From assembly GCA_001897515.1 (NCBI GenBank), contig MKTA01000015.1, positions 248,001-312,000 of the forward strand: a DNA stretch of 64,000 nt. Direction: 5' to 3'. Position 1 is the first letter of the stretch; every line of letters begins with the position of its first letter. Source of the DNA: Bacteroidetes bacterium 41-46. GTDB taxonomy: Bacteria > Bacteroidota > Bacteroidia > Bacteroidales > UBA932. The notes beneath the pieces are model-generated. The model was given only the letters and a program-made list of their open reading frames with translations. It was not told the DNA's origin and ran no database searches. This document shows, piece by piece, positions 1 through 64,000 of the stretch. A program made the position numbers and the translations under genes.

Positions 1-482
1 CTTTTAGCACTTTTATCTCCGCCTGTTTGTGCCTGCTTCTGAACCTTCCCAATTCTGTTCTCAACGGTATCAAGGTCTTTTATCTGAAGCTCTGTGTCAA
101 TAATCTCCTTATCTCTTACTGGATTAATATTACCATCCACATGGACGATATTCGGATCGTCAAAACATCTAAGTACGTGGATAATTGCATCTGTCTCGCG
201 GATGTTTGCCAGGAACTGATTACCCAGACCCTCACCCTTGCTCGCCCCTTTGACCAGACCGGCAATATCCACAATCTCAACAGTTGCCGGAACAACTCTG
301 TTAGGCTTCACAAGTTTTTCCAGAACCTGTAGCCTTTCGTCCGGAACAATGGTTGAGCCAATGTTTGGTTCTATTGTACAGAACGGGAAATTGGCAGATT
401 GAGCCTTTCCTGAGCTGATACAATTGAACAGGGTTGATTTTCCCACATTGGGCAGCCCCACAATTCCGCATTTCAATGCCAT
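1..482 (-). CDS. ychF: Redox-regulated ATPase/GTPase YchF, N-terminal part
   Basis: The gene starts at the ATG complementary to 480-482 and runs off the left edge, so only the first 160 codons are seen. The N-terminus [20 protein letters not shown] carries the Walker A/G1 loop GLPNVGKS, followed by the YchF-typical stretches [10 protein letters not shown] and [19 protein letters not shown] (switch region). YchF/OLA1 proteins are Obg-family P-loop NTPases that favour ATP over GTP and associate with ribosomes. The C-terminal TGS-like domain would lie outside the window. The gene diverges from the secreted protein gene at 625; no clear promoter was seen between them. Family assignment is secure. 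Confidence 0.95.
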
Positions 483-624
483 AAAAATTCTTCTTTAAAT
501 ATTTGAGGCTGCGAAAATAGACAAAAAATACCATTATTTCTAAAATGGGATAAATCTTGTTCATAATCAGATAATTCTAAAAAATAACGCAGCGTCAGGA
601 AAAGAGTTATTACTAGATTGCAAC

Positions 625-1557
625 ATGAAAAAGGATATTTTTAAATCTCTTACAGCACTACTTATTATAATCTGTTCCGTACTATCCAAAGTTGCAAAAG
701 GGGAGGGGGGGAGCATCGTGTTATTCTGGAATCTGGAGAACCTCTTTATTGATTCACCATATTTCTACAGGAAGATAAATGACATATCAAAACAGATTCA
801 TATTGCAACAGAGGGAGAATTACCTCTTTTGATTGGATTTGCAGAAATTGGCAATTTTCAGGCGGTCTGGCGCCTAGCAAACGTTACGGCTCTGGCCTCT
901 GCAGGGTATGGAATAGTACACGCCGACTCTCCCGACAGGAGAGGAATTGACGTTGCTCTGTTATACAGAAAAGATCGCTTTAACCTCGTTTTCAAACGTT
1001 TTTATCCCATTAAAAACGAAAAGGGGGAGGTGCTCCCCACCAGACTGACAATCTATGCAAAAGGGGTGCTGGACAAACTGGACACGCTACACTTAATTGT
1101 AGCTCACTGGCCGTCAAAATGGGGCGGAGAGAGGGCCTCAATCCCCGGACGAATTTTAGCATCAAAGGTTATGAATGGAATAATTGACTCTCTGCTTTCA
1201 ATAAATCCTTACGCAAATATTATTGCAATGGGGGATATGAATGAAGAGGCGGTTGCTCAGTTTATCCCCCGGCTTATTCTGCTCAGACCTCATAGAAGTA
1301 ATGTTCCCGGAACAGTAAGGTATAATGGCAGGTGGGAGACAATAGACCATATACTTGTTTCACCAAATCTTATGGATACTGATGAGCCGATATTCTGTAC
1401 AGATAGCTCTTTGTCAATTTACTCTCATCCTTTGCTATTAGAGAGAGATAAGGCATATCTTGGGAAGAAGCCCAGGAGAAGTTTTACAGGTCCAAGGTAC
1501 AACGGCGGAATAAGTGACCATCTTCCTCTGCTACTCAGAATTGAGCGGGGATGGTGA
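625..1557 (+). CDS. Secreted endonuclease/exonuclease/phosphatase (EEP) family protein
   Basis: 310 residues with an N-terminal hydrophobic signal peptide (about residues 8-25). EEP-fold landmarks are visible in order: WNLENLF near residue 35, FAEIGN (metal-binding Glu), GIDVALLYR, IVAHWPSKWGG (catalytic His region), MGDMNE (Asp/Asn), DHILVS, and the C-terminal SDHLPLLL with the conserved Asp-His pair. The family hydrolyses phosphodiester or phosphomonoester bonds; the substrate (nucleic acid, sphingomyelin, inositol phosphate) cannot be read from sequence. Export suggests a periplasmic or outer-membrane role. The last codon and stop lie in a 19-bp tandem duplication (1552-1589) that leads into rsmA. 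Confidence 0.85.
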   Translation: MKKDIFKSLTALLIIICSVLSKVAKGEGGSIVLFWNLENLFIDSPYFYRKINDISKQIHIATEGELPLLIGFAEIGNFQAVWRLANVTALASAGYGIVHADSPDRRGIDVALLYRKDRFNLVFKRFYPIKNEKGEVLPTRLTIYAKGVLDKLDTLHLIVAHWPSKWGGERASIPGRILASKVMNGIIDSLLSINPYANIIAMGDMNEEAVAQFIPRLILLRPHRSNVPGTVRYNGRWETIDHILVSPNLMDTDEPIFCTDSSLSIYSHPLLLERDKAYLGKKPRRSFTGPRYNGGISDHLPLLLRIERGW

Positions 1558-1589
1558 TTTTTCATTACACTGGTGATTTTTCACTACAT
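1552..1589. repeat. 19-bp tandem direct duplication
   Basis: Two adjacent 19-bp units (1552-1570 and 1571-1589) differ at two positions. The first contains the final Trp codon and TGA stop of the EEP gene, and the second repeats them outside the gene. The second unit runs into the -7 promoter box of rsmA. Confidence 0.9.
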
Positions 1590-1592
1590 TTG
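1585..1592 (+). promoter_or_regulatory. -7 promoter box TACATTTG of rsmA
   Basis: Exact match to the Bacteroidetes -7 consensus TAnnTTTG, ending only 4 nt before the chosen rsmA ATG at 1597. No convincing -33 TTTG is present. With the usual few-nucleotide offset, the transcript would be leaderless or nearly so. Confidence 0.55.
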
Positions 1593-1596
1593 CATC

Positions 1597-2364
1597 ATGT
1601 ATGTAAGGGCAAAAAAATCACTGGGACAGCACTTTCTGAAGGATTTGAAGATTGCAGAGAGGATTGTTGAATCACTGGACACTTCACTAACGGGATCAGT
1701 GCTTGAGATAGGTCCGGGCACAGGGGTGCTTACTCAGCACCTTGTAAAGATTGAAGGTATTGAGTTTAAAGCTGCAGAGATAGATACCGAGTCTATAGAG
1801 TATCTGCAGAAAAACTATCCTCAAATAGGAGAGAATCTGCTTGAGGGGGATTTTCTTAAAATGGACATGAATAAGATCTTTAAATCTGACTTCTCTGTAA
1901 TAGGCAATTTCCCGTATAATATCTCGTCTCAGATATTTTTCAAGCTTATTGACCACAAAGACCAGGTGCCTCAGATAGTATGTATGTTGCAGAAAGAGGT
2001 TGCTGAAAGACTCGCATCACCCCCGGGAAACAAGAGCTACGGTATTTTATCTGTACTGCTTCAGGCGTGGTATAATATTGATTATCTTTTTACTGTAGAA
2101 CCCGGAAGTTTTATACCCCCTCCAAAGGTTAAATCGGCTGTAATATCACTTAAGAGAAACTCAAGGGATTCGCTTGGGTGTGATGAGGTGCTGTTCAAAA
2201 AAGTTGTTAAAGCGTCCTTCAATCAAAGAAGAAAAGCAGTACGAAACTCCGTCAAACAGCTAATTGAGGGTAGAACACCACCGGATAGCTATCTTTTTGG
2301 TATGCGACCTGAACAACTAAGCGTTGAGGAGTTTGTTGAGCTTACAAATCTGATATACTGCTAG
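1597..2364 (+). CDS. rsmA: 16S rRNA (adenine1518/1519-N6)-dimethyltransferase
   Basis: 255 residues, close to the usual RsmA/KsgA length. It dimethylates two adjacent adenines in the 3' hairpin of 16S rRNA during 30S maturation, using S-adenosylmethionine. Visible motifs are KSLGQHFLKD at the N-terminus, the SAM loop VLEIGPGTGVLT, EGDFLK, and the N6-adenine methyltransferase motif NFPYNISSQI, then PPPKVKSAV and FNQRRKAVRNS. A GTG 24 bp upstream would add eight residues, but the ATG at 1597 gives the family N-terminus and sits just behind the -7 box. The gene is monocistronic: the next gene is convergent. Confidence 0.96.
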   Translation: MYVRAKKSLGQHFLKDLKIAERIVESLDTSLTGSVLEIGPGTGVLTQHLVKIEGIEFKAAEIDTESIEYLQKNYPQIGENLLEGDFLKMDMNKIFKSDFSVIGNFPYNISSQIFFKLIDHKDQVPQIVCMLQKEVAERLASPPGNKSYGILSVLLQAWYNIDYLFTVEPGSFIPPPKVKSAVISLKRNSRDSLGCDEVLFKKVVKASFNQRRKAVRNSVKQLIEGRTPPDSYLFGMRPEQLSVEEFVELTNLIYC

Positions 2365-2404
2365 TCCGGTAATTTAACCGATCTTGCCTTCTTAATATAC
2401 GGAA

Positions 2405-3652
2405 CTATTTTGAGTTAATTGCATCTACCGGATTCAGGTTTGCTGCGGTCCAGGCTGGCAGAAGACCCGCAACCACACCAATAACAGAAGATATTAACAA
2501 TCCCCGGAAGATATTGTATAGGCTCATAGCCATTGGGAATGACTCATTGCCCTGTGTGGCAAGGACAACTCCCCAGACCATGACAAGCCCGATAGCTCCG
2601 CCTGCCAGAGCCAGAACTGCCGCCTCAGCAAGAAACTGGGTGAGGATCATATATTTTTTTGCCCCCAAAGCCTTTTGTATTCCAATCAAATTTGTCCTCT
2701 CCTTTACAGAAACGAACATTATATTAGCTATACCGAAACCACCTATCAGTATAGAGAATCCCCCGATAATCCATCCGGCCATATTTATACCGCCAAAGAT
2801 GGCCTTTGTCTGGTTAAGAAGGAATGTCATCTCATTAAGGGCGAAATTGTCATTTTGTTTTGGCTTCAGGCGTCTTGACGCTCTAATAAGTTGCCTCGCC
2901 TCCTGCAGAAACTCCTCTCTGTCAAATTTCTCGTTTGGTTTAAGGCAGATAAGACTTTCGGCCCTCTTCACATTCATTATGGTAGCAGCAAAGTTGTATG
3001 TAATTAGAACGGAGTTGTCAGTATCAAAGATACTTATCATACTCTCCCCCTCTTTTTTCTGAACTCCTATAACCCTTGCCGTAGCACTGCCAATTTTTAT
3101 TGTCTTATCAATTGGATCCTCGCCGTCTGCAAATAGTGCAGCTGCAACCTCGTATCCCAGAATAACAACTGGCATGGATGAGCTTGCTTCAAAATTTGAA
3201 AAATAACGACCCTTTTCAATCTCAACATTAGCAATCTCAGCCCACTCAGGAGTTGCTGCTGCAATAAAACCATTGCTGAAAGAGGCTCTCTTATGCTTTA
3301 GAGTTCTGTTTGTAAAAATCACGAATGCAGTGGCATCCAGCGTTCTTGCATTTGATTTAAGAAAAAGATACTCCTCATATTTAGGCGTGGGCCTGTTCAT
3401 GTACTCCCACCATTTATACTCCTCCCCTTCAGGCGGGGCGAAAGGAAATTGCTGAACATAGACAGTACTCCCTCCAAAGCTGTTAAGTCCTGTCTCAACA
3501 TTACTCTTAAGTGCATCAATTGCTGTGAATACAGTAACAATTGAGAATATGCCTATGCTTACTCCAAAAAGCGATAAGAATGTCCTGAATTTGTCACCCT
3601 TAAGCGAACCAAACGCGAAGCTTATGCTCTCAATCACAAGTTTGGAGATCAT
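2405..3652 (-). CDS. MacB/FtsX-type ABC transporter permease
   Basis: 415 residues with MacB architecture: one N-terminal membrane helix (about 20-45, FLSLFGVSIGIFSIVTVFTA), a large periplasmic domain, and three C-terminal helices containing the FtsX-like segment GGFGIANIMFVSVKERTNLIGIQKALGAKK. The C-terminus ends NLNPVDAINSK, typical of the family. It would form a homodimer with an ATPase encoded elsewhere and perform mechanotransmission or export of lipoproteins, peptides or drugs; the substrate is unknown. An ATG nine codons upstream (3679) is possible; 3652 gives the usual short cytosolic tail. It follows mutS by 39 nt and may be cotranscribed. Confidence 0.85.
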   Translation of the reverse strand: MISKLVIESISFAFGSLKGDKFRTFLSLFGVSIGIFSIVTVFTAIDALKSNVETGLNSFGGSTVYVQQFPFAPPEGEEYKWWEYMNRPTPKYEEYLFLKSNARTLDATAFVIFTNRTLKHKRASFSNGFIAAATPEWAEIANVEIEKGRYFSNFEASSSMPVVILGYEVAAALFADGEDPIDKTIKIGSATARVIGVQKKEGESMISIFDTDNSVLITYNFAATIMNVKRAESLICLKPNEKFDREEFLQEARQLIRASRRLKPKQNDNFALNEMTFLLNQTKAIFGGINMAGWIIGGFSILIGGFGIANIMFVSVKERTNLIGIQKALGAKKYMILTQFLAEAAVLALAGGAIGLVMVWGVVLATQGNESFPMAMSLYNIFRGLLISSVIGVVAGLLPAWTAANLNPVDAINSK

Positions 3653-3691
3653 AACCAATCTCCTGTATCTCTTTATCATACTCTCAACATA

Positions 3692-6319
3692 TTAAAGTCC
3701 TGTCTTTCTCTTTATGCTTCTTAACTTATCAAATGCCTCAAGAGGCGATATAGTATTTAAATCTAGATCTTTAAGCTCGTCTCTGATAGAGGTTAGTACC
3801 GGGTCATCCAGCTGGAAGAAAGAGAGCTGAACAGGTTCATCATTTTGAGAGACCCTCCTCTTGCCGTTTTTACCACTCTCTTTTGATTCAAGCTGCTTAA
3901 GCACTCTTTCGGCTCTTTTAACAACATCTGAAGGCATTCCGGCCATCCTTGCCACATGAATTCCAAAGCTGTGAGCCACTCCTCCCGGGACAAGCTTCCT
4001 TAGGAAAATTACTCTCTTCTCAACCTCCTTTACAGAGATATGGTAGTTTTTCACTCTTGGAAATATCTGCTCAAGATCGTTAAGCTCGTGGTAATGTGTT
4101 GCAAAGAGTGTTTTAGCCCGGAATTTAGGATGTTCATGCAGATACTCTACAATAGACCAGGCTATAGACATACCGTCGTATGTGCTTGTACCGCGTCCTA
4201 TCTCGTCAAGGAGAACCAGAGATCTCTCAGAGAGGTTATGAAGGATTGTGGAGGTCTCCAGCATCTCTACCATAAAGGTACTCTCTCCCCTTGATATATT
4301 GTCAGAGGCCCCTACACGAGTAAAAATTTTATCTACTATTCCTATCTCTGCACTCTCTGCCGGAACGAAACTTCCCGCCTGAGCAAGTAGCACGATGAGA
4401 GCTGTCTGTCTCAACAGAGCACTTTTACCAGCCATATTTGGCCCAGTTAAAATGATAATCTGCTGATTATTAACGTCTAAGGTCAAGTCGTTAGCTATAT
4501 ACTCCTCTCCTGTCGGAAGTAACTTTTCTATAACAGGGTGTCTTCCTGCCTTTATTACAATAGAGTTTTTGTCACTTATAACTGGTCTGTTATATTTATT
4601 AACCCTTGCAAGTTCCGCAAAACCAGCGAGTAAGTCAATTCTTGAAATTATTATGGAATTTCTCTGTATTACAGAAATGTTTTTTTGTATAAATATCAAT
4701 AACTCAGCAAAAAGGGCCTGCTCAATTGCAAGAATTTTCTCCTCAGCTCCCAGTATCTTCTCTTCGTACTCTTTTAACTCTTGAGTAATATAACGCTCTG
4801 CATTGACAAGGGTCTGCTTTCTTATCCACTCATGTGGAACCTTCTCTTTGTGAGTGTTGCGAACCTCCAGGTAATAGCCAAAAACATTATTATAGCTTAC
4901 CTTTAAGGAGCTGATTCCTGTTCTGGTCATCTCTCTCTCCTGAAGCTCGTTTAGATACTCTTTACCATGTCTTGCTATGTGCCTCAGACTATCCAGTTCG
5001 TTACTAACTCCTGCTGCAATGACGTCTCCCTTTCCAAACTGGCCCGGCGGATCAGGATGGAGCTCTCTTTCAAGCCTCTCTTTTAATTCGGAACAATTGT
5101 CTAACCCTTCTGAGAGGAGAGTGAGCTCTTCAGAGAAGGGCAAGGTACTATTTTCAGTAATCTCCAGACAAATCGCTTTTAATGGTCCTATCTGGTCAAG
5201 CCCTCTTTTCAGCTGCATAGCCTCCCTGGGCGAAATCCTTCCGGCAGCTGCTCTGGAGAGAAGCCTCTCCAGGTCACCTATTTCAGATATCAGCTTTCGC
5301 AGGGACTCCCGTCTATGGTTATCTGTATAGAAAATCTCAACAATATTATGCCTGCTGTTAAGTTCATTAATGCTTTTTACGGGCATTGCCAGAGAGCTCC
5401 TCAGCATTCTCGCCCCCATTGGAGAGGTGGTTTTGTCAACAACAGAAACCAGCGAAGCACCACTCTCCGCCTGGCTATTGAAAACTTCAAGGTTCCTGAA
5501 GGTAAACTTGTCTATCCATACATGCTCCTCTTCGTCTATCCTGGAGATTGAGCAGATATGTCCCAGTGAACTGTGTCTTGTAATGTCAAGGTAGAAAAGA
5601 ATGCTTCCGGCTGCGGTTACGGCAAGGGGCATCTCTTCAATACCATACCCCTTAAGGCTCTTAACCCGGAGTTGATCAAGAAGCTTCTCTCTGGCTGAGT
5701 CATAGACAAATGCCCACTCATCCATTGCTGTTATATAAATGTCTCTGCCAAAACGCTCTTCAAACCCCTGCCTGTAACCCTTCTGCAGAAGAACCTCCTT
5801 TGGTGCAAAGCTGGCCAGGAGAAGCTCGGCATACTCTATTGAACCCTGAGCCACCCTGAATGAACCTGTAGAGATATCCAGGAATGCAACTCCTGCCCTG
5901 TCCCTGTCAAAGTGAAGAGCCGCAAGATAGTTGTTCTCCCTGACATTAAGAAGCTGCTCATTATAAGCAACTCCCGGAGTTACCAACTCTGTGATTCCCC
6001 TTTTTACAATTTTCTTTGTAAGCTTTGGATCCTCCAGTTGGTCACACACGGCTACCTTGTAGCCTGCCCTTACCAGTCTGGGCAGATAGCTGTCAATTGA
6101 GTGATGCGGAAACCCTGCCAGTTCAACAAACTGTGCAGATCCATTACCCCTCTTTGTAAGTACAATTCCCAGCACAGCTGAGGCTGTTATTGCATCCTCG
6201 CCAAAGGTTTCATAGAAGTCTCCCACTCTGAACAGTAAAAGGGCATCCGGGTACTTCGCCTTTATGGAGAGATACTGCTTCATCAGAGGTGTTTCCACTA
6301 TATTCTTATCGCCCTTCAT
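3692..6319 (-). CDS. mutS: DNA mismatch repair protein MutS
   Basis: 875 residues, normal for MutS. It recognises mismatches and small loops and recruits MutL. The N-terminus has the mismatch-binding module with the Phe-x-Glu pair in VGDFYETFGEDA. The C-terminal ATPase shows Walker A GPNMAGKSALLRQ, Walker B LVLLDEIGRGTST and the FATHYHEL segment. Start chosen at 6319 (MKGDKNIVETPLMKQY), because the upstream in-frame ATG lies before the predicted promoter box. That box (TATTTTTG, minus strand, 6332-6325) ends 5 nt before the ATG. The gene diverges from the beta-lactamase-like gene and is followed by the MacB-type permease. Confidence 0.97.
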   Translation of the reverse strand: MKGDKNIVETPLMKQYLSIKAKYPDALLLFRVGDFYETFGEDAITASAVLGIVLTKRGNGSAQFVELAGFPHHSIDSYLPRLVRAGYKVAVCDQLEDPKLTKKIVKRGITELVTPGVAYNEQLLNVRENNYLAALHFDRDRAGVAFLDISTGSFRVAQGSIEYAELLLASFAPKEVLLQKGYRQGFEERFGRDIYITAMDEWAFVYDSAREKLLDQLRVKSLKGYGIEEMPLAVTAAGSILFYLDITRHSSLGHICSISRIDEEEHVWIDKFTFRNLEVFNSQAESGASLVSVVDKTTSPMGARMLRSSLAMPVKSINELNSRHNIVEIFYTDNHRRESLRKLISEIGDLERLLSRAAAGRISPREAMQLKRGLDQIGPLKAICLEITENSTLPFSEELTLLSEGLDNCSELKERLERELHPDPPGQFGKGDVIAAGVSNELDSLRHIARHGKEYLNELQEREMTRTGISSLKVSYNNVFGYYLEVRNTHKEKVPHEWIRKQTLVNAERYITQELKEYEEKILGAEEKILAIEQALFAELLIFIQKNISVIQRNSIIISRIDLLAGFAELARVNKYNRPVISDKNSIVIKAGRHPVIEKLLPTGEEYIANDLTLDVNNQQIIILTGPNMAGKSALLRQTALIVLLAQAGSFVPAESAEIGIVDKIFTRVGASDNISRGESTFMVEMLETSTILHNLSERSLVLLDEIGRGTSTYDGMSIAWSIVEYLHEHPKFRAKTLFATHYHELNDLEQIFPRVKNYHISVKEVEKRVIFLRKLVPGGVAHSFGIHVARMAGMPSDVVKRAERVLKQLESKESGKNGKRRVSQNDEPVQLSFFQLDDPVLTSIRDELKDLDLNTISPLEAFDKLRSIKRKTGL

Positions 6320-6324
6320 TCCTA

Positions 6325-6332
6325 CAAAAATA
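6325..6332 (-). promoter_or_regulatory. -7 promoter box TATTTTTG of mutS
   Basis: TAnnTTTG match on the minus strand, 5 nt upstream of the mutS ATG; it predicts a very short or absent leader. No -33 element at standard spacing. Confidence 0.5.
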
Positions 6333-6354
6333 GATATATTTTGCTTCAAAACTC

Positions 6355-6362
6355 TATCTTTG
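6355..6362 (+). promoter_or_regulatory. -7 promoter box TATCTTTG of the beta-lactamase-like gene
   Basis: TAnnTTTG match on the plus strand, 26 nt upstream of the ATG at 6389, back to back with the mutS box. Confidence 0.5.
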
Positions 6363-6388
6363 TATATTATCAAACAATTAAACCCGCT

Positions 6389-7537
6389 ATGAAAATCAAA
6401 CGTTTTACCGCATTGCTGCCGGCATTGCTTCTGCTGGTTCTGACAACAACCTACTGCGCCCCTTCCAAAGAGAGGCTTGCAAAAGAGGAGATGGAGAGAG
6501 TTATGGAAAAAAATTCTGCGGTTGGCCTTGCCGTAGCCGTGGTAAAAGGGGGAGAGATAATATACACTGGTTCATTTGGTTATAAAAACCTGGAGGATAG
6601 CACTCTTCTCTCAGATGGGGATCTGTTCAGAATAGCCTCTATTTCAAAATCATTTACAACAACTGCGCTCTTAACACTGCTTGAGAGGGGACTTTTAAGC
6701 CTGGATCAGGATGTAAGTGAACTGACCGGCTTTGTGGTAAGAAATCCTGCTTTTCCGGATGTGGTGATTACGGTTAAAATGTTGCTTTCACACACATCAT
6801 CACTTAACGATACTCAGGGTTATTTTAACCTTGATATCCTCAATCCAGAAAAGAACAAGGAGTATGCAAAATGCTACAATGAATATGAACCCGGCACAAA
6901 ATATCAGTATTGCAATTTGGGATTCAACACACTTGGAGCAATTGCCGAGAGGCTGGCTGGAGAGCGTTTTGACCAGTTTACACGTCATAAATTGCTTGCT
7001 CCTCTTGGACTATATGCATCATTCAATCCAGACTCACTTGACAGAACGAAGTATGTAACCCTTTATGATTCAATCGCCCAGCCGGCAGCCTATGTGAGCA
7101 GGGCAAAACAACTTGACAGCGGATATGTAATGGGATACAGCACACCGCTATTCAGCCCTACCGGTGGCATGAAAATTTCTGCAACCGACCTTGCCAAATA
7201 CATGGTAATGCATATGAACTACGGAGCTCTTCCAAACGGAGAGAGAATCATATCTGAGGAGACATCACGTCTAATGCAGAGTGCCGTAGTAGAGACGGGG
7301 GAGGGAGAGAGTTATGGTCTTGCATTGAGACAGACTGATAATTTCATACCGGGAGAGAGGATGATAGGACATACAGGTTCGGCATACGGACTATATAGCG
7401 CGATGTTTTTTGAGCCGGAGAAAAAATTTGGGATAGTGCTAATGACAAATGGTTGCAAACCTGTTTACGAAGGAGGGTTTGTTACAATTCAGACCGATGT
7501 GGCCAGGGCCCTGTACAATATATTTATAAAGGAGTAA
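6389..7537 (+). CDS. Serine beta-lactamase-like lipoprotein (class C/esterase fold)
   Basis: 382 residues. The start at 6389 begins a signal sequence ending in a Cys (TTTYCAPS) that resembles a relaxed lipobox, so an envelope lipoprotein is likely. The penicillin-binding/beta-lactamase fold motifs are present: SxxK as SISK, YxN as YCN, and the third-strand HTG in GHTGSAYG. This signature covers class C beta-lactamases, D-aminopeptidases, carboxylesterases and EstB-like enzymes; substrate cannot be decided, and antibiotic resistance should not be assumed. It is followed without a gap by the glycosyltransferase gene (stop at 7537, ATG at 7538), so the two are likely cotranscribed. Confidence 0.85.
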   Translation: MKIKRFTALLPALLLLVLTTTYCAPSKERLAKEEMERVMEKNSAVGLAVAVVKGGEIIYTGSFGYKNLEDSTLLSDGDLFRIASISKSFTTTALLTLLERGLLSLDQDVSELTGFVVRNPAFPDVVITVKMLLSHTSSLNDTQGYFNLDILNPEKNKEYAKCYNEYEPGTKYQYCNLGFNTLGAIAERLAGERFDQFTRHKLLAPLGLYASFNPDSLDRTKYVTLYDSIAQPAAYVSRAKQLDSGYVMGYSTPLFSPTGGMKISATDLAKYMVMHMNYGALPNGERIISEETSRLMQSAVVETGEGESYGLALRQTDNFIPGERMIGHTGSAYGLYSAMFFEPEKKFGIVLMTNGCKPVYEGGFVTIQTDVARALYNIFIKE

Positions 7538-8830
7538 ATGGATAGAAAGAGGGTTCTTATTATCACCTATTACTGGCCACCTTCAGGTGGTTCAGGTGTT
7601 CAGAGGTGGCTTAAGTTTGCCAAATATCTCAGAGAATTTGGCTGGGAACCAGTTATCTACACCCCTCTTAATCCTGAACTCATGGCTGTAGATAAAACAC
7701 TAGAGAGAGAAATTCCGGAAGGGATAACAGTGTTGAAAAGAGGAATCGTAGAGCCCTACTCTTTATACCGGGCAATTACCGGCAAGAAAAAGGGGGAAAT
7801 TAAACCAGGTTTTATAAATAGCGGAGGGGGGCTCTCTCTGTTTATAAGAAGTAATCTTTTTATTCCGGATCCCAAATGCTTTTGGATCCACTCATCCAGA
7901 CGTTTTCTGAAAAAATGGCTTAAAGATAATCCTGTTGATGCAATAGTAAGCACAGGTCCGCCCCATTCTATGCACCTGATTGCAAAAGGTGTTGCAAAAT
8001 CTATGGAGATACCCTGGCTTGCAGATTTCAGAGATCCATGGACAAAGATGTTCACCTTTAAATATATGAAGTACTCATCACCGGTAAAGGTTATTCACAC
8101 CTATCTTGAAAAGAGGGTTGTAAAGTCTGCGGACAGAGTTCTGACGGTGACATCCACAATAGCAAAAGAGCTTGCCGAATTAATAGGAGAGGGAGCTAAT
8201 GTTCCGGTAATCACAAACGGATATGACCCTGCGGACTTTTCTCAGGCACCCTCTGAACTGGACAAGGAGTTCTCTTTAACCTATACCGGCCTTTTTGTAA
8301 AGAGTCAGAATCCGGAAGTTCTGTGGCGAACACTCTCCAAGTGGGTTAAACAGGACCCTGATTTTGCTTCGGTTTTAAAAATACGGTTGGTTGGCCATAC
8401 AGACGGAGCCATACTGCAGAGTGTAGAGGAGAATGAACTTGGCAGCTTCCTTGAGAGGATAGATTATATGCCTCATAAGGATGTTACAGAGGTGCAGAGT
8501 AGGTCTCAGCTTCTTCTCCTCTCTGGAGGGATGGAGCCGGAGAGCAGAGGTATTCTTACAGGTAAATTCTTTGAGTACCTTGCCGCCAGAAGGCCTATCC
8601 TCGGTTTTGGACCAAAGGGGGGAGATATGGATATTGCCCTTGGCGAGAGCGAGGGGGGAGCAATGTTTGATTATGACGATGAGAGGGGTTGCCGCAGATG
8701 GATAGAGGATAGGTATGCCGAATACAGGGCCGGAGGGGTTCCGCCGGCAGATGGAAATATTGAGATATACTCCAGGAGAGAGCTTACAAAGAGGCTTGCA
8801 CACCTGTTAGATGAGATGATAAAAAAATAA
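7538..8830 (+). CDS. Glycosyltransferase family 4-like protein
   Basis: 430 residues with a GT-B layout. The N-terminal half opens with VLIITYYWPPSGGSGVQRW, a GT4-like nucleotide-fold start with a Gly-rich loop. The middle has TGPPHSMHL and ADFRDPWT, and the C-terminal half has the donor-binding region SRGILTGKFFEYLAARRPIL with the E-x7-E-like acidic pattern. It likely transfers a sugar in surface glycan or glycolipid synthesis; donor and acceptor are unknown. It lies between the beta-lactamase-like gene (0 nt) and the YfhO-like gene (4 nt), a tight three-gene run. Confidence 0.85.
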   Translation: MDRKRVLIITYYWPPSGGSGVQRWLKFAKYLREFGWEPVIYTPLNPELMAVDKTLEREIPEGITVLKRGIVEPYSLYRAITGKKKGEIKPGFINSGGGLSLFIRSNLFIPDPKCFWIHSSRRFLKKWLKDNPVDAIVSTGPPHSMHLIAKGVAKSMEIPWLADFRDPWTKMFTFKYMKYSSPVKVIHTYLEKRVVKSADRVLTVTSTIAKELAELIGEGANVPVITNGYDPADFSQAPSELDKEFSLTYTGLFVKSQNPEVLWRTLSKWVKQDPDFASVLKIRLVGHTDGAILQSVEENELGSFLERIDYMPHKDVTEVQSRSQLLLLSGGMEPESRGILTGKFFEYLAARRPILGFGPKGGDMDIALGESEGGAMFDYDDERGCRRWIEDRYAEYRAGGVPPADGNIEIYSRRELTKRLAHLLDEMIKK

Positions 8831-8834
8831 TGAT

Positions 8835-11366
8835 ATGAAAAATCTTAAGATTTGGTTGCCCTATGTAGCCGCGATAGCACTGTTCTATGTACTGGCCTAC
8901 ATGTTTACGCCTCAGGTCTTTTCTGGCAAGGTTGTGAATCAGAGCGATATTGCCTCCTGGAGAGGGATGGCAAATGAGATAATTGAGTATAACGAATCAA
9001 ACCCCGACAGTGACCCGGCTTTATGGACAAACTCAATGTTCTCAGGGATGCCCGCTACAACAATCTCTGTAATTTACGAGGGAGATTATACGGATATCTT
9101 TTACAAAGCCATTCATAAGCTGACCGGTCAGAGGCCTCCAAGCTATCTTCTTATAAGTCTTGTTGGTGCATTTCTCCTGTTTCTTGCTTTTGGTGTAAAT
9201 CCATGGTTATCAATAGTAGGTGCAATAGCCGTGTCATTTGCCAGCTACAATATGCAGATTATTCAGGTAGGGCACAATTCAAAAATGGTAGCAATTGCTT
9301 TTATGCCCTGGGTGCTGGCAGCTGTTGTATATGCTTACAGGCGAAAAGCTCTTTTGGGTGCAATTCTCTTTGCTTTTGCTTTGAGTTTTCAGATAAAGGC
9401 AAACCACCCCCAAATAACATATTACCTGGCAATTATTGTTTTGGGTTATGGATTTGCAGAGTTATACACCCATATTATTGAAAAAAGGTTTATTAAGTTT
9501 ATTAAGGTCTCTGCGCTACTGTTGGTTTTAGGAGCATTAGGCATAGCAACAAATATAAACCACCTGTGGCCAACATATGAGTACTCAAAATATACTATGA
9601 GAGGCGGGTCAGAACTGGCTAAAGAGCAGGGCAAACAGCAGGAGGGGCTTGAGATAGGTTATGCGACAAGCTGGTCGTACAGTCCTGAAGAGACTCCCAA
9701 TCTTTTTATTCCAAACTTTAACGGCGGGGCATCTGCCGGAGAGCTAGACAGAAGCTCTGCTACATACAAAGCACTGAAGGGGGGTGGTTATCAGGGCGCA
9801 GACCAGATTATTAAACAGATGCCTCTCTACTGGGGGCCTCAGCCATTTACGGCAGGGCCTATGTATTTAGGTGCCGTAATGGTATTTCTCTTTGTTCTGG
9901 CTCTCTTTATGATGGGAGGAGCAGTTAAATGGTGGGCACTTTCAATAACAGTACTTGCGTTACTTCTCTCCTGGGGTTCAAATTTCTTACCCTTAACAGA
10001 GTTTTTCTTCAAACATGTGCCAATGTACAACAAGTTCAGAACAGTCTCCATGGTTCTGGTTATACTTCAGGTTCTGGTTCCGTTGATGGGTATTCTTGTT
10101 GTTGACAAACTTATAAATACAGTCTCTGTTGACCGTAAGAAGTTTAGAAACTCATTAATTGCGGCACTCACCCTTACAGCGGGATTCGCTTTTATTGTTA
10201 TGATTTTCCCATCTCTTGCCGGTTCATTTACCTCGCGGGCAGATGCAAATCTTCCTGAGCAAATAAGAGCAACTCTGGCAGAGGACAGAGCATCACTATT
10301 ATCCGGTGACGCACTTCGTTCTATTGCTTTTATACTTACAGCAGCCACTCTTTTATGGTTTTCATTTGGCAGAAATATTTCTTCAGACAAAAAACTAAAT
10401 TTATCAGGAGAGAGAAAAAGCTACTATTTGTATGCCATTTTGGGTCTCCTTGTGCTTACGGACCTTTGGGGGGCAGGAAAGAGATATCTTAACGACTCTC
10501 ATTTTATAAAAAACAGGGAGTTTGAGCAACAGTATGCTTTAAGGCCTGTTGACAATATCATACATGAGGATAATGATCCAAACTACAGGGTTCTGGATCT
10601 GAGCATTAATACATTTAATGACTCACATGTAAGTTATCACCATAAAACAATTGGCGGTTACAGCCCGGCTAAACTTCAGAGATATCAGGATCTGATTGAT
10701 TATCACATTATGCCGGAAATGCAAAGACTTGCGGGAGCACTATCATCAGTTAAGACTCTAGAAGAGGCCCAGATAGCACTGGATGGTATAGCCACTCCGG
10801 TGATCAATATGCTTAACTCAAAGTATATTGTAATAGGAGCACAGAACCCCCCTCTAATAAATAACAGAGCAATGGGAAATGCCTGGTTTGTGGACTCTGT
10901 TGAATGGGTTGGTTCAAATCTTTCTGAAATTTCTGCTCTTTCTCAGACCGACCTTTCGGTTACAGCTGTGGTTTCAGAGGAGTTCCGGGGAGTTGCGGAG
11001 ACAAATAGAGTTGCAGACGCACCTGCGTTTGAGGACCAGATAAGGCTGGTAAGCTACTCTCCAAACAAACTTTTATACGAGTGTACCACTTCATCAGACA
11101 GAGTGGCTGTGTTCAGCGAGATATGGTATCCAGCAGGATGGATAGCAAATATAGACGGAGTTCCCGTTGAGATATTCCGTGCAAACTATACACTCAGAGC
11201 ACTGAAGGTGCCCGCAGGAAGTAAAACTATTGAGTTTGAGTTCAGACCAGACTCTTTCTACAAGGGGGCGATGTACTCAAGGATAGCTTCCGCTCTGCTC
11301 CTCTTCCTGCTAGCTGCCGGAGTTGGGATAGATATTTTCAGACGCGGCAGGGGCAGGCGTCCTTAA
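8835..11366 (+). CDS. YfhO-like polytopic membrane protein
   Basis: 843 residues. About a dozen hydrophobic helices occupy residues 8-560, with a soluble C-terminal region of about 230 residues and a last helix at about 815-835. The layout and the C-terminal stretch [16 protein letters not shown] fit the YfhO/GT-C superfamily of bacterial membrane proteins, which in several species act in glycosylation of lipoteichoic acids or surface glycans. The preceding glycosyltransferase gene supports a glycan role; no catalytic residues were assigned. The 3' end overlaps the convergent pyrophosphatase gene by 29 bp. Confidence 0.8.
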
Positions 11367-11898
11367 AGAGTTTGTTGTATAGATTAAATGCATCGTTGAG
11401 AATCCTGATAGCAGTTCTTCTGTCTAGAAATTTCTCAACGACCACAGATTTATTTTCAAGTTTTTTATAATCCTCAAAGAAGCTGAACATCTCAGATATT
11501 GAGTGGTTTGGCAACTCTGAAATGTCATTGAAATGGCTTACGCTAGGGTCTCCGGCGGCGACAGCTATGATTTTATCATCTGCCTCTCCTCCATCCAGCA
11601 TCCTCATTACACCTATTACTTTTGCAGGCACTATTGTTAAAGGCACTACCTCTATCTGAGAGAGTATAAGTATATCAAGAGGGTCTTTGTCGTCGCAGTA
11701 AGTTTGTGGTATAAATCCATAATTTGCAGGGTAATATACAGATGTGTACAGAACTCTGTCAAGCCTCAGAAGTCCGCTCTCCTTATCAAGTTCATATTTT
11801 GCTCTGCTCCCTTTAGGGATCTCGATTACACCATTTACAATATCCGGCAATCTCTCTCCGGGGGAGACACAGTGCCAGGGGTTAAAGCTGTTTGTCAT
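11338..11898 (-). CDS. ppa: Family I inorganic pyrophosphatase
   Basis: 186 residues. It hydrolyses PPi to drive biosynthetic reactions in the cytoplasm. The family I signature appears as DDKDPLDIL with its three metal-binding Asp residues, preceded by [11 protein letters not shown] and [11 protein letters not shown], which are typical substrate-pocket segments. The C-terminus is KDACPCRV; the Cys pair is unusual but has no assigned role. The last nine codons overlap the convergent YfhO-like gene, so the tail is constrained by two reading frames. A -7 box, TAATTTTG (11929-11922, minus), precedes the gene. Confidence 0.94.
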
Positions 11899-11921
11899 AA
11901 TTATGATTTAGGTTTGCCATC

Positions 11922-11950
11922 CAAAATTACAAAAAGAGTGGCTATCTTTG
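11922..11950. promoter_or_regulatory. Divergent -7 boxes for ppa and the small secreted protein
   Basis: TAATTTTG on the minus strand (11929-11922) faces ppa. TATCTTTG on the plus strand (11943-11950) faces the gene at 11960 and ends 9 nt before its ATG. Both match TAnnTTTG; -33 elements are poor. Confidence 0.45.
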
Positions 11951-11959
11951 TAATTAAGT

Positions 11960-12349
11960 ATGTTAAAGGGTGGGATTAAATATTTTTGTGTGGCCGTAAT
12001 TTTGATATTTGCAGTATCATTTAGCGGTTCAGTGAGTGTTGTTGATTATTCAAACAAGACAACTGATGCTGTTGAGATAGTTCAGGCCTCAAAAATCTTC
12101 TCGGGCGAAATGATGATATCATCTTCAGCAGCAATCCCAACTATATCACAGACACCTCAGGCGGCGCCCGCTGCAAGGGGGGGTGGATCTGTCATTCTTT
12201 TTAAATTGTCGGCAACATCTATCTTAAGGGAGAGACAGATGGAACGCTCTTTCAAAATATCTGCTCTTACAACTCAAAAAGCAAAAACAGCGTCGCTGGA
12301 GCCCTTAAAAAGATACTTCGTTTATACACTAAGGGAGATTATCATTTAG
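11960..12349 (+). CDS. Small exported hypothetical protein
   Basis: 129 residues, not recognised. A hydrophobic stretch at residues 8-25 looks like a signal peptide or anchor. The middle (about 50-75) is rich in Ser, Ala, Pro and Gln and probably disordered, and the C-terminus is basic with alternating hydrophobics. The start sits 9 nt after a -7 box. No functional inference is possible from the neighbours (ppa, a membrane protein). Confidence 0.55.
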   Translation: MLKGGIKYFCVAVILIFAVSFSGSVSVVDYSNKTTDAVEIVQASKIFSGEMMISSSAAIPTISQTPQAAPAARGGGSVILFKLSATSILRERQMERSFKISALTTQKAKTASLEPLKRYFVYTLREIII

Positions 12350-12404
12350 CAGTCTGTCTCAATTTATATATTAGTTCCATTACTATTTAAAAAAGACAGA
12401 ATAA

Positions 12405-12908
12405 ATGAATACAGATAATAACACACTTAACGATGTGAGGGAGATCTCACATCCGGATGTTGTCAAAAGGACAAACATAACATCAATAATACTTACATCA
12501 ATTTCTATTTTAGCCGGAATCCTATCCGTAGTTTTATGGTCGGGAGCGGCTGGGGTGATTCTTATTATAGCCGGAGCTCTGATTTATGTAATCAAGCCTA
12601 AAACTGAGGTCTATGAGCCAACAGGGTGTCAGATTTACAGAAAGTCATATTTTGTTGCCTCTGAGAAGACAGATAGCATCAGAAAGATATTAGAGGGGGA
12701 GCTTAATGACTCTGTCGCACCCCTTCAGTTTCTTCAATCCGGGTCAGTTCGCATTGATACTCTGTTTAACAAGGAGAGAAACTTTGTAGCATGGCAGATA
12801 TTTCACTTTGTTCCACACCGTTATGAGCCGGTTACAAAAGTAAACACCCTCTCAGGACCGCCTGCAGTACAGTTCTCCAGATTTATTGAGAGGTCTGAGA
12901 AGGCATAA
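12405..12908 (+). CDS. Hypothetical protein with two membrane helices
   Basis: 167 residues, not recognised. Two adjacent hydrophobic helices (about 25-45 and 48-62, separated by WSGAAG) are followed by a soluble, probably cytoplasmic C-terminal domain of about 100 residues. The stop lies 9 nt from the convergent end of the NSS transporter gene. Codon use looks like that of its neighbours. Confidence 0.6.
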   Translation: MNTDNNTLNDVREISHPDVVKRTNITSIILTSISILAGILSVVLWSGAAGVILIIAGALIYVIKPKTEVYEPTGCQIYRKSYFVASEKTDSIRKILEGELNDSVAPLQFLQSGSVRIDTLFNKERNFVAWQIFHFVPHRYEPVTKVNTLSGPPAVQFSRFIERSEKA

Positions 12909-12916
12909 AAGAATAC

Positions 12917-14281
12917 TTAGAACATCTTTATAAGGCCGATACTGCTCAGAAGCACAAACGCTATTGCGACAGGGGAGAGGAAGCGGATGGTGAATAAAAT
13001 CCATTTCAGAATGACTCCCCTTACAGAGATAGTGCCTCCGTTTGTGAGTTCGTCCAGCACATCGGCCTTTTTCATTCTCCATCCTACAAACAGGACTACC
13101 AGCAGTCCGCCAACAGGGAGAAGAACATTTGAGGATGTGTAGTCAAAGAGGTCAAAAAATGTTTTGCCAAAAACCTTTACATCTGCAAGCACTCCGTTTG
13201 AAAGGGAGCTAAGCGTTCCAAACACACCTATAATTGCAAATGCAATAAGGACGCTGGTCTTCCTTGTGAGTTTAAGCTCCTCTGTAAAGTAGGCAACAAT
13301 AACTTCAAGCAGAGATATTGAGGATGTTATTGCAGCTATAAAGAGGATAAAGAAAAAAGCTATGGAGATTACGTTACCAAGCGGTAACTGAGCAAATATC
13401 TGCGGAAGGGTGATGAAGACAAGGCTTGGTCCCTGGCCCGGCGATATACCAAATGCAAATACTGCCGGCATAACGGCTAATCCTGCCAGTATTGCGAAGC
13501 CTGTATCTGCTGCTACAGTCATAAGAGAGATTTTAAACAGGTTCTCACTCTTTTTCACATATGATCCATAAGTGATAATGCATCCCATTCCCAGACTGAG
13601 AGAGAAGAAGGCCTGTCCAAGGGCCGCAATTAGAGTAGCACCGGTTATTTTGGAGAAGTCCGGGTAGAATAGGAATTTTACACCTGCAGCTGAGCCGTCA
13701 AGAGTTATTGAGCGGACAGCTAGAAGCATAACAAGAAAAAAGAGTGCAGGCATAAGAATTTTAGAGTACTTTTCAATACCGTTTTTAATACCTGCTACCA
13801 CAATCAGTGCCGAGAGACCAAGAAAAGCGAGATGGCTTGCAATTGGAACAATGGTTGACGAGGAGGCCTCCTTAAACTGAGACTCTAGATTTGAACCGCT
13901 TGCAGATAGAAAATCAGAGGAGAAGGATTTGAAGATGTACTCTAATGTCCATCCACCTACAACGCTGTAAAAAGACATTATACAGATGGAGGCGACAACG
14001 CTTATAACTCCAATTGTAAGAAAAGGCGATTTTGGTGCCAGCTTTTTTATTGCTCCAAATGCGTTAGCCTGTGTCCTGCGGCCAATTATGAATTCGGAGA
14101 ACATTATTGGGAGGCAGAGTAGTATCACGAACAGAAGGTAGATGATAATAAAAGCAGCTCCGCCATTGTTCCCTACCATATAGGGAAATCTCCAAAGGTT
14201 TCCGAGACCAACAGCAGACCCCGCCACTGCCACAAGTACGCCAAAACGACTGCCAAAGCCGTCCCGATTCAATTCAGACAT
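12917..14281 (-). CDS. Sodium:neurotransmitter symporter (NSS) family transporter
   Basis: 454 residues with 11-12 hydrophobic helices, LeuT fold. The N-terminus has the NSS signature SRFGVLVAVAGSAVGLGNLW followed by RFPYMVGNNGGAAF, the TM1 unwound sodium- and substrate-binding region. TM6 shows FFSLSLGMG. Bacterial members co-transport amino acids or similar compounds with Na+; the substrate is not predictable. It is read divergently from the FabK-like gene from a well-formed promoter (TTTG-N18-TATCTTTG on the minus strand). Confidence 0.92.
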   Translation of the reverse strand: MSELNRDGFGSRFGVLVAVAGSAVGLGNLWRFPYMVGNNGGAAFIIIYLLFVILLCLPIMFSEFIIGRRTQANAFGAIKKLAPKSPFLTIGVISVVASICIMSFYSVVGGWTLEYIFKSFSSDFLSASGSNLESQFKEASSSTIVPIASHLAFLGLSALIVVAGIKNGIEKYSKILMPALFFLVMLLAVRSITLDGSAAGVKFLFYPDFSKITGATLIAALGQAFFSLSLGMGCIITYGSYVKKSENLFKISLMTVAADTGFAILAGLAVMPAVFAFGISPGQGPSLVFITLPQIFAQLPLGNVISIAFFFILFIAAITSSISLLEVIVAYFTEELKLTRKTSVLIAFAIIGVFGTLSSLSNGVLADVKVFGKTFFDLFDYTSSNVLLPVGGLLVVLFVGWRMKKADVLDELTNGGTISVRGVILKWILFTIRFLSPVAIAFVLLSSIGLIKMF

Positions 14282-14308
14282 AGTTCTTCAAGTTTAGGTT
14301 GTCGTTAG

Positions 14309-14338
14309 CAAAGATAAAAATTTGTACTTTTGCTCAAA
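14309..14338 (-). promoter_or_regulatory. Promoter of the NSS transporter gene
   Basis: On the minus strand, TTTG (14338-14335), an 18-nt spacer and TATCTTTG (14316-14309) agree with the Bacteroidetes -33/-7 consensus. The -7 box lies about 27 nt before the ATG at 14281. Confidence 0.65.
14325..14332 (+). promoter_or_regulatory. -7 promoter box TACTTTTG of the FabK-like gene
   Basis: TAnnTTTG match 35 nt before the ATG at 14368, nested within the divergent NSS promoter, so both genes may share one regulatory interval. A TTG at 14299-14301 could serve as the -33 element. Confidence 0.5.
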
Positions 14339-14367
14339 GCCTTTATCAATATTCTTTTTTCTTTGTT

Positions 14368-15288
14368 ATGAAAAATCGTATTTGCGAACTGTTTGGAATA
14401 GATTATCCAATTATTCAGGGTGGAATGGTTTGGTGCAGTGGATGGAGACTAGCCTCTTCAGTAAGCAGGGCGGGAGGTCTCGGCCTTTTAGGGGCCGGCT
14501 CAATGCATCCCGATAATCTTCGTCATCATATAATTAGCTGCCGTGAAGCACTTACAGAGAATGATGTCACATTGCCATTTGGAGTCAATGTGCCGCTTCT
14601 CTATCCTCAGATAGATGAGATAATGAAAATAATAATTGAGGAGAGGGTGCCGATAGTCTTTACATCGGCAGGAAGCCCCAAAAAATGGACTTCACTCCTT
14701 AAAGATCATGGCATTAAAGTGGCACATGTGGTTTCAAGCAGTGCATTTGCTCTGAAGTGCCAGGAGGCAGGGGTTGATGCTGTTGTTGCCGAGGGGTTTG
14801 AGGCCGGCGGACACAACGGAAGAGAGGAGACAACAACATTTTGTCTGATTCCTGCAGTAAGGGAGGCCATCACAATTCCTCTTATTGCAGCAGGCGGAGT
14901 AGCTACTAAGGCTCAATACAATGCAGCCCTTGCTCTGGGGGCAGAGGGTGTTCAGTTAGGGACCAGATTTGCACTCTGCAAAGAGAGCTCTGCCCACGAG
15001 AATTTTAAAATGCGCTGTCGGGGACTCAAAGAGGGAGAGACAAAACTTCTTCTGAAAAAACTGGCCCCCACCCGCCTTGCAGACAATATGTTTTCTGCCG
15101 CAGTCATTGAGGCCGAAAATCGCGGAGCAAATGCCGAGGAGATGGATGAGCTTCTAGGCAAGGGTAGAGCAAAGGCAGGAATTTTCCTTGGCGACCTTAA
15201 TGAGGGAGAGTTGGAGATAGGACAGATTGCCACACTGGTGAGAAAAGAGGAGAGTGCCGCAGAGATAATAAGCGAGTTAATTTCTTAG
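14368..15288 (+). CDS. FMN-dependent nitronate monooxygenase / FabK-like enoyl reductase
   Basis: 306 residues, TIM-barrel flavoprotein. The N-terminus has IDYPIIQGGMVW; the FMN and active-site segment is VAEGFEAGGHNG, and the phosphate-binding segment is IAAGGVATKAQ with ALGAEGVQLGTRF. The family includes 2-nitropropane dioxygenases and the FabK enoyl-ACP reductase; AEGxEAGGH is shared by both. Start at 14368 (MKNRICELFGI) was preferred over an in-frame TTG at 14299 that precedes the promoter box. It is not adjacent to the FAS-like operon at 35-39 kb, so a link is only conjecture. Confidence 0.85.
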   Translation: MKNRICELFGIDYPIIQGGMVWCSGWRLASSVSRAGGLGLLGAGSMHPDNLRHHIISCREALTENDVTLPFGVNVPLLYPQIDEIMKIIIEERVPIVFTSAGSPKKWTSLLKDHGIKVAHVVSSSAFALKCQEAGVDAVVAEGFEAGGHNGREETTTFCLIPAVREAITIPLIAAGGVATKAQYNAALALGAEGVQLGTRFALCKESSAHENFKMRCRGLKEGETKLLLKKLAPTRLADNMFSAAVIEAENRGANAEEMDELLGKGRAKAGIFLGDLNEGELEIGQIATLVRKEESAAEIISELIS

Positions 15289-15305
15289 ATGTGCATACAT
15301 AAAAC

Positions 15306-15333
15306 GAGAGGCCTGTCTCACGACAGACCTCTC
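15306..15333. terminator. Hairpin between convergent genes
   Basis: 12-bp arms (15306-15317 and 15322-15333) with one mismatch around a 4-nt loop, in the gap between the FabK-like gene and sod. There is no U-tract on either side, so it may be a weak terminator or an mRNA-stabilising hairpin. Confidence 0.5.
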
Positions 15334-15356
15334 TACCCTAATTCAAACTAAACTAA

Positions 15357-16064
15357 TTACTTAACTAAAGAATCGTACTTTTTAGAGACAGCTTCCCAGT
15401 TTATAACGCTCCAGAAAGCCTCGGTATAGTCAGGGCGCTTATTCTGAAACTTCAGATAGTACGCATGCTCCCAAACATCCATTCCAAGGATTGGTGTGCC
15501 TTTTTTGTCTGCCACATCCATAAGAGGGTTGTCCTGATTTGGAGTAGAAGAGACAAACAGATTCCCATCCTTGTCAACGCTAAGCCATGCCCAACCGCTT
15601 CCAAAACGAGTTTTACCGGCATCTGTGAACTGCTTCTTAAGTTCCTCCATTGAACCAAAAGTCTTCACAATAGCAGCCTCAAGTTTAGCAGACGGTTTGC
15701 CGCCATTCACCTTCATAACCTCCCAGTAGAGGTTGTGATTGTAATATCCTCCTCCATTATTTCTCACTGCTGCAGGATATTTGCTCATATTTGCGAATAC
15801 CTCCTCAAGGGTCTTGTTCTCCATATCGGTACCCTTTACAGCATTCATCATATTGTCATAATATGCCTTGTGGTGTCTGCTGTGGTGTATCTCCATCGTC
15901 ATTTTATCTATGAATGGCTCAAGAGCATCGTAAGCGTAAGGCAGATTGTGAAATTCAAGTTTGTTTATGGTTGTCATAGCTATATTTTTTTTATTATTAT
16001 TCTTTTGTGAATATCCGGCAAACGGCATAACCATAATTGCCAGGATTATCATTAACTTTTTCAT
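15357..16064 (-). CDS. sod: Superoxide dismutase, Fe/Mn family, with signal peptide
   Basis: 235 residues. Metal ligands by family alignment are His60, His110, Asp186 and His190 (MDVWEH). The active-site Gln lies in the C-terminal half (PNQDNP, Gln177) and Gly replaces the N-terminal Gln (NNGGGYYNH), the arrangement of Mn-type enzymes rather than Fe-type. Unlike most cytosolic SODs, it begins with an apparent signal peptide (MKKLMIILAIMVMPFAGYSQ), so the product may be periplasmic. An internal ATG at 15977 would give a normal-length cytosolic form. It stands alone, downstream of the folA terminator. Confidence 0.93.
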   Translation of the reverse strand: MKKLMIILAIMVMPFAGYSQKNNNKKNIAMTTINKLEFHNLPYAYDALEPFIDKMTMEIHHSRHHKAYYDNMMNAVKGTDMENKTLEEVFANMSKYPAAVRNNGGGYYNHNLYWEVMKVNGGKPSAKLEAAIVKTFGSMEELKKQFTDAGKTRFGSGWAWLSVDKDGNLFVSSTPNQDNPLMDVADKKGTPILGMDVWEHAYYLKFQNKRPDYTEAFWSVINWEAVSKKYDSLVK

Positions 16065-16104
16065 GCTTTCTAGCTTTTCGTTAATTGTTATACTCTATAA
16101 ACAC

Positions 16105-16132
16105 AAAAAAGAGCCTAAGGTTTCTTAGGCTC
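16105..16132 (-). terminator. Rho-independent terminator of thyA-folA
   Basis: A perfect 9-bp stem (16111-16119 / 16124-16132) with a 4-nt loop. On the minus strand it is followed by six T residues (16110-16105). It lies 28 nt after the folA stop. Confidence 0.9.
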
Positions 16133-16159
16133 TCTCTATGTAGTTATAGGTTTTGTCTA

Positions 16160-16681
16160 TTAATGTAACGGGTTAATATATCTTATACGCTCCAGAACAA
16201 TAAACTCAAACGGACGCTCAAACTTCTCGCCCCTGTCAAAGCTCTCCCGTCCGGTCTCCTTCCAGACCTCCTCATCAAAAGCAGGGAAAAATGTGTCGGC
16301 ATCAGAAATATTTATATGAACCCTGGTCAAGTATATTTTATCTGCAAGAGGTAGAGCCTGCCTGTAAATCTCTCCTCCCCCTATTATGAATACCTCTTCA
16401 CTGCTCTCTCCCGCACCGCCCGAGGCAGAGAGAGCCTCCTCCAGCGAAGGAAATACCTCTGCTCCCGCAAGAGAATCGGCCCTAAGAGAGCGACTGATAA
16501 CAATATTGCGGCGGTTTGGAAGAGGCCTTCCTATGGACTCCCAGGTTTTGCGCCCCATTATCACAGTATGTCCGGCGGTAATCCGTTTGAAATATTTCAG
16601 GTCTTCCGATATGTGCCACAGCAGATTATTGTCCTTCCCTATGGCTAGATTGTCCGCAACTGCAACAATTATTGAAATCAT
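16160..16681 (-). CDS. folA: Dihydrofolate reductase
   Basis: 173 residues from the chosen ATG at 16681 (MISIIVAVADNLAIGKDN). It reduces dihydrofolate with NADPH. Visible are the Met20-loop-like AIGKDNNLLWHI, the active-site acid Glu26 in HISEDLKYF, the NADPH motif VIMGRKTWESIG, and FIIGGGEIYRQAL. The upstream in-frame ATG at 16717 would add 12 residues not typical of the family. It lies 58 nt behind thyA in the classic thyA-folA order: DHFR regenerates the folate oxidised by thymidylate synthase. A strong terminator follows. Confidence 0.97.
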   Translation of the reverse strand: MISIIVAVADNLAIGKDNNLLWHISEDLKYFKRITAGHTVIMGRKTWESIGRPLPNRRNIVISRSLRADSLAGAEVFPSLEEALSASGGAGESSEEVFIIGGGEIYRQALPLADKIYLTRVHINISDADTFFPAFDEEVWKETGRESFDRGEKFERPFEFIVLERIRYINPLH

Positions 16682-16739
16682 AAAAACATTTTTTGTAAAA
16701 AATTGATAACTAAGCAATCACCAGAAACAACGGCGTTGT

Positions 16740-17534
16740 TTAAACCGCTATCGGAGCTTTGATTGAGGGGTGCGGGGTATAACCCTCCAGTTGAAAATCT
16801 TCGTACCTGAATCCGTATATGTCGGACACATTGGGGTTTATTTTCATTACGGGCAGTGGTCTTGGCTCTCGTGAGAGCTGCAGGGCCACCTGCTCAAAAT
16901 GGTTGGTGTAAATATGTGCATCTCCAAATGTGTGAATAAATTCACCCGGCTTAAGGCCGCAAACCTGAGCCACCATCATTGTAAGAAGTGCGTAAGAGGC
17001 AATATTGAAAGGAACTCCAAGGAAGACATCTGCGCTACGCTGATAAAGCTGGCAGCTAAGTTTTTCCTCTGCCACATAAAACTGAAACATCGCGTGACAA
17101 GGGGGCAGTGCCATCTTATCCACCTCTCCCGGATTCCAGGCAGAGATAATATGTCTGCGAGAATCAGGATTTCTCTTAATTCCCTCTATCAAGGCCGATA
17201 GCTGATCTACCTTCCGGCCATCAGCCGTCTCCCATGATCGCCACTGGCGGCCATAGACAGGCCCCAGCTCTCCATTTTCATCCGCCCACTCATCCCAGAT
17301 GGTGACACCGTTGTCATTCAGATATTTTATGTTAGTATCACCAGCAATAAACCAAAGAAGTTCGTGTATAATAGATTTAAGATGAACCTTTTTTGTTGTC
17401 AGCAAAGGAAAGCCCTCCTGAAGGTCAAAACGCATCTGATAACCAAAGACACTTTTAGTACCTGTGCCGGTCCTGTCAGACTTCAGGGTGCCGTTTTTCA
17501 TTATATGCTCAAGTAGAGAGAGATATACTTTCAT
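16740..17534 (-). CDS. thyA: Thymidylate synthase
   Basis: 264 residues, matching the E. coli enzyme in length and numbering. It makes dTMP from dUMP using methylene-tetrahydrofolate. The catalytic Cys146 sits in [11 protein letters not shown]; the dUMP-phosphate site has [19 protein letters not shown], and Arg21/Arg126-127-like residues are in RTGTGTKS and DSRRHI. The ATG at 17534 ([15 protein letters not shown]) was preferred over the one at 17621, which lies before the -7 box at 17563-17556. First gene of the thyA-folA operon. Confidence 0.97.
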
Positions 17535-17555
17535 TAAAATTACTCTTTTGTGAGC

Positions 17556-17563
17556 CAAATATA
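17556..17563 (-). promoter_or_regulatory. -7 promoter box TATATTTG of thyA-folA
   Basis: TAnnTTTG match on the minus strand, 21 nt before the thyA ATG. It supports the shorter thyA start. Confidence 0.5.
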
Positions 17564-17693
17564 GTAAAAAGGGCTCTGTTGTTAATACATTTTTATTACA
17601 TTTGGATAATTTGAAAAACACGTGATATGAAAGCGATTTACATGCTCTTCATCACATCGGCTCTACTTCATATTAATTAAAAGGAGAAGGCAT

Positions 17694-18350
17694 ATGGTAA
17701 AAAAATTATTTTCGGGATTAACATTATTGTTTATGTTCTGTATTCAGTTAAATGCGCAACAGGAGAACACACAGTCAAACTATGTGCTTCCCAAGTTTGC
17801 TGAGGGTTATGTTATGATGAAAGGTGGAAGAACTCAGCAGATGTTGCTAAACTATAACACCGTAACTGAAGAGATGGTTTTTAAAAGGGGAGAGACTCTT
17901 CTCGCAATAGGTAAGGAGGAGCTGCAGGAGGTTGAGTATGTTAGAATTGATGACAGAACATTTGTATTGGTTGCAGGTAAGTTTTATGAGCTTCTTTATG
18001 AGGGAGAGAGAAGTCTTTACGCAGAGCATAAGAACATAGTAATTCCTCCCGGCAATCCTGCCCCTTATGGAGGCACATCTCATGTCTCTTCTGTTGACCA
18101 ATATTCCGGAGTATCCTCAACCGGATCAATGTACTATAAAATGTATCTTCCTGACGGATATAAACTGAAGCCGTCGGTCAGCTATTTTGTAAAAAAGGGG
18201 GAAAGCTTTTCCAGAGCAAACAGTCTTAATCAGTTAAGAAGACATTACTCAGATAAACGAGAGGCTTTTGACAAATACACAAAAGAGAATAAAGTTAAGT
18301 TTGAGAACATATTACAGATGACCCAACTGGCTGAGTTCTTGGATAAATAG
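17694..18350 (+). CDS. Exported hypothetical protein, tandem paralogue 1
   Basis: 218 residues, family not recognised. A signal peptide is evident (MVKKLFSGLTLLFMFCIQLNAQ). The mature part shares a pattern with the next gene: a basic GxxxMKxG turn, LNYNxVTEEMxFK, LAIGKxE, a Gly-Lys-Phe segment, then a C-terminal helical region with KENKVKFE. It is probably periplasmic or lipid-associated. It has one of the few good Shine-Dalgarno sequences here (AGGAG about 9 nt upstream of the ATG). The paralogue follows after 34 nt. Confidence 0.7.
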   Translation: MVKKLFSGLTLLFMFCIQLNAQQENTQSNYVLPKFAEGYVMMKGGRTQQMLLNYNTVTEEMVFKRGETLLAIGKEELQEVEYVRIDDRTFVLVAGKFYELLYEGERSLYAEHKNIVIPPGNPAPYGGTSHVSSVDQYSGVSSTGSMYYKMYLPDGYKLKPSVSYFVKKGESFSRANSLNQLRRHYSDKREAFDKYTKENKVKFENILQMTQLAEFLDK

Positions 18351-18384
18351 AGTTTTACAACAATTTAATTACCAGTCCGTACAA

Positions 18385-19044
18385 ATGAAAAAGTTTTTTT
18401 GTGCCATTTTAATTGCTTTTGCTTCACTATCGGCCCAGGCCCAGGTGAATGTAATTGAGCAGCCTATTTCACACTATATTCTTGAGGATTTCACTATCGG
18501 CCTCATCTATATGAAAGACGGAGTTATAAGCAGAGGAGCACTAAACTACAACTCTGTTACTGAGGAGATGCTTTTTAAGGATAAAGGCAGAATTCTCGCA
18601 ATTGGAAAGAGTGAAGTTGACCTTGTTGATACAGTTGTAGTGGGTGGAAAGTTATTCTATCCATACCAGGGTAAATTTCTGGAGATTGCCTATAAAAAAG
18701 ATGGTACAGAGCTCCAGGTTGAGCATAAATGCAGGGTCATAGAGCCACCTAAACCATCGGCCTTTGGAACCACTACAGAGACAGCTAACTCAAAAAGTTA
18801 CACAAATCTAACTGCTAACGGGATGTTTTATGCACTTAAGCTTCCGGAGGGATTCAGAGTAGTCCCATTTAAGTATTACTGGTTCAGAGAAGGAGATAAA
18901 ATGACCAAGGTCATTAACACAAGACAGCTAGCCAAATACTTCAGCAAAGACAAAGCGAAATATGACAGGTATATGAAAGAGAACAAAGTCAGCTTCAACA
19001 AGGCCGAGGAAATTACAGCTTTGGTAAAGCATATGATGGAGTAA
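18385..19044 (+). CDS. Exported hypothetical protein, tandem paralogue 2
   Basis: 219 residues with a signal peptide (MKKFFCAILIAFASLSAQAQ). It is clearly homologous to the preceding protein over its whole length (LNYNSVTEEMLFK, ILAIGKSE, YMKENKVSF), so it arose by tandem duplication. Function unknown. The stop codon is directly followed by the ATG of the next gene, suggesting cotranscription of all three. Confidence 0.7.
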   Translation: MKKFFCAILIAFASLSAQAQVNVIEQPISHYILEDFTIGLIYMKDGVISRGALNYNSVTEEMLFKDKGRILAIGKSEVDLVDTVVVGGKLFYPYQGKFLEIAYKKDGTELQVEHKCRVIEPPKPSAFGTTTETANSKSYTNLTANGMFYALKLPEGFRVVPFKYYWFREGDKMTKVINTRQLAKYFSKDKAKYDRYMKENKVSFNKAEEITALVKHMME

Positions 19045-19701
19045 ATGAAAGAGTTAAAAAAATGGGGAGCCACTGCAGCAATTGCGGTGGTTCTTATTAT
19101 TCCGGTGCAGATAGCAATATTTGCACTCTGGCCGCCTCCGGCAGATGTGAGAGGTTTTTTTGAACTTTTTGAGCAGAGTCCACTTCTTGGACTGCTTAGT
19201 CTGGATCTGCTCTATCTGCTGAACAACGCTCTGATGATATCGGTTTATCTTGGGCTGGCTGCATGTCTATACAAGGCAAACCCATCGGCAATAATAACGG
19301 CTCTGGCAGTGGGGCTTGTGGGTCTTGCAACATACTACGCCTCATCTGTGGCTTTTGAGATGATGAGTCTGGCAAAATCCTTTAACGGGAGTGCCAATCC
19401 TCTTTTGAAACAGCAACTTCTTGCTGCGGGAGAGGGGATGTTCGCAACCTACAAAGGGACAGCCTTTGATGTTTACTATATTTTAAATGCAATAACACTC
19501 TTTATCTTTTCATGGGTGATGCTCAAAGACAGGGAGCGCACCTTCACCCGCACCACAGCCCTGTGGGGGCTCGCCTCCGCCGCCCTTATGATTATCCCCT
19601 CTACAGCTGGAACAATCGGCCTTATCTTCTCTCTGCTCTCTCTTGTGCCGTGGGTGGTGTTCTCAATTTTGATAGCCGGGAGGATGAGAAAATCACAATA
19701 A
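19045..19701 (+). CDS. Polytopic membrane protein of unknown function
   Basis: 218 residues with about six hydrophobic helices (near 10-30, 45-70, 78-100, 130-152, 162-180 and 185-210). The layout resembles the DUF4386 type of small integral membrane proteins, but that assignment is tentative. The ATG follows the previous stop with no gap. No catalytic motif was seen. Confidence 0.6.
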   Translation: MKELKKWGATAAIAVVLIIPVQIAIFALWPPPADVRGFFELFEQSPLLGLLSLDLLYLLNNALMISVYLGLAACLYKANPSAIITALAVGLVGLATYYASSVAFEMMSLAKSFNGSANPLLKQQLLAAGEGMFATYKGTAFDVYYILNAITLFIFSWVMLKDRERTFTRTTALWGLASAALMIIPSTAGTIGLIFSLLSLVPWVVFSILIAGRMRKSQ

Positions 19702-19737
19702 ACAGGGATTTTCTTATAAATTAACGAAAATATTTCT

Positions 19738-19768
19738 TAATTTTGTTTAGAAATCACCCTATATTGGG
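19738..19768 (+). promoter_or_regulatory. hipBST promoter and candidate HipB operator
   Basis: A -7 box, TAATTTTG (19738-19745), is followed by CCCTATATTGGG (19757-19768), a 12-bp near-palindrome (two symmetric mismatches) ending 3 nt before the hipB ATG. Its place over the transcription start suits autorepression by HipB. Inference only. Confidence 0.45.
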
Positions 19769-19771
19769 ATT

Positions 19772-19978
19772 ATGAATGAATTTGGAAAGGTTATAAAAGA
19801 GAGAAGGCTGTCACTGTCAATTACACAGAGAGAGCTTGCCGCATTAGCAGGAATCGGAATAAACACCCTTACTAAAATTGAAAGGGGAGAGGCGAACCCA
19901 TCTTTAGCTGTTATAGATAAAATATTTAATACCCTGGGGCTTGAAGTAGAAATAAAAATAAAAGATGCGCATAGCTGA
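19772..19978 (+). CDS. hipB: HipB-like antitoxin/repressor of a HipBST module
   Basis: 68 residues, almost entirely a Cro/CI-type helix-turn-helix (about 5-60: GKVIKERRLSLSITQRELAA ... TLTKIERGEANPSL). In Hip systems HipB binds operator DNA as a dimer and the kinase-antitoxin complex, repressing its own operon. The stop overlaps the next gene by 14 bp, implying translational coupling. Only the DNA-binding domain is present, as expected for the three-component type in which the neutralising role passes to HipS. Confidence 0.88.
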   Translation: MNEFGKVIKERRLSLSITQRELAALAGIGINTLTKIERGEANPSLAVIDKIFNTLGLEVEIKIKDAHS

Positions 19979-20288
19979 AATATATTTCAATGGAATATTA
20001 ACAGGAGTTCTCACAGAGTTATCTGCGAATGAATATACATTCAGATACAATGATGAGTACCTGCTCAATAGTTCATTACCGGCAATTAGCCTCACATTTC
20101 CTAAAACAAACCAATTGTACAGGTCCCGTTCTCTATTCCCGTTCTTTTTCAATATGCTTTCAGAAGGGAGCAATAGAAAAACTCAGTCAAGACTTTTGAA
20201 AATTGATGAGAACGACCATTTTGGCATCTTGCTCGCAACTGCAGAATATGACACAGGAGGTGCAATTACAGTTAAAAAAGTTGAATAA
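19965..20288 (+). CDS. hipS: HipS-like antitoxin (HipA N-subdomain 1)
   Basis: 107 residues, equivalent to the first N-terminal subdomain of full-length HipA (GxLxGxL beta-sheet start, then LSLTFP-like AISLTFPKTNQLYRS and LFPFFFNMLSEGSNRK). As a separate protein next to a shortened kinase, this is the HipBST arrangement. In the characterised E. coli system, the small HipS protein, rather than HipB, is the antitoxin. It overlaps hipB by 14 bp, and its TAA shares one base with the ATG of hipT. Confidence 0.85.
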   Translation: MRIAEIYFNGILTGVLTELSANEYTFRYNDEYLLNSSLPAISLTFPKTNQLYRSRSLFPFFFNMLSEGSNRKTQSRLLKIDENDHFGILLATAEYDTGGAITVKKVE

Positions 20289-21289
20289 TGGTTGATATAT
20301 CAGTTTGCCCTTCGACACTTGCAAAGGGCTTTCAAACATATAGCCCTGTAGCCTTAAGGAGAGTTTTTGACAAACAAAAGGTATCTCTTATTCTCCCATA
20401 TGATTCAATAGAAAAGAGAGAGGAGGATTTAATTCTCTTTACTGAAAATAAAACGAGAATTTCAATATCAGGAGTTCAGGGGAAATACTCAATGATAATA
20501 AGAGATGGCTTGTTAAGCCTCACTTCTCCGGGTGAACGCGGAACATATATCTTAAAGCCCAGACCAACAGATGTAAGAAATGCAGCAGAATGTCCTGCAA
20601 ATGAAAATCTTACAATGCAGATTGCTTCACAGGTTTTTAAGATTGATACCGCACCCAATGCCTTGTGCTTTTTTAAAAACGGAGATACGGCATATGTTAC
20701 TAAAAGATTTGACATAAATACTGCCGGCAATAAACTCAGGGTTGAAGATTTTGCATCACTGGCAGGGGTAACTTCAGAAAATGCCGGCCCCAATTTCAAA
20801 TATGATTACAGCTATGAGGAGGTAGGAGAATTAATTAAAAAATACTTGCCGGCCTGGCGGGTAGAGCTTTTGAAGTTTTACAGAATGATACTTTTTAATT
20901 TTCTCTTTTCAAACGGAGATGCACATCTTAAAAATTTCTCAGTAATCGATGCCGGAAAAAACGACTACCGTTTATCGCCCGCTTACGATTTGCTTAACAC
21001 GAATATTCACGTAGATGACAGTGATTTTGCACTAGACAGAGGCCTGTTCAAAATAGATAAAAAAGAATTTTTCAAAGGAAGAAGAGCAAACGGAGCAACC
21101 TTCTTTCAATTTGGACTTTCTTTGGGACTTCCTGAAAAAATTGTCTCCAAAGAACTAGCATTTTTTACGACCAGACATCCTCTGATAGAAGAGTTAACAG
21201 ATAACTCTTTTTTATCTGAAAAGATAAAAAGACAGTATAAGATGCATTACCAAACAAAGAGAAACAGACTTTCTGATTTTAAATTGTAA
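20288..21289 (+). CDS. hipT: HipT-like serine/threonine kinase toxin
   Basis: 333 residues, the length of HipT rather than full HipA (about 440). The Gly-rich loop carries Ser59-Ile-Ser61 followed by GVQGK, matching the double-Ser autophosphorylation site known in HipT. The catalytic loop is SNGDAHLKNFS (Asp211, Asn216), and the metal-binding Asp is Asp234 in SPAYDLLNT. HipA kinases phosphorylate GltX, and E. coli HipT phosphorylates TrpS; the target here is unknown. All active-site residues are intact, so a functional toxin is expected. The C-terminus is basic and hydrophilic. Confidence 0.88.
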   Translation: MVDISVCPSTLAKGFQTYSPVALRRVFDKQKVSLILPYDSIEKREEDLILFTENKTRISISGVQGKYSMIIRDGLLSLTSPGERGTYILKPRPTDVRNAAECPANENLTMQIASQVFKIDTAPNALCFFKNGDTAYVTKRFDINTAGNKLRVEDFASLAGVTSENAGPNFKYDYSYEEVGELIKKYLPAWRVELLKFYRMILFNFLFSNGDAHLKNFSVIDAGKNDYRLSPAYDLLNTNIHVDDSDFALDRGLFKIDKKEFFKGRRANGATFFQFGLSLGLPEKIVSKELAFFTTRHPLIEELTDNSFLSEKIKRQYKMHYQTKRNRLSDFKL

Positions 21290-21364
21290 TTTTTTTCACT
21301 CCTTGCAACTTTTCCGCCCCGTTTTACGTCAAACAGACATTGAACAGAAATAACCAACACAACT

Positions 21365-22081
21365 ATGAAAAAACTCCTCTTCTCTTTTGTGGCAATTGCC
21401 GTGGCGACACTTGCCCTCAGCTCATGCGTATTCAACGCCGTAACACCGGAAGGTGAATACACATCAAAGGTATACAATGTAGATCCGTTTAAAAACGTCT
21501 CTGTATCAAGCGGAATGGAACTGATTCTAACACAAGACTCCACAATCTCAGTAAAGGTTGCCACATATGAAAATATACATGAGTATATTAATGTAGAGGT
21601 GGTTGACAGTACTCTCAAATTCACAAAAGACCTTGAAGTAAGCTTCAGAAATCCGGAAATCAAAATTTATGTGAATGTTGCTTACCTTGAGGAGATTAAG
21701 GCAAGCAGCGGAAGCGATTTAAACCTTAGTTCAGGCTGGAAAGCAGACGAACTGGAAATAGAAGTGAGCTCCGGAGCATCGGCAGAGGGAAGACTGGAAG
21801 TCAGAGAGCTATCACTCACAATGTCCAGCGGAAGCGACGCAAGACTCTCCGGCAAGGCCGATGAGTTCTCAATTGAATCATCAAGCGGAAGTAATTTTAA
21901 GGGATTTGATCTTGAGGCCGTTAATGTTGAGACCGACCTCTCATCCGGTTCATATGCCGAGGTGTTTGCCACCGGTTTCCTGAGTGCCAAGGCATCAAGC
22001 GGAGCCACCGTAAAATACAAAGGAACAAATCAGCTAGAGGTTAAAACCAGCAGCGGCGCCAGCGTAAACAGAGTAGAGTAA
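21365..22081 (+). CDS. DUF2807 (GIN domain) lipoprotein
   Basis: 238 residues. The signal peptide ends in a lipobox, LSSC. The mature part shows the DUF2807 pattern: FKNVSVSSGMELILTQDS near the start, then recurring SSGS/SSGA turns about every 20 residues, as expected for a right-handed beta-helix. The family is exported in Bacteroidetes; its function is not established and may be adhesion-like. It has an equal-length paralogue at 27755. It ends in a strong terminator (22104-22135). Confidence 0.88.
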   Translation: MKKLLFSFVAIAVATLALSSCVFNAVTPEGEYTSKVYNVDPFKNVSVSSGMELILTQDSTISVKVATYENIHEYINVEVVDSTLKFTKDLEVSFRNPEIKIYVNVAYLEEIKASSGSDLNLSSGWKADELEIEVSSGASAEGRLEVRELSLTMSSGSDARLSGKADEFSIESSSGSNFKGFDLEAVNVETDLSSGSYAEVFATGFLSAKASSGATVKYKGTNQLEVKTSSGASVNRVE

Positions 22082-22103
22082 ACGAGATATAAGTATTAAA
22101 CAA

Positions 22104-22135
22104 CAAAACGGCCGGAAGAAATCCGGCCGTTTTTT
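22104..22135. terminator. Bidirectional rho-independent terminator
   Basis: A GC-rich 9-bp perfect stem (22108-22116 / 22122-22130) with a 5-nt loop, flanked by A residues on the left and a T-tract on the right. It terminates the DUF2807 gene and can serve the convergent gene at 22187. Confidence 0.92.
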
Positions 22136-22186
22136 ATGTAAACACAGTCGCCATTTTTTGTAGTAAAACGCCGTCATTTCTTGTAG

Positions 22187-22597
22187 TCAGATTTTTGGTA
22201 AGAATAACTCTCTCATCCTGAGGCCGCCCTTAAAAGCAAAAAAGATATAAAGAATAGTAAAAACCGAATCAATTACCCCCGTAAACCAGAAAGTAGAGGG
22301 GAAATCCGGCACAAAAATCATGAATGCATACAACTGAGCCACATAGAACACCCTCCCAAAAATCAGACACCCTACATTAAACGCATATCTCCTTATGTTA
22401 AACGCAGAGAAGAACTGCAGCCAGGCAAAACACAGAAAAAACGACCCCAGGAAAATAGCATAAAACGGATCCATAGGAGGATTGTCAATACTCCTTCCCG
22501 TCCCGATACAAAAAATATACAAACACCCCGCAACCGTATCCCACACCCCACTTGTAAAAAACGTCACCGCCAAAAACTTCAGGTATTTCTCTTTCAT
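22187..22597 (-). CDS. Small polytopic membrane protein, hypothetical
   Basis: 136 residues with four hydrophobic helices (about 5-27, 45-65, 72-95 and 103-125). Not recognised. The last residues are basic (RMRELFLPKI). It is convergent with the DUF2807 gene and upstream of the AT-rich restriction-modification region. No gene partner suggests a role. Confidence 0.6.
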   Translation of the reverse strand: MKEKYLKFLAVTFFTSGVWDTVAGCLYIFCIGTGRSIDNPPMDPFYAIFLGSFFLCFAWLQFFSAFNIRRYAFNVGCLIFGRVFYVAQLYAFMIFVPDFPSTFWFTGVIDSVFTILYIFFAFKGGLRMRELFLPKI

Positions 22598-22700
22598 AAC
22601 AGGGTATAATTAATATTTTGTAAATGTAGCAGAAGATGTAGGTGAGAGGCAAAAAAATATGGGTGAGGGTGCGTATTACTTTTGGAGGTTAAATTCATGT

Positions 22701-22760
22701 TTAATGCTTTAACTACAAGTGGACGCCCTTCTTTAATATATAATATTTACAAAGCATTAA
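22701..22760. repeat. 10-bp inverted repeat next to the restriction gene
   Basis: Perfect arms TTAATGCTTT (22701-22710) and AAAGCATTAA (22751-22760), 40 bp apart, in the gap between the membrane protein gene and the restriction gene. A 27-codon open frame (22697-22780) with GGAGG about 10 nt ahead of its ATG covers the same bases. It could be a terminator-like structure, an island boundary, or chance. Confidence 0.35.
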
Positions 22761-22822
22761 TTGAAAACAGAAAAAATTAATTCTTTATAACAGTTATTAA
22801 ATATGTGAAGATTATTAAGAAA

Positions 22823-23632
22823 CTACTGATTATCGTATAGTTTCTCAAAGAATTCGAGTTTACTCCTGTAACTTTCGTCCATACTTTTATCAAAATATAC
22901 GACCATTATTCTGTTTGGAGTATCATTTAATAGTTCAAAAGTAGGAACTTCAGTGAAACGAAATCTTGTTTTATCAATATTTTTTCCTGCCTGCAAGACT
23001 CTAGATTTATAATGTCTTTCTAACTCACCGTTGGGCATACATAGAATTGATAGGACTAGGATGTCTAGGGTGTCCTTATCGTATAAAATTGTTATAAAGT
23101 AAGAAATACAAATTTTTTGATTTGCTTTATTCTTATTGTAAAACGCTGGTAATGAGGGTTCGTAATACCGAGGAGGATTAAACGAGCTCCCATCAGATTT
23201 CTTGATCTCTGACTTATAGCTATTCTGGTTAGTTCCGACAAAAATATTATTAGTATAATCTCCTATGTTATTGGACCAAGTTCCATCTGGATGATTATGA
23301 TATCTTGGGTGAAGAGTTGCTCCAACTGTTTTTAGATCGAGATGAATAAAAGCGTTTTCTACTTCAAAAAATAAGTCTGCGCCTACTGGTGCTGAATTAG
23401 GAAGCCCTATGCCTTTACCATTTAATAATGAATAAACTATTCTTTCAGCACCTACAGCAAAATCTGAAATGCCAGATTTATAGAGCCCAATCCAATCGTC
23501 TTTAATTTTTTCTTTTGTTTTAAACCCGAGGAGCAATTCATCTTCAGCAAACTTAAGGAAATGGAAGTACTTTTTAAGATAATGATATTCAATTACTTCG
23601 ATTTCTTTTAGATTTATTTTTTTCATATTCAT
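22823..23632 (-). CDS. Type II restriction endonuclease (putative)
   Basis: 269 residues, recognised by context and motif rather than by family. It overlaps the 3' end of a C5-methyltransferase gene by 44 bp on the same strand. A PD-(D/E)xK-like core is visible: Asp86 in VGADLFFEVEN, then a strand ending in Asp99-Leu-Lys101 (HLDLK). Recognition sequence unknown. Base composition is clearly AT-richer than the core flanks, which fits horizontal acquisition. The start may be 23632 or the second Met at 23626. Confidence 0.7.
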   Translation of the reverse strand: MNMKKINLKEIEVIEYHYLKKYFHFLKFAEDELLLGFKTKEKIKDDWIGLYKSGISDFAVGAERIVYSLLNGKGIGLPNSAPVGADLFFEVENAFIHLDLKTVGATLHPRYHNHPDGTWSNNIGDYTNNIFVGTNQNSYKSEIKKSDGSSFNPPRYYEPSLPAFYNKNKANQKICISYFITILYDKDTLDILVLSILCMPNGELERHYKSRVLQAGKNIDKTRFRFTEVPTFELLNDTPNRIMVVYFDKSMDESYRSKLEFFEKLYDNQ

Positions 23633-24827
23633 CTAAAGCATTCTTAATTGATTCTGCAATTTTTTTCCCTAAAAGAACAGGAACAGCATTACCAATTTGT
23701 TTATACATATTACCAAGACTACCAAAGAAAACAAAATCATCGGGAAATGTTTGAATAATGGCACACTCTCTGACAGACATTCGACGCTCTCTGTTTGGAT
23801 GGATTTCGGGGCCAGTTGCAGTAATTGTATCACTTGGTAACTCCCAATTATTTATTCTTAGTGACTGTTCAAATTTAATCTCTTTTAGTTCAAATTCTGT
23901 TACAATTTTATCAAATTTATCATCAAATCCAAGGATTTTCTTTAATTCCCACCAATCATTTGGTTTTGGTATACTACCAGAATTGTTATCTTTTCTAAAC
24001 CAATGACCGGCAGTATGAGCATATCCAAAATGTTCATCTATTTTCTTTGTAGACCACCCACTTTTGTTTCTCCAATATTTTAAGTAGTCGCAGATTTCAT
24101 GTTGATTAACTTGATGTTTTCTACCCCAGAAGTTGTCAGACACATTTGTTCGAGCAACATGGTTATAAACAGTTTTCCCGTTAAGCTCAAAAGGTAAATC
24201 GCGTGTTCTAATATTTGAAAGATGCCCGACAACATCTTTTACTGACAAATAAGGTGTCAGAGAGTTATTGTATAAGTCATTGACAAGACCATGACTTATT
24301 TTAGGAAAAGGATTCTTAATTCCTAATCTGTTTCCAATAATGAATACTCTTTCACGGTGTTGAGGAACACCATAGTCCGAGGCTTTTATAAGCCTATATT
24401 CAACATTGTAGCCTAGCGATCTAAAGTCGTCAACTATCATATTTATTACCTTCCCTTTTTGCATAGAAAGCAAGCCTTTAACATTCTCGCCAACGAAGAA
24501 CTTGGGCTGCTTATCTTCGATTAACCTTAACAATTCTTTGTAAAGGAAGTTTCGCTTATCTTCCATGCTTCTTTTTGTATTTGCTACAGAAAAACCTTGA
24601 CATGGAAATCCTCCTAGAAGTATGTCGAACTTATTTGGAATTTCAGAACTTGGAATTTTAGTTATATCTCCATATACGATGTGATTACCAATGTTATATT
24701 TATATGTTTCAACGGCTTCTTTAAAAAAATCATTAGCCCAAATTACTTCAAATCCTGCTTGGATGAAACCTAAATCCAGTCCACCGCAACCTGAGAACAG
24801 ACTTGCTATTGTATACTTTTTCTTCAT
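23589..24827 (-). CDS. DNA (cytosine-5)-methyltransferase of a type II R-M system
   Basis: 412 residues. C5-methylase motifs appear in canonical order: I FSGCGGLDLGF, IV GGFPCQGFS with catalytic Cys76, VI VGENVKGL, VIII QHRERVFIIG, IX RECAIIQTFPDDF and X GNAVP. Between VIII and IX lies a target-recognition region with a segment around YAHTAGHWFR and PNDWWELKKILGF. It protects host DNA from the partner nuclease; specificity was not deducible. The gene comes first in transcription, so methylation can precede restriction. A -7 box ends 4 nt before its ATG. Confidence 0.95.
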   Translation of the reverse strand: MKKKYTIASLFSGCGGLDLGFIQAGFEVIWANDFFKEAVETYKYNIGNHIVYGDITKIPSSEIPNKFDILLGGFPCQGFSVANTKRSMEDKRNFLYKELLRLIEDKQPKFFVGENVKGLLSMQKGKVINMIVDDFRSLGYNVEYRLIKASDYGVPQHRERVFIIGNRLGIKNPFPKISHGLVNDLYNNSLTPYLSVKDVVGHLSNIRTRDLPFELNGKTVYNHVARTNVSDNFWGRKHQVNQHEICDYLKYWRNKSGWSTKKIDEHFGYAHTAGHWFRKDNNSGSIPKPNDWWELKKILGFDDKFDKIVTEFELKEIKFEQSLRINNWELPSDTITATGPEIHPNRERRMSVRECAIIQTFPDDFVFFGSLGNMYKQIGNAVPVLLGKKIAESIKNALDEYEKNKSKRNRSN

Positions 24828-24831
24828 GGTT

Positions 24832-24839
24832 CAAAGATA
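24832..24839 (-). promoter_or_regulatory. -7 promoter box TATCTTTG of the methyltransferase gene
   Basis: TAnnTTTG match on the minus strand, 4 nt upstream of the ATG at 24827, predicting a leaderless transcript as for rsmA. Confidence 0.5.
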
Positions 24840-25416
24840 TGAATTTTAGTTCTTTTTTTTACAGAATGAACAAGAGACTATTGCTGGAGATCCTGTTTAA
24901 ACGAAGTAAGAACCACTTCCTATTGCCGCCAATTAACTAAATAAACAACATAATAAAGTAGTTTTAGTGCGTTTAATTTTTTGTATGTAATAGCAAATTA
25001 GTTTTTCGCCATTGTAATTTATCTGTTCATATCTGAAGAGACACCAATTTTAGCCCCAGAAATGACACTTAGGATAAAATTGCAACTAGCACTTAAACAA
25101 AAAGATATGACAATACGGCTTTTGCTGGAGTTTCGGGATGCGATCTGTTAGAAGATTAGCCTGTTTACAAAGTTAATTAACTTGGCTTCCCACGTTGTCT
25201 CTCCAAAAATAGTACTTGTTTGATTTGCCTCTCCTGTATCATGGCTTGAGTTTACAATTTTGGAACGGGATTCTATAATTGTAAAGAATAATTCTTTGAT
25301 TCATTCATTCCGAGGTTTCACTCTCAATCATAAAATCGGCACTCTCGGCAATCTTAATTTTTTACAAATCGGTAGTAGGTTGATATTCGCGACTTTTAAT
25401 TATACCAGTTTGCACT
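24840..25416. other. AT-rich gene-free interval between the R-M pair and the TonB receptor gene
   Basis: About 580 bp without a convincing gene. It contains a 29-codon open frame (25062-25151, plus) whose product starts like a small Xre regulator and then stops. It also has a 9-bp perfect inverted repeat (TTTACAATT 25251-25259 / AATTGTAAA 25277-25285) ahead of the receptor gene. The rest shows no recognisable structure and may be remnant island DNA. Confidence 0.5.
25062..25151 (+). pseudogene. Possible remnant of an Xre-type regulator
   Basis: 29 codons starting MTLRIKLQLALKQKDMTIR, resembling the first helix of Cro/CI-type regulators (pattern RIKxxLKxKxMT), then an early TAG. If genuine, it may be a decayed controller of the neighbouring restriction-modification system. 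Weak evidence: the similarity is short. Confidence 0.25.
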
Positions 25417-27741
25417 ATGAGACGATTGCATCTGTTTTTATCAATTTTATTAGTTGTCCCTTTAACTTTATTTGGGCAGAACCCTGATCAAACTATAAGG
25501 GGTAGGATAGCAGATATAGAGACAAATACTGGGTTACAAGGAGCTGTAGTGACTATCTTGACTCTGAATACCCCATTAAGTGCTATCACAGATTCATTTG
25601 GGGAGTTTACTATGGAAAAAATACCTGTTGGAAGGTATAAAATCACGGTTGCTCATTTAGGTTATAAGGAGGAAATTATACAGGATCTTCTTGTGACCTC
25701 TGGGAAAGAGGTGGTGCTTGAATTTTTGCTTACGCCCTCTTTTGGTTTATTGGAGGCTGCAGTAGTCAGCAACAAGATAAGCAAAGAGCTTCCTATTAAT
25801 AAGTCGGCATTTGTCAGTGCCAGATCCTTTTCTGTTGAGGAGACAAGCCGATATGCTGGTGGGTTAAACGACCCGGCAAGAATGGTTACAGCTTTTGCGG
25901 GTGTCTCAGGGGGAGATATGCAGGATAATGCTCTTACAATAAGGGGTAACTCTCCTTCAAGCCTTACCTGGAGGATTGAAGGTGTAAATGTTCATGCTCC
26001 TAATCATTTCTCTGGTGGTAAGGTTGCCGGTGGTGGATTTGTTACAATTTTGAGCAGTCAATTAGTGGGAGATTCTGATTTCTTTACAGGAGCATTTCCT
26101 GCAGAATATGGCAATGCCCTTGGAGGAGTTTTTGACATCAGAATGAGAACAGGAAATAACCGGAAATGGGAGCATACTGTAAATTTAAGTTCAATAGGTA
26201 TTGATATCGCATCGGAGGGGCCTTTTTTAAGGAGTAGTGATGCATCTTACCTTTTCAACTACAGATACTCTACGATGGGATTGCTCACAAAAACAAAAAT
26301 TGTTAAGGAGGAGCAAATACCTGTATTTCAGGACCTGTCCTTTAAAATTTCCCTTCCGGCCAAGGGAGCCGGTAATTTTACAATTTGGGGCTTATGGGGA
26401 AAGGGTGATTTGAAAGAGCCGTTTGACAAAGATTCTCTCTCATGGAAAACTCAGAATGACAGAATAGGCTTTGATTGGATAAACTCTGTTGGGTCATTTG
26501 GTGTGAATCATAGAATATACAAAAACAGGACATCTCTGTTTACATCTCTCTCCATCACAGAATGTGCAGATAAATTTGATTTTGAACGGCTTGATGAAGC
26601 AATTATTGAGAGGCCATATCTGAACATAAAAGAGTCTGATAGAAGACTAACCTTTTCGCACAGAATCACAAGTAAAATTGGCTCAAGACTTGAGCTTAAA
26701 ACCGGGTTTAATCTGACATCATTGTATTATAATGGTGATATATCATCAAATAGTATAATTAATGACCACTCAACTTATTCAAATGTTCTTAATGCCAAGG
26801 AAAGAACATATTACGGAGAGTTTCATGGAGGATTGCAATATACACTTGGTAACAACTTAGTGGTTAATGCAGGAATCCATTCAAATTATTTTGATCTTAA
26901 TCGCAAGTTTTCAATAGAGCCAAGAGCGGGAATAAAGTGGAATATATCAGAGGATCACTCATTATCTTTTGGATATGGAAGGCACAGTAGGATTGAGCCA
27001 TTAAAACTCTATTTTGTAGAGCAAAATAATGACCTCAGCCTCACTAAGTCAGATCATTATACATTGTCTTATAACTGGCTGATATCTGAAAATGTAAGAG
27101 TTAAAACTGAGCTGTATCTTCAAAATCTTTCTGATGCTCCGGGAATAGCGGATAGCTCATATTCATTGATTAATTACAAGCAGGAGTATGCTTTCCGGGA
27201 TGCTCTCATTAACAACTCAAAGGGTAGAAATAAAGGTATTGAGTTTACTCTTGAACGGTTCCTTAACGATAATTTTTACTATCTGATAACAACCTCTTTG
27301 TTTCGTTCCAGATATCAAGGAGGAGATGGAGTGTGGAGAAATACTAGATTTGATAAAGGAGCTATTATTAATATCCTGGCAGGGAAGGATTTTCCAATGA
27401 TGATGAGTAAAAATATTTTGAGTGTTAATATAAGGGCCAGCTATTCAGGCGGAGAGAGAATTGCTCCACTTAATGTAGAACAATCAATAGAAAAAAAAGA
27501 GGCTGTCTTTGACAATTCCAGAGCATTTGAGGCTAGGTATCCGGCTGATGTTTTCGCCGACATTTCTGTCAGCTATAGAGTAAACAGGGGAAAGGTTTCA
27601 TCACTATTTTATGCACAAGTAAAGAATGTGCTTGGAACAAAAACCCGAAGGGGTCAAATTTTCAACATTCAAGCAAACAGAATAGAGGAGGATGCATTTA
27701 CAGTTGTTGTACCTCTGATTGGATATAAAATTGAATTTTAA
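25417..27741 (+). CDS. TonB-dependent outer-membrane receptor with carboxypeptidase-regulatory-like domain
   Basis: 774 residues. Signal peptide (MRRLHLFLSILLVVPLTLFG), then a carboxypeptidase-regulatory-like beta-sandwich (about 25-110: TIRGRIADIETNTGLQGAVV ... GYKEE), a plug domain (about 110-240 with LTIRGNSPSSLTWRIEGVN), and a beta-barrel to an end close to a terminal aromatic residue (LIGYKIEF). Such receptors import large substrates across the outer membrane with TonB-ExbBD energy. No SusD gene follows; instead a DUF2807 lipoprotein lies 13 nt downstream, so glycan import of the SusCD kind is unlikely. Substrate unknown. Confidence 0.9.
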   Translation: MRRLHLFLSILLVVPLTLFGQNPDQTIRGRIADIETNTGLQGAVVTILTLNTPLSAITDSFGEFTMEKIPVGRYKITVAHLGYKEEIIQDLLVTSGKEVVLEFLLTPSFGLLEAAVVSNKISKELPINKSAFVSARSFSVEETSRYAGGLNDPARMVTAFAGVSGGDMQDNALTIRGNSPSSLTWRIEGVNVHAPNHFSGGKVAGGGFVTILSSQLVGDSDFFTGAFPAEYGNALGGVFDIRMRTGNNRKWEHTVNLSSIGIDIASEGPFLRSSDASYLFNYRYSTMGLLTKTKIVKEEQIPVFQDLSFKISLPAKGAGNFTIWGLWGKGDLKEPFDKDSLSWKTQNDRIGFDWINSVGSFGVNHRIYKNRTSLFTSLSITECADKFDFERLDEAIIERPYLNIKESDRRLTFSHRITSKIGSRLELKTGFNLTSLYYNGDISSNSIINDHSTYSNVLNAKERTYYGEFHGGLQYTLGNNLVVNAGIHSNYFDLNRKFSIEPRAGIKWNISEDHSLSFGYGRHSRIEPLKLYFVEQNNDLSLTKSDHYTLSYNWLISENVRVKTELYLQNLSDAPGIADSSYSLINYKQEYAFRDALINNSKGRNKGIEFTLERFLNDNFYYLITTSLFRSRYQGGDGVWRNTRFDKGAIINILAGKDFPMMMSKNILSVNIRASYSGGERIAPLNVEQSIEKKEAVFDNSRAFEARYPADVFADISVSYRVNRGKVSSLFYAQVKNVLGTKTRRGQIFNIQANRIEEDAFTVVVPLIGYKIEF

Positions 27742-27754
27742 TAATAATAAAAAT

Positions 27755-28471
27755 ATGAAAAAAAGAATTCTTCCATTTATTATACTTTTTATTGCAGCCT
27801 TTGCTTTAAGTTCATGCATATTAAATGTTGTTGAGCCAGGAGGGGAATATATCTCAAAGGAGTATCACGTAAGATCATTTGAAAATATATCTGTATCAGC
27901 CGGGATGGAGCTTCTTTTGACACAGGACTCTGCTATATCTGTCAGGGTTGAAACTTATGAAAGCCTTATTGATCAGATTAATGTCAAAGTGGCAAACAAT
28001 ACTCTTTTTTTAACAAAGGATGTTGATATTCTATTTAAAAATACGCGAATAAAAGTTTTTGTAAATGCAGCTTATCTTGACAAAATTGAAGTATTAAGCG
28101 GGAGTAAATTAAATATAACATCCGGCTGGGTAACGAATGAATTGGAAATAGATATGAGTTCGGGTTCCTCTGGAACAGGTAGTCTTGCACTTAATGAACT
28201 AAACCTAAAGCTGAATAGCGGGTCTTATGCAAAATTTTTTGGTGCCGCAAATGAGTTGAGTATTGAAGCCTCGGGTGGAAGTTCATTCAGAGGGCTGGGT
28301 ATTAATGTGTTGAATGGTAGGGCAGATCTCTCCTCTGGCTCATATGCAGAAATTAATGCCTCTGAAACCCTCTTTGCTAAAGGTACTGACGGATCCATTA
28401 TTAGATACAAGGGAAACCCTGAGTTAATAATAAACACAAGTAGCGGAGCCAGTGTTATAAAGCTCCCTTAA
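27755..28471 (+). CDS. DUF2807 (GIN domain) lipoprotein, paralogue
   Basis: 238 residues, the same length as the protein at 21365 and clearly homologous along its whole length (FENISVSAGMELLLTQDS versus the equivalent segment there; SSGSS/SSGSY turns). Lipobox LSSC. Start at 27755 rather than the in-frame ATG at 27719, which lies inside the receptor gene and lacks a signal peptide. It lies 13 nt after the receptor stop, so it is probably cotranscribed. Its last 17 bp overlap the remnant DUF5694 frame on the other strand. Confidence 0.88.
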   Translation: MKKRILPFIILFIAAFALSSCILNVVEPGGEYISKEYHVRSFENISVSAGMELLLTQDSAISVRVETYESLIDQINVKVANNTLFLTKDVDILFKNTRIKVFVNAAYLDKIEVLSGSKLNITSGWVTNELEIDMSSGSSGTGSLALNELNLKLNSGSYAKFFGAANELSIEASGGSSFRGLGINVLNGRADLSSGSYAEINASETLFAKGTDGSIIRYKGNPELIINTSSGASVIKLP

Positions 28472-29043
28472 GGAACTCCACGGGCGAGATGAGTTCAAAC
28501 TCTTTTGAGCTGTCTATTAGTGGGTTGAGGAGATTCATATGGCCCGATCCAATCGGCTTTATCAAGCGAGTCAATGAATCTCCCAAAGCGGTCAACCCTT
28601 GCCTTATCTTTAAAAAGCATCTGTATGTTATCGTAATGCCGGCCCCAGTCGTTAACGCAATAAATTTTTGGTAGGTTCAGATTATTGCCGATTCTGTACG
28701 CCAGCTGATATATTTCACTCTTCTCTGGGGGTAGCTTGCCGATTTTATATAATGAATAGAGGGAGTCCACAGAGTTTTGTCTTGCCGGGTCAAGCTCAAT
28801 TGCAATAATTGTTGGTCTGAACTTCTCTGTTGATTTTGCTATTGATGCTATTTGTGACTGATATGGCTCATCCAGTACGGAAATCATATCCTTTTCGGCA
28901 GTCTTTACCCGGTCCAGGTTATGGTAGGCGAAGTGGAAAACACCCAAAGTCATAATCTTTGTTTTGGGGTTGGTTGATGCGGACTGTGAAAAGGAGGGGG
29001 TCGCGATTGCTAAGAAAATAAGAGCTCCAATGATTTTCCTCAT
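28455..29043 (-). pseudogene. DUF5694 family gene with internal deletion and frameshift
   Basis: The 5' part encodes a signal peptide (MRKIIGALIFLAIATPSFSQ) and a normal DUF5694 N-terminal half (TLGVFHFAYHNLD, IIAIELDP, VNDWGRHYD) up to about LDKADWIG. The reading frame then ends at 28495. In the +1-shifted frame, 28538-28455 encodes GHMNLLNPLIDSSKEFELIS and onward, which is the expected C-terminal end of such proteins. The central part is missing and the two pieces are out of frame. Loss of about 70 residues is inferred from usual family length. Fold and function are unassigned in the family. Confidence 0.75.
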
Positions 29044-29122
29044 GTTAAAATTTTATTTGGTTATATAATAATTGAAGACGACTAACCGCCGCACAATATT
29101 ACAAAATTCTTTTCTAAATTTG

Positions 29123-29227
29123 ACCCCAGGGGTAAAGTGTCAAAGCACTAAATATAAAGAGATTATGAAAAAGAGCAGTTTTTATATATTCGTGGTTACT
29201 AGTGTTTTGACACTTTACCCCTGGGGT
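29123..29227. repeat. 27-28 bp inverted repeat enclosing a start codon
   Basis: Left arm 29123-29150 and right arm 29200-29227 are reverse complements apart from one base, with a 49-bp loop. Each arm contains the short palindrome ACCCCAGGGGT. The ATG of the downstream EEP gene (29165) lies in the loop, and the right arm encodes part of the signal peptide. The form suggests a small palindromic mobile or REPIN-like element. Confidence 0.85.
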
Positions 29228-29959
29228 AGTACGGGGTCTGCGTGGGGTGCCACCGGCCAGGCTGGGCCGGCCGGGGCCGGCGAGCTGAGAATAATGTCCT
29301 ACAACATTCGCGTGGGTAAGGGGATGGAGCAGGCGCAGAGTCTGGTGAGGACGGCAGCGGTGATTAGCAGGGAGAGGCCGGATATTGTGATGTTGCAGGA
29401 GGTTGATAGTGCAACGGCAAGAACCGGGGGTATTAATCAGGCTGAGGAGCTTGGCAGACTCACCGGGATGCACGCAGTTTTTGCTTCGGCAATAAAACTT
29501 GGAAGCGGAAAATATGGAGTGGCGATGCTGTCGGCAGAGAAACCGCTCTCAGTAAGGAAGATACCGCTGCCTGGCCGTGAGGAGGCGAGGGTATTGCTGA
29601 TTGTAGAGTTTAGGCGCTTCTTTGCTGCCTCTACCCATTTTTCTCTGACAGAAGAGGACCGGATGGAGTCGGTAAAAATTCTTTTAAAAGAGGCCGACAG
29701 GCTTAGAAAGCCGTTTATTGTAGGCGGAGATTTCAATGCGCTGCCGGGCTCTGCTGAGCTGGAGGTGCTAAAGAGTGGTTTTTCGCTGCTTTCAGATGGG
29801 AAAACCTTTACATTCCCGGCAAACTTTCCGGACAGATGCATTGACTACATCTTTATATCAAACAGATTTGCAGAGAAGTTCAAGGTAATCGACTCTTCTG
29901 TTATCCCTGAGGCTCTTGCTTCAGATCACAGGCCTGTGGTGGTTGTTGGCACTTTTTGA
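29165..29959 (+). CDS. Secreted endonuclease/exonuclease/phosphatase family protein
   Basis: 264 residues. EEP motifs in order: RIMSYNIRVG, IVMLQEVDSATARTGG (metal Glu), STHFSLTEEDR (His), VGGDFNALPGS (Asp/Asn), DYIFIS and SDHRPVVV (terminal His). The chosen ATG at 29165 gives a signal peptide (MKKSSFYIFVVTSVLTLYPW), part of which is encoded by a repeat arm. An upstream in-frame ATG at 29072 would read through the whole left arm and is less likely. The linker GATGQAGPAGAG after the signal peptide is low complexity. It is related to, but distinct from, the EEP protein at 625. Substrate unknown. Confidence 0.85.
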   Translation: MKKSSFYIFVVTSVLTLYPWGSTGSAWGATGQAGPAGAGELRIMSYNIRVGKGMEQAQSLVRTAAVISRERPDIVMLQEVDSATARTGGINQAEELGRLTGMHAVFASAIKLGSGKYGVAMLSAEKPLSVRKIPLPGREEARVLLIVEFRRFFAASTHFSLTEEDRMESVKILLKEADRLRKPFIVGGDFNALPGSAELEVLKSGFSLLSDGKTFTFPANFPDRCIDYIFISNRFAEKFKVIDSSVIPEALASDHRPVVVVGTF

Positions 29960-29982
29960 TAAGGGTTTGTTAGTAAATTATG

Positions 29983-29990
29983 TAACTTTG
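29983..29990 (+). promoter_or_regulatory. -7 promoter box TAACTTTG of the AraC-type gene
   Basis: TAnnTTTG match ending 5 nt before the ATG at 29996; another case predicting a leaderless or very short leader. Confidence 0.5.
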
Positions 29991-29995
29991 GGAAG

Positions 29996-31126
29996 ATGAA
30001 ATATATTTTCCTGATAGCTGCTTTCAATGCCCTGTTTTTTGCCCTGCTCATTTTTCAGAAGAAAAAGGCTCTGCATGATAAGGTGTTGATTTTATGGCTT
30101 ATCTATCTGGGAATATACACTGGTATTTATGCGCTCTTCTCAGAGACTATGTTTGACAATTTCCATATTCTCTCTGCGAGTTTTATTTCATTGCTTTTGC
30201 TGCACGGTCCGTTTCTTTTCCTCTACATCTCATCATTAGCAGATATCAACTTTAAGATGAATCAAACCAAACTGATTCATTTTGCTCCGTTTGTTCTGTT
30301 CAATCTGTTTTTACTTATTGCTTCGCAGTATCCTGAGATTTCTGAGGGGATAAGGTTGAATCACACTCATGGTATGCATAAGCCTGTCTGGGTTTTCAAT
30401 CTTTTTCTGATATCAGTTGTCCTTTCCGGTCCTTTTTATTTTATCCTCTCTATCCTCAGTCTGAAGAGGCTTGATGTAAACATTTTCAACAATTTCTCCA
30501 CTCTTGAAAATGTAAATCTCAGCTGGCTGAGAAAGTTGATTTATACTTTTGGCTTTATCTGGACGGCCCTGATGATTTTTGCAATGATACACCATGTTTT
30601 TAACATGTTTTCATGGATTTTTTGTACTCACGGGCTTACTCTCTCTCTGTCGGTTTTCATCATAATAATTGGTTACCTGGGCCTTAAGCAAAAAGAGATT
30701 TTTGTCAACTTTCCTGATAGCGGATCAGAGTTTGTGACAGAAGAGAGGGCTAAATACTCCGGAGTTGCTGCAGATGAGGAGGAGACGAAGCATTATGTGA
30801 GTAATTTAAGGCAGTATATGGATGCAGAAAAACCTTACCTTGACCCTGAGATTTCACTTCCTGAGCTGTCGAAAAGGCTTGGAGTATCATCACATTTTCT
30901 ATCAAGGGTAATTAATGAGCAGCTGGGTGTCAACTTCTTTGATTTTGTAAACCGATACAGGGTAGAAGAGGTTAAATTAAGAATTACAGATCCAAAATTT
31001 AATTATCTCTCAATTCTGGGTATTGCCTTTGAAAGCGGATTCAATACAAAATCAACATTTAACAGGGTCTTTAAAAAAACAACCGGATTAACACCAAAGG
31101 AGTTCAGGGAGCAATCAGAGAATTAA
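29996..31126 (+). CDS. Membrane-anchored AraC-family transcriptional regulator
   Basis: 376 residues. The N-terminal 240 residues contain about seven hydrophobic helices; the C-terminal 105 residues are an AraC/XylS double helix-turn-helix (ISLPELSKRLGVSSHFLSRV, then ILGIAFESGFNTKSTFNRVF and KKTTGLTPKEFR). This architecture is common in Bacteroidetes and suggests a membrane sensor acting directly on DNA. The helical N-terminus may bind a small hydrophobic or envelope signal; the ligand is unknown. The target could include adjacent genes, but no operator was identified. Confidence 0.88.
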   Translation: MKYIFLIAAFNALFFALLIFQKKKALHDKVLILWLIYLGIYTGIYALFSETMFDNFHILSASFISLLLLHGPFLFLYISSLADINFKMNQTKLIHFAPFVLFNLFLLIASQYPEISEGIRLNHTHGMHKPVWVFNLFLISVVLSGPFYFILSILSLKRLDVNIFNNFSTLENVNLSWLRKLIYTFGFIWTALMIFAMIHHVFNMFSWIFCTHGLTLSLSVFIIIIGYLGLKQKEIFVNFPDSGSEFVTEERAKYSGVAADEEETKHYVSNLRQYMDAEKPYLDPEISLPELSKRLGVSSHFLSRVINEQLGVNFFDFVNRYRVEEVKLRITDPKFNYLSILGIAFESGFNTKSTFNRVFKKTTGLTPKEFREQSEN

Positions 31127-31174
31127 ATTAGGTCCCAAGTTATAAAGTAGGTCGCGGAGTGCAGTTTGAGATAA

Positions 31175-31182
31175 TACTTTTG
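31175..31182 (+). promoter_or_regulatory. -7 promoter box TACTTTTG of the DUF6448 gene
   Basis: TAnnTTTG match 41 nt before the ATG at 31224. Confidence 0.45.
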
Positions 31183-31223
31183 CTCCTGTACTTTATTATA
31201 AACTAATTTAATTTTAAGTGATT

Positions 31224-31814
31224 ATGAAAACAAAAATTTTGATCTCCCTTTTTGTAAGTGTTTTACTGTTTATTGCAGGAACCCTGCCGGCATCTGCACA
31301 CTGCGATTCATATGACGGCCCCACTGTCAAGGATGCAATAACAGCTCTTGAAACGAAAAATGTTAAACTAATCCTCAAATGGATAACTCCTGAGCAAGAG
31401 GGTGAAATTATTAAGCTGTTCAATAAAACATATTCACTCAGGTCCGGAGATAAGGAGATTTATGCAATTGTTGAAAAACATTTTCTTGAGACACTGGTAA
31501 GGCTTCACAGAGAGAGTGAAGGAGCTCCTTTCACAGGTCTTAAGGCGGCAGGAACAACAAAGCCAATTATTAATATGAGCGACCAGGCTATTGCTGATAG
31601 GAATATTGATTCATTCATTACAAAGTTCAGCAATCACTTAGGCAAGGTTATAAGAGAAAAATATGCAAAGGTTGAGATGCTTGACAAGGTGAAAGATGAA
31701 TCTCCGGAACAGGGCAGAGCTTTTGTTGCTGCTTATGTGGATTATACTCACACAATTGAGGCAATTCATGATATCATTGCACCCGAGGGTGGCAGCGCTG
31801 CCCATAAGCACTAA
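31224..31814 (+). CDS. DUF6448 family exported protein
   Basis: 196 residues. A signal peptide is followed by AHCDSYDGPTVKDA, the usual mature N-terminus of this family, and by LETLVRLHRESEGAPFTGLK with its His, Arg and Glu residues. The C-terminus ends in a short His-containing tail (SAAHKH). The conserved His/Cys/Asp at the mature N-terminus could bind metal, but that is inference. The start at 31224 is preferred to the in-frame GTG at 31218. The stop overlaps the convergent DUF2752 gene by 4 bp. Confidence 0.75.
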   Translation: MKTKILISLFVSVLLFIAGTLPASAHCDSYDGPTVKDAITALETKNVKLILKWITPEQEGEIIKLFNKTYSLRSGDKEIYAIVEKHFLETLVRLHRESEGAPFTGLKAAGTTKPIINMSDQAIADRNIDSFITKFSNHLGKVIREKYAKVEMLDKVKDESPEQGRAFVAAYVDYTHTIEAIHDIIAPEGGSAAHKH

Positions 31815-32128
31815 AAGTATGTCTTGTGCCGGATAATCCGCAGGATTATATAGAAAATTACTGAGGGCAGAACAACAAATATCAGAGGGTTTGCACTGTA
31901 TGCACCAGCTATATCAAAGCGAATGAGAGATATTAATGCGGTTGTTAGTCCGCAACCCGGACACTCATGGTGAAAAATGGTTTTCCACAGACACGGAAAC
32001 ATTATGTTGACAGAAAAAGCCATCTGCAACACAACAGATACAATAAAATAGAGAGCTACTAAAGAGACAAGTTTATTAGACCTAACGTAACCTGATAACA
32101 TTCCCATCGCTATCCTTAAAGTTTCCAA
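31811..32128 (-). CDS. DUF2752 family membrane protein, copy A
   Basis: 105 residues with two to three hydrophobic helices and the family core HHECPGCGLTTALI. The fold and function are unassigned. It is the partner copy of the gene at 33401; the N-terminal 50 residues are identical and the C-terminal third differs. In copy B it follows an intact TM2 gene; here only the 3' half of TM2 remains upstream, so expression may depend on the Fic gene. Confidence 0.85.
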   Translation of the reverse strand: METLRIAMGMLSGYVRSNKLVSLVALYFIVSVVLQMAFSVNIMFPCLWKTIFHHECPGCGLTTALISLIRFDIAGAYSANPLIFVVLPSVIFYIILRIIRHKTYF

Positions 32129-32267
32129 CGATGATCATTATAAAGTCTATTAACCACCAGATTCCGTATCCGCCAAAGGTAATCAGCATTAAAATTCCTG
32201 TACCTGTATGACCGGTGTAGAACCTGTGAACTCCAAATACACCAAGGAACCAGCATAGCAGGAATGA
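32082..32267 (-). pseudogene. Truncated TM2-domain gene, 3' fragment
   Basis: The minus-strand frame from 32267 encodes SFLLCWFLGVFGVHRFYTGH and the rest of a TM2 domain to GNVIRLR, almost identical to the C-terminal 60 residues of the protein at 33681. Its 5' half, including the zinc ribbon and start codon, is absent: the fragment abuts the stop codon of the Fic gene. It overlaps the DUF2752 start as in the intact copy. Confidence 0.9.
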
Positions 32268-33338
32268 CTATCTTTCAGATAGCAAATCAAAAAGTTCTTG
32301 GTTAATATAGTAGTTCCCGGTTCCAAGTTTGACCTTGGTTAACAAATTATCTTCTGCCAGTTTGTTCAGATAATTTGCTGCAGTTAATCTTGAAATTCCT
32401 AAATCGTTAACTAGGAATTCAATCTTTGTGTATGGGTGCTTAAATAAATTATTTAGCAAATCCTGGCTGTAAAACTTGTAATTGGTTCGCAATCTATTTT
32501 TGAACACCTGCATAAGCTCTTTGATTTTAATAATCAAATCAATAGTTTCCCGGGATGTCTGCTCTACTCCTTTGATCATAAACAGTATCCACTCTTCCCA
32601 ACTCTCCTCATCTCTGACTTGCTGGAGTAGCCTGTAGTAGTCAGTCTTATGTTTTATTATATAGTTGCTTAAGTACAAAACAGGTAAAGACTGTAGCCTC
32701 TCTTTAATCAGGTAAAGAATGTTTATTATCCTGCCGGTCCTTCCATTTCCATCATAAAATGGATGAATGCTTTCAAACTGGAAATGGATAACAGCCATTT
32801 TAATCAGAGAGTCGCAGTCCTGCAAATCAGGATCGTTTATATATTTTTCCAGATTTGACATTAGTCTTATTATATCCTGATTGTTTTGTGGTGGTAAATA
32901 GACAGTTTTACCGGTTGAAGTGCTTTTTAACTCTGTTCCGGGCAATTTTCTGAATCCGGCGCTGTTCTCCTCAAGTACCTCCTGAATCTTTAGTATAGTG
33001 TTAATTGTTAAAAGATCTGATTCAGATATAAGTTCAAATCCTTTCCTCAGTGCAGAAATATAATTTTGGACCTCTTTTGCCTGTTGAGGCTTGAATGCAT
33101 TAAGATTTAATTCTGATTTGTAAAGGTCATCGTGTGTAGTAATAATATTTTCTATTGCTGAACTATCTTTAGCCTCCTGGAGGCCAAGCGTGTTTATAAG
33201 AATGTTCTGATTGGGAATGGTTGAGACTATCCCTTTTAATTCAGCTAATGCTGCATGTGCAGATGGGAGTGCTTTAAGCACTCTCTTTGTTTCCAGATCA
33301 ACATTGTATGGTAACTCTAAGACAGTCCAGGATTTCAT
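32268..33338 (-). CDS. Fic family AMP-transferase with C-terminal winged helix
   Basis: 356 residues. The Fic active-site motif is complete: HPFYDGNGRTGR at 192-203. The N-terminal inhibitory helix matches [S/T]xxxE[G/N] as Ser59-Ser-Ala-Ile-Glu63-Asn64, so this is a class II Fic that restrains its own activity until the helix moves. The last 70 residues (YTKIEFLVNDLGISRLTAAN) form a winged helix-turn-helix suited to binding DNA. Such proteins transfer AMP to hydroxyl side chains; the target is unknown. It has its own promoter with an inverted repeat, and its stop abuts a TM2 gene fragment. Confidence 0.92.
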   Translation of the reverse strand: MKSWTVLELPYNVDLETKRVLKALPSAHAALAELKGIVSTIPNQNILINTLGLQEAKDSSAIENIITTHDDLYKSELNLNAFKPQQAKEVQNYISALRKGFELISESDLLTINTILKIQEVLEENSAGFRKLPGTELKSTSTGKTVYLPPQNNQDIIRLMSNLEKYINDPDLQDCDSLIKMAVIHFQFESIHPFYDGNGRTGRIINILYLIKERLQSLPVLYLSNYIIKHKTDYYRLLQQVRDEESWEEWILFMIKGVEQTSRETIDLIIKIKELMQVFKNRLRTNYKFYSQDLLNNLFKHPYTKIEFLVNDLGISRLTAANYLNKLAEDNLLTKVKLGTGNYYINQELFDLLSER

Positions 33339-33360
33339 ATGTATGGAAATTTAAGAAATG

Positions 33361-33397
33361 TATACAAATATAATCTCTTTTGTATAAAAAACGCAAA
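33361..33397 (-). promoter_or_regulatory. Fic promoter with overlapping inverted-repeat operator
   Basis: On the minus strand TTTG (33397-33394), a 21-nt spacer and TATATTTG (33372-33365) form a full -33/-7 promoter, 26 nt before the ATG. Perfect 8-bp arms TATACAAA (33361-33368) and TTTGTATA (33379-33386) overlap the -7 region and spacer. A further TATACA half-site occurs at 33402-33407. This suits autorepression by the Fic protein's winged helix. Confidence 0.65.
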
Positions 33398-33400
33398 AAT

Positions 33401-33727
33401 CTATACACAAGGTCTCTTCTGTGTATATCTCCTGTAGTCTTTAATTATATAAAATATTACTGAGGGCAGAACAACAAATATCAGAGGGTTTGCCCTGTAT
33501 GCACCCTCTATGTCAAAACGGATAAGATCTATAAGTGCCGTAGTTAGTCCGCAACCCGGACACTCATGGTGAAAAATGGTTTTCCACAGACACGGAAACA
33601 TTATGTTGACGGAAAAAGCCATCTGCAACACAACAGATACAATAAAATAGAGAGCTACTAAAGAGACAAGTTTATTAGACCTAACGTAACCTGATAACAT
33701 TCCCATCGCTATCCTTAAAGTTTCCAA
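33401..33727 (-). CDS. DUF2752 family membrane protein, copy B
   Basis: 108 residues, the same fold as copy A and identical for the first 65 residues, with the motif HHECPGCGLTTALI. It overlaps the upstream TM2 gene by 47 bp in another frame, the arrangement expected for the ancestral pair. TM2-DUF2752 pairs are frequent in Bacteroidetes; the role is unknown. Confidence 0.87.
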   Translation of the reverse strand: METLRIAMGMLSGYVRSNKLVSLVALYFIVSVVLQMAFSVNIMFPCLWKTIFHHECPGCGLTTALIDLIRFDIEGAYRANPLIFVVLPSVIFYIIKDYRRYTQKRPCV

Positions 33728-34016
33728 CGATGATCATTATAAAGTCTATTAACCACCAGATTCCGCATCCGCCAAATGTAATCAACATTAAAATTCCGGT
33801 ACCTGTATGACCGGTATAGAATCTGTGTACTCCAAATACGCCCAGGAACCAGCAAAGAAGGAAGGTTATGAGCCACTGATTACTGGCTCCGTGTCCGTAA
33901 CCACTTTCGTAAGATGATACAATAGGTTGCCTTACTCCGCAAAGAGGGCAGATCTCAGCTTTAGCATTGATACTCCTGCCACACTCGTGGCAGTACTTTT
34001 CACTTTCCAGTTTCAT
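33681..34016 (-). CDS. TM2 domain protein with N-terminal zinc ribbon
   Basis: 111 residues. A zinc ribbon (YCHECGRSINAKAEICPLCG, two CxxC pairs at about 9-28) is followed by a TM2 domain: LLCWFLGVFGVHRFYTGHTG, a two-helix hairpin, and IWWLIDFIMIIVG. TM2 proteins are membrane-inserted with unknown activity. This is the intact copy; its C-terminal half has a near-identical fragment at 32082-32267. Confidence 0.9.
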   Translation of the reverse strand: MKLESEKYCHECGRSINAKAEICPLCGVRQPIVSSYESGYGHGASNQWLITFLLCWFLGVFGVHRFYTGHTGTGILMLITFGGCGIWWLIDFIMIIVGNFKDSDGNVIRLR

Positions 34017-34110
34017 AGTATAAGTAGTTTTACGAAGTAAAGGTAAAAATTAATTTATCATTTTTTTCATATATTTACTAGCCACTGTGTTAATATAATA
34101 GAAGTAAAAA

Positions 34111-34635
34111 ATGAGAGTGAGACTTGGTTTGGTAATTGTTGGACTACTTACATCACTTTTGGCCTTTGCTCAGCAGGAGTCCTTTGCCGAGTCTGTCTGG
34201 AAGACCTTTGATCTTAACAATTCAGATTACCAGCGAGTGATAACAATCTCTCCAAAAGGGAAATCTCTTGTAAAGGACTACTATATTACCGGAGAACTTC
34301 TTATGGAGGGGAGCTTCTCCTATGTTGATGCTGATGATCCACGTAAAGACATACCCGACGGACCATTCGTATGGTATTTCAAAAATGGGAATATTAAAAT
34401 GAGAACAAGTTATATAAATGGTCTGGAGGATGGGATTCAGACTGTCTGGTACGAGAGTGGTAATAAGGCAGTTGAGGTAAATAAGAGTGGAGGGAAGTCT
34501 GAAGGTGAGATGAGAGAGTATTATGAGAGTGGTCAGATTAGAAAGATTTCAAATTTTAATAATGGTCTGTTAAATGGATTGGTCAGGGAGTTTTACCCTG
34601 ACGGAGTTATTAGCAGGGAGTGTATCAGGAGGTAA
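34111..34635 (+). CDS. Exported MORN-variant repeat protein, probably frameshifted at the 3' end
   Basis: 174 residues with a signal peptide (MRVRLGLVIVGLLTSLLAFA). From residue 60 on there are several MORN-like/antitoxin YwqK-like repeats (YYITGELLMEGSF, WYFKNGNIKMRTSYINGLED, YYESGQIRKISNFNNGLLNG). The frame ends abruptly at RECIRR inside what should be another repeat. The next frame stays open to 34867 and continues with a domain (from about GGKDRDLFRINKS), suggesting one gene split by a small indel near 34620-34635. Confidence 0.7.
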   Translation: MRVRLGLVIVGLLTSLLAFAQQESFAESVWKTFDLNNSDYQRVITISPKGKSLVKDYYITGELLMEGSFSYVDADDPRKDIPDGPFVWYFKNGNIKMRTSYINGLEDGIQTVWYESGNKAVEVNKSGGKSEGEMREYYESGQIRKISNFNNGLLNGLVREFYPDGVISRECIRR

Positions 34636-34867
34636 AGACCGTGACCTGTTCAGAATAAATAAATCAGACTCAGTTATAAGATTTATGGAGGGTAATGTCG
34701 TGTCAATTAAAAGAGTAAATGGAAGGGTTTGTTTTATGTTAAACGGAAAAGAGATTGCCACATCAGAAACTATATCACATTTTGGTGAAAATGTTGGGCT
34801 GATAATGAATGGGACAAGGGCTGCGGTTTTTAACAGGCATAGTATTAGGCAGAAGCTTTCAAAATAG
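34636..34867 (+). pseudogene. Detached 3' part of the MORN-repeat gene
   Basis: Open frame +1 relative to the upstream gene; the in-frame ATG at 34574 lies inside it and out of phase with the repeats. The product segment SDSVIRFMEGNVVSIKRVNG and onward looks like a genuine beta-rich domain ending RHSIRQKLSK, 5 nt ahead of the next ATG. Best explained as the C-terminal domain separated by a frameshift (natural or a base error). Confidence 0.5.
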
Positions 34868-34872
34868 AAATT

Positions 34873-35505
34873 ATGTTTGAAGTTAAAAGGTTTGTTTTTA
34901 ATAAAATGGCGGAGAATACTTATGTATTATCCCACTCTAATGGGGATGCCGTAGTTATTGATCCGGGTTGTAACAACGAATCTGAAAGGAGACAACTGGA
35001 GGAGTATGTAGATTCAAAGTCACTTAATCCACTTGCAATTGTGCTGACTCACGGACATTTTGACCATATCACGGGGGTGGCCTGGGTGTCGCAGAGGTAT
35101 GGAGTTAAAACATGGATGCACTATGCTGACAGTGGTGAATTGAGGCTAGCCTCTCAGGTTGCATCTGTGTATGATGTGGTAATGGAGAATTCGTTTACAG
35201 AGTCCGATAATTACTTTGAGGGCGAACCGGTACTAAGGTTTGGCTCAATTGATATCCACGTAATTGAGACCCCTTCTCACTCAAAGGGTTCTGTTTGTCT
35301 CTATGTGCCGGACGGGGACCTTTTGTTTGCCGGAGATACAATCTACAATGGCACTATAGGATATTCCAATGATGGATTTGCTCCTCTTATTAAAGTAATT
35401 AAGGATAAGATTCTTACACTGCCATTCTCAACTATGGTTTACAGCGGTCACGGTATCCCTTGTACAGTTGGGGAGCTTAGACTCCCAGCAAGTGCCCGCC
35501 GGTAA
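34873..35505 (+). CDS. Metallo-beta-lactamase-fold hydrolase (glyoxalase II-like)
   Basis: 210 residues. The metal-binding motif is THGHFDH at about 59-65, followed by the His of ETPSHSKGSV, the bridging Asp of LFAGDTIY, and the last His of YSGHG. All seven ligands expected for a dinuclear site are present. The closest group is hydroxyacylglutathione-hydrolase-like proteins (GloB/YcbL type) common in Bacteroidetes; the thioester substrate is not proved. It lies 5 nt after the MORN gene and overlaps the convergent ketoreductase gene by 29 bp. Confidence 0.88.
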   Translation: MFEVKRFVFNKMAENTYVLSHSNGDAVVIDPGCNNESERRQLEEYVDSKSLNPLAIVLTHGHFDHITGVAWVSQRYGVKTWMHYADSGELRLASQVASVYDVVMENSFTESDNYFEGEPVLRFGSIDIHVIETPSHSKGSVCLYVPDGDLLFAGDTIYNGTIGYSNDGFAPLIKVIKDKILTLPFSTMVYSGHGIPCTVGELRLPASARR

Positions 35506-36181
35506 TATCTATTACAGTGCCGTTAATAAATGAGGATGCAGGTGAACAGAGAAAGTGAACTACCTCAGCCACATCCATAGGAGAGCCCATTTTGTTTAAA
35601 GCGTTTATCTGCTTAATCTCCTCCATGCCAAAGGAGTTTAGTCTCTTTAATGCGCCGGCTTCAATACTGCCGGGAGCTATGCAGTTGGCCCTTATACCCT
35701 TTTTCCCATACTCATATGCGATAGCTTTTGTAAATGCCTCCATATATGCCTTGCTTCCGGCATAGATCCCCTGTCCTTTGAATACCCTCTTAGCCGATAT
35801 TGATGACACGCCGATAATTATTCCCCTCCTCATACTGCACATATGAGGTATAATTGCCTGACAGATTTTTGTGTATGCTGAGATATTAACCTTTATTGTC
35901 CTTTCAAGAGAGTCTTCGTCTATTTGAGGTATAAGCCCGGCTTCAGTAACAGCTGCGGCATAAATAAGAACCTCCACATCATTCAGCCGCTTAATAAAAT
36001 CATTGAGCTCATTTTCCTTAGTAAAATCAGCAGCAATTACCTCTGCTCTGTTAGCCCAGTCTGAGAGGGCATCACTATTACTGAAACATTGAAGCAAAAG
36101 GGGTTTATTAAATTCTGCCATCTTCTCCGAAATAGCAGAACCTATCTCTGAACTTGCCCCGGTTATTACAATCTTACCCAT
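35477..36181 (-). CDS. 3-oxoacyl-ACP reductase-like SDR (FabG-like)
   Basis: 234 residues, classical short-chain dehydrogenase. The cofactor loop is TGASSEIGSAIS, and catalytic Ser, Tyr and Lys are in VSSISAKRVFKGQGIYAGSK; then IAPGSIEAG and the C-terminal SFINGTVIDITGG typical of FabG. It likely reduces the beta-keto group of an acyl chain on the ACP of the same operon. It is the last gene of the operon, overlapping the ketosynthase gene by 8 bp, so the two are coupled. Confidence 0.88.
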   Translation of the reverse strand: MGKIVITGASSEIGSAISEKMAEFNKPLLLQCFSNSDALSDWANRAEVIAADFTKENELNDFIKRLNDVEVLIYAAAVTEAGLIPQIDEDSLERTIKVNISAYTKICQAIIPHMCSMRRGIIIGVSSISAKRVFKGQGIYAGSKAYMEAFTKAIAYEYGKKGIRANCIAPGSIEAGALKRLNSFGMEEIKQINALNKMGSPMDVAEVVHFLCSPASSFINGTVIDITGGHLLGV

Positions 36182-37385
36182 TTCCCAAATTATATCTTTT
36201 AAGAATTATTGCTGTATTCTCTCCGCCAAACGATGAGTTTGTTTTAAGGAGATACTCTATTTTCATGTTGAGTGGATAGTTTCTGATTACATTCAGAGGT
36301 GCAGATGGATCCTGCTCCTCGAAATTAATGGTGGGGAGTACAACCTGTTTCTGTAAAGAGTAAATTGCACCCAGAATCTCCATTGCTCCGCATGATCCAA
36401 TCAGATGTCCAATCTGCCCCTTCATTGAATAGACGGGTATAGTGCCGGCTCTCTCTCCAAAAACCAGCTTAAGTGCACTGTACTCAGCAGGAGCATTTTT
36501 TGGTGTTCCCGTTCCGTGAAGATGCACACAATCAACGATATCCGGATTAATGCCAGCATCATTTATCGCCATACTAATTGCCTCTGCAAGTGATCTTCCC
36601 TCTGGATCCGGATCGGTCACTGCATATGCATCCATTGTAGATGCGTAACCAACAATCTCAGCCAGTATCTCCTCCCTGATTGCTGTATTGCTGTCTTCAA
36701 TAAGGTAAACAATTGAACCCTCACCCAGCACTGTGCCATCCCTTCTTCTGTCAAAAGGTTTGCAGGCATAGGGAGCATTGGTGCATGAACTCATAGCACC
36801 TAACTGCTGAAACCCTATATAATTAATATAGTTAATCATAGAGTCAGAGCCACCCGTTACCGCTGCTTTTCTGAATCCGCTCCTGACCATCCTGAACGAT
36901 GTCCCTATTGCCTGAGATGATGCAGCACAAGAGGCCATAAAAATATTGACTCCTCCCAGAAAACCATTTTTTAAGGCAATCTCCTCTGTAAGAGCTTTGC
37001 TTTTGTAATGAGAAGAGAGTTTTGATCCGGCAGGAAGCGTAAACTGACGCGTTCTGTAATAGGTGTCAATGTCAACATAATCTACACCTCCTCCTGTGTT
37101 AAAAACAATTTCAGCGGGGCTGAATCTCTCAGTCGCCCTTGTCCTCTCTTTGAGATCCTGAACACATTTGTTGAGAAAATATGCCTTCCTGTCAATCTCT
37201 TTGGGCGTTTTTATGACTCTTCCATTTAACCGAACCTCTCCTGCCGCCTTTTGAGTAAAACCGGTTGTGTCAAAATTCTCAATTTCAGAGACGCACCTTG
37301 TACCCGCCTCCAGTGTTTTCATACACTCCTCAAAGCTGCACCCTAAAGGGGATTTTACACCAACTCCTGTTATAACAATAGCCAT
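36174..37385 (-). CDS. Beta-ketoacyl synthase (FabF/KAS II-like)
   Basis: 403 residues. It catalyses decarboxylative Claisen condensation on ACP-bound chains. The catalytic triad is complete: Cys153 in MASCAASS, His in HLHGTGTPKN and His in GQIGHLIGSCG. The N-terminus VITGVGVKSPLG and the C-terminal NSSFGGENTAIIL fit FabF/ChlB-type enzymes. A nearby degenerate ketosynthase-like protein may form its heterodimer partner, as in type II polyketide and aryl-polyene systems. The housekeeping FAS genes are presumably elsewhere. Confidence 0.9.
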   Translation of the reverse strand: MAIVITGVGVKSPLGCSFEECMKTLEAGTRCVSEIENFDTTGFTQKAAGEVRLNGRVIKTPKEIDRKAYFLNKCVQDLKERTRATERFSPAEIVFNTGGGVDYVDIDTYYRTRQFTLPAGSKLSSHYKSKALTEEIALKNGFLGGVNIFMASCAASSQAIGTSFRMVRSGFRKAAVTGGSDSMINYINYIGFQQLGAMSSCTNAPYACKPFDRRRDGTVLGEGSIVYLIEDSNTAIREEILAEIVGYASTMDAYAVTDPDPEGRSLAEAISMAINDAGINPDIVDCVHLHGTGTPKNAPAEYSALKLVFGERAGTIPVYSMKGQIGHLIGSCGAMEILGAIYSLQKQVVLPTINFEEQDPSAPLNVIRNYPLNMKIEYLLKTNSSFGGENTAIILKRYNLGNG

Positions 37386-37394
37386 AACACCTTT

Positions 37395-37973
37395 TTAAAT
37401 ATTGTGATAAACTCTGAAGAAGCTGATGGCATCCTCGTTACTCTCTAAAAATTTGTTGCCTGCCAGCTCAGAAGAGGTGACCTCAGCAAATCCAGCCTCT
37501 GCTGTTCCGTCTGCATGCAGTTTGCCTGCACCTATTATAATATTTCTTGCTGTCGTTGAGAGCATGGCGCACAAAAGGAGTCCCGATGCAGAGCCTATGA
37601 GAGAGGCGTTGTCTCCCTTGAATCCATGCTCAATTGAAATAAAGCAGTGTGTCATATTTCTCATGGATTTAAAATGGGAGAGAGGCGAGATAACAGGCAG
37701 AGCTCTCTCCATAAATCCCGAAGAGGTGAAATTGTGAGAATCAGAGTCAAACGCTGAACAAGCCTCATTGTATATTTCCATCATCTCAAGCTCTGATGAT
37801 GAGTAGAAAAAAGGTGTTTCCGGCAAAGGTTTTCTCTCTTTTAACAACTCTCCGGCACATACCATTGCAGCCATCGTCTCCCTTGTGAAGTATTTAACCA
37901 ACTTTCTTCTGGAGATATAGTCATAGACCGGTATCTGCTCTGAAGACTCGTATATTCTGTATATGACCCTCAT
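37395..37973 (-). CDS. Degenerate ketosynthase-like protein (chain-length-factor-like)
   Basis: 192 residues. It resembles the short beta-ketoacyl synthase N-terminal family (Ketoacyl-synt_2 type) seen in aryl-polyene-like clusters: YISRRKLVKYFTRETMAAM, PFFYSSSELEM, VISPLSHFKSMRNMTHC and GDNASLIGSASGLLLCAML. The active-site Cys context of a working ketosynthase is absent and the C-terminal His residues are missing, so a structural or chain-length role beside the true ketosynthase is likely. Its ATG overlaps the stop of the dehydratase gene (4 bp), and it ends 10 nt before the ketosynthase. Confidence 0.65.
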   Translation of the reverse strand: MRVIYRIYESSEQIPVYDYISRRKLVKYFTRETMAAMVCAGELLKERKPLPETPFFYSSSELEMMEIYNEACSAFDSDSHNFTSSGFMERALPVISPLSHFKSMRNMTHCFISIEHGFKGDNASLIGSASGLLLCAMLSTTARNIIIGAGKLHADGTAEAGFAEVTSSELAGNKFLESNEDAISFFRVYHNI

Positions 37974-38446
37974 TCAATGGTTGTAATTTTAGTGTTTTTA
38001 AGAGCCTCCTCAATTAATTCCAAAGAGGTCTGTTTTAGCCTGCTGTCAAGAATATCCAGGAAGCCATACATTAACTCTCCCTCTGCGCACAACTCCCCAT
38101 CGCACATTGCTGTTACTGTTGCAACTGCGTACTCATCCGGATAAAACACCTTTACCTCGCTTTTGTACTCAAGCTTATCTCCCGGAACAACAACTCTTCT
38201 GAATTTCATTCTGTTAACAAGTGTAAGAACTGCTCTTTTATGGGTGTGCCCCTTTTTTAAAAGGGAGTATTCAAACAAAACTCCGGATAGCTGGGCTAAG
38301 CCCTCCATAATCAGAGAGCCAGGCATAATGGGATAGCCCGGAAAATGGTGATTGAATATATCATCTGTCATGGATACGCACTTTACCCCGCTGGCATATC
38401 GTGAAATTGCCAGTTCATCAATTCTGTCCAACAAAATGAATCTCAT
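37970..38446 (-). CDS. FabZ-like 3-hydroxyacyl-ACP dehydratase (hotdog fold)
   Basis: 158 residues from the chosen ATG at 38446 (MRFILLDRIDEL). The FabZ active site is visible: HHFPGYPIMPGSLIMEGLAQ with catalytic His and Glu. The next strands (RMKFRRVVVPGDKLEYKSEV) are standard. It would dehydrate 3-hydroxyacyl chains to 2-enoyl chains on the operon's ACP. An ATG at 38494 would overlap the ACP gene and add 16 atypical residues. Gap to the ACP stop is 10 nt. Confidence 0.88.
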   Translation of the reverse strand: MRFILLDRIDELAISRYASGVKCVSMTDDIFNHHFPGYPIMPGSLIMEGLAQLSGVLFEYSLLKKGHTHKRAVLTLVNRMKFRRVVVPGDKLEYKSEVKVFYPDEYAVATVTAMCDGELCAEGELMYGFLDILDSRLKQTSLELIEEALKNTKITTIE

Positions 38447-38456
38447 TTCTCTTATT

Positions 38457-38828
38457 TTAGTGTGAATTTCTTTTTTTGTCAATAATGGTTGCAAAATCCA
38501 TTACTGTAAAAGATTCAAACAACTCCTTAACCGTCATACCTTCACAAAATCTGGATGTGTTAAAGTCTCTGTTTAGCTTTTCTGCAATTTCTCCGGTAAT
38601 CTTTCCATTCTGGAGATTGCTCCCGTCTGAGGAGTACTCTGTCATTGCAATCTCCTGTATCTTTATCTTTACCCCCATCTCTGTCTCTATCAGATAAAGT
38701 ATCTCAACAAAATCAATACTCTCTGCCCCCAGGTCTTTTACAAGAGCACTATCAGGTTTGATCTCGTCAATTGAGGTAATGCCCAATACCGGCATAAGAA
38801 GTTCCCTAAGTCTGTTTAATGTATCCAT
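38457..38828 (-). CDS. Acyl carrier protein with internal insertion
   Basis: 123 residues from the ATG at 38828. The phosphopantetheine attachment site is Ser37 in DLGAESIDFVEIL. Helix I (TLNRLRELLMPVLG) and the end helix (KELFESFTVMDFATIIDKK) frame the fold. Standard ACPs are near 80 residues; here an extra segment of about 35 residues (60-95, SSDGSNLQNGKITGEIAEKL) lies between helices II and IV. The longer frame upstream (to 39011) covers the nitroreductase gene and is not real. It carries the growing chain in this operon. Confidence 0.88.
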   Translation of the reverse strand: MDTLNRLRELLMPVLGITSIDEIKPDSALVKDLGAESIDFVEILYLIETEMGVKIKIQEIAMTEYSSDGSNLQNGKITGEIAEKLNRDFNTSRFCEGMTVKELFESFTVMDFATIIDKKRNSH

Positions 38829-38839
38829 TGAAAATGTAG

Positions 38840-39427
38840 TTATTTTAAAGTTTTTAAAGGGTAGCCTATTGGAATTATAGCACCAGCCTCCCGTCCTGGA
38901 GGTATTTGAACTATCTCTGATACCCTTTTTTCTGCAATCAAAGGACCTGTCATATAACATGCTCCAAGTCCCAGACTCTCTGCTGCCAGGAGGATTAACA
39001 TTGAAACACAAGAGATTGATTTAACAGAATTGTCTCTCTCCCACTTCAGCTGACTCTCTTTCACTGAATCTCCAAGCAGAATTTTCATAACGGGTGTAAC
39101 ACGGAAATAGGGAATTAACAGCAACGGAGCCTCTGAAAAGAAGTTGAAACTTAACGCATATTTTTTAAACATCTCAGCAGTAGCTTTCTCCATTGAGCTT
39201 GCCACTTCCATTACCTCCTCCTCTATAGCAGAGGCCAGTGCTTTAATTTGCCCTTTGTCTGAGAGTTCAATAATGCCCCAGTTTTTTCTGCCCCCTGCAT
39301 AAGGAGATAGAGAGGCTATTGATATTATTTTTTTAACGGCGTCTTGCGGAATGGGATCTTGTTTGTACTCTCTGCAACTCCTCCTGTTTTCACACAAAAT
39401 CCTTAAGTCGTGGAAATGGGTCTCCAT
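38840..39427 (-). CDS. Nitroreductase-family flavoprotein
   Basis: 195 residues. Nitroreductase fold features are ENRRSCREYKQDPIP (FMN-phosphate-binding Arg residues), IASLSPYAGGRKNW, the central ESLGLGACYMTGPL, and the C-terminal IPIGYPLKT. Members reduce nitro groups, quinones or enones with NAD(P)H, and some oxidise natural-product intermediates. It is first in the FAS-like operon, 11 nt before the ACP gene, so it probably acts on the ACP-bound or released product. Activity is inferred from context. Confidence 0.88.
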   Translation of the reverse strand: METHFHDLRILCENRRSCREYKQDPIPQDAVKKIISIASLSPYAGGRKNWGIIELSDKGQIKALASAIEEEVMEVASSMEKATAEMFKKYALSFNFFSEAPLLLIPYFRVTPVMKILLGDSVKESQLKWERDNSVKSISCVSMLILLAAESLGLGACYMTGPLIAEKRVSEIVQIPPGREAGAIIPIGYPLKTLK

Positions 39428-39600
39428 ATAAGGCTTTTTAGAACACTACTAAGTTATTGCTTTATAAGGGTTATTCCTTATCAAGTTATATACAATTCGT
39501 AAAAACGGAGGGGTTTTTACCTTTTGGTGATCTATTGTTTATGGAGGAGCGAATTATTGGTTAAATTTAGATAACTGTTATTTTTCTAAATGTTATTAGT

Positions 39601-40305
39601 GTGAAAAACAATATTATACTTTCATTCGGCTTGTCGCTGCTTCTTATTTTGGGATGCGAAGGGAAAAACGGATCCGGGTTTTATGGAAATTTTGAGGCCG
39701 ATGAGTTCATCCTCTCCTCTTATGCAAACGGCAGACTTATCTCCCTTCTTGTAAATGAGGGTGATACCTGCAGTAAAGACCAGCTCCTTGCAGTGGCAGA
39801 CACAACAATTCTGTCGCTGGAGAGAGCAAAGTTGAAGAGCAGTATTAAGGCTTTACAGGAGATAGGTATGTTTTCCCAGATGGAGCCACTGGTGTATGAG
39901 CTCAGAATAGTTGAGGAGAGGATTAAGTTATGTTATGTAAAATCGCCCCGCAGAGCAAAGATCCACAGGATAAATCCAAGGGAGGGGGAGTATCTGCTTG
40001 AGGGAGCTCCTCTGATGGTACTGTCGGACTTAAACAGAATCTATTTTACTGCATATGTCCCTGGCGAGAGTCTCCACTCAATCTCTTCAGGAGATCCGGT
40101 AGAAGTTCTGAGTGACCTGGAAGGGGGAAGATTAGCGAGCCATAAAGGGGTCGTATTAAATATATCTGAGAGGCCACAGTTTATACCATCAATGGTTCAG
40201 ACAAGGTCAAACAGAGTTAAACAGCACTACAGAATCAGAGTAGAGCTGGTGAATGACGGATCACTTAAAGGGGGAATGCCTGGTGAGCTTATTCCACTAA
40301 ATTAG
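39601..40305 (+). CDS. HlyD/YbhG-like membrane fusion lipoprotein
   Basis: 234 residues starting at a GTG. The lipoprotein signal ends LLILGCEG, followed by a lipoyl/barrel-sandwich half (LSSYANGRLISLLVNEGDTC), a short helical hairpin, the second half (YVKSPRRAKIHRINPREGEY) and a beta-barrel domain (VYFTAYVPGESLH-like). It is the periplasmic adaptor of an ABC exporter. It heads a five-gene operon (ATPase, ATPase, permease, permease) in YbhGFSR order, divergent from the nitroreductase operon across a 173-bp gap. Confidence 0.87.
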   Translation: MKNNIILSFGLSLLLILGCEGKNGSGFYGNFEADEFILSSYANGRLISLLVNEGDTCSKDQLLAVADTTILSLERAKLKSSIKALQEIGMFSQMEPLVYELRIVEERIKLCYVKSPRRAKIHRINPREGEYLLEGAPLMVLSDLNRIYFTAYVPGESLHSISSGDPVEVLSDLEGGRLASHKGVVLNISERPQFIPSMVQTRSNRVKQHYRIRVELVNDGSLKGGMPGELIPLN

Positions 40306-40309
40306 TATT

Positions 40310-41020
40310 ATGATTCAGGTACAAGGTTTGACTAAAATGTATGGTAAGCAGGAGGCTCTTCGGCAGCTCTCTTTTCATCTGCCACCCGGGTCAGTCCTGG
40401 GTATAACCGGGGCAAACGGGGCCGGTAAGTCCACACTGTTTGACATACTGGCGACTTTGGACAGAAGATGGCAGGGGTCAGTAACTGTAAAGGGTTTGTC
40501 TCTAAAAAAAGAGAACTTAAAAATAAGAAAGTTTGTTGGTTACGTGCCCGGAACTTGGTCTCTTTACCCGGAGCTTACAGTTATTGAAAATATAAAATTC
40601 TTTGCCGGTATGTTTGGCTACCCTGCAGACAGACTTCAAATTCCCCACTTCTGGGATTCGCTCAGGGACTTTTCCAACATGAGAAGTGCTGACCTTTCCG
40701 GCGGGATGAAGCAGAAGCTGGCAATTATCTGTGCAATGATCCATTCACCGGAGCTTCTTCTACTTGATGAGCCGACAACCGGTTTAGACCCTGACTCAAG
40801 GAGTGCTATTTGGTCAGAACTACTTAAACTTAAAGAGAGAGGTGTTACAATTGTAGTCAGTACACATTATTATGAGGAGTTTAACTATTTTGACTTTTTA
40901 CTCTTTTTAAATGAGGGCAGAGAGCTTCTCTACTCTCCAATAGAGGAGATACTGAATGGAGAGAGGGCTACGGATGAGTTTTATAATAAATATCTTGGGG
41001 AATGTCTCAAACGGTTATAA
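40310..41020 (+). CDS. ABC exporter ATPase, first subunit
   Basis: 236 residues. Walker A is GANGAGKST, the ABC signature LSGGMKQKLAII, Walker B LLLLDEPTTGLDP, and the H-loop VVSTHYYEEF. It corresponds to the N-terminal half of E. coli YbhF, split here into separate genes. It likely pairs with the next ATPase as a heterodimer. The 3' end overlaps the next gene by 19 bp. Confidence 0.93.
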   Translation: MIQVQGLTKMYGKQEALRQLSFHLPPGSVLGITGANGAGKSTLFDILATLDRRWQGSVTVKGLSLKKENLKIRKFVGYVPGTWSLYPELTVIENIKFFAGMFGYPADRLQIPHFWDSLRDFSNMRSADLSGGMKQKLAIICAMIHSPELLLLDEPTTGLDPDSRSAIWSELLKLKERGVTIVVSTHYYEEFNYFDFLLFLNEGRELLYSPIEEILNGERATDEFYNKYLGECLKRL

Positions 41021-41610
41021 GATGTGTCGGACTCTCTAAAAACTACGGTCATCTGAGGGCTGTAAGCGACCTTAATATGGAGTTAAGAGAGGGAGAGACA
41101 ATATCTGTTACAGGATCTAACGGCTCCGGAAAAACAACTCTGATGAAAATGTTGTGCGGAATTCTCACCCCCTCTTCTGGTGAAATATTTATAGAAAAGC
41201 CTGTTGGAAACATGAGTCAGAGCTCTGCCCTGATACCACGGCTGACTACAAAGGAGAATTATGATTTCTATGGTGTGGTCAATTCAATAAAAAGAGGAGA
41301 GAGAGAGCGTCGGTTTAAAGAGGTTGCTGAACAGTTCGGGCTGGATAGGTTTAAAAATAAGAGAGTTGAGGAGCTAACTGCAGGATGGAGACAATTACTC
41401 TCCTTCTCGGTGGCAATAATGGGGGAGCCCAGGGTCCTGCTTCTTGATGAGCCGACAGCCGGAGTAGATACACTTACCCGTCAAAAAATTTGGGAGTGTA
41501 TAATGAAAATGGCTGAGTCAGGCTGTGCGGTTGTTGTTACCTCACATTACCAGACAGAGGTAAGATTGTGTGGCAGAAATCTACATATGGAGAGGCCTGT
41601 ACAACTATGA
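41002..41610 (+). CDS. ABC exporter ATPase, second subunit with atypical signature motif
   Basis: 202 residues. Walker A is GSNGSGKTT and Walker B is VLLLDEPTAGVDT, with an H-loop in VVTSHYQ. The ABC signature is degenerate: LTAGWRQL in place of LSGGQ. That implies one weak ATP site if it heterodimerises with the preceding ATPase, as known for asymmetric ABC exporters. The stop overlaps the first permease ATG (ATGA). Confidence 0.9.
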   Translation: MSQTVIRCVGLSKNYGHLRAVSDLNMELREGETISVTGSNGSGKTTLMKMLCGILTPSSGEIFIEKPVGNMSQSSALIPRLTTKENYDFYGVVNSIKRGERERRFKEVAEQFGLDRFKNKRVEELTAGWRQLLSFSVAIMGEPRVLLLDEPTAGVDTLTRQKIWECIMKMAESGCAVVVTSHYQTEVRLCGRNLHMERPVQL

Positions 41611-42665
41611 GGAGGATTCTTTATATAGCAAAAAAAGAGGTTCTTTTAATATTAAGAGACAGGATGAGTATGATTATTCTCATTCTTCTTCCGCTTATCA
41701 TAACGGGAATTTTAGGAAATGTTCTCAGATTCCGCCTTCAGGAGGTGGGATTTGCTGTATTTGACAGAAGCGGTACCGGTCAGATGATTCAAATAATTTC
41801 TGACCTTGATGCATCAGAAGAGTTCTCATTCGCAGGAAATATTCTTTCAGAAGAGGAGACTCACAACGCTTTTGTTTATAAAGATGTGAAGTTTGTAATA
41901 TATGTTCCTGAGGATTTGGTGCGGGGCGGGGTGGTGCAGATTTTTCTTGATGGCTCTGATTTAATTATGTCTGAAGCAATTACTCAGAACCTTTCTGCCA
42001 GGTTTGCGGGTGGAGGATACCCTTTTGAAATATCTCTCATGTATAATGAAGAGCTCAAAAGTGAGATGGAGACATTGCCCGGTTTGGTTATGATTGCATT
42101 GATAATTGTCTCTTCAATAATGTTGGGATTGAGTATCAACAGGGAGAGAGAGAGAGGAACAGCGAGGATGCTGATGCTTACACCGGCCGGGATAAATGAG
42201 ATTATTTCCGGGAAGGGGCTAGCGTATCTTGCAGTTTCACTGATACACGGCATCTCGGTATATTCTCTTACAATCATTATGTTTGGTATGGAGTTTGGCA
42301 GAGGCATTTTCAGTTTTCTGTTGCTTACCGGTCTCTTCTCTCTTAACTCTATGGTAATTGGGGTTTTTATCGCATCTCTTGTTAAAACAGAGCTTGAACT
42401 TTTAATAGGCTGCTGGTTCTTCCTCTTCATTCCAAATGTTTTCTTTTCAGGTTTTATTTTCCCTCTGCAATCTATGTCTGTAGTCATACAACCGTTAGCC
42501 TCAGTTATGCCGGGTACATTATTCATTGATTCCTACAGAGCAATTGTTTTCAAAGAGGCACCTCTTTTTATAAACATCACGTCATTTACTCTGCTTGTTA
42601 TTCAGACAATAACATTCTACTTTGTATCCATTATTTTATTTAATAGAAATTTCTTCAGGAAATGA
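41607..42665 (+). CDS. ABC-2 type exporter permease 1
   Basis: 352 residues. Typical ABC-2 layout: one N-terminal helix (about 20-40, MSMIILILLPLIITGILGNV), a periplasmic domain of about 130 residues, and five C-terminal helices with the ABC-2 signature region RERERGTARMLMLTPAG. Start at the ATG that overlaps the ATPase stop; an earlier frame start (41568) lies inside the ATPase gene. The last base pairs overlap permease 2 (ATGA). Similar to YbhS/YbhR drug or lipid exporters; the substrate is probably the product of the divergent operon (inference). Confidence 0.88.
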   Translation: MRRILYIAKKEVLLILRDRMSMIILILLPLIITGILGNVLRFRLQEVGFAVFDRSGTGQMIQIISDLDASEEFSFAGNILSEEETHNAFVYKDVKFVIYVPEDLVRGGVVQIFLDGSDLIMSEAITQNLSARFAGGGYPFEISLMYNEELKSEMETLPGLVMIALIIVSSIMLGLSINRERERGTARMLMLTPAGINEIISGKGLAYLAVSLIHGISVYSLTIIMFGMEFGRGIFSFLLLTGLFSLNSMVIGVFIASLVKTELELLIGCWFFLFIPNVFFSGFIFPLQSMSVVIQPLASVMPGTLFIDSYRAIVFKEAPLFINITSFTLLVIQTITFYFVSIILFNRNFFRK

Positions 42666-43600
42666 GACTTTTTCTGGCAACTATATACAAGGAGTTCCTT
42701 CAGTTAGTAAGAAACAGAACATTGCTTTTTCTAATAACCGGAGCTCCCGTATTGTTGCTCACAATTATCCCGCTGGCATTTGACGGTGATGTGAGAATCA
42801 GGGCCGGGGTTTGTAAGATCTCGTATAATGAAACAATTCGTGATGTTGAAAAAAGAATAGCTGCAAGTCCGTTTTTTGAGGAACTTGTGTATTACTCAAG
42901 TATTGAAGAGGCAGAGTCAGATATGAAAAAAGGGGAGCTTGATATGTTTTTGGTTATTAAAGACAAAGAGGCAAACCTTGTACTTGACGGAACCTTCCCA
43001 AGGAGAGTCTCCGGTTCAATATATGCAGTTGCAACTGAGGTTTTCGGGATTGAGACAACCGGTGTGAACTTCCATACCCTCTATAATGCTGGCAGGTCTT
43101 ACAGAAACTATTATCTGGTATCTCTGGTTGTATTAATTGTAACTATAATCAGTGCAGCACTGATTACATTAAATATTGTTAATGAGAAGGAGTCAGGGCT
43201 TGAGGAGCAGTTCCGGGCAACAATTATTAACAGAAAGATATATTTTTCCGGAAAATTCACTTTCCATATATTACTCTCTCTGTTTGTCTCCATTTACTCA
43301 TATCTTTTCTGCTTTATCGTATACGATCTCAGAAGCGAGGGCTCTTTGCTCCTGTTACTTCTTGCAACACTTCTATACTCATTACCAGTACTTGGATTAG
43401 GGGCTTTCATAGGCTCAAAATCACAGACTCAATTAAGGGCTGTGTATGTTTTAACGGTTATTCTGGTGTTACTTATAATGTTAAGCACAATGTTCAGCCA
43501 TCATGACAGTATGCCGGAATGGGCTGCTGCAAGCAGATTCATAAACCCTGTTTGGTATGGAATAGAGAGTGCCAGAATAATAATATTAAAGGGAATATAA
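42662..43600 (+). CDS. ABC-2 type exporter permease 2
   Basis: 312 residues, paralogous to permease 1 in layout: N-terminal helix (LLFLITGAPVLLLTIIPLAF), periplasmic domain, and five helices from residue 150, including NEKESGLEEQFRAT (the cytosolic loop contacting the ATPase). It is shorter in the periplasmic domain than permease 1. It ends the exporter operon; the next gene starts 33 nt later and belongs to a different family. Confidence 0.87.
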   Translation: MRLFLATIYKEFLQLVRNRTLLFLITGAPVLLLTIIPLAFDGDVRIRAGVCKISYNETIRDVEKRIAASPFFEELVYYSSIEEAESDMKKGELDMFLVIKDKEANLVLDGTFPRRVSGSIYAVATEVFGIETTGVNFHTLYNAGRSYRNYYLVSLVVLIVTIISAALITLNIVNEKESGLEEQFRATIINRKIYFSGKFTFHILLSLFVSIYSYLFCFIVYDLRSEGSLLLLLLATLLYSLPVLGLGAFIGSKSQTQLRAVYVLTVILVLLIMLSTMFSHHDSMPEWAAASRFINPVWYGIESARIIILKGI

Positions 43601-43633
43601 TCGTTATATTTACGTGGGTAATTGACCATAACT

Positions 43634-45121
43634 ATGAAATTCATCCGGCAATTGGGTGTCAAGAGGCTGGTTAGTTTTTTTGTAACACCACTTGTTATTC
43701 TTTATCTCCTTCTTTTTGTTGAATTTGTTCCTGATAATCCAAGGATAGGCTACACATTTTGTGTTGCTCTTTTAATGGCTGTCTGGTGGATAACGGAGGT
43801 TGTCCCTCTTGCAGTTACCTCATTAATCCCTGTTGCACTTTTTCCGTTGTTTGGTATAATGGATGGTAGAGCGGTCTCAGCCACATATTTTAACGATGTA
43901 ATATTTCTCTTTATGGGAGGTTTTTTTGTGGCTCTTGCAATGGAGAGGTGGAACCTGCACAGAAGGATAGCATACAACATCCTTTGTTTTACAGGTACCA
44001 GTCCTGCGAGAATACTTCTGGGATTTATGCTTGCATCATTTTTCCTCTCTATGTGGATTTCAAATACTGCAACAGTGATGATGATGCTTCCGATAGCTAT
44101 GGCAATAATTGTACAACTTGACAATCTGATGGGAAACAGAAGCTCTGCAAAGTTCTCGCTTGCAATATTGCTGGGTATCGCATACAGTGCCTCCACCGGT
44201 GGGATGGCAACGCTAGTCGGAACTCCTCCCAATCTCTCTTTTGCCAGAATCTTTCACATATACTTCCCGGATGCTACAGAGATCTCCTTTTATAAATGGA
44301 TGCTATTTGCATTGCCTGTATCACTAATAATGTTAGCAATTATATGGTCTTTTTTATATATCATGTTTCGCCCGGCAAAAGAGGAGTGGCGTGATGTTGA
44401 CAAAAATACTTTTCTCTCTATGTTAAAGGAGATGGGCAGGACCAGCAGTGAGCAGAAGACAGTTTTTGCCCTCTTTACTTTGCTTGCGCTACTCTGGATA
44501 GGGAGAGTTGATATTGACCTGGGTATATTAAAAATCCCGGGGTGGAGCAATCTCTTTCCGGATTCTAAATACATAAATGACGGAACAGTTGCAATCTTTA
44601 TAGCTTTAACTCTTTTTGTGATTCCTTCCTCTTCTGAGAGAGGGGAGAGACTTATGGACTGGGCAACGGCATCAAAAGTACCATGGAATATTCTGTTGCT
44701 TTTTGGAGGAGGGTTTGCACTTGCAACAGGATTTAAGGAGAGCGGCCTATCATTGTGGTTTGGAGAGCACCTCTCCGGTGTTGCAGCTCTTCACCCATTT
44801 CTGATTATTCTAACAATTTGTCTTGTTATAACTTTTCTGACAGAGCTTACTTCAAACACTGCTACTACAGAGATGATCCTTCCTGTTCTTGCCGGTTTAG
44901 CGATTTCAACTGGTATTAATCCCATAATGCTGATGATTCCGGCAACTATGTCGGCCTCAATGGCCTTTATGCTTCCGGTGGCAACTCCTCCCAATGCTAT
45001 AATTTTTGGGACAGGACGTATCTCTGTGAGCACTATGGCCAGAACGGGACTATTAATAAATCTTGCCGGAGCACTTATAATTTCACTTATGATGTATTTC
45101 TGGGGCGAGATCTTAAATTAA
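43634..45121 (+). CDS. Divalent anion:Na+ symporter (DASS family)
   Basis: 495 residues with about 12 hydrophobic helices. The two helix-hairpin signatures with SNT triplets are visible: WISNTATVMMMLPIA and ELTSNTATTEMILPVLAG, each binding Na+ and the substrate carboxylate in VcINDY-like proteins. Likely cargo is a C4-dicarboxylate, citrate or sulfate. The start at 43634 is preferred to a TTG at 43622. The stop overlaps the convergent cbiB gene by 4 bp. Confidence 0.92.
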   Translation: MKFIRQLGVKRLVSFFVTPLVILYLLLFVEFVPDNPRIGYTFCVALLMAVWWITEVVPLAVTSLIPVALFPLFGIMDGRAVSATYFNDVIFLFMGGFFVALAMERWNLHRRIAYNILCFTGTSPARILLGFMLASFFLSMWISNTATVMMMLPIAMAIIVQLDNLMGNRSSAKFSLAILLGIAYSASTGGMATLVGTPPNLSFARIFHIYFPDATEISFYKWMLFALPVSLIMLAIIWSFLYIMFRPAKEEWRDVDKNTFLSMLKEMGRTSSEQKTVFALFTLLALLWIGRVDIDLGILKIPGWSNLFPDSKYINDGTVAIFIALTLFVIPSSSERGERLMDWATASKVPWNILLLFGGGFALATGFKESGLSLWFGEHLSGVAALHPFLIILTICLVITFLTELTSNTATTEMILPVLAGLAISTGINPIMLMIPATMSASMAFMLPVATPPNAIIFGTGRISVSTMARTGLLINLAGALIISLMMYFWGEILN

Positions 45122-46053
45122 ACTAATGTTAGAATAACAAAAGTCAATCCAATTACAAATACTCCTATGTTTGTTTTTGTTGCAAATAAGATATCAGAAT
45201 GACTAATTCCTCTTGGATTGTCTCCAATGTAAGGTTTTAATACAACTTCCCCGTGATATAGGCTAGGACCGCCTAAAGTACAGTCTAAAGCTCCTGCCAA
45301 AGCGGCTTCAGGATAACCAGAATTTGGACTAGAGTGACATCGGCCATACTTTATGATAAATCTAAATGATCTGATCTTGGCGGTTGTTATAAAAATCAGA
45401 AATGCTGTAATCCTTGCCGGTATATAATTTGCAAAATCATCTAGCTTGGCCGAAGCTCTCCCAAATTTTAGAAATCTCTCATTTTTATAACCTACCATAG
45501 AATCAAGTGTGTTTACCATTTTGTATGTCATCATAAGAGGGATGCCTCCGATAGCATAATAGAATAAGGGGGCAATAACTCCGTCACTTAGATTTTCCGA
45601 CATAGTCTCAAGCAGAGCCATCCTTATTTTATGTGAGGAGAGTTCTGATGTATCTCTACCGACAATCTCCCTTAAACTCTCTCTTGCCTTATTAATGGCT
45701 CCCTGATTTAGTAGTTTTTCAACTTTAAGGGCCTCTGTTATAAGAGATTTATTGCTTAATCCAAAAAAAATGAAAATTGATGAGTAAACAAACATAAAGA
45801 GGTTATTATAAGATGCAATCTTCTGTATGCCAAAGAAAATGAACCACGTCCCAACAGTAAGCAGTGTGCACATAAACAGCCCTTTAATCGTTTTGGCCGA
45901 ATCTCTATTGAACTTTTTCTCCAGAATGGTTATAGTTGCACCAAAAAGCCTGATTGGATGAGGAAGATTTCTTGGGTCGCCAAAAAGAGAATCTAAAAAA
46001 GCCCCAAAAATTAGAGCACTAATAAATATATATTGTTTATCAAGCATATTCAA
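45118..46053 (-). CDS. cbiB: Adenosylcobinamide-phosphate synthase
   Basis: 311 residues, integral membrane protein. CbiB joins aminopropanol (phosphate) to adenosylcobyric acid to give adenosylcobinamide (phosphate). Diagnostic segments: LFGDPRNLPHPIRLFG at the N-terminus, VGRDTSELSSHKI, ETMSENLSDGVIAPLFYYAIGG, and the VNTLDSMVGYKNERFLKFGR stretch. It is the last gene of the downstream cobalamin operon and overlaps cobD by 4 bp, matching the enzyme that consumes the product of cobD. Confidence 0.95.
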   Translation of the reverse strand: MNMLDKQYIFISALIFGAFLDSLFGDPRNLPHPIRLFGATITILEKKFNRDSAKTIKGLFMCTLLTVGTWFIFFGIQKIASYNNLFMFVYSSIFIFFGLSNKSLITEALKVEKLLNQGAINKARESLREIVGRDTSELSSHKIRMALLETMSENLSDGVIAPLFYYAIGGIPLMMTYKMVNTLDSMVGYKNERFLKFGRASAKLDDFANYIPARITAFLIFITTAKIRSFRFIIKYGRCHSSPNSGYPEAALAGALDCTLGGPSLYHGEVVLKPYIGDNPRGISHSDILFATKTNIGVFVIGLTFVILTLV

Positions 46054-47075
46054 AAATTTGTTGATAAGTCCTGCAACGCCTTGATAAGCCTATTATTCTC
46101 TTCCCTGCTTTGAGTTGCAACCCTGAAATGGTACTTAGTAAGGCCTTTAAAGTTTGATGCATTTCTTATTAGGATCCCATATTTTTTTAATAATATTGAT
46201 TTTAATAGCCGGGCATCAATTCGCGTTGATTTAATTAGGAAGAAATTACAGTCAGAGGTTGTAACTTCAAAACCTGATATTTTACTAATAGCTTCTTGTA
46301 GAGCCTGCGACTCTGAACAAAGTTGATTAATGTCAGGAAGAAGTTTTTCATATCGATCCATAATGTATTTCCCAGCAATAAGGGCAATAGAATTAACACT
46401 CCAAGGTGGTCTCATTTGACGGATCTTACTAATTATGTCAGGTGAGGCTACAATGTATCCGAGTCTTAGCCCTGGTATAGCAAATGCCTTTGTAAGGGAT
46501 CTTATAATTATAAGATTTTTGGGGATTACATTTGGCGATTTAGCAACTTGTTCCGTTTTACAAAGATGGATATACGCCTCATCCATGACAATTAAAGATT
46601 TTGGGTTCTCTTTGCATAGTGTTATAATTATGTCCGTTGGTATAATACTGCCGTCTGGGTTGTTGGGGTTACCTATCCATATCGTTCTGAAGTTTGACAG
46701 ATTAGCTTTAGTTATTTGATGTGTAGAAATATGGGTAATCTTGTGATTATGCAGGATGCATGCATCACGGTACTCTGCGAAAGAGGGTGTCTGTATTGCA
46801 CTATGAGCATTAGCTGTATAATGGGCGACTATATAGAAGGCCTCAGCGGATCCGTTTGTAATAAGTATGGACTTTACAGAAGTATTGTGGTGAGATGCAA
46901 TAATCTTTCTTAACTCAGAAGCTTCAGGGTCCGGATAATTACTAATGTTGTTAATGTTCTCTTTAAGATGCTCAAATATCTCTTCATTCTTGCAGTTGAA
47001 TGCAATATTAGAGCTAAAATCCAGCTGAACACTATACCTGCTGTTGTAAATATCATTGCCGTGACCTTTAATCAT
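46050..47075 (-). CDS. cobD: Threonine-phosphate decarboxylase-like aminotransferase-fold enzyme
   Basis: 341 residues, PLP fold type I, HisC-like. The PLP Lys lies in RSLTKAFAIPGLRLGY, Asp/Tyr of the cofactor site in VMDEAYIHL, Asn in WIGNPNNPDGS, and the C-terminal Arg in YHFRVATQS. In cobalamin loci this HisC relative is CobD (Salmonella nomenclature), which makes aminopropanol phosphate for CbiB. The N-terminus HGNDIY is also the CobD type. It overlaps cobQ by 8 bp and cbiB by 4 bp. Confidence 0.88.
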   Translation of the reverse strand: MIKGHGNDIYNSRYSVQLDFSSNIAFNCKNEEIFEHLKENINNISNYPDPEASELRKIIASHHNTSVKSILITNGSAEAFYIVAHYTANAHSAIQTPSFAEYRDACILHNHKITHISTHQITKANLSNFRTIWIGNPNNPDGSIIPTDIIITLCKENPKSLIVMDEAYIHLCKTEQVAKSPNVIPKNLIIIRSLTKAFAIPGLRLGYIVASPDIISKIRQMRPPWSVNSIALIAGKYIMDRYEKLLPDINQLCSESQALQEAISKISGFEVTTSDCNFFLIKSTRIDARLLKSILLKKYGILIRNASNFKGLTKYHFRVATQSREENNRLIKALQDLSTNF

Positions 47076-48537
47076 AAAACAGTGTATTATAAATGTAATT
47101 CATATCAGAATTCTCCCGGAACCATTTTGCCAGTTTATTATAATTCTCCTCTCTAAGAGAGTTTACCTCAACAGCCGGATTAAAATCTTCTATATTATCA
47201 GATAGCATAAGACTAATTATTGATGGGTTATCAAATAGGCCATGTATGTAACTTCCCCATGTATTCTCATTCAAAAAGTACCCGTCCTCTTCTCCGTTAT
47301 CCAGAATTGCAAATGGCTTTTCCCCGGTTGTTATGCCAGAGTGGATTTCATACCCCTCACCGCATCCACTACCGTTTGCTAGGTTAAAAGAGCATCTGCG
47401 GGTAATTTTTCCAGTTTTTAGCGTTGTTTCTACAGGTAATATTCCCAAACCTGGAGCTGACTCAATTTCGCCTTCAATATGAAAAGGGTCATATATGTAC
47501 TTGCCCATAATCTGGAATCCGCCGCAAATTCCATAAATAGGTTTGCCCATGGAATGGCGTCTTAGGAGGGCTCCGGACAATGAGGATTCTCTTAAAAAGT
47601 TGAGGTCTGAGATAACGCTTTTTGACCCGGGAATTATGACAATATCAGAAGTTTCTATCTCTTTTGAGTCTCTTGTGTAGAATAGAGACACCCCAGGTAG
47701 TTGCTCCAGTGTGTTGAAGTCTGTAAAATTTGACATGTGTTTCAGGTGTACAACAGCGACTTTTTTACCTCCACTCTTCTTTCTGTTAAATACTTTTTCT
47801 AGAATAACAGAATCCTCCTGATCAATGAAAATGTGATCAAACCATGGCAATAATGCTACGACTGGAATTCCGGTAAGCTCTTCGATTATTTTCTTTCCTT
47901 CCTCAAAGAGATTAACATCTCCTCTGAATTTGTTAATAATAATTCCTTTAATTGCAGCCCTCTCTTCAGGAGAGAGTAATAAAACTGAACCATAAAGACT
48001 TGCAAACACACCTCCTTTATCTATATCTGCTATCAGATAAGTTGAAGCGTTGCTATACAGTGCCATTCTCATATTAACGATATCCCGGCTTTTTAAATTC
48101 AACTCAGCAATACTTCCGGCTCCCTCCAGAACTATTGGGTTATATAAGGAATCTAAGTGATTATATGATTTTTTCACACATCTAAATAGATCCTCCCGTC
48201 CTTCATCTTTGAAATATTCGGATGCACTTCTGTTTCCAACGGGCTTGCCATCCACTATTAACTGGGCAATACAGTTATTTATAGGCTTTAACAGTATTGG
48301 ATTCATCTCGGAAGTGCATTCAATTCCACATGCCTCTGCCTGCACAGCCTGAGCTCGGCTGATCTCTTTGTTGTCTTTTGTGGCAAAACTGTTAAGCGAC
48401 ATATTTTGAGCTTTAAAAGGTGCCGGAGAGTATCCATCTTGCAGAAGAATTCTGCAAAAAGCGGTATTAATAATTGATTTCCCAACATCTGATCCAATCC
48501 CAACAAACATTATTGATTTTAACCTTTTTTTACTCAT
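47068..48537 (-). CDS. cobQ: Cobyric acid synthase
   Basis: 489 residues. It amidates the b, d, e and g side chains of adenosylcobyrinic a,c-diamide with glutamine. N-terminal P-loop GIGSDVGKS with PFKAQNMSLNS, dethiobiotin-synthetase-like middle region (ADIDKGGVFASLYG), and a C-terminal class I amidotransferase with nucleophile Cys in YGICGGFQIMG and His in YIHGLFDN. Its presence in an otherwise late-pathway operon suggests that corrin-ring genes lie elsewhere or that cobyrinic precursors are used. It overlaps cobC by 4 bp. Confidence 0.95.
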   Translation of the reverse strand: MSKKRLKSIMFVGIGSDVGKSIINTAFCRILLQDGYSPAPFKAQNMSLNSFATKDNKEISRAQAVQAEACGIECTSEMNPILLKPINNCIAQLIVDGKPVGNRSASEYFKDEGREDLFRCVKKSYNHLDSLYNPIVLEGAGSIAELNLKSRDIVNMRMALYSNASTYLIADIDKGGVFASLYGSVLLLSPEERAAIKGIIINKFRGDVNLFEEGKKIIEELTGIPVVALLPWFDHIFIDQEDSVILEKVFNRKKSGGKKVAVVHLKHMSNFTDFNTLEQLPGVSLFYTRDSKEIETSDIVIIPGSKSVISDLNFLRESSLSGALLRRHSMGKPIYGICGGFQIMGKYIYDPFHIEGEIESAPGLGILPVETTLKTGKITRRCSFNLANGSGCGEGYEIHSGITTGEKPFAILDNGEEDGYFLNENTWGSYIHGLFDNPSIISLMLSDNIEDFNPAVEVNSLREENYNKLAKWFRENSDMNYIYNTLFYD

Positions 48538-49082
48538 AATAATTTATAATCTCCATCTTTAATTTTAATAATTTGACCATATGATATCTCAATTGAGAAT
48601 GACTCCTCTGGGGTGGTAATGTTTAGAACAGACAAAAAAGCTCTAATTACGCCTGAATGTGTTATAATGAGAGTGGCTTTTGCATCAAGAGGTATCTCTT
48701 TTAAGAATAATTCTACCCTCTTATGTAAGTCTCTGTAAGATTCTCCATTTGGGCATTTCTCATCAATATAATTTGCAAACCATCTTTTTCCCTCTTCTTC
48801 CTGAAATACTTCATTCCAGGAAACACCCTCCCAATCACCAAAATCCATCTCTATGAGCCTATTATCAAATATTATTCTTCTTTTAAAACACTCAGCAAGT
48901 TTTTTGCATCTATTAAGCGGACTGCAATACACTCTGCCAATTGGTATATCTTTAAATTTTTCCCTTATTAATTCAGCCTCCTCCAAAAAGCTATCAGCCA
49001 GGTCTATGTCAGTAGAACCGTAGCATATACCTTCCTTAATCTTTAAACGTGTATGTCTAATTAAATATATAATACCCCACAT
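48534..49082 (-). CDS. cobC: Alpha-ribazole phosphatase-like histidine phosphatase
   Basis: 182 residues, histidine phosphatase superfamily. The phospho-accepting His is in LIRHTRLK; the usual RHG is RHT here. Second His in IITHSGVIRAFL, catalytic Glu in IEMDFGDWEG. It most likely removes the phosphate from alpha-ribazole phosphate (or cobalamin phosphate) in nucleotide-loop assembly, from its place between cobQ and cobS. A second such phosphatase occurs at 53698. Start at MWGIIY, overlapping cobS by 22 bp. Confidence 0.87.
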   Translation of the reverse strand: MWGIIYLIRHTRLKIKEGICYGSTDIDLADSFLEEAELIREKFKDIPIGRVYCSPLNRCKKLAECFKRRIIFDNRLIEMDFGDWEGVSWNEVFQEEEGKRWFANYIDEKCPNGESYRDLHKRVELFLKEIPLDAKATLIITHSGVIRAFLSVLNITTPEESFSIEISYGQIIKIKDGDYKLL

Positions 49083-49834
49083 GACTTAAATGTTGCAAGA
49101 AATGTAATATAGAAGAGCAATTCGTTAATTAGCTGAAGAGCTCCTAGAGTGTCTCCAGTGAAACCAGATAATCTCCTATTTAAATAACCTCTGTATGCGA
49201 AAAAAAATATAATGGATAGTACAAGGTATAGCAGTGAGAAATGCCATTTAAAATAAAGAAGAGGAGCTAATGCAGTAATTGTAGCAATTAATATGGTAGT
49301 TCTGTCTGTTTTTTTTCTAGTATAGCTTGCTTTACTTAATCCCTCTCTTGCGTATGTTGAAGTGTTGACGAGTATTATAGGCCATAATCTGCTTGATACA
49401 TTTGCACTTATTAATGCTGATATTAAATTATCCTCGGGAATTAGGTATAGGCAGGAGATCTTTGTCAATATAGTAATAATTAGCCCTATAGTTCCAAATA
49501 CGCCAATAGAGCTCTCTTTCATGATTCTAAGTATGTCCTCCTTGGAGTTACCACCCCCAAAACCATCAAGAAAATCTGAAAGGCCATCCTCATGCATTGC
49601 TCCTGTAATTAGTAATATTGCAGAAATAGCGAATAACAAACCAATTATATGAGGAAGTATTAATCCGCTTAAATAGAAAACAAGTGACCCGATCCCGCCA
49701 ATCAAAGCTCCAATCAAAGGAAAGTATCTGAGCGACTTTGAGAGATTCCTCTCAGAGAAGTTGACTTTAAACGGTACTGGAAAGCGAGTATAATACTGCA
49801 GTGCATGTAAAAATATATTTAACTCCCTTTTCAT
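49061..49834 (-). CDS. cobS: Adenosylcobinamide-GDP ribazoletransferase
   Basis: 257 residues, polytopic membrane enzyme. CobS joins adenosylcobinamide-GDP with alpha-ribazole (phosphate) to yield adenosylcobalamin (phosphate). The family core is GAMHEDGLSDFLDGFGGG with its acidic Mg-binding residues, preceded by YYTRFPVPF and followed by ESSIGVFG. Overlaps cobT by 4 bp and cobC by 22 bp. Confidence 0.95.
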   Translation of the reverse strand: MKRELNIFLHALQYYTRFPVPFKVNFSERNLSKSLRYFPLIGALIGGIGSLVFYLSGLILPHIIGLLFAISAILLITGAMHEDGLSDFLDGFGGGNSKEDILRIMKESSIGVFGTIGLIITILTKISCLYLIPEDNLISALISANVSSRLWPIILVNTSTYAREGLSKASYTRKKTDRTTILIATITALAPLLYFKWHFSLLYLVLSIIFFFAYRGYLNRRLSGFTGDTLGALQLINELLFYITFLATFKSCGVLYI

Positions 49835-50811
49835 AACTCATCAAATCCGGCCATCTCATTAAGGAAGAGAAGTGCTGATTTTATAATTGGATAGGCTATT
49901 GCAACCCCTGTCCCTTCGCCAAGTCTAAGACCAAGATTTAGAACAGGCTCAGCATTTAGGTGTTTCAGCATTAGGTTATGTCCCTTCTCTTCTGAGGCAT
50001 GGCAAAAAATAGTGTTCTCAAGAACTGAACTATCTATTGCATGGGCGGCAATAAATGCAGATGTTGCTATGAAACCATCTCCCAGTATAGTCATATTTAG
50101 TTCTCTGGCCTTTAATATAGCCCCACACATCATTGCAATTTCAAAACCTCCGAATGTTGCAAGAATCTCTAATGGACTTGTCGGATTATATAAATCTGAT
50201 ACAATTTTTAGGACCTCCAATTTGTGCTTTACTCCATTATCATCATGCCCTGCACCCCTGCCTACGCACTCCTCTATTGAATAGCCGCCATACTTATGGA
50301 GTAACAAAGAGGCCGCAGATGTGTTTGCAATTCCCATTTCTCCAAAACCAATTACATTGCATCCTGACTCGTACTCTTTTAGCACAAAATTGCCACCTCT
50401 CTTAATTGCTTCTTTGCATAACCCTAAACTCATAGAGGGCTCTTTAAGCATATTTTTTGTACCTCTGCCTAGTTTTGAATTGACAATCTCATACTCATCA
50501 GGAAAGTCATAATCAACACCGCAATCAATTACTCTTAGCTTTATTCCATGTTGTCTGCAAAAAACATTAATTCCTGCTCCGCCACGATTGAAATTTATAA
50601 CCATCTTATATGTAAACTCTTTAGGGTATGGGCTAACGCCCTCTTCTGCAATTCCATGATCTGAAGCAAATACAAGAATTGCAGGGTTTCTAAAGTCTGG
50701 ATTCAATGTACCTTGTATTGATGCTACCTTTAATGCAATTCGTTCAAGTTTTCCTAATGAACCAATTGGTTTTGTTCTACTATTTATTTTGTCTAAAATC
50801 TGATTTTGCAT
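49831..50811 (-). CDS. cobT: Nicotinate-nucleotide-dimethylbenzimidazole phosphoribosyltransferase
   Basis: 326 residues. CobT activates the lower-ligand base (DMB or another benzimidazole/adenine) as alpha-ribazole phosphate. Family features are RTKPIGSLGKLE at the N-terminus, the ASDHGIAEEGVSPYP segment, VGRGAGHDDNGVKHK, and the catalytic Glu in ASEEKGHNLM. The base used in vivo is not decided by these residues. Overlaps cobS by 4 bp; 8 nt after cobU. Confidence 0.95.
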   Translation of the reverse strand: MQNQILDKINSRTKPIGSLGKLERIALKVASIQGTLNPDFRNPAILVFASDHGIAEEGVSPYPKEFTYKMVINFNRGGAGINVFCRQHGIKLRVIDCGVDYDFPDEYEIVNSKLGRGTKNMLKEPSMSLGLCKEAIKRGGNFVLKEYESGCNVIGFGEMGIANTSAASLLLHKYGGYSIEECVGRGAGHDDNGVKHKLEVLKIVSDLYNPTSPLEILATFGGFEIAMMCGAILKARELNMTILGDGFIATSAFIAAHAIDSSVLENTIFCHASEEKGHNLMLKHLNAEPVLNLGLRLGEGTGVAIAYPIIKSALLFLNEMAGFDEL

Positions 50812-50819
50812 AACAACTG

Positions 50820-51329
50820 TTATTTAATAACTAATGGAATCCCTGAAACCATAAATATTACCTTATCCGCACTCTTTGCAATGAACTGGTTCATCCAGCC
50901 TTGAAGATCTGTAAAATGTCTAGAGCTTTCGTCTGGAGCGTGAAGCGACATACCTATCTCATTGCTTACAACAATAATTCTTGAGTTTTGAGACGAGAAC
51001 TTAATCCATTCTCTTTTAGCCTCTTCAAGTGATTGATTAATTTTAAAGTCGTTGTCATGGTAAATATTGGTAAGCCATAAGGTTATACAATCAAGGAGAA
51101 TAGTTTCTCCATCAAGTTTCACCTCTCCTATTCTTTTATCAACTTCTAATGTTTTCCATTTATCTCCTCTGGCAAGTTTATGTTTATTGATTCTATCAAT
51201 GAAATCGCTATCCCATTTTCTTGCTGTAGCGAGATAATAAGGGCAGGCGGAGAAGCTCTCCGCCATACCCTGAGCATAACTGCTCTTACCGGATCTTTGG
51301 CCACCGGTAATTAAGATTATCTCCCGCAT
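50820..51329 (-). CDS. cobU: Adenosylcobinamide kinase / adenosylcobinamide-phosphate guanylyltransferase
   Basis: 169 residues. Bifunctional enzyme that phosphorylates cobinamide and adds GMP. Walker A GGQRSGKSSYAQ, the guanylylation region with His in RINKHKLARGDKW, and VVSNEIGMSLHAPDESSRHF. Second gene of the downstream operon, 5 nt behind btuB; enables cobinamide salvage. Confidence 0.95.
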   Translation of the reverse strand: MREIILITGGQRSGKSSYAQGMAESFSACPYYLATARKWDSDFIDRINKHKLARGDKWKTLEVDKRIGEVKLDGETILLDCITLWLTNIYHDNDFKINQSLEEAKREWIKFSSQNSRIIVVSNEIGMSLHAPDESSRHFTDLQGWMNQFIAKSADKVIFMVSGIPLVIK

Positions 51330-51334
51330 CTGGA

Positions 51335-53434
51335 TTAAAACCTAAAACTGAAGTGCCCCATAACAGATCTGCCAGGCATATTGTATCCATCCTTTTCAGT
51401 ATAATTTTCATCAAAAAGATTTGATGCTGTAATACCTACTCTGAACCTTCCGGACAGATCATAGTATATATGAGAATCAATTACTAAATAACTGGGATGT
51501 TTTAGAATCTGGTCACTCTCAGTATATCCACCTTTTATGTAATAATCTGAAGACTTAATTTCTGGTCTGAGATTCTCCCAAGCCATCCAGTCATTCTCTA
51601 ATCTGTGACCCGCATATCTGCAGTTTATCCCAAATATAAAACCTTTGTAATTATCAAAGCCAAGGCCGAAATTTCCGGTAACATCTCTGGCGTACAAACT
51701 CTTTTTTGTGACTCCGTCGTTGAAGGTGTTATTAATGAGCCATGTTAATGCACCATATAACTCAAGTTTATATTTACTAGTCCATAATCTGGCTATGTTT
51801 GATGTTGTTAAAAATTCCAGACCACTCATCTCACCATCTGAAGCATTTTTGTATGTTACTATATCCTTCTGACTATTATCATTTACTATTTTATTCCGAT
51901 AATAGTTTTGGAAATAGGTTATGTCAACATTTATATACTTGCCGCTTCCCAGTTTGACTCCAAAATCAAATGATGTCGTACCTTCCGGTTTAAGATTAGG
52001 ATTACCTACATATTGCTTTTTGCCAATCATATATACTCCGGCACTTTTATATGCATCAGGGACATAAAAGCCACTTCCTGCACTTCCCTGCAGCGAGAAC
52101 CAGGGCCGGACGATGTATTTAACACCTAGAGATGGATTAAAATTTGTGTAATTTGAGCTCATCCCTTCACAACCCATCATTTCATTAGCTTTCATTTGGT
52201 AATGTATAAGATTAAATCTCCCGCCGGCGTTTAAATACAATCTGTTTCTGCTATACGCAACTTGTGTAAAAGCAGAGAATGAGGCCCTTGTGTGATCCGG
52301 TCGGTAAGGATTCATAGGTGTAAGTTTTGATGAAAATCGCTCAGAGCTAACATCGTATATATCGTAATCTATGCCTGCAAGCCATCTGAAATTACCCCAT
52401 ATATGTGTATTGCCGACTTTTATACCGGACTGACTAATCCTCTCACGGGAGTTAATAAAAGCACTTTCTGAATTATCGCTATAATTTGCTTCACTCTGAG
52501 TAGTTATATAGGGTGATAAAGTCAATATATTATTCTTCTCTATATAGGTAATCTCACCATAATTGGCAAAACGTGTAATCTCCTTTTTTGATTTTCCATA
52601 GCTGTGCCAGTAGTTACCTGGTGTTTCAATATCATTAGACAGCATTAAAGTGGAGTAGAGATTTGCTGTCACTTTTTCTCCAACTTTATATTCAATCTTT
52701 CCATTAAACTGGTTTATTCTGAATTTCGTGTTCTCCATTACATCTCCATAAGATTTTTTATCCAGAATCAGCTTTTCTGTCTCACTAATTCCTAAAGCAT
52801 TACGGGAGCCAATAATGTAGTCTGCTGTTTGCTCTGTTCTACTGTATGAAATGGATGTAAGGAGTTTGTCTGTAACACTGCCACTTGCATAGCCATTTAT
52901 AAAGGTTTGGCCAAAATTACCTGCTCCTACAGAGGCTCCCCCACTATTTAAACCGGACGCTTTTTTAGAGATAATGTTGATTACTCCGCCCATGGCATCT
53001 GAACCATACAGGACAGAATAGGGACCCTTGACAATCTCTACTCTCTCAATAAAATCAGATGGAATGGTTGCTAGGTTATTTGTGCCGGCCGGCAGTCCGT
53101 CAATTAGAATTAGTGTGTAGTTTCTTGAGTGTGCAGTTGCGGGGAATCCCCTTAGGCCAATAGTTGTCATTGCTCCCGGATACTGAATCACATCAAGGTT
53201 AGTCCTTCTTTTGAGAATGTCACCTAAATTGTCTTGAGGTGTTGTGCTTATAACAGACTTGTCAAGTAACTCTACCTTTTGCGGGATACTTTTAAGTGGT
53301 AAGTGCATTCTGGAGGAAACTATAACGGCTTCCTGGATTTCATAGTTTTTTGTTGTGTCGGTTTGTCTTTCCAGTGCTGATGCACTGAAAGAGAGGAGCA
53401 TAAATAGTACTCCTGGTAAGAATTTTAATTTCAT
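51335..53434 (-). CDS. btuB: BtuB-like TonB-dependent corrinoid receptor
   Basis: 699 residues. Signal peptide (MKLKFLPGVLFMLLSFSASA), a TonB-box-like EAVIVSS near residue 33, a plug domain (about 45-170: TTIGLRGFPATAHSRNYTLI, VEIVKGPYSVLYGSDAMGGV) and a 22-strand barrel ending GHFSFRF. Its place directly behind a cobalamin riboswitch and ahead of cobU marks it as the outer-membrane receptor for corrinoids. It is first in the operon btuB-cobU-cobT-cobS-cobC-cobQ-cobD-cbiB, so import and assembly are repressed together by cobalamin. Confidence 0.93.
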   Translation of the reverse strand: MKLKFLPGVLFMLLSFSASALERQTDTTKNYEIQEAVIVSSRMHLPLKSIPQKVELLDKSVISTTPQDNLGDILKRRTNLDVIQYPGAMTTIGLRGFPATAHSRNYTLILIDGLPAGTNNLATIPSDFIERVEIVKGPYSVLYGSDAMGGVINIISKKASGLNSGGASVGAGNFGQTFINGYASGSVTDKLLTSISYSRTEQTADYIIGSRNALGISETEKLILDKKSYGDVMENTKFRINQFNGKIEYKVGEKVTANLYSTLMLSNDIETPGNYWHSYGKSKKEITRFANYGEITYIEKNNILTLSPYITTQSEANYSDNSESAFINSRERISQSGIKVGNTHIWGNFRWLAGIDYDIYDVSSERFSSKLTPMNPYRPDHTRASFSAFTQVAYSRNRLYLNAGGRFNLIHYQMKANEMMGCEGMSSNYTNFNPSLGVKYIVRPWFSLQGSAGSGFYVPDAYKSAGVYMIGKKQYVGNPNLKPEGTTSFDFGVKLGSGKYINVDITYFQNYYRNKIVNDNSQKDIVTYKNASDGEMSGLEFLTTSNIARLWTSKYKLELYGALTWLINNTFNDGVTKKSLYARDVTGNFGLGFDNYKGFIFGINCRYAGHRLENDWMAWENLRPEIKSSDYYIKGGYTESDQILKHPSYLVIDSHIYYDLSGRFRVGITASNLFDENYTEKDGYNMPGRSVMGHFSFRF

Positions 53435-53469
53435 TAAATAAAAAGTTGTTAGTTAAACAATTTGCTTAA

Positions 53470-53670
53470 CCACAAACTTTCGAGTGCTTTTATCCCCGAA
53501 AGCGATGGTTCTGCTGCCAGCAGGTCTTCCGGCTCGTCTCTCTTCTGAGGCCTTCCCATCATGCATTTGACAGTGGCTTTCATCTCAGAACTCATTTTTT
53601 GGACATACGGCTGCGGGTACAGCTCCGGCTTTTCTGATTAAATCAAATTACCGGATTCCATTTTGCTGGC
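53470..53670 (-). ncRNA. Cobalamin riboswitch upstream of btuB
   Basis: On the minus strand the leader has the conserved cobalamin-riboswitch elements: a CCGGAGCTGTACCCGCAGCC region (53628-53609), GCCACTG, GGGAAGGC, and the B12 box AGCCGGAAGACCTGC (53534-53520). A hairpin (CTTTCG/CGAAAG, 53502-53477) near the end may be the expression platform just before btuB. Likely repression in the presence of adenosylcobalamin. Confidence 0.93.
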
Positions 53671-53697
53671 TTTTGAATAGTGGGTGAAACGTCAATT

Positions 53698-54282
53698 TTA
53701 TTTCATAGGCATTAGTTTTAAGTGGTTAGTATTGTTGTAGTCAATTATTTTGTATGAGCCGTATTTTTCCTCTTCAATAACTGTTATAGAGCAGTTTTGG
53801 AGATTGGGAAAATTATTTATTGAGTTCAAATCGGCATTAAGCAGGTAGCAGATAATTAATTTTAAAGTTATGCCGTGACTTACTATCAGTACAACGCTAT
53901 CTTTAGGATAGGCTTTTAGTGATTTGATGAAAAGAGAAACTCTCTTGTATAAATCAGTTATTGTTTCAGCTCCTTTATAATTATCAGAAGATCTCCAATT
54001 TTTTGGAAAATGTTTGCCCTGCAACAGACCTAGATACCTCTCTCTTAGTGCAGCTTCTTTTACAATATTAAGACCTCTTTTATCAGAAATAATATGTGCC
54101 GTTTGTAGCGCTCTCTGCAGATCACTTGAGAAACAGATATCTATATGGAACCTTTCTAATAATATGCTTGTAAGATTTGCCTCTTGAACTCCCTCTTTGC
54201 TTAACTGAACCTCCCTCTGTCCCTGACATATACCAGTCAGATTATCAAGTGTTATCCCGTGCCTTACCAGAATCAGCTTCAT
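53698..54282 (-). CDS. Histidine phosphatase family protein (CobC-like)
   Basis: 194 residues from the ATG at 54282. Phosphohistidine motif LILVRHGITLDN, second His in VLIVSHGITLKLI, catalytic Glu in LRERYLGLLQG. It is the last gene of the upstream cobalamin operon, 4 nt after the BtuD-like gene, so it may be an alternative alpha-ribazole phosphatase or act on another cobalamin phosphate. Broad-specificity phosphoglycerate-mutase-like phosphatases cannot be excluded. The in-frame ATG at 54357 is inside btuD. Confidence 0.8.
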   Translation of the reverse strand: MKLILVRHGITLDNLTGICQGQREVQLSKEGVQEANLTSILLERFHIDICFSSDLQRALQTAHIISDKRGLNIVKEAALRERYLGLLQGKHFPKNWRSSDNYKGAETITDLYKRVSLFIKSLKAYPKDSVVLIVSHGITLKLIICYLLNADLNSINNFPNLQNCSITVIEEEKYGSYKIIDYNNTNHLKLMPMK

Positions 54283-54286
54283 AACT

Positions 54287-55090
54287 CTATCTTTTTGAAA
54301 ATCTGCTGGATACTTGAAATATAGCTGGTTTTCCAGAGACTGGGTTTCTGCTCTCAACTACAATTGTATTATATGCCATTTCTACATTATTGTATTTTAA
54401 CACCATCTCCGGTTTTCCCTGAATAATGACAGCTCCCTCTTTCATTAGTAAAAGATGGTCGCAGTACTCTCCTGCAAGATTCAGATCATGAATAATCATC
54501 AATACGGTTAGTTCCTCCTCCGAATTTAACTTCTGAAGAAGATTCATAATTTTTGACTGATAAGTTATATCCAGATGTGACGTTGGCTCATCAAGCAGAA
54601 GCAGAGATGGCCTCTGAGCGAGTGCACATGCTATAGCTGTCATCTGAAGTTCACCTCCGCTTATTTCAGTTACTCGCTTGTTTTTCAAATGATAAATACC
54701 TGCAAGATTCAATGATTGATCAACAATTGCCATCTCCTCTTTTGTATCATTAAATTGAAATGCAGCTCTGTGTGGCATTCTTCCCATTAATACATACTCT
54801 TTCACCATTATTGGACTCTTTTCTATAAATTGTGGAACTTGAGCAACTCTTTTGGCTCTTTCTCTTAATGACAGAGAAGTGAAATTATCTCCGCCAACTG
54901 TTACCTTTCCGGCTATTGGTTTAAGTTCCCCTGTTAGCCCTTTGAAAAGAGTACTTTTGCCGGATCCGTTTCCTCCAATTATTCCGGTAAACGATCCTTT
55001 TGTAAGGGACATATTTACAGGTTCTAAGACAAAGCCGTTTCTATAACCGCAAATAAGGTTATCTGCTATCAGGTATTTTTCTTTATCCAT
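54287..55090 (-). CDS. btuD: Corrinoid ABC transporter ATPase (BtuD-like)
   Basis: 267 residues. Walker A GGNGSGKST, signature EISGGELQMTAIACAL, Walker B LLLLDEPTSHLDI, H-loop IIHDLNLAGEY. Typical of FecE/BtuD ATPases. It overlaps btuC by 22 bp, and its downstream gene is a histidine phosphatase. It drives import across the inner membrane; the riboswitch upstream of the operon identifies the cargo as cobalamin or a precursor. Confidence 0.93.
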   Translation of the reverse strand: MDKEKYLIADNLICGYRNGFVLEPVNMSLTKGSFTGIIGGNGSGKSTLFKGLTGELKPIAGKVTVGGDNFTSLSLRERAKRVAQVPQFIEKSPIMVKEYVLMGRMPHRAAFQFNDTKEEMAIVDQSLNLAGIYHLKNKRVTEISGGELQMTAIACALAQRPSLLLLDEPTSHLDITYQSKIMNLLQKLNSEEELTVLMIIHDLNLAGEYCDHLLLMKEGAVIIQGKPEMVLKYNNVEMAYNTIVVESRNPVSGKPAIFQVSSRFSKR

Positions 55091-56085
55091 ATCAAAATAA
55101 TGAAAGTGATTCCTCCAAAAATTCCTGTTATTACCCCAATTGGGAGCTCATTTGGAAATACTAGAGTTCTTGCCAGCATATCACACAGGAGCATAAAAAC
55201 ACTTCCGGAGAGAAATGATATTATCAGTAACGAACGATAATCACTACCTGCAACAAATCTGGAAAAATGAGGTATTACCAGCCCCACAAATCCAATTACA
55301 CCCGCAACGGCAATTGAACATCCTGTAAGCATGGATGTTACAAAAAAAAGAGCACAAATTGTAAATTTTGTATTTATACCAAGGCTCCTGGCTGTCGTCT
55401 CTCCGAGTCTTAGTGTATTCAATGGAGCTGTAAAAAGGTACGAAGTCAAAAGTCCTGTAAGTGACATAATAAGCATTCCATAAACCATAACAGGATTAGA
55501 CTCGTTGAGAGATCCCATGGTCCAGAAGAGAATGCCATGAATATTTTCAATAGCAGTTACCGACAAAAGAAACATTACTGCAGATGACGAGATAAAACTA
55601 ATCATTACGCCGGTTAGAAGCATTTTGTTTAAACTCATGCCCTCTCTTTTGTAACTTAAAAAATATACCAGGAAAACAGTAACCAGAGCCCCAGAAAATC
55701 CTGCAAGCGGAAGGCTTACAGCACCTGTGCTTTGTAAGCCTGTTACTATAACAACAGTGATCCCCAGTGATGAACCTCCTGATATACCCAGAGTATAAGG
55801 CTCTACAAGCGGATTTCTGAAAATGCCCTGTAAAATAATGCCGGAAAGGCCTAAACTTCCACCCGTCGCTATAGCCAGGATTGTTCGCGGAATTCTGATA
55901 TTATGGAGAACCTGGTACTCCATGCTCCCACTATCTTTCAGATAGTAGAGTACCTTATGCGGGGCTATGGATAGCTCACCAGTTCCCACAGAAATTGCAG
56001 AAATTATTATCAAAATAACGATTAAGAAAAAAATCTTTCCTGCTTCAATACTCAATGCCTTTACGGCTTGAAACTCCATTATCAA
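55069..56085 (-). CDS. btuC: Corrinoid ABC transporter permease (BtuC-like)
   Basis: 338 residues with 9-10 hydrophobic helices. FecCD/BtuC features: NIRIPRTILAIATGGSLGLS, GIILQGIFRNPLVEPYTLGI, GAALVTVF-like helix, and the cytosolic coupling loop region LGETTARSLGIN. It forms the inner-membrane channel with BtuD and the BtuF domain encoded in the same operon. Its start overlaps the 3' end of btuR by 41 bp; a second Met two residues later is also possible. Confidence 0.92.
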   Translation of the reverse strand: MIMEFQAVKALSIEAGKIFFLIVILIIISAISVGTGELSIAPHKVLYYLKDSGSMEYQVLHNIRIPRTILAIATGGSLGLSGIILQGIFRNPLVEPYTLGISGGSSLGITVVIVTGLQSTGAVSLPLAGFSGALVTVFLVYFLSYKREGMSLNKMLLTGVMISFISSSAVMFLLSVTAIENIHGILFWTMGSLNESNPVMVYGMLIMSLTGLLTSYLFTAPLNTLRLGETTARSLGINTKFTICALFFVTSMLTGCSIAVAGVIGFVGLVIPHFSRFVAGSDYRSLLIISFLSGSVFMLLCDMLARTLVFPNELPIGVITGIFGGITFIILIWIKKNT

Positions 56086-56575
56086 AAGGGTGTTTAATTT
56101 TCTTAACGAAACTTACATAGTCGGCTACTTCAATAATAGCATCTGTAGCTGCCCTGCCAGTCAATATCAGTTCAAGTGTCTCCGGTTTCTCGTTGATAAA
56201 AAGCAGAAGTTCCTGCTCTTCAATATAACCATCCCTTACAGATATTATTACTTCATCAAGTATCAAAAGGTCGTATTTGGTCTTATGTATAAGCTCCCTT
56301 ACTTTATGTATGCCTTGTTTTGCCTCTGCTTTAATAGAATTGCTATCAAGGGATTTATCAAGATGTGGATGACCTTTTGCAAAGTTTAACACATCTGCAC
56401 CAAGCTGTTTAAGGCTTTCCATTTCAGTATAGCCATAAAGCTCAGGGTGTTTGTGAAAGGAGACATAGCATACTTTCATGCCACAACCTAGTGCTCTGAC
56501 TGCAAGTCCAATTGCAGAGGTTGTCTTCCCCTTGCCATCTCCTGTGTATACGTGTACAAGTCCAGTTCTGCTCAT
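56045..56575 (-). CDS. btuR: Cob(I)yrinic acid a,c-diamide adenosyltransferase (CobA/BtuR type)
   Basis: 176 residues. It adenosylates Co(I) corrinoids with ATP. The reversed P-loop is GDGKGKTTSAIGLAVRALG, followed by KVCYVSFHKHP and LLILDEVIISVRDGYI. The CobA/CobO/BtuR family size is about 180-200. It lies 3 nt behind the ATP-pyrophosphatase/BtuF fusion and overlaps btuC, so adenosylation is directly linked with uptake. Confidence 0.94.
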   Translation of the reverse strand: MSRTGLVHVYTGDGKGKTTSAIGLAVRALGCGMKVCYVSFHKHPELYGYTEMESLKQLGADVLNFAKGHPHLDKSLDSNSIKAEAKQGIHKVRELIHKTKYDLLILDEVIISVRDGYIEEQELLLFINEKPETLELILTGRAATDAIIEVADYVSFVKKIKHPFDNGVSSRKGIEY

Positions 56576-56578
56576 TTT

Positions 56579-57994
56579 TTAAAGTTTATTATAAATAATT
56601 TCCAGTGTCTCAGCAAACGTTACGGGAGTTGGCTGACAAGCTTTTTCAGACTCCAATATGAAAATTCTGTTATTATTAACGGCTTTCATATTGATAAATT
56701 CTCTCCACCTTCTCTCTTCATGTTCGCCGGTTATACCCATTGTGACAATGAATATGTAATCGGGATCTCTGGCAACTACGAATTCTCTTCCTATTGTTCC
56801 ACTACTTAAAGCTGAGGCAATATTTTTTCCATTTGAGTAGATAATGTAATCATTCATAAATGTTCCCGGAATCACAGTGAATATTGGTAAAGCCCCAATT
56901 TGTATAAAGAATCTGGGTGAATTGCCTCTCTTTTTCATCTCATCTCTTATTCTGTTAACTCTCTCAGCAGACTCTTTTACAATCTCTTCAGCTCTTTTCT
57001 GCTTGTCAATCAAATCACCTAGCAGTGTAAATTGATTACATATCTCTATAAAGGATCTTGGTGTTGGGAATATCTCTACCTTAATACCAAGCCTTCTTAA
57101 TGTATTAACATCTCTCTCTGAAATCATTCCAGATGCCAGAACAATATCTGGCTTAAGTTTTGCGATCTTCTCCAGGTTTGGTTTGATTGCAGAAGAGACT
57201 ATCTCAATATCATCACTTATTGCTGAATGACAGTAATTAGTGCAACCGATAAGTCTGTCTTGAGCATCCAGATAATAGATGCTTTGAGTAATAGAAGGAG
57301 TTAGTGAAATAATTTTCTTGAATTTCGTTTCGCAAGACAATGTTTTGGGAAAGAAAATGGTAAGGATAAGACAAATTAATAGTAAAGATTGAGAGAAATT
57401 TTTATTACGTTTTTTTCTAAATATCGGGCCATCAAGTACTAATGTGTGATACTCTCCGTTTTCTCCACAAGGGTCTGCCCCTTTTATTGCACAAATCTCC
57501 TTGATAAAATTTATATTAATCTCTTTATTAAGTAAATGGTCATAATCGCCACCCTCCTTTACACCTGTTACTTTTGCTTTATACCCTAGCTCGCAGAACT
57601 CTTTAATTACGGAAAGAGTCTCTCTTCCCCACAGAGGAAAAATGGGGGTAATCCCCACCTCTCTGCATACTTCTGTAGTCCAATCCCTGTGCTCCTCCAG
57701 AAATATGTCTCCAAAGACACCATATCCAATACCATCTTCTTTAAATTTTTTCATGATTTTTTTAAGATGATATTCATACCCTTTTGATGTCACCCTCTCA
57801 ATAAATAATGGAATACCTAGGGAGTGGGATTGCTCAAATAGTACATCGCTCCCGAAATTGTGGAATTTTGAAATGCTGTCAGTTTCATGTGACATATTCA
57901 ATAAAAAGGACACCTCATTTTGAGGATCGCTTAGAAAATGGTGAAGTGCAAGAGTACAATCCTTGCCGCCACTCCACGAGACAAATGCTCTCAT
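56579..57994 (-). CDS. ATP-pyrophosphatase (DPH6-like) fused to a BtuF-type corrinoid-binding domain
   Basis: 471 residues in one uninterrupted frame. Residues 1-197 match the ATP_bind_4/DPH6-like alpha-hydrolase family: PP-loop SWSGGKDCTLAL, GVFGDIFLEEHRDW, and the family end GENGEYHTLVLDGPIF. A single hydrophobic segment (201-220) ends in LSC (Cys221), resembling a signal anchor or partial lipobox. Residues 223-471 are a periplasmic-binding domain of the BtuF type (IISLTPSITQSIYYL, LKPDIVLASGMIS, EFVVARDPDYIFIV). No ATG, GTG or TTG near the junction would start a separate BtuF. The N-terminal enzyme would face the cytosol, the BtuF part the periplasm. Confidence 0.85.
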   Translation of the reverse strand: MRAFVSWSGGKDCTLALHHFLSDPQNEVSFLLNMSHETDSISKFHNFGSDVLFEQSHSLGIPLFIERVTSKGYEYHLKKIMKKFKEDGIGYGVFGDIFLEEHRDWTTEVCREVGITPIFPLWGRETLSVIKEFCELGYKAKVTGVKEGGDYDHLLNKEININFIKEICAIKGADPCGENGEYHTLVLDGPIFRKKRNKNFSQSLLLICLILTIFFPKTLSCETKFKKIISLTPSITQSIYYLDAQDRLIGCTNYCHSAISDDIEIVSSAIKPNLEKIAKLKPDIVLASGMISERDVNTLRRLGIKVEIFPTPRSFIEICNQFTLLGDLIDKQKRAEEIVKESAERVNRIRDEMKKRGNSPRFFIQIGALPIFTVIPGTFMNDYIIYSNGKNIASALSSGTIGREFVVARDPDYIFIVTMGITGEHEERRWREFINMKAVNNNRIFILESEKACQPTPVTFAETLEIIYNKL

Positions 57995-58074
57995 AAGAGT
58001 TTACATTGGTTTTAAACAGGAATAAGGCTGCAATAAAATTGATTGCCCGTAAAAACTCTATTCCCGAAGTTTTA

Positions 58075-58255
58075 CAATTAATGTTGTTTATGGCAGGTCT
58101 TCCGGCTTGTTCCGTTTTTCGAGACCTTCCCAGATATTCGCAATACGTATCAGACTGCTTTCTCCAGTGGTCAGAGATTTCGAAAAACATAGAAGGAACT
58201 TACGGCTACGGGTATAGCTCAGGATTTTAACCTGATTCCCATTTTAAAGTTTTGC
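58075..58255 (-). ncRNA. Cobalamin riboswitch upstream of the btuF-fusion operon
   Basis: On the minus strand: GGGAATCAGG, a CTGAGCTATACCCGTAGCCG region (58223-58204), GACCACTGG, GGGAAGG and the B12 box AGCCGGAAGACCTGCC (58108-58093). It precedes the fusion gene start (57994) by about 85 nt. The rest of the 449-bp gap (58256-58443) holds the leader hairpin TTGCCT/AGGCAA and the aspS promoter. Confidence 0.92.
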
Positions 58256-58401
58256 CTGTACAAGGCAAGCAAATACTACCATTCGGGCACAAAATTACTA
58301 AACTTAATCTTTGTTCCAAATAAAATATTTGTGGGTTTCATTCTATGCCACCTGGTATATATTAGAATAAAATTGTAATAGATAATATTTATGAATTTGA
58401 C

Positions 58402-58409
58402 TATATTTG
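58402..58409 (+). promoter_or_regulatory. -7 promoter box TATATTTG of aspS
   Basis: TAnnTTTG match, 34 nt before the ATG at 58444. The -33 element is not clear. Confidence 0.45.
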
Positions 58410-58443
58410 CGTGTCAATTAAAATATAGTTAACGTTTATTTAT

Positions 58444-60213
58444 ATGTACAGGACACACACTTGCGGGGAGCTGCGCATTGGAGACGCAGGACAGGAGGTT
58501 ATACTGGCCGGATGGGTTCAGAGAATTCGTAAAATGGGAGGAATGAGTTTTATTGACCTTCGTGACAGATATGGTATAACTCAGCTTGTAGTGGATGACA
58601 GTGTCAGTCATGACCTTAATCAAACAGCAGAGAAGCTGGGCCGCGAATTTGTAATTCAGGCAAAGGGTATTGTTGCAGAGAGAAGCAGTAAAAATGCAAA
58701 GTTGCCAACCGGGGATGTTGAGATAAAGATTTCTGATATTAAGCTTCTTAACGCCTCCGTTACCCCGCCTTTTACAATAGAAGATGACACAGATGGTGGC
58801 GAAGAGATTCGTGCAAAATACAGATATATTGACCTGCGCAGAAACCCACTTAAGAGGGCTCTTGAGCTGAGACATAAAATGGGTCAGGAGACTCGCAGAT
58901 ATCTGGATAGCATAGGATTTATGGAGATAGAGACCCCTGTACTAATAAAATCAACTCCTGAAGGGGCCCGTGACTTTGTTGTCCCCTCCAGAATGAATCC
59001 GGGTGAATTTTATGCTCTGCCCCAGAGCCCCCAGACATTCAAACAACTTCTGATGGTGGCGGGATACGACAGATATTTCCAGATTGTTCGCTGCTTCAGG
59101 GATGAAGACCTTCGTGCAGACCGTCAGCCGGAGTTTACTCAGATAGACTGTGAGATGGCATTTGTAGAGAGAGAGGACATCCTTAATACATTTGAAGGGA
59201 TGATTAAATCGCTCTTTAAAAATGTTCTCGGGCGTGAGATTGAGGGCGAATTTCCCAGAATGCCATATGCAGATGCAATGAAATTCTACGGATCTGACAA
59301 ACCGGATATACGCTTTGGAATGAGGATTGCTGAACTTAAAAATCTTACATCAGGCAAAAATTTTGTTGTCTTTGATGAGGCCGAGTATGTAGGCGGGATA
59401 GCTGTAGAGGGAGGAGCTTCATACACACGTAAGCAGATTGATGAGATAACGGATTGGGTTAAGAGACCACAGGTAGGTGCAAAGGGGCTTGTTTATATTC
59501 GCATTGCCGAGGATGGCATTAAGTCCTCAGTTGATAAATTTTACTCACAGGAGGAGCTAAAGGCTATGGCCGATGCTGCCGGTGCTAAGACCGGAGATAT
59601 TGTACTAATTCTTGCCGGTGCTAAAAGAAAAACACAGGAGGCTTTGGGAACTCTCAGGATTGAGATGGGTAACAGACTTGGACTAAGAAACCCGGATGAG
59701 TATGCTCCGCTATGGGTTTATGACTTTCCTCTTCTTGAGTGGGATGAGGAGACTCAGCGCTTTTATGCCATGCACCACCCTTTTACATCGCCTAAGCCAG
59801 AGGATATGGACAAGTTCTACAGTAATGACCGGGAGCAGATAGCAGCCGTTGCGGCAAATGCATATGACTTTGTACTTAATGGTACTGAAATAGGTGGCGG
59901 ATCTATCCGTATCCATGACTCAGCTGTTCAAAAGAGAATGTTTGAGGTACTGGGCTTTTCGGAACAGGAGGCTGAGTATAAATTTGGTTTCATAATAAAT
60001 GCATTTAAGTTTGGTGCTCCTCCTCATGGTGGAATTGCATTTGGCTTTGACCGCTTCTGTGCTCTCTTTGGAGGTCAGGAGACTATTCGGGACTATATTG
60101 CTTTCCCTAAGAATAATGCAGGAAGAGATATGATGCTTGATGCTCCGGGATTGATAGATCAGTCTCAGATGGAGGAGCTTTTCCTCAAGAGTACGTTGAA
60201 CAAACAAAATTAA
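58444..60213 (+). CDS. aspS: Aspartyl-tRNA synthetase
   Basis: 589 residues, bacterial type. N-terminal OB anticodon-binding domain ([20 protein letters not shown]), class II catalytic core with motif 2 ([23 protein letters not shown]), the bacterial GAD insertion domain (about 290-420), and motif 3 ([11 protein letters not shown]) near the end. It charges tRNA-Asp in the cytosol. oxyR follows 3 nt after the stop, so they may be cotranscribed. Confidence 0.98.
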
Positions 60214-60216
60214 GAG

Positions 60217-61143
60217 ATGAACATACAGCAGCTTGAGTATATCGTCGCAGTTGATCAGTACCGCCACTTTGCCAGGGCGGCCAAGCACTGCGGAGTCTCT
60301 CAGCCAACTCTCTCAATGATGATCCAGAAACTTGAAGATGAGCTGGGTGTGGAAATTTTTGACCGCTCCCGCACTCCTGTTGGAGTTAATAAAGTTGGGG
60401 AGATGATAATAACTCAGGCTCGCGTTGTTTTGTACAATATAAAGCAACTCAGAGAGATTGCAGACTCATCAAGGGAGAGCCTGCAGGGGGATCTGGAGAT
60501 GTCCATAATCCCAACGGTAGCCCCATATCTGCTTCCCAAACTTTTTGGTGAGTTCAGAAGAAGATTGCCATCACTCAGATGCAAGGTCTCAGAGATGAAG
60601 ACATCTGTAATAATGGAAAAGCTTAAGAGTGCCGAGATTGAACTTGCAATTGTGGCAACGCCGCTCTCTGACCCGGACATCCTGGAGGTACCTCTCTATT
60701 ATGAGCGCTTTCTGGCCTATATTTCACCATCTGACGAGCTGTATTCCAGCGAGTATGTGGAGGCCTCCAGACTTGACTACTCAAGGATGTGGATACTTGA
60801 GGAGGGGCACTGTTTCCGTGACCAGATTCTGAATATTTGCCACAGAAGTCTCAATACATATCAGCAGTATGAAGCCGGAAGTATTGAAACCTTGATAAAT
60901 GTGGTGGATGAGAACGGAGGTTTTACAATTTTTCCGGAACTACATCTTCCTATGCTCTCACCTGAACAGCAGAAGAACGTAAGGCCATTTTCAGGGGATG
61001 AACCCAGAAGGGAGATATCTCTGGTATTCCGGATGGATTTTGTTAAGGAGAAGCTTCTTAACACAATAGTCTCCTCAATCAAAAGTATAATCCCTCAGAA
61101 CATGATTGATCCGAGATTGTCAAAAATGAGGGTCAAGCTTTAG
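60217..61143 (+). CDS. oxyR: Peroxide-responsive LysR-type regulator OxyR
   Basis: 308 residues. N-terminal LysR helix-turn-helix (about 18-37, FARAAKHCGVSQPTLSMMIQ). The sensing cysteines are Cys199 and Cys208 in EEGHCFRDQILNICH, the same positions and spacing as in E. coli OxyR, so disulfide formation by H2O2 is very likely. Activates oxidative-stress genes; targets are not in view, though a Mn-type sod lies in the window at 15.4 kb. Confidence 0.95.
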   Translation: MNIQQLEYIVAVDQYRHFARAAKHCGVSQPTLSMMIQKLEDELGVEIFDRSRTPVGVNKVGEMIITQARVVLYNIKQLREIADSSRESLQGDLEMSIIPTVAPYLLPKLFGEFRRRLPSLRCKVSEMKTSVIMEKLKSAEIELAIVATPLSDPDILEVPLYYERFLAYISPSDELYSSEYVEASRLDYSRMWILEEGHCFRDQILNICHRSLNTYQQYEAGSIETLINVVDENGGFTIFPELHLPMLSPEQQKNVRPFSGDEPRREISLVFRMDFVKEKLLNTIVSSIKSIIPQNMIDPRLSKMRVKL

Positions 61144-61162
61144 TTTTAATTTTTATAATTAT

Positions 61163-62206
61163 ATGGGTTTATTACTTACCTATCTTTTCCTGGCTCTTGG
61201 TGTCTCATTTCTTTGTTCCGTTATGGAGGCCGTTCTTTTATCAACACCTGTCTCATTTATAAACATGAAGGAGAATCAGGGTGTGAAATCGGCCGGTGTC
61301 TTTAAGGGGCTAAAACAGAATATTGACAGGCCTATATCAGCAATTCTGACTCTAAACACAATTGCTCACACGGTTGGCGCAGCGGGCGTGGGTGCTCAGG
61401 CAACTTCAATTTTCGGAGAGGCATATTTTGGCGTAATTTCGGCTGTGCTTACCCTTTTGATTCTCGTCTTTTCTGAGATACTTCCTAAAACGCTGGGTGC
61501 ATATTACTGGAAACAGCTATCAATGCCCTCGGGCCACATAATTCAATGGATGATCTATATTACATATCCGTTTGTGATAGTATCTGAATATATGACAAAG
61601 CTTCTCTCGTCAAAATCCAAAGAGGAGGCGACAGTAAGCCGTGAGGAGGTAAGCGCAATGGTTGACATAGGAACAGAGGAGGGCACTTTTGCTACAACTG
61701 AAAACAGAATCATTCAAAACCTCATTAAGCTGAGAAGCATTAAAGCCGAGGATGTTATGACTCCACGGGTTGTTGTGGCCACTGCTCCGGAGGAGATGAA
61801 GATGAGCGACTTTCCTCTTATTAAGCAATATCTGCACTTTTCAAGAATACCAGTCTATTCAGGAGATAAAGAGAATATTACAGGATTTATTTACAGACAG
61901 GATGTTTTTGAAAATCTGGCCAACGACAGGTTTGACAGAACGCTTGGAGAGATTAAGAAGCCCATTATGGTTGCTCCCAATATGCAACCTCTCACTCTTT
62001 TATGGGAGAGGCTGCTGGCTGAGAAGACACATATATCGCTCATCGTGGATGAGTATGGCGGTTTTGAAGGAATAGTGACTCTTGAGGACATTATTGAGAC
62101 TCTTCTTGGACTTGAGATAATGGACGAGAGAGATGTAGCTGCCGATATGCAACAGTACGCCCGCGAAAGGTGGCGTGAGCGTACTGAAAAGTACAAACAT
62201 CTTTAA
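61163..62206 (+). CDS. CNNM/CBS domain membrane protein (CorC/HlyC-like)
   Basis: 347 residues. An N-terminal DUF21/CNNM domain with four hydrophobic helices (to about 145) contains the MEAVLLSTPVSF and FSEILPKTLGAYY signatures. Two CBS domains follow (about 195-310: VMTPRVVVATAPE, IVDEYGGFEGIVTLEDIIE). The usual C-terminal CorC_HlyC domain is absent, with only a 35-residue tail. Such proteins are linked to Mg2+ or other divalent cation transport. It lies 19 nt after oxyR. Confidence 0.9.
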   Translation: MGLLLTYLFLALGVSFLCSVMEAVLLSTPVSFINMKENQGVKSAGVFKGLKQNIDRPISAILTLNTIAHTVGAAGVGAQATSIFGEAYFGVISAVLTLLILVFSEILPKTLGAYYWKQLSMPSGHIIQWMIYITYPFVIVSEYMTKLLSSKSKEEATVSREEVSAMVDIGTEEGTFATTENRIIQNLIKLRSIKAEDVMTPRVVVATAPEEMKMSDFPLIKQYLHFSRIPVYSGDKENITGFIYRQDVFENLANDRFDRTLGEIKKPIMVAPNMQPLTLLWERLLAEKTHISLIVDEYGGFEGIVTLEDIIETLLGLEIMDERDVAADMQQYARERWRERTEKYKHL

Positions 62207-62220
62207 CACAATCCGGATCC

Positions 62221-62262
62221 GAAGGATGTTACTCCAGCTCTGAAGGATGTTACTCCAGCTCT
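62221..62262. repeat. 21-bp tandem duplication at the 3' end of mrp
   Basis: Two identical 21-bp units (62221-62241, 62242-62262). The second holds the final codons and stop (62250-62252) of mrp; the first repeats them just outside the gene. Confidence 0.92.
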
Positions 62263-63314
62263 TTTAGCAGGTTTTGAGCCAGTTTTCTGAAGGCTATGGT
62301 ATCTGGTCGGTTTTCATCAATAAGTGCAAAGGGTTCTCCCGCATCTCCGCTCTCTCGTATGCTTTGTACAAGAGGTATTTGCCCCAAAAGAGGTATGTCA
62401 AATTTTAGAGCCATTCTTTTGCCTCCCTCCTTGCCAAAAATATAGTACTTGTTTTCAGGGAGTTCCTCAGGTGTAAACCATGCCATATTCTCCACAAGTC
62501 CAAGAATCGGCTTGTTTATATCCTTTTGACGGAACATATTCACGCCCTTTTCAACATCTGCAAGAGCCACTGCCTGAGGTGTGCTGACAATAATCGCTCC
62601 CGAAAGGGGAATGTCATGCACAAGAGAGATATGGATATCTCCGGTTCCCGGAGGAAGATCTATAAGCAGGAAGTCCAGCTCTCCCCACTGAACCTGAAGG
62701 ATCATCTGTTTGAGTGCGTTGCTTGCCATTGGTCCTCTCCAGATAAGTGGCTGAGCCGGAGGGGAGAAGTAACCAATTGACATCCACTTAACTCCATACT
62801 TCTCAATAGGAATTATCATATCCTTTCCACTGGAGTCATCCACAAGAGGCTTCTCATATTCGGAATCAGTCATCTTGGGAACAGAGGGACCATATACATC
62901 GGCATCAGTCAGACCGACTCTGTAACCCTCTCTTGCCAGTGCAACCGCAAGATTTACAGCAACTGTTGATTTACCTACGCCCCCCTTACCTGATGCTATG
63001 GCAATAATGTGCCCAACGTTTGCAATAGCCTCCTGCCCAAGTTCAAGGTTTATTCTTTTCTGGATCTTGCGCTCTCTTACAAGCTCCATGATGGATATTT
63101 TAAAATCCTCTCCCGGATACTCATTTCTTATCTCCTCCTCACAGCTCTTCTTTATAGAAGATGCCAAAGCATCAGGTGAAGGGAAAACAAGTTTAAACCG
63201 TACCCTCCCCTCCTCAATTTTAATATCCTCAATCATCTCCAGCGAGATCAAATCCCTCTCCTTAACCGGGTGTATAACTCTGGCTAGTGCCGCCTCAATT
63301 CTGCTCTTCTCCAT
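62250..63314 (-). CDS. mrp: Mrp/ApbC-family P-loop ATPase (Fe-S cluster carrier), CxxC missing
   Basis: 354 residues. N-terminal MIP18/DUF59 domain (1-85), then Mrp ATPase with deviant Walker A SGKGGVGKST (about 108-117), DADVYGPSVP, and DLPPGTGDIHISL. Mrp/ApbC proteins deliver Fe-S clusters and usually carry a CxxC near the C-terminal third; here the corresponding region reads ENMAWFTPEELPENKYYIFG with no Cys, and the only Cys in the protein is residue 58. Cluster binding must differ or be lost. Confidence 0.92.
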   Translation of the reverse strand: MEKSRIEAALARVIHPVKERDLISLEMIEDIKIEEGRVRFKLVFPSPDALASSIKKSCEEEIRNEYPGEDFKISIMELVRERKIQKRINLELGQEAIANVGHIIAIASGKGGVGKSTVAVNLAVALAREGYRVGLTDADVYGPSVPKMTDSEYEKPLVDDSSGKDMIIPIEKYGVKWMSIGYFSPPAQPLIWRGPMASNALKQMILQVQWGELDFLLIDLPPGTGDIHISLVHDIPLSGAIIVSTPQAVALADVEKGVNMFRQKDINKPILGLVENMAWFTPEELPENKYYIFGKEGGKRMALKFDIPLLGQIPLVQSIRESGDAGEPFALIDENRPDTIAFRKLAQNLLKELE

Positions 63315-63436
63315 TATATAGTTAACTTATTATTTTTCTAGACAACAAAGATACCTACTGTTTAGTTTATTTTACCTGCAAAGGCAATCTGCTTCCCTTC
63401 TTCTTGCTTACTATTGCCGTCTCAGCAAGATTTTTT

Positions 63437-63473
63437 AAAAAAAAGGCTGACCAAATTACTTTATGGCCAGCCT
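63437..63473 (-). terminator. Rho-independent terminator of the S46 peptidase gene
   Basis: 10-bp stem with one mismatch (63444-63453 / 63464-63473), 10-nt loop. On the minus strand it is followed by a run of T (63444-63437). It lies 27 nt after the peptidase stop. Confidence 0.85.
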
Positions 63474-63499
63474 CCGAATTAACATCATTAAAATGAAAG

Positions 63500-64000
63500 T
63501 TATTTTGCTATAGTCATCTCATTCAGCAGATAGCCTGCACCGCCGAATTTATCCATAATGAACAAAGTATAGCGGATGTCAACGCTAATGGTACGCTGTA
63601 GATTAGGTTCAAAAATTATATCTCCGCTCATTGCCTCCCAGTTGCCGTCAAATGCAGTTCCAATAAGCTCTCCCTTTCCATTTAGAACAGGGCTGCCTGA
63701 GTTTCCGCCTGTAATGTCATTTGAGCTGAGGAAGCCTACTGGCATACGTCCGTCTTTCATGGCATACTGGCCAAAATCTTTTGCTTTGTATAGATCTTTA
63801 AGCTTTTCGGGAACTACAAATTCCCAGTTGTTTGGATCCTCTTTTTCCATAACTCCCTTAAGAGTTGAGATGTGTTCATAAATAACCGCATCCTTAGGTG
63901 AGTAGTTTAAAACCTGTCCGTATGTCATTCTCATTGTTGAGTTTGCGTCCGGATACATTGCCTGTCCCTGTTTCATCTCAAGCTGTCCGGCGATATAGCT
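63500..64000 (-). CDS. S46-family dipeptidyl-peptidase, C-terminal part
   Basis: The visible 166 codons are the C-terminal end; the gene runs off the right edge and the ATG at 63976 is internal. The catalytic Ser is in [11 protein letters not shown], followed by [19 protein letters not shown] and the end [20 protein letters not shown], typical of S46 peptidases (DPP7/DPP11), periplasmic enzymes that cut dipeptides from peptide N-termini in Bacteroidetes. The residue 18 after the catalytic Ser is Gly, as in DPP7 rather than the Arg of DPP11, so preference for hydrophobic P1 residues is suggested. Confidence 0.93.

Follow-up and report, generated by a model that had tools for sequence, protein, structure and literature searches.

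The DUF71 family (PF01902) was divided by de Crecy-Lagard et al. in 2012 into Dph6, marked by EGGE/DxE, and DUF71-B12, marked by ENGEF/YH (PMC3541065). In the excerpted text of that study, bacterial DUF71 members are given a function other than that of Dph6, DUF71-B12 genes are adjacent to B12 transporter genes in 75/102 cases and to cbiB in 18/102, and the subfamily is proposed to fill the role of CbiZ in bacteria, in pseudo-B12 salvage, with a call for experiments (PMC3541065). The DUF71 fusions named in the same excerpts are only those to AsnB in archaea and to RidA in eukaryotes (PMC3541065). Neither a demonstrated DUF71-B12 reaction nor a report of a DUF71-BtuF fusion was found among the open-licence PMC papers listed. 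The excerpted CbiR paper asks what keeps a remodelling cell from breaking down the cofactor that it has just made, and suggests coupling to uptake (PMC7733943).

Here, we analyzed a 64,000-nucleotide stretch of DNA from Bacteroidetes bacterium 41-46 (hereafter the window), in which a DUF71-B12 ATP pyrophosphatase and a BtuF-type domain are encoded in one frame. The DUF71-B12 subfamily, its link to B12 and BtuF were already known, and both halves belong to known families; what appears to be new is the joining of the two through a signal peptide, the one recent origin of this joining, and a second, signal-less fusion elsewhere. Genomes are given below as G numbers and loci as L numbers.

The fused gene and its operon

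The features of the locus are listed in the window's own positions.

58075..58297, minus strand: cobalamin riboswitch RF00174, controlling the operon (Rfam 75.4 bits, gathering score 31.5)
56579..57994, minus strand: whole fusion gene, DUF71-B12 ATP pyrophosphatase, predicted internal signal peptide and BtuF (471 aa)
57410..57994, minus strand: DUF71-B12 ATP-pyrophosphatase domain, aa 1-195 (PF01902, PP-loop SGGKDC, signature ENGEYH)
57332..57409, minus strand: junction, aa 196-221, with basic n-region, hydrophobic run 203-216 and c-region KTLSC; predicted internal Sec-type signal
56579..57331, minus strand: BtuF-type corrinoid-binding domain, aa 222-471, stop codon included (PF01497, Foldseek, phmmer)
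56045..56575, minus strand: btuR/cobA corrinoid adenosyltransferase (PF02572)
55069..56085, minus strand: btuC permease (PF01032; best NCBIfam match BtuC, 213.7 bits, below the cut-off of 334)
54287..55090, minus strand: btuD-type ABC ATPase (PF00005; named BtuD from its position)
45118..54357, minus strand: rest of the salvage gene run, comprising the nine genes that follow
53698-54285, minus strand: histidine phosphatase-like gene (family match below the NCBIfam equivalog cut-off; His_Phos_1 among the Pfam domains of the run)
51335-53434, minus strand: TonB receptor (family match below the equivalog cut-off)
50820-51329, minus strand: CobU (named from sequence and position)
49831-50811, minus strand: CobT (named from sequence and position)
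49061-49834, minus strand: CobS (PF02654)
48534-49082, minus strand: second histidine phosphatase (His_Phos_1 among the Pfam domains of the run)
47068-48537, minus strand: CbiP (GATase_3 and CbiA domains)
46050-47075, minus strand: CobD-like aminotransferase (Aminotran_1_2; read as CobD from sequence and position)
45118-46053, minus strand: CbiB (PF03186)

The fused frame opens with ATG and runs for 471 codons with 0 internal stops. PF01902 matches aa 1-195 above its curated Pfam cut-off (E 4.3e-43), with the PP-loop at aa 8-13, and PF01497 matches aa 228-449 (E 1.1e-26, 94.1 bits against a curated score of 27.5). A preliminary description of this DNA, made from the letters and their reading frames, had reported the frame, the PP-loop, the hydrophobic segment and the BtuF domain, and both its coordinates and its wording proved right; the setting that it gave, between a cobalamin riboswitch and btuR-btuC-btuD, was borne out by Rfam and Pfam.

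An AlphaFold2 model of the fusion had a mean pLDDT of 88.3 and a pTM of 0.59, on a 43-row alignment in which only 4 rows cover BtuF. The alignment used for the fold (A4) is without four BtuF rows that looked misplaced in an earlier one (A3), which was dropped. Block means of pLDDT were 80-98 across aa 1-190, whereas the junction residues 197-222 fell below 50. On these values, the model is read as predicting each domain well singly but not their relative placement.

The riboswitch lies 80 nt upstream of the start codon of the fusion. Over the 12 loci surveyed, a riboswitch lies upstream of DUF71 in all eight BtuF-adjacent Bacteroidales loci (L043, L086, L087, L044, L052, L053, L051 and L050, that of L053 being cut by the contig end); among the other four, it precedes CobU in L079, lies farther upstream in L058 and is missing from L056 and L122. 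A second cobalamin riboswitch (53502-53685, minus strand) precedes the TonB receptor gene, and L043, L087, L044, L086 and L052 likewise have a second one. The B12 gene run carries two histidine-phosphatase (CobC-like) genes, at 53698-54285 and 48534-49082.

No match to CbiZ (PF01955) was obtained in any of 16 genomes, the window's own (93% complete) among them, and the corrin-ring gene CbiC was matched in one of the 16, which is not the window's. Since CbiZ went unfound in 16/16 and CbiC in 15/16, the organism appears to salvage corrin rings rather than make them. A CbiP-type gene (cobyric acid synthase, 47068-48537) is retained in this genome, where CbiC went undetected, and its retention suggests salvage of corrinoids bearing free carboxyls. 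The window's genome gave one PF01902 match and one match to the whole fusion protein at E<=0.001; with that single whole-protein match, no second BtuF was found in it.

The ATPase half is of the DUF71-B12 type

The enzyme half reads CGENGEYH at the position that separates the two subfamilies. A survey of 123 loci, 3 of them without DUF71, yielded 120 DUF71 rows (five of them redundant); 118 of these carry E-x-G-E-[YF]-H, the exceptions being L071 and L158, and 107 the strict ENGE[YF]H, the window included. The window combines PF01902 and SGGKD with ENGE[F/Y]H, adjacency to B12 transporter genes, and CbiB with no CbiZ found, as expected of DUF71-B12. The Foldseek score against PH1257 (2d13) was 0.78, and the score with the NCBIfam model Dph6_archaeal (77.1 bits) lay below its cut-off of 197.3. 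Plain Dph6 identity was ruled out by ENGEYH standing where Dph6 has EGGE/DxE. The preliminary description had called this half a DPH6-like ATP-PPase, which holds for the ATP-PPase and not for DPH6; it had also put the protein forward for an undescribed activity, an overstatement given that a salvage role for DUF71-B12 was predicted in 2012.

By neighbour, the 116 rows retained for the DUF71 tree divide into 12 beside BtuF, 12 beside CobU or CobT, and 92 beside neither, counts that rest on queries with the window's proteins and so miss distant homologues. In L058:7234-8516 (G275), two tandem DUF71 genes stand between CobU and CobT.

The fused DUF71 lacks the last ~20-25 residues carried by its split homologues (PF01902 covers 1-195 of 219), a C-terminal loss that could weaken the ATPase. 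PP-loop chemistry would argue for carboxylate adenylation and amide formation, while the published proposal is cleavage in the manner of CbiZ or some other way of salvaging pseudo-B12.

The BtuF half is a predicted corrinoid binder

The second half was compared with E. coli BtuF (1n2z) by Foldseek, giving a TM-score of 0.83 by target length, although related binders of heme and siderophores reach similar scores; phmmer matched it to 5ysc and 1n2z. It scored 74.5 bits with the NCBIfam BtuF equivalog, whose cut-off is 234, and none of the ten listed equivalog models reached its cut-off, while the subfamily model TroA_like did (47.5 bits, cut-off 30). In the phmmer alignment, the Glu of NLEKI and that of REF face Glu residues of Vibrio BtuF (5ysc). 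Such Glu residues of BtuF dock on BtuC. We regard this half as a predicted corrinoid binder.

Distribution and origin of the fusion

The same two-domain order, which the preliminary description had proposed to look for in other Bacteroidetes, was found in frame and at full length in four of 25 genomes from this genus, namely the window's own (G000), G449 (67% identity to the window protein), and G077 and G447 (64%). The last two proteins are identical, leaving three distinct fused sequences, the window's included; L119, from Bacteroidales bacterium STF1_254, encodes the identical protein to G449 and is the same fusion. In G089, of the same genus, the two parts are adjacent genes. Three further genomes match in the BtuF part alone (G010, G448 and, weakly, G442) and 17 have no match at all, so that the system is dispensable within the genus.

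A tree was built from 116 DUF71 domains, five redundant rows being omitted (L119, L120, L081, L160 and L087, L160 being taken as the same as L078). In it, the fused rows form one clade (ultrafast bootstrap 100, SH-aLRT 96), sister to the split G089 (100/100). The enclosing Bacteroidales clade of eight rows (99/97) has BtuF joined or adjacent in all eight. As the fused rows are monophyletic, sister to a split pair and nested in a BtuF-adjacent clade, a single, recent joining of adjacent genes is the most likely origin of the fusion. The DUF71 of G089 ends in a ~25-residue tail, and its btuF, which opens with what looks like a normal signal peptide, starts 4 nt past the stop; the fused genes have lost both the DUF71 tail and the beginning of BtuF, and their DUF71 core leads straight into the basic stretch and the hydrophobic core of that signal. 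Between the window and G449, the NG86 dN/dS values were 0.235/1.21 for the DUF71 part and 0.56/1.43 for the junction; the DUF71 value indicates purifying selection on the enzyme half.

Outside the genus, no frame spanning both domains without a stop was found in 149 family genomes (searched alongside the 25 of the genus), nor among the matches listed for 395 phylum genomes, where the next best by score (G532, aa 4-258) holds one in-frame TAA. The PF01902 cut-off was passed by 33 of 295 genomes of the order, and the surroundings of 32 of these, all but G207, were compared with the window's proteins. When all loci collected were checked by pattern for a single open frame holding both domains, only the fusions of the genus and L122 (L199 being the same place) turned up; long frames were also listed for G831 (425), G512 and G527 (473) in the phylum search and for G995, G899 and others in that of the Omnitrophota. 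A first scan of genome contigs with the fusion protein alone gave 39 pattern stretches and 0 relatives, a later one retained the best 80 of 574 relatives, and a plasmid search with the fusion as query gave no record covering 80% of it. Within the genomes searched, and L122 apart, the fusion would be confined to one small group of uncultured Bacteroidales.

Several long frames were not accepted as fusions. Those of G359 (391 aa) and G264 (299 aa) contain no BtuF-like part by eye, and the 509-aa open frame of G844 was rejected on a TAG visible in L121 between DUF71 and BtuF. This TAG (L121:2226-2228) is at odds with the reported 509-aa frame, a conflict that might reflect stop-codon recoding or an artefact of the search.

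The second fusion, in an Omnitrophota MAG (bin.182; L122:4001-5434), is a 478-aa frame with PF01902 at 1-214 and PF01497 at 222-450, in which a complete DUF71-B12 is joined directly, without an intervening signal, to the BtuF-like domain. Downstream lie a separate BtuF with a hydrophobic N-terminus, then BtuC and BtuD, and the DUF71 tree places the enzyme apart from the window's. Among the matches listed for a sample of 237 Omnitrophota genomes, only that of L122's own genome spans both parts; in G997, a BtuF-like domain 57% identical starts at a contig edge. An asparagine-synthetase-like PP-loop gene lies directly upstream of DUF71-B12 in four Omnitrophota loci (L122:2995-3963, L121:577-1584, L209:527-1486 and L214:557-1501). 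That of L122 is PF00733, with no glutamine amidotransferase domain found, and the other three were judged by eye; the gene is possibly a DUF71-B12 partner or an ammonia-handling enzyme.

The junction and a proposed mechanism

An uncharged hydrophobic run (aa 203-216) is followed by KTLSC, ending at residue 221. On sequence grounds, the junction corresponds to the signal peptide of BtuF itself, which now lies inside the chain with its apparent role kept. As it is the single hydrophobic segment between the domains, we infer that the ATPase is cytosolic and BtuF outside.

Our main reading, to which we give a probability of roughly one half, is that of a cytosolic enzyme and a Sec-exported BtuF separated by a cut after residue 221, with the enzyme acting on imported corrinoid. 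The riboswitch-controlled B12-salvage operon would yield one translation product with DUF71-B12 N-terminal and BtuF C-terminal. The internal signal would engage Sec, the enzyme staying in the cytosol while BtuF passes to the periplasm, as it must in order to serve BtuCD. Signal peptidase I would most likely cut after residue 221, releasing BtuF and leaving next to the transporter an enzyme that ends in a short membrane tail. This enzyme might then act on the imported corrinoid and supply BtuR-CbiB-CobU-CobT-CobS, in the CbiZ-like salvage or remodelling role predicted in 2012, by an ATP-dependent reaction on a carboxyl or amide group of the corrinoid.

In the three fused sequences, the uncharged runs are 14-15 residues long and the h-cores 12-13, with Pro at or near the end. 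A typical membrane-spanning helix is longer than 14-15 residues. The putative cut, shown by a slash, falls at LSC/E in the window, GSS/E in G449, LSA/E in G077 and LSA/E in the split G089. Given the short h-region, the Pro near its end and a site resembling LS(A/C) followed by E, we favour signal peptidase I cleavage over a permanent tether, at about 5:3. Run length does not settle the matter, since split signals (11-22 residues) overlap with the runs of BtuC (17-32, where only runs of at least 16 were listed). The residue past the site weighs against the cut, being Glu and not Gln: by eye, it is Glu in the split proteins of G089 and G158 and Gln in G289 and G010, and the excerpted literature has most Bacteroidetes signal peptidase I substrates exposing Gln (PMC5837995).

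The chain might instead stay uncut, with BtuF outside and DUF71-B12 inside still joined, so that the corrinoid is modified on leaving BtuCD. Both the low-confidence junction between independently folded domains in the AlphaFold2 model and the signal-less Omnitrophota fusion, through which the link between enzyme and binder appears to have arisen twice, are compatible with this arrangement, and coupling of remodelling to uptake is suggested for CbiZ and CbiR in the excerpts of the CbiR paper (PMC7733943). The 14-15-residue run with Pro and small residues behind it nevertheless resembles a cleavable signal, a point blunted by the overlap of run lengths noted above, and we hold the uncut chain to be the less probable of the two. 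It is a shade more doubtful again that such a two-sided protein sits on BtuCD and remodels only newly imported corrinoids, sparing the cell's own cofactor. The preliminary description had offered a membrane-tethered two-sided protein as one of its readings; its fusion, B12 operon and single hydrophobic segment stand, the topology is a prediction, and the tether has become less favoured than the cut.

An internal translation start could also yield BtuF alone, the fusion then being a by-product of overlapping genes. Codon 185 of G449 and G077 is an ATG, from which translation would provide BtuF with an ordinary signal peptide, ~29-38 aa long. In the window, however, codon 185 is TTA, and ATG, GTG, TTG and CTG are all missing in frame from codon 121 to the h-region at 203, for which reason its BtuF should come from the fused chain; the next candidate is TTG 219, past the h-region (rare starts such as ATA or ATT lie outside this count). 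We consider this explanation improbable.

The preliminary description had also noted LSC at the end of the hydrophobic segment and suggested a preprotein cut at Cys221 into an enzyme and a BtuF lipoprotein. The window does have Cys at 221, and B. thetaiotaomicron BtuF is listed as lipidated in the excerpted source (PMC12751083). The equivalent residue is, however, Ser in G449 (SS/E) and Ala in G077 and the split G089 (SA/E), so that the lipobox Cys is not conserved and the lipoprotein reading fails, leaving it very unlikely. TLSC, moreover, fits a lipobox poorly.

An assembly or sequencing artefact that deleted a stop, which the two genes at the same place in G089 might recall, close relatives with two genes being what the preliminary description had said would refute its reading, is extremely unlikely, since other congeners are fused: the three distinct fused sequences differ in the sequence and length of their junctions while all keep the frame, the G077 genome is a single contig, and the split pair of G089 therefore speaks for a recent fusion rather than an error.

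Implications

The fusion to a corrinoid binder is strong Rosetta-stone evidence that the substrate of DUF71-B12 is the corrinoid delivered by BtuFCD, and an independent joining in L122 ties the function of the enzyme still more closely to that of the corrinoid binder. The fused protein offers a handle for a direct assay of DUF71-B12 and makes the idea of coupling to uptake testable, and its junction is a case of a signal peptide turned internal yet keeping its apparent role.

Comparison with known systems

CbiZ and CbiR are not known to use ATP. These corrinoid-remodelling hydrolases share with the window's enzyme the proposed position in the pathway, and some lie near transport genes according to the excerpted CbiR paper (PMC7733943). 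The proteins are unrelated to DUF71-B12, and CbiZ was undetected in the window's genome. Dph6 shares the PF01902 fold (phmmer 3rjz and 2d13; Foldseek 2d13) and differs in having EGGE/DxE where the window has ENGEYH. With BtuF, the window shares PF01497, the fold of 1n2z and 5ysc, and an operon with BtuC and BtuD; its putative signal peptide, however, is internal (aa 196-221), behind a ~200-residue enzyme, and none is present at the N-terminus. The L122 fusion has the same two families in the same order and in a B12 operon, whereas its DUF71 tail is full, no signal lies between the domains, and a separate, exported-looking BtuF follows. DUF71-B12 is a further close system, with which the window shares the PP-loop, ENGEYH, the adjacency of btuF, btuC and btuD, and the presence of CbiB where CbiZ is undetected, and from which it differs in the missing C-terminal tail and in a BtuF fused to the enzyme through what is predicted to be a signal peptide.
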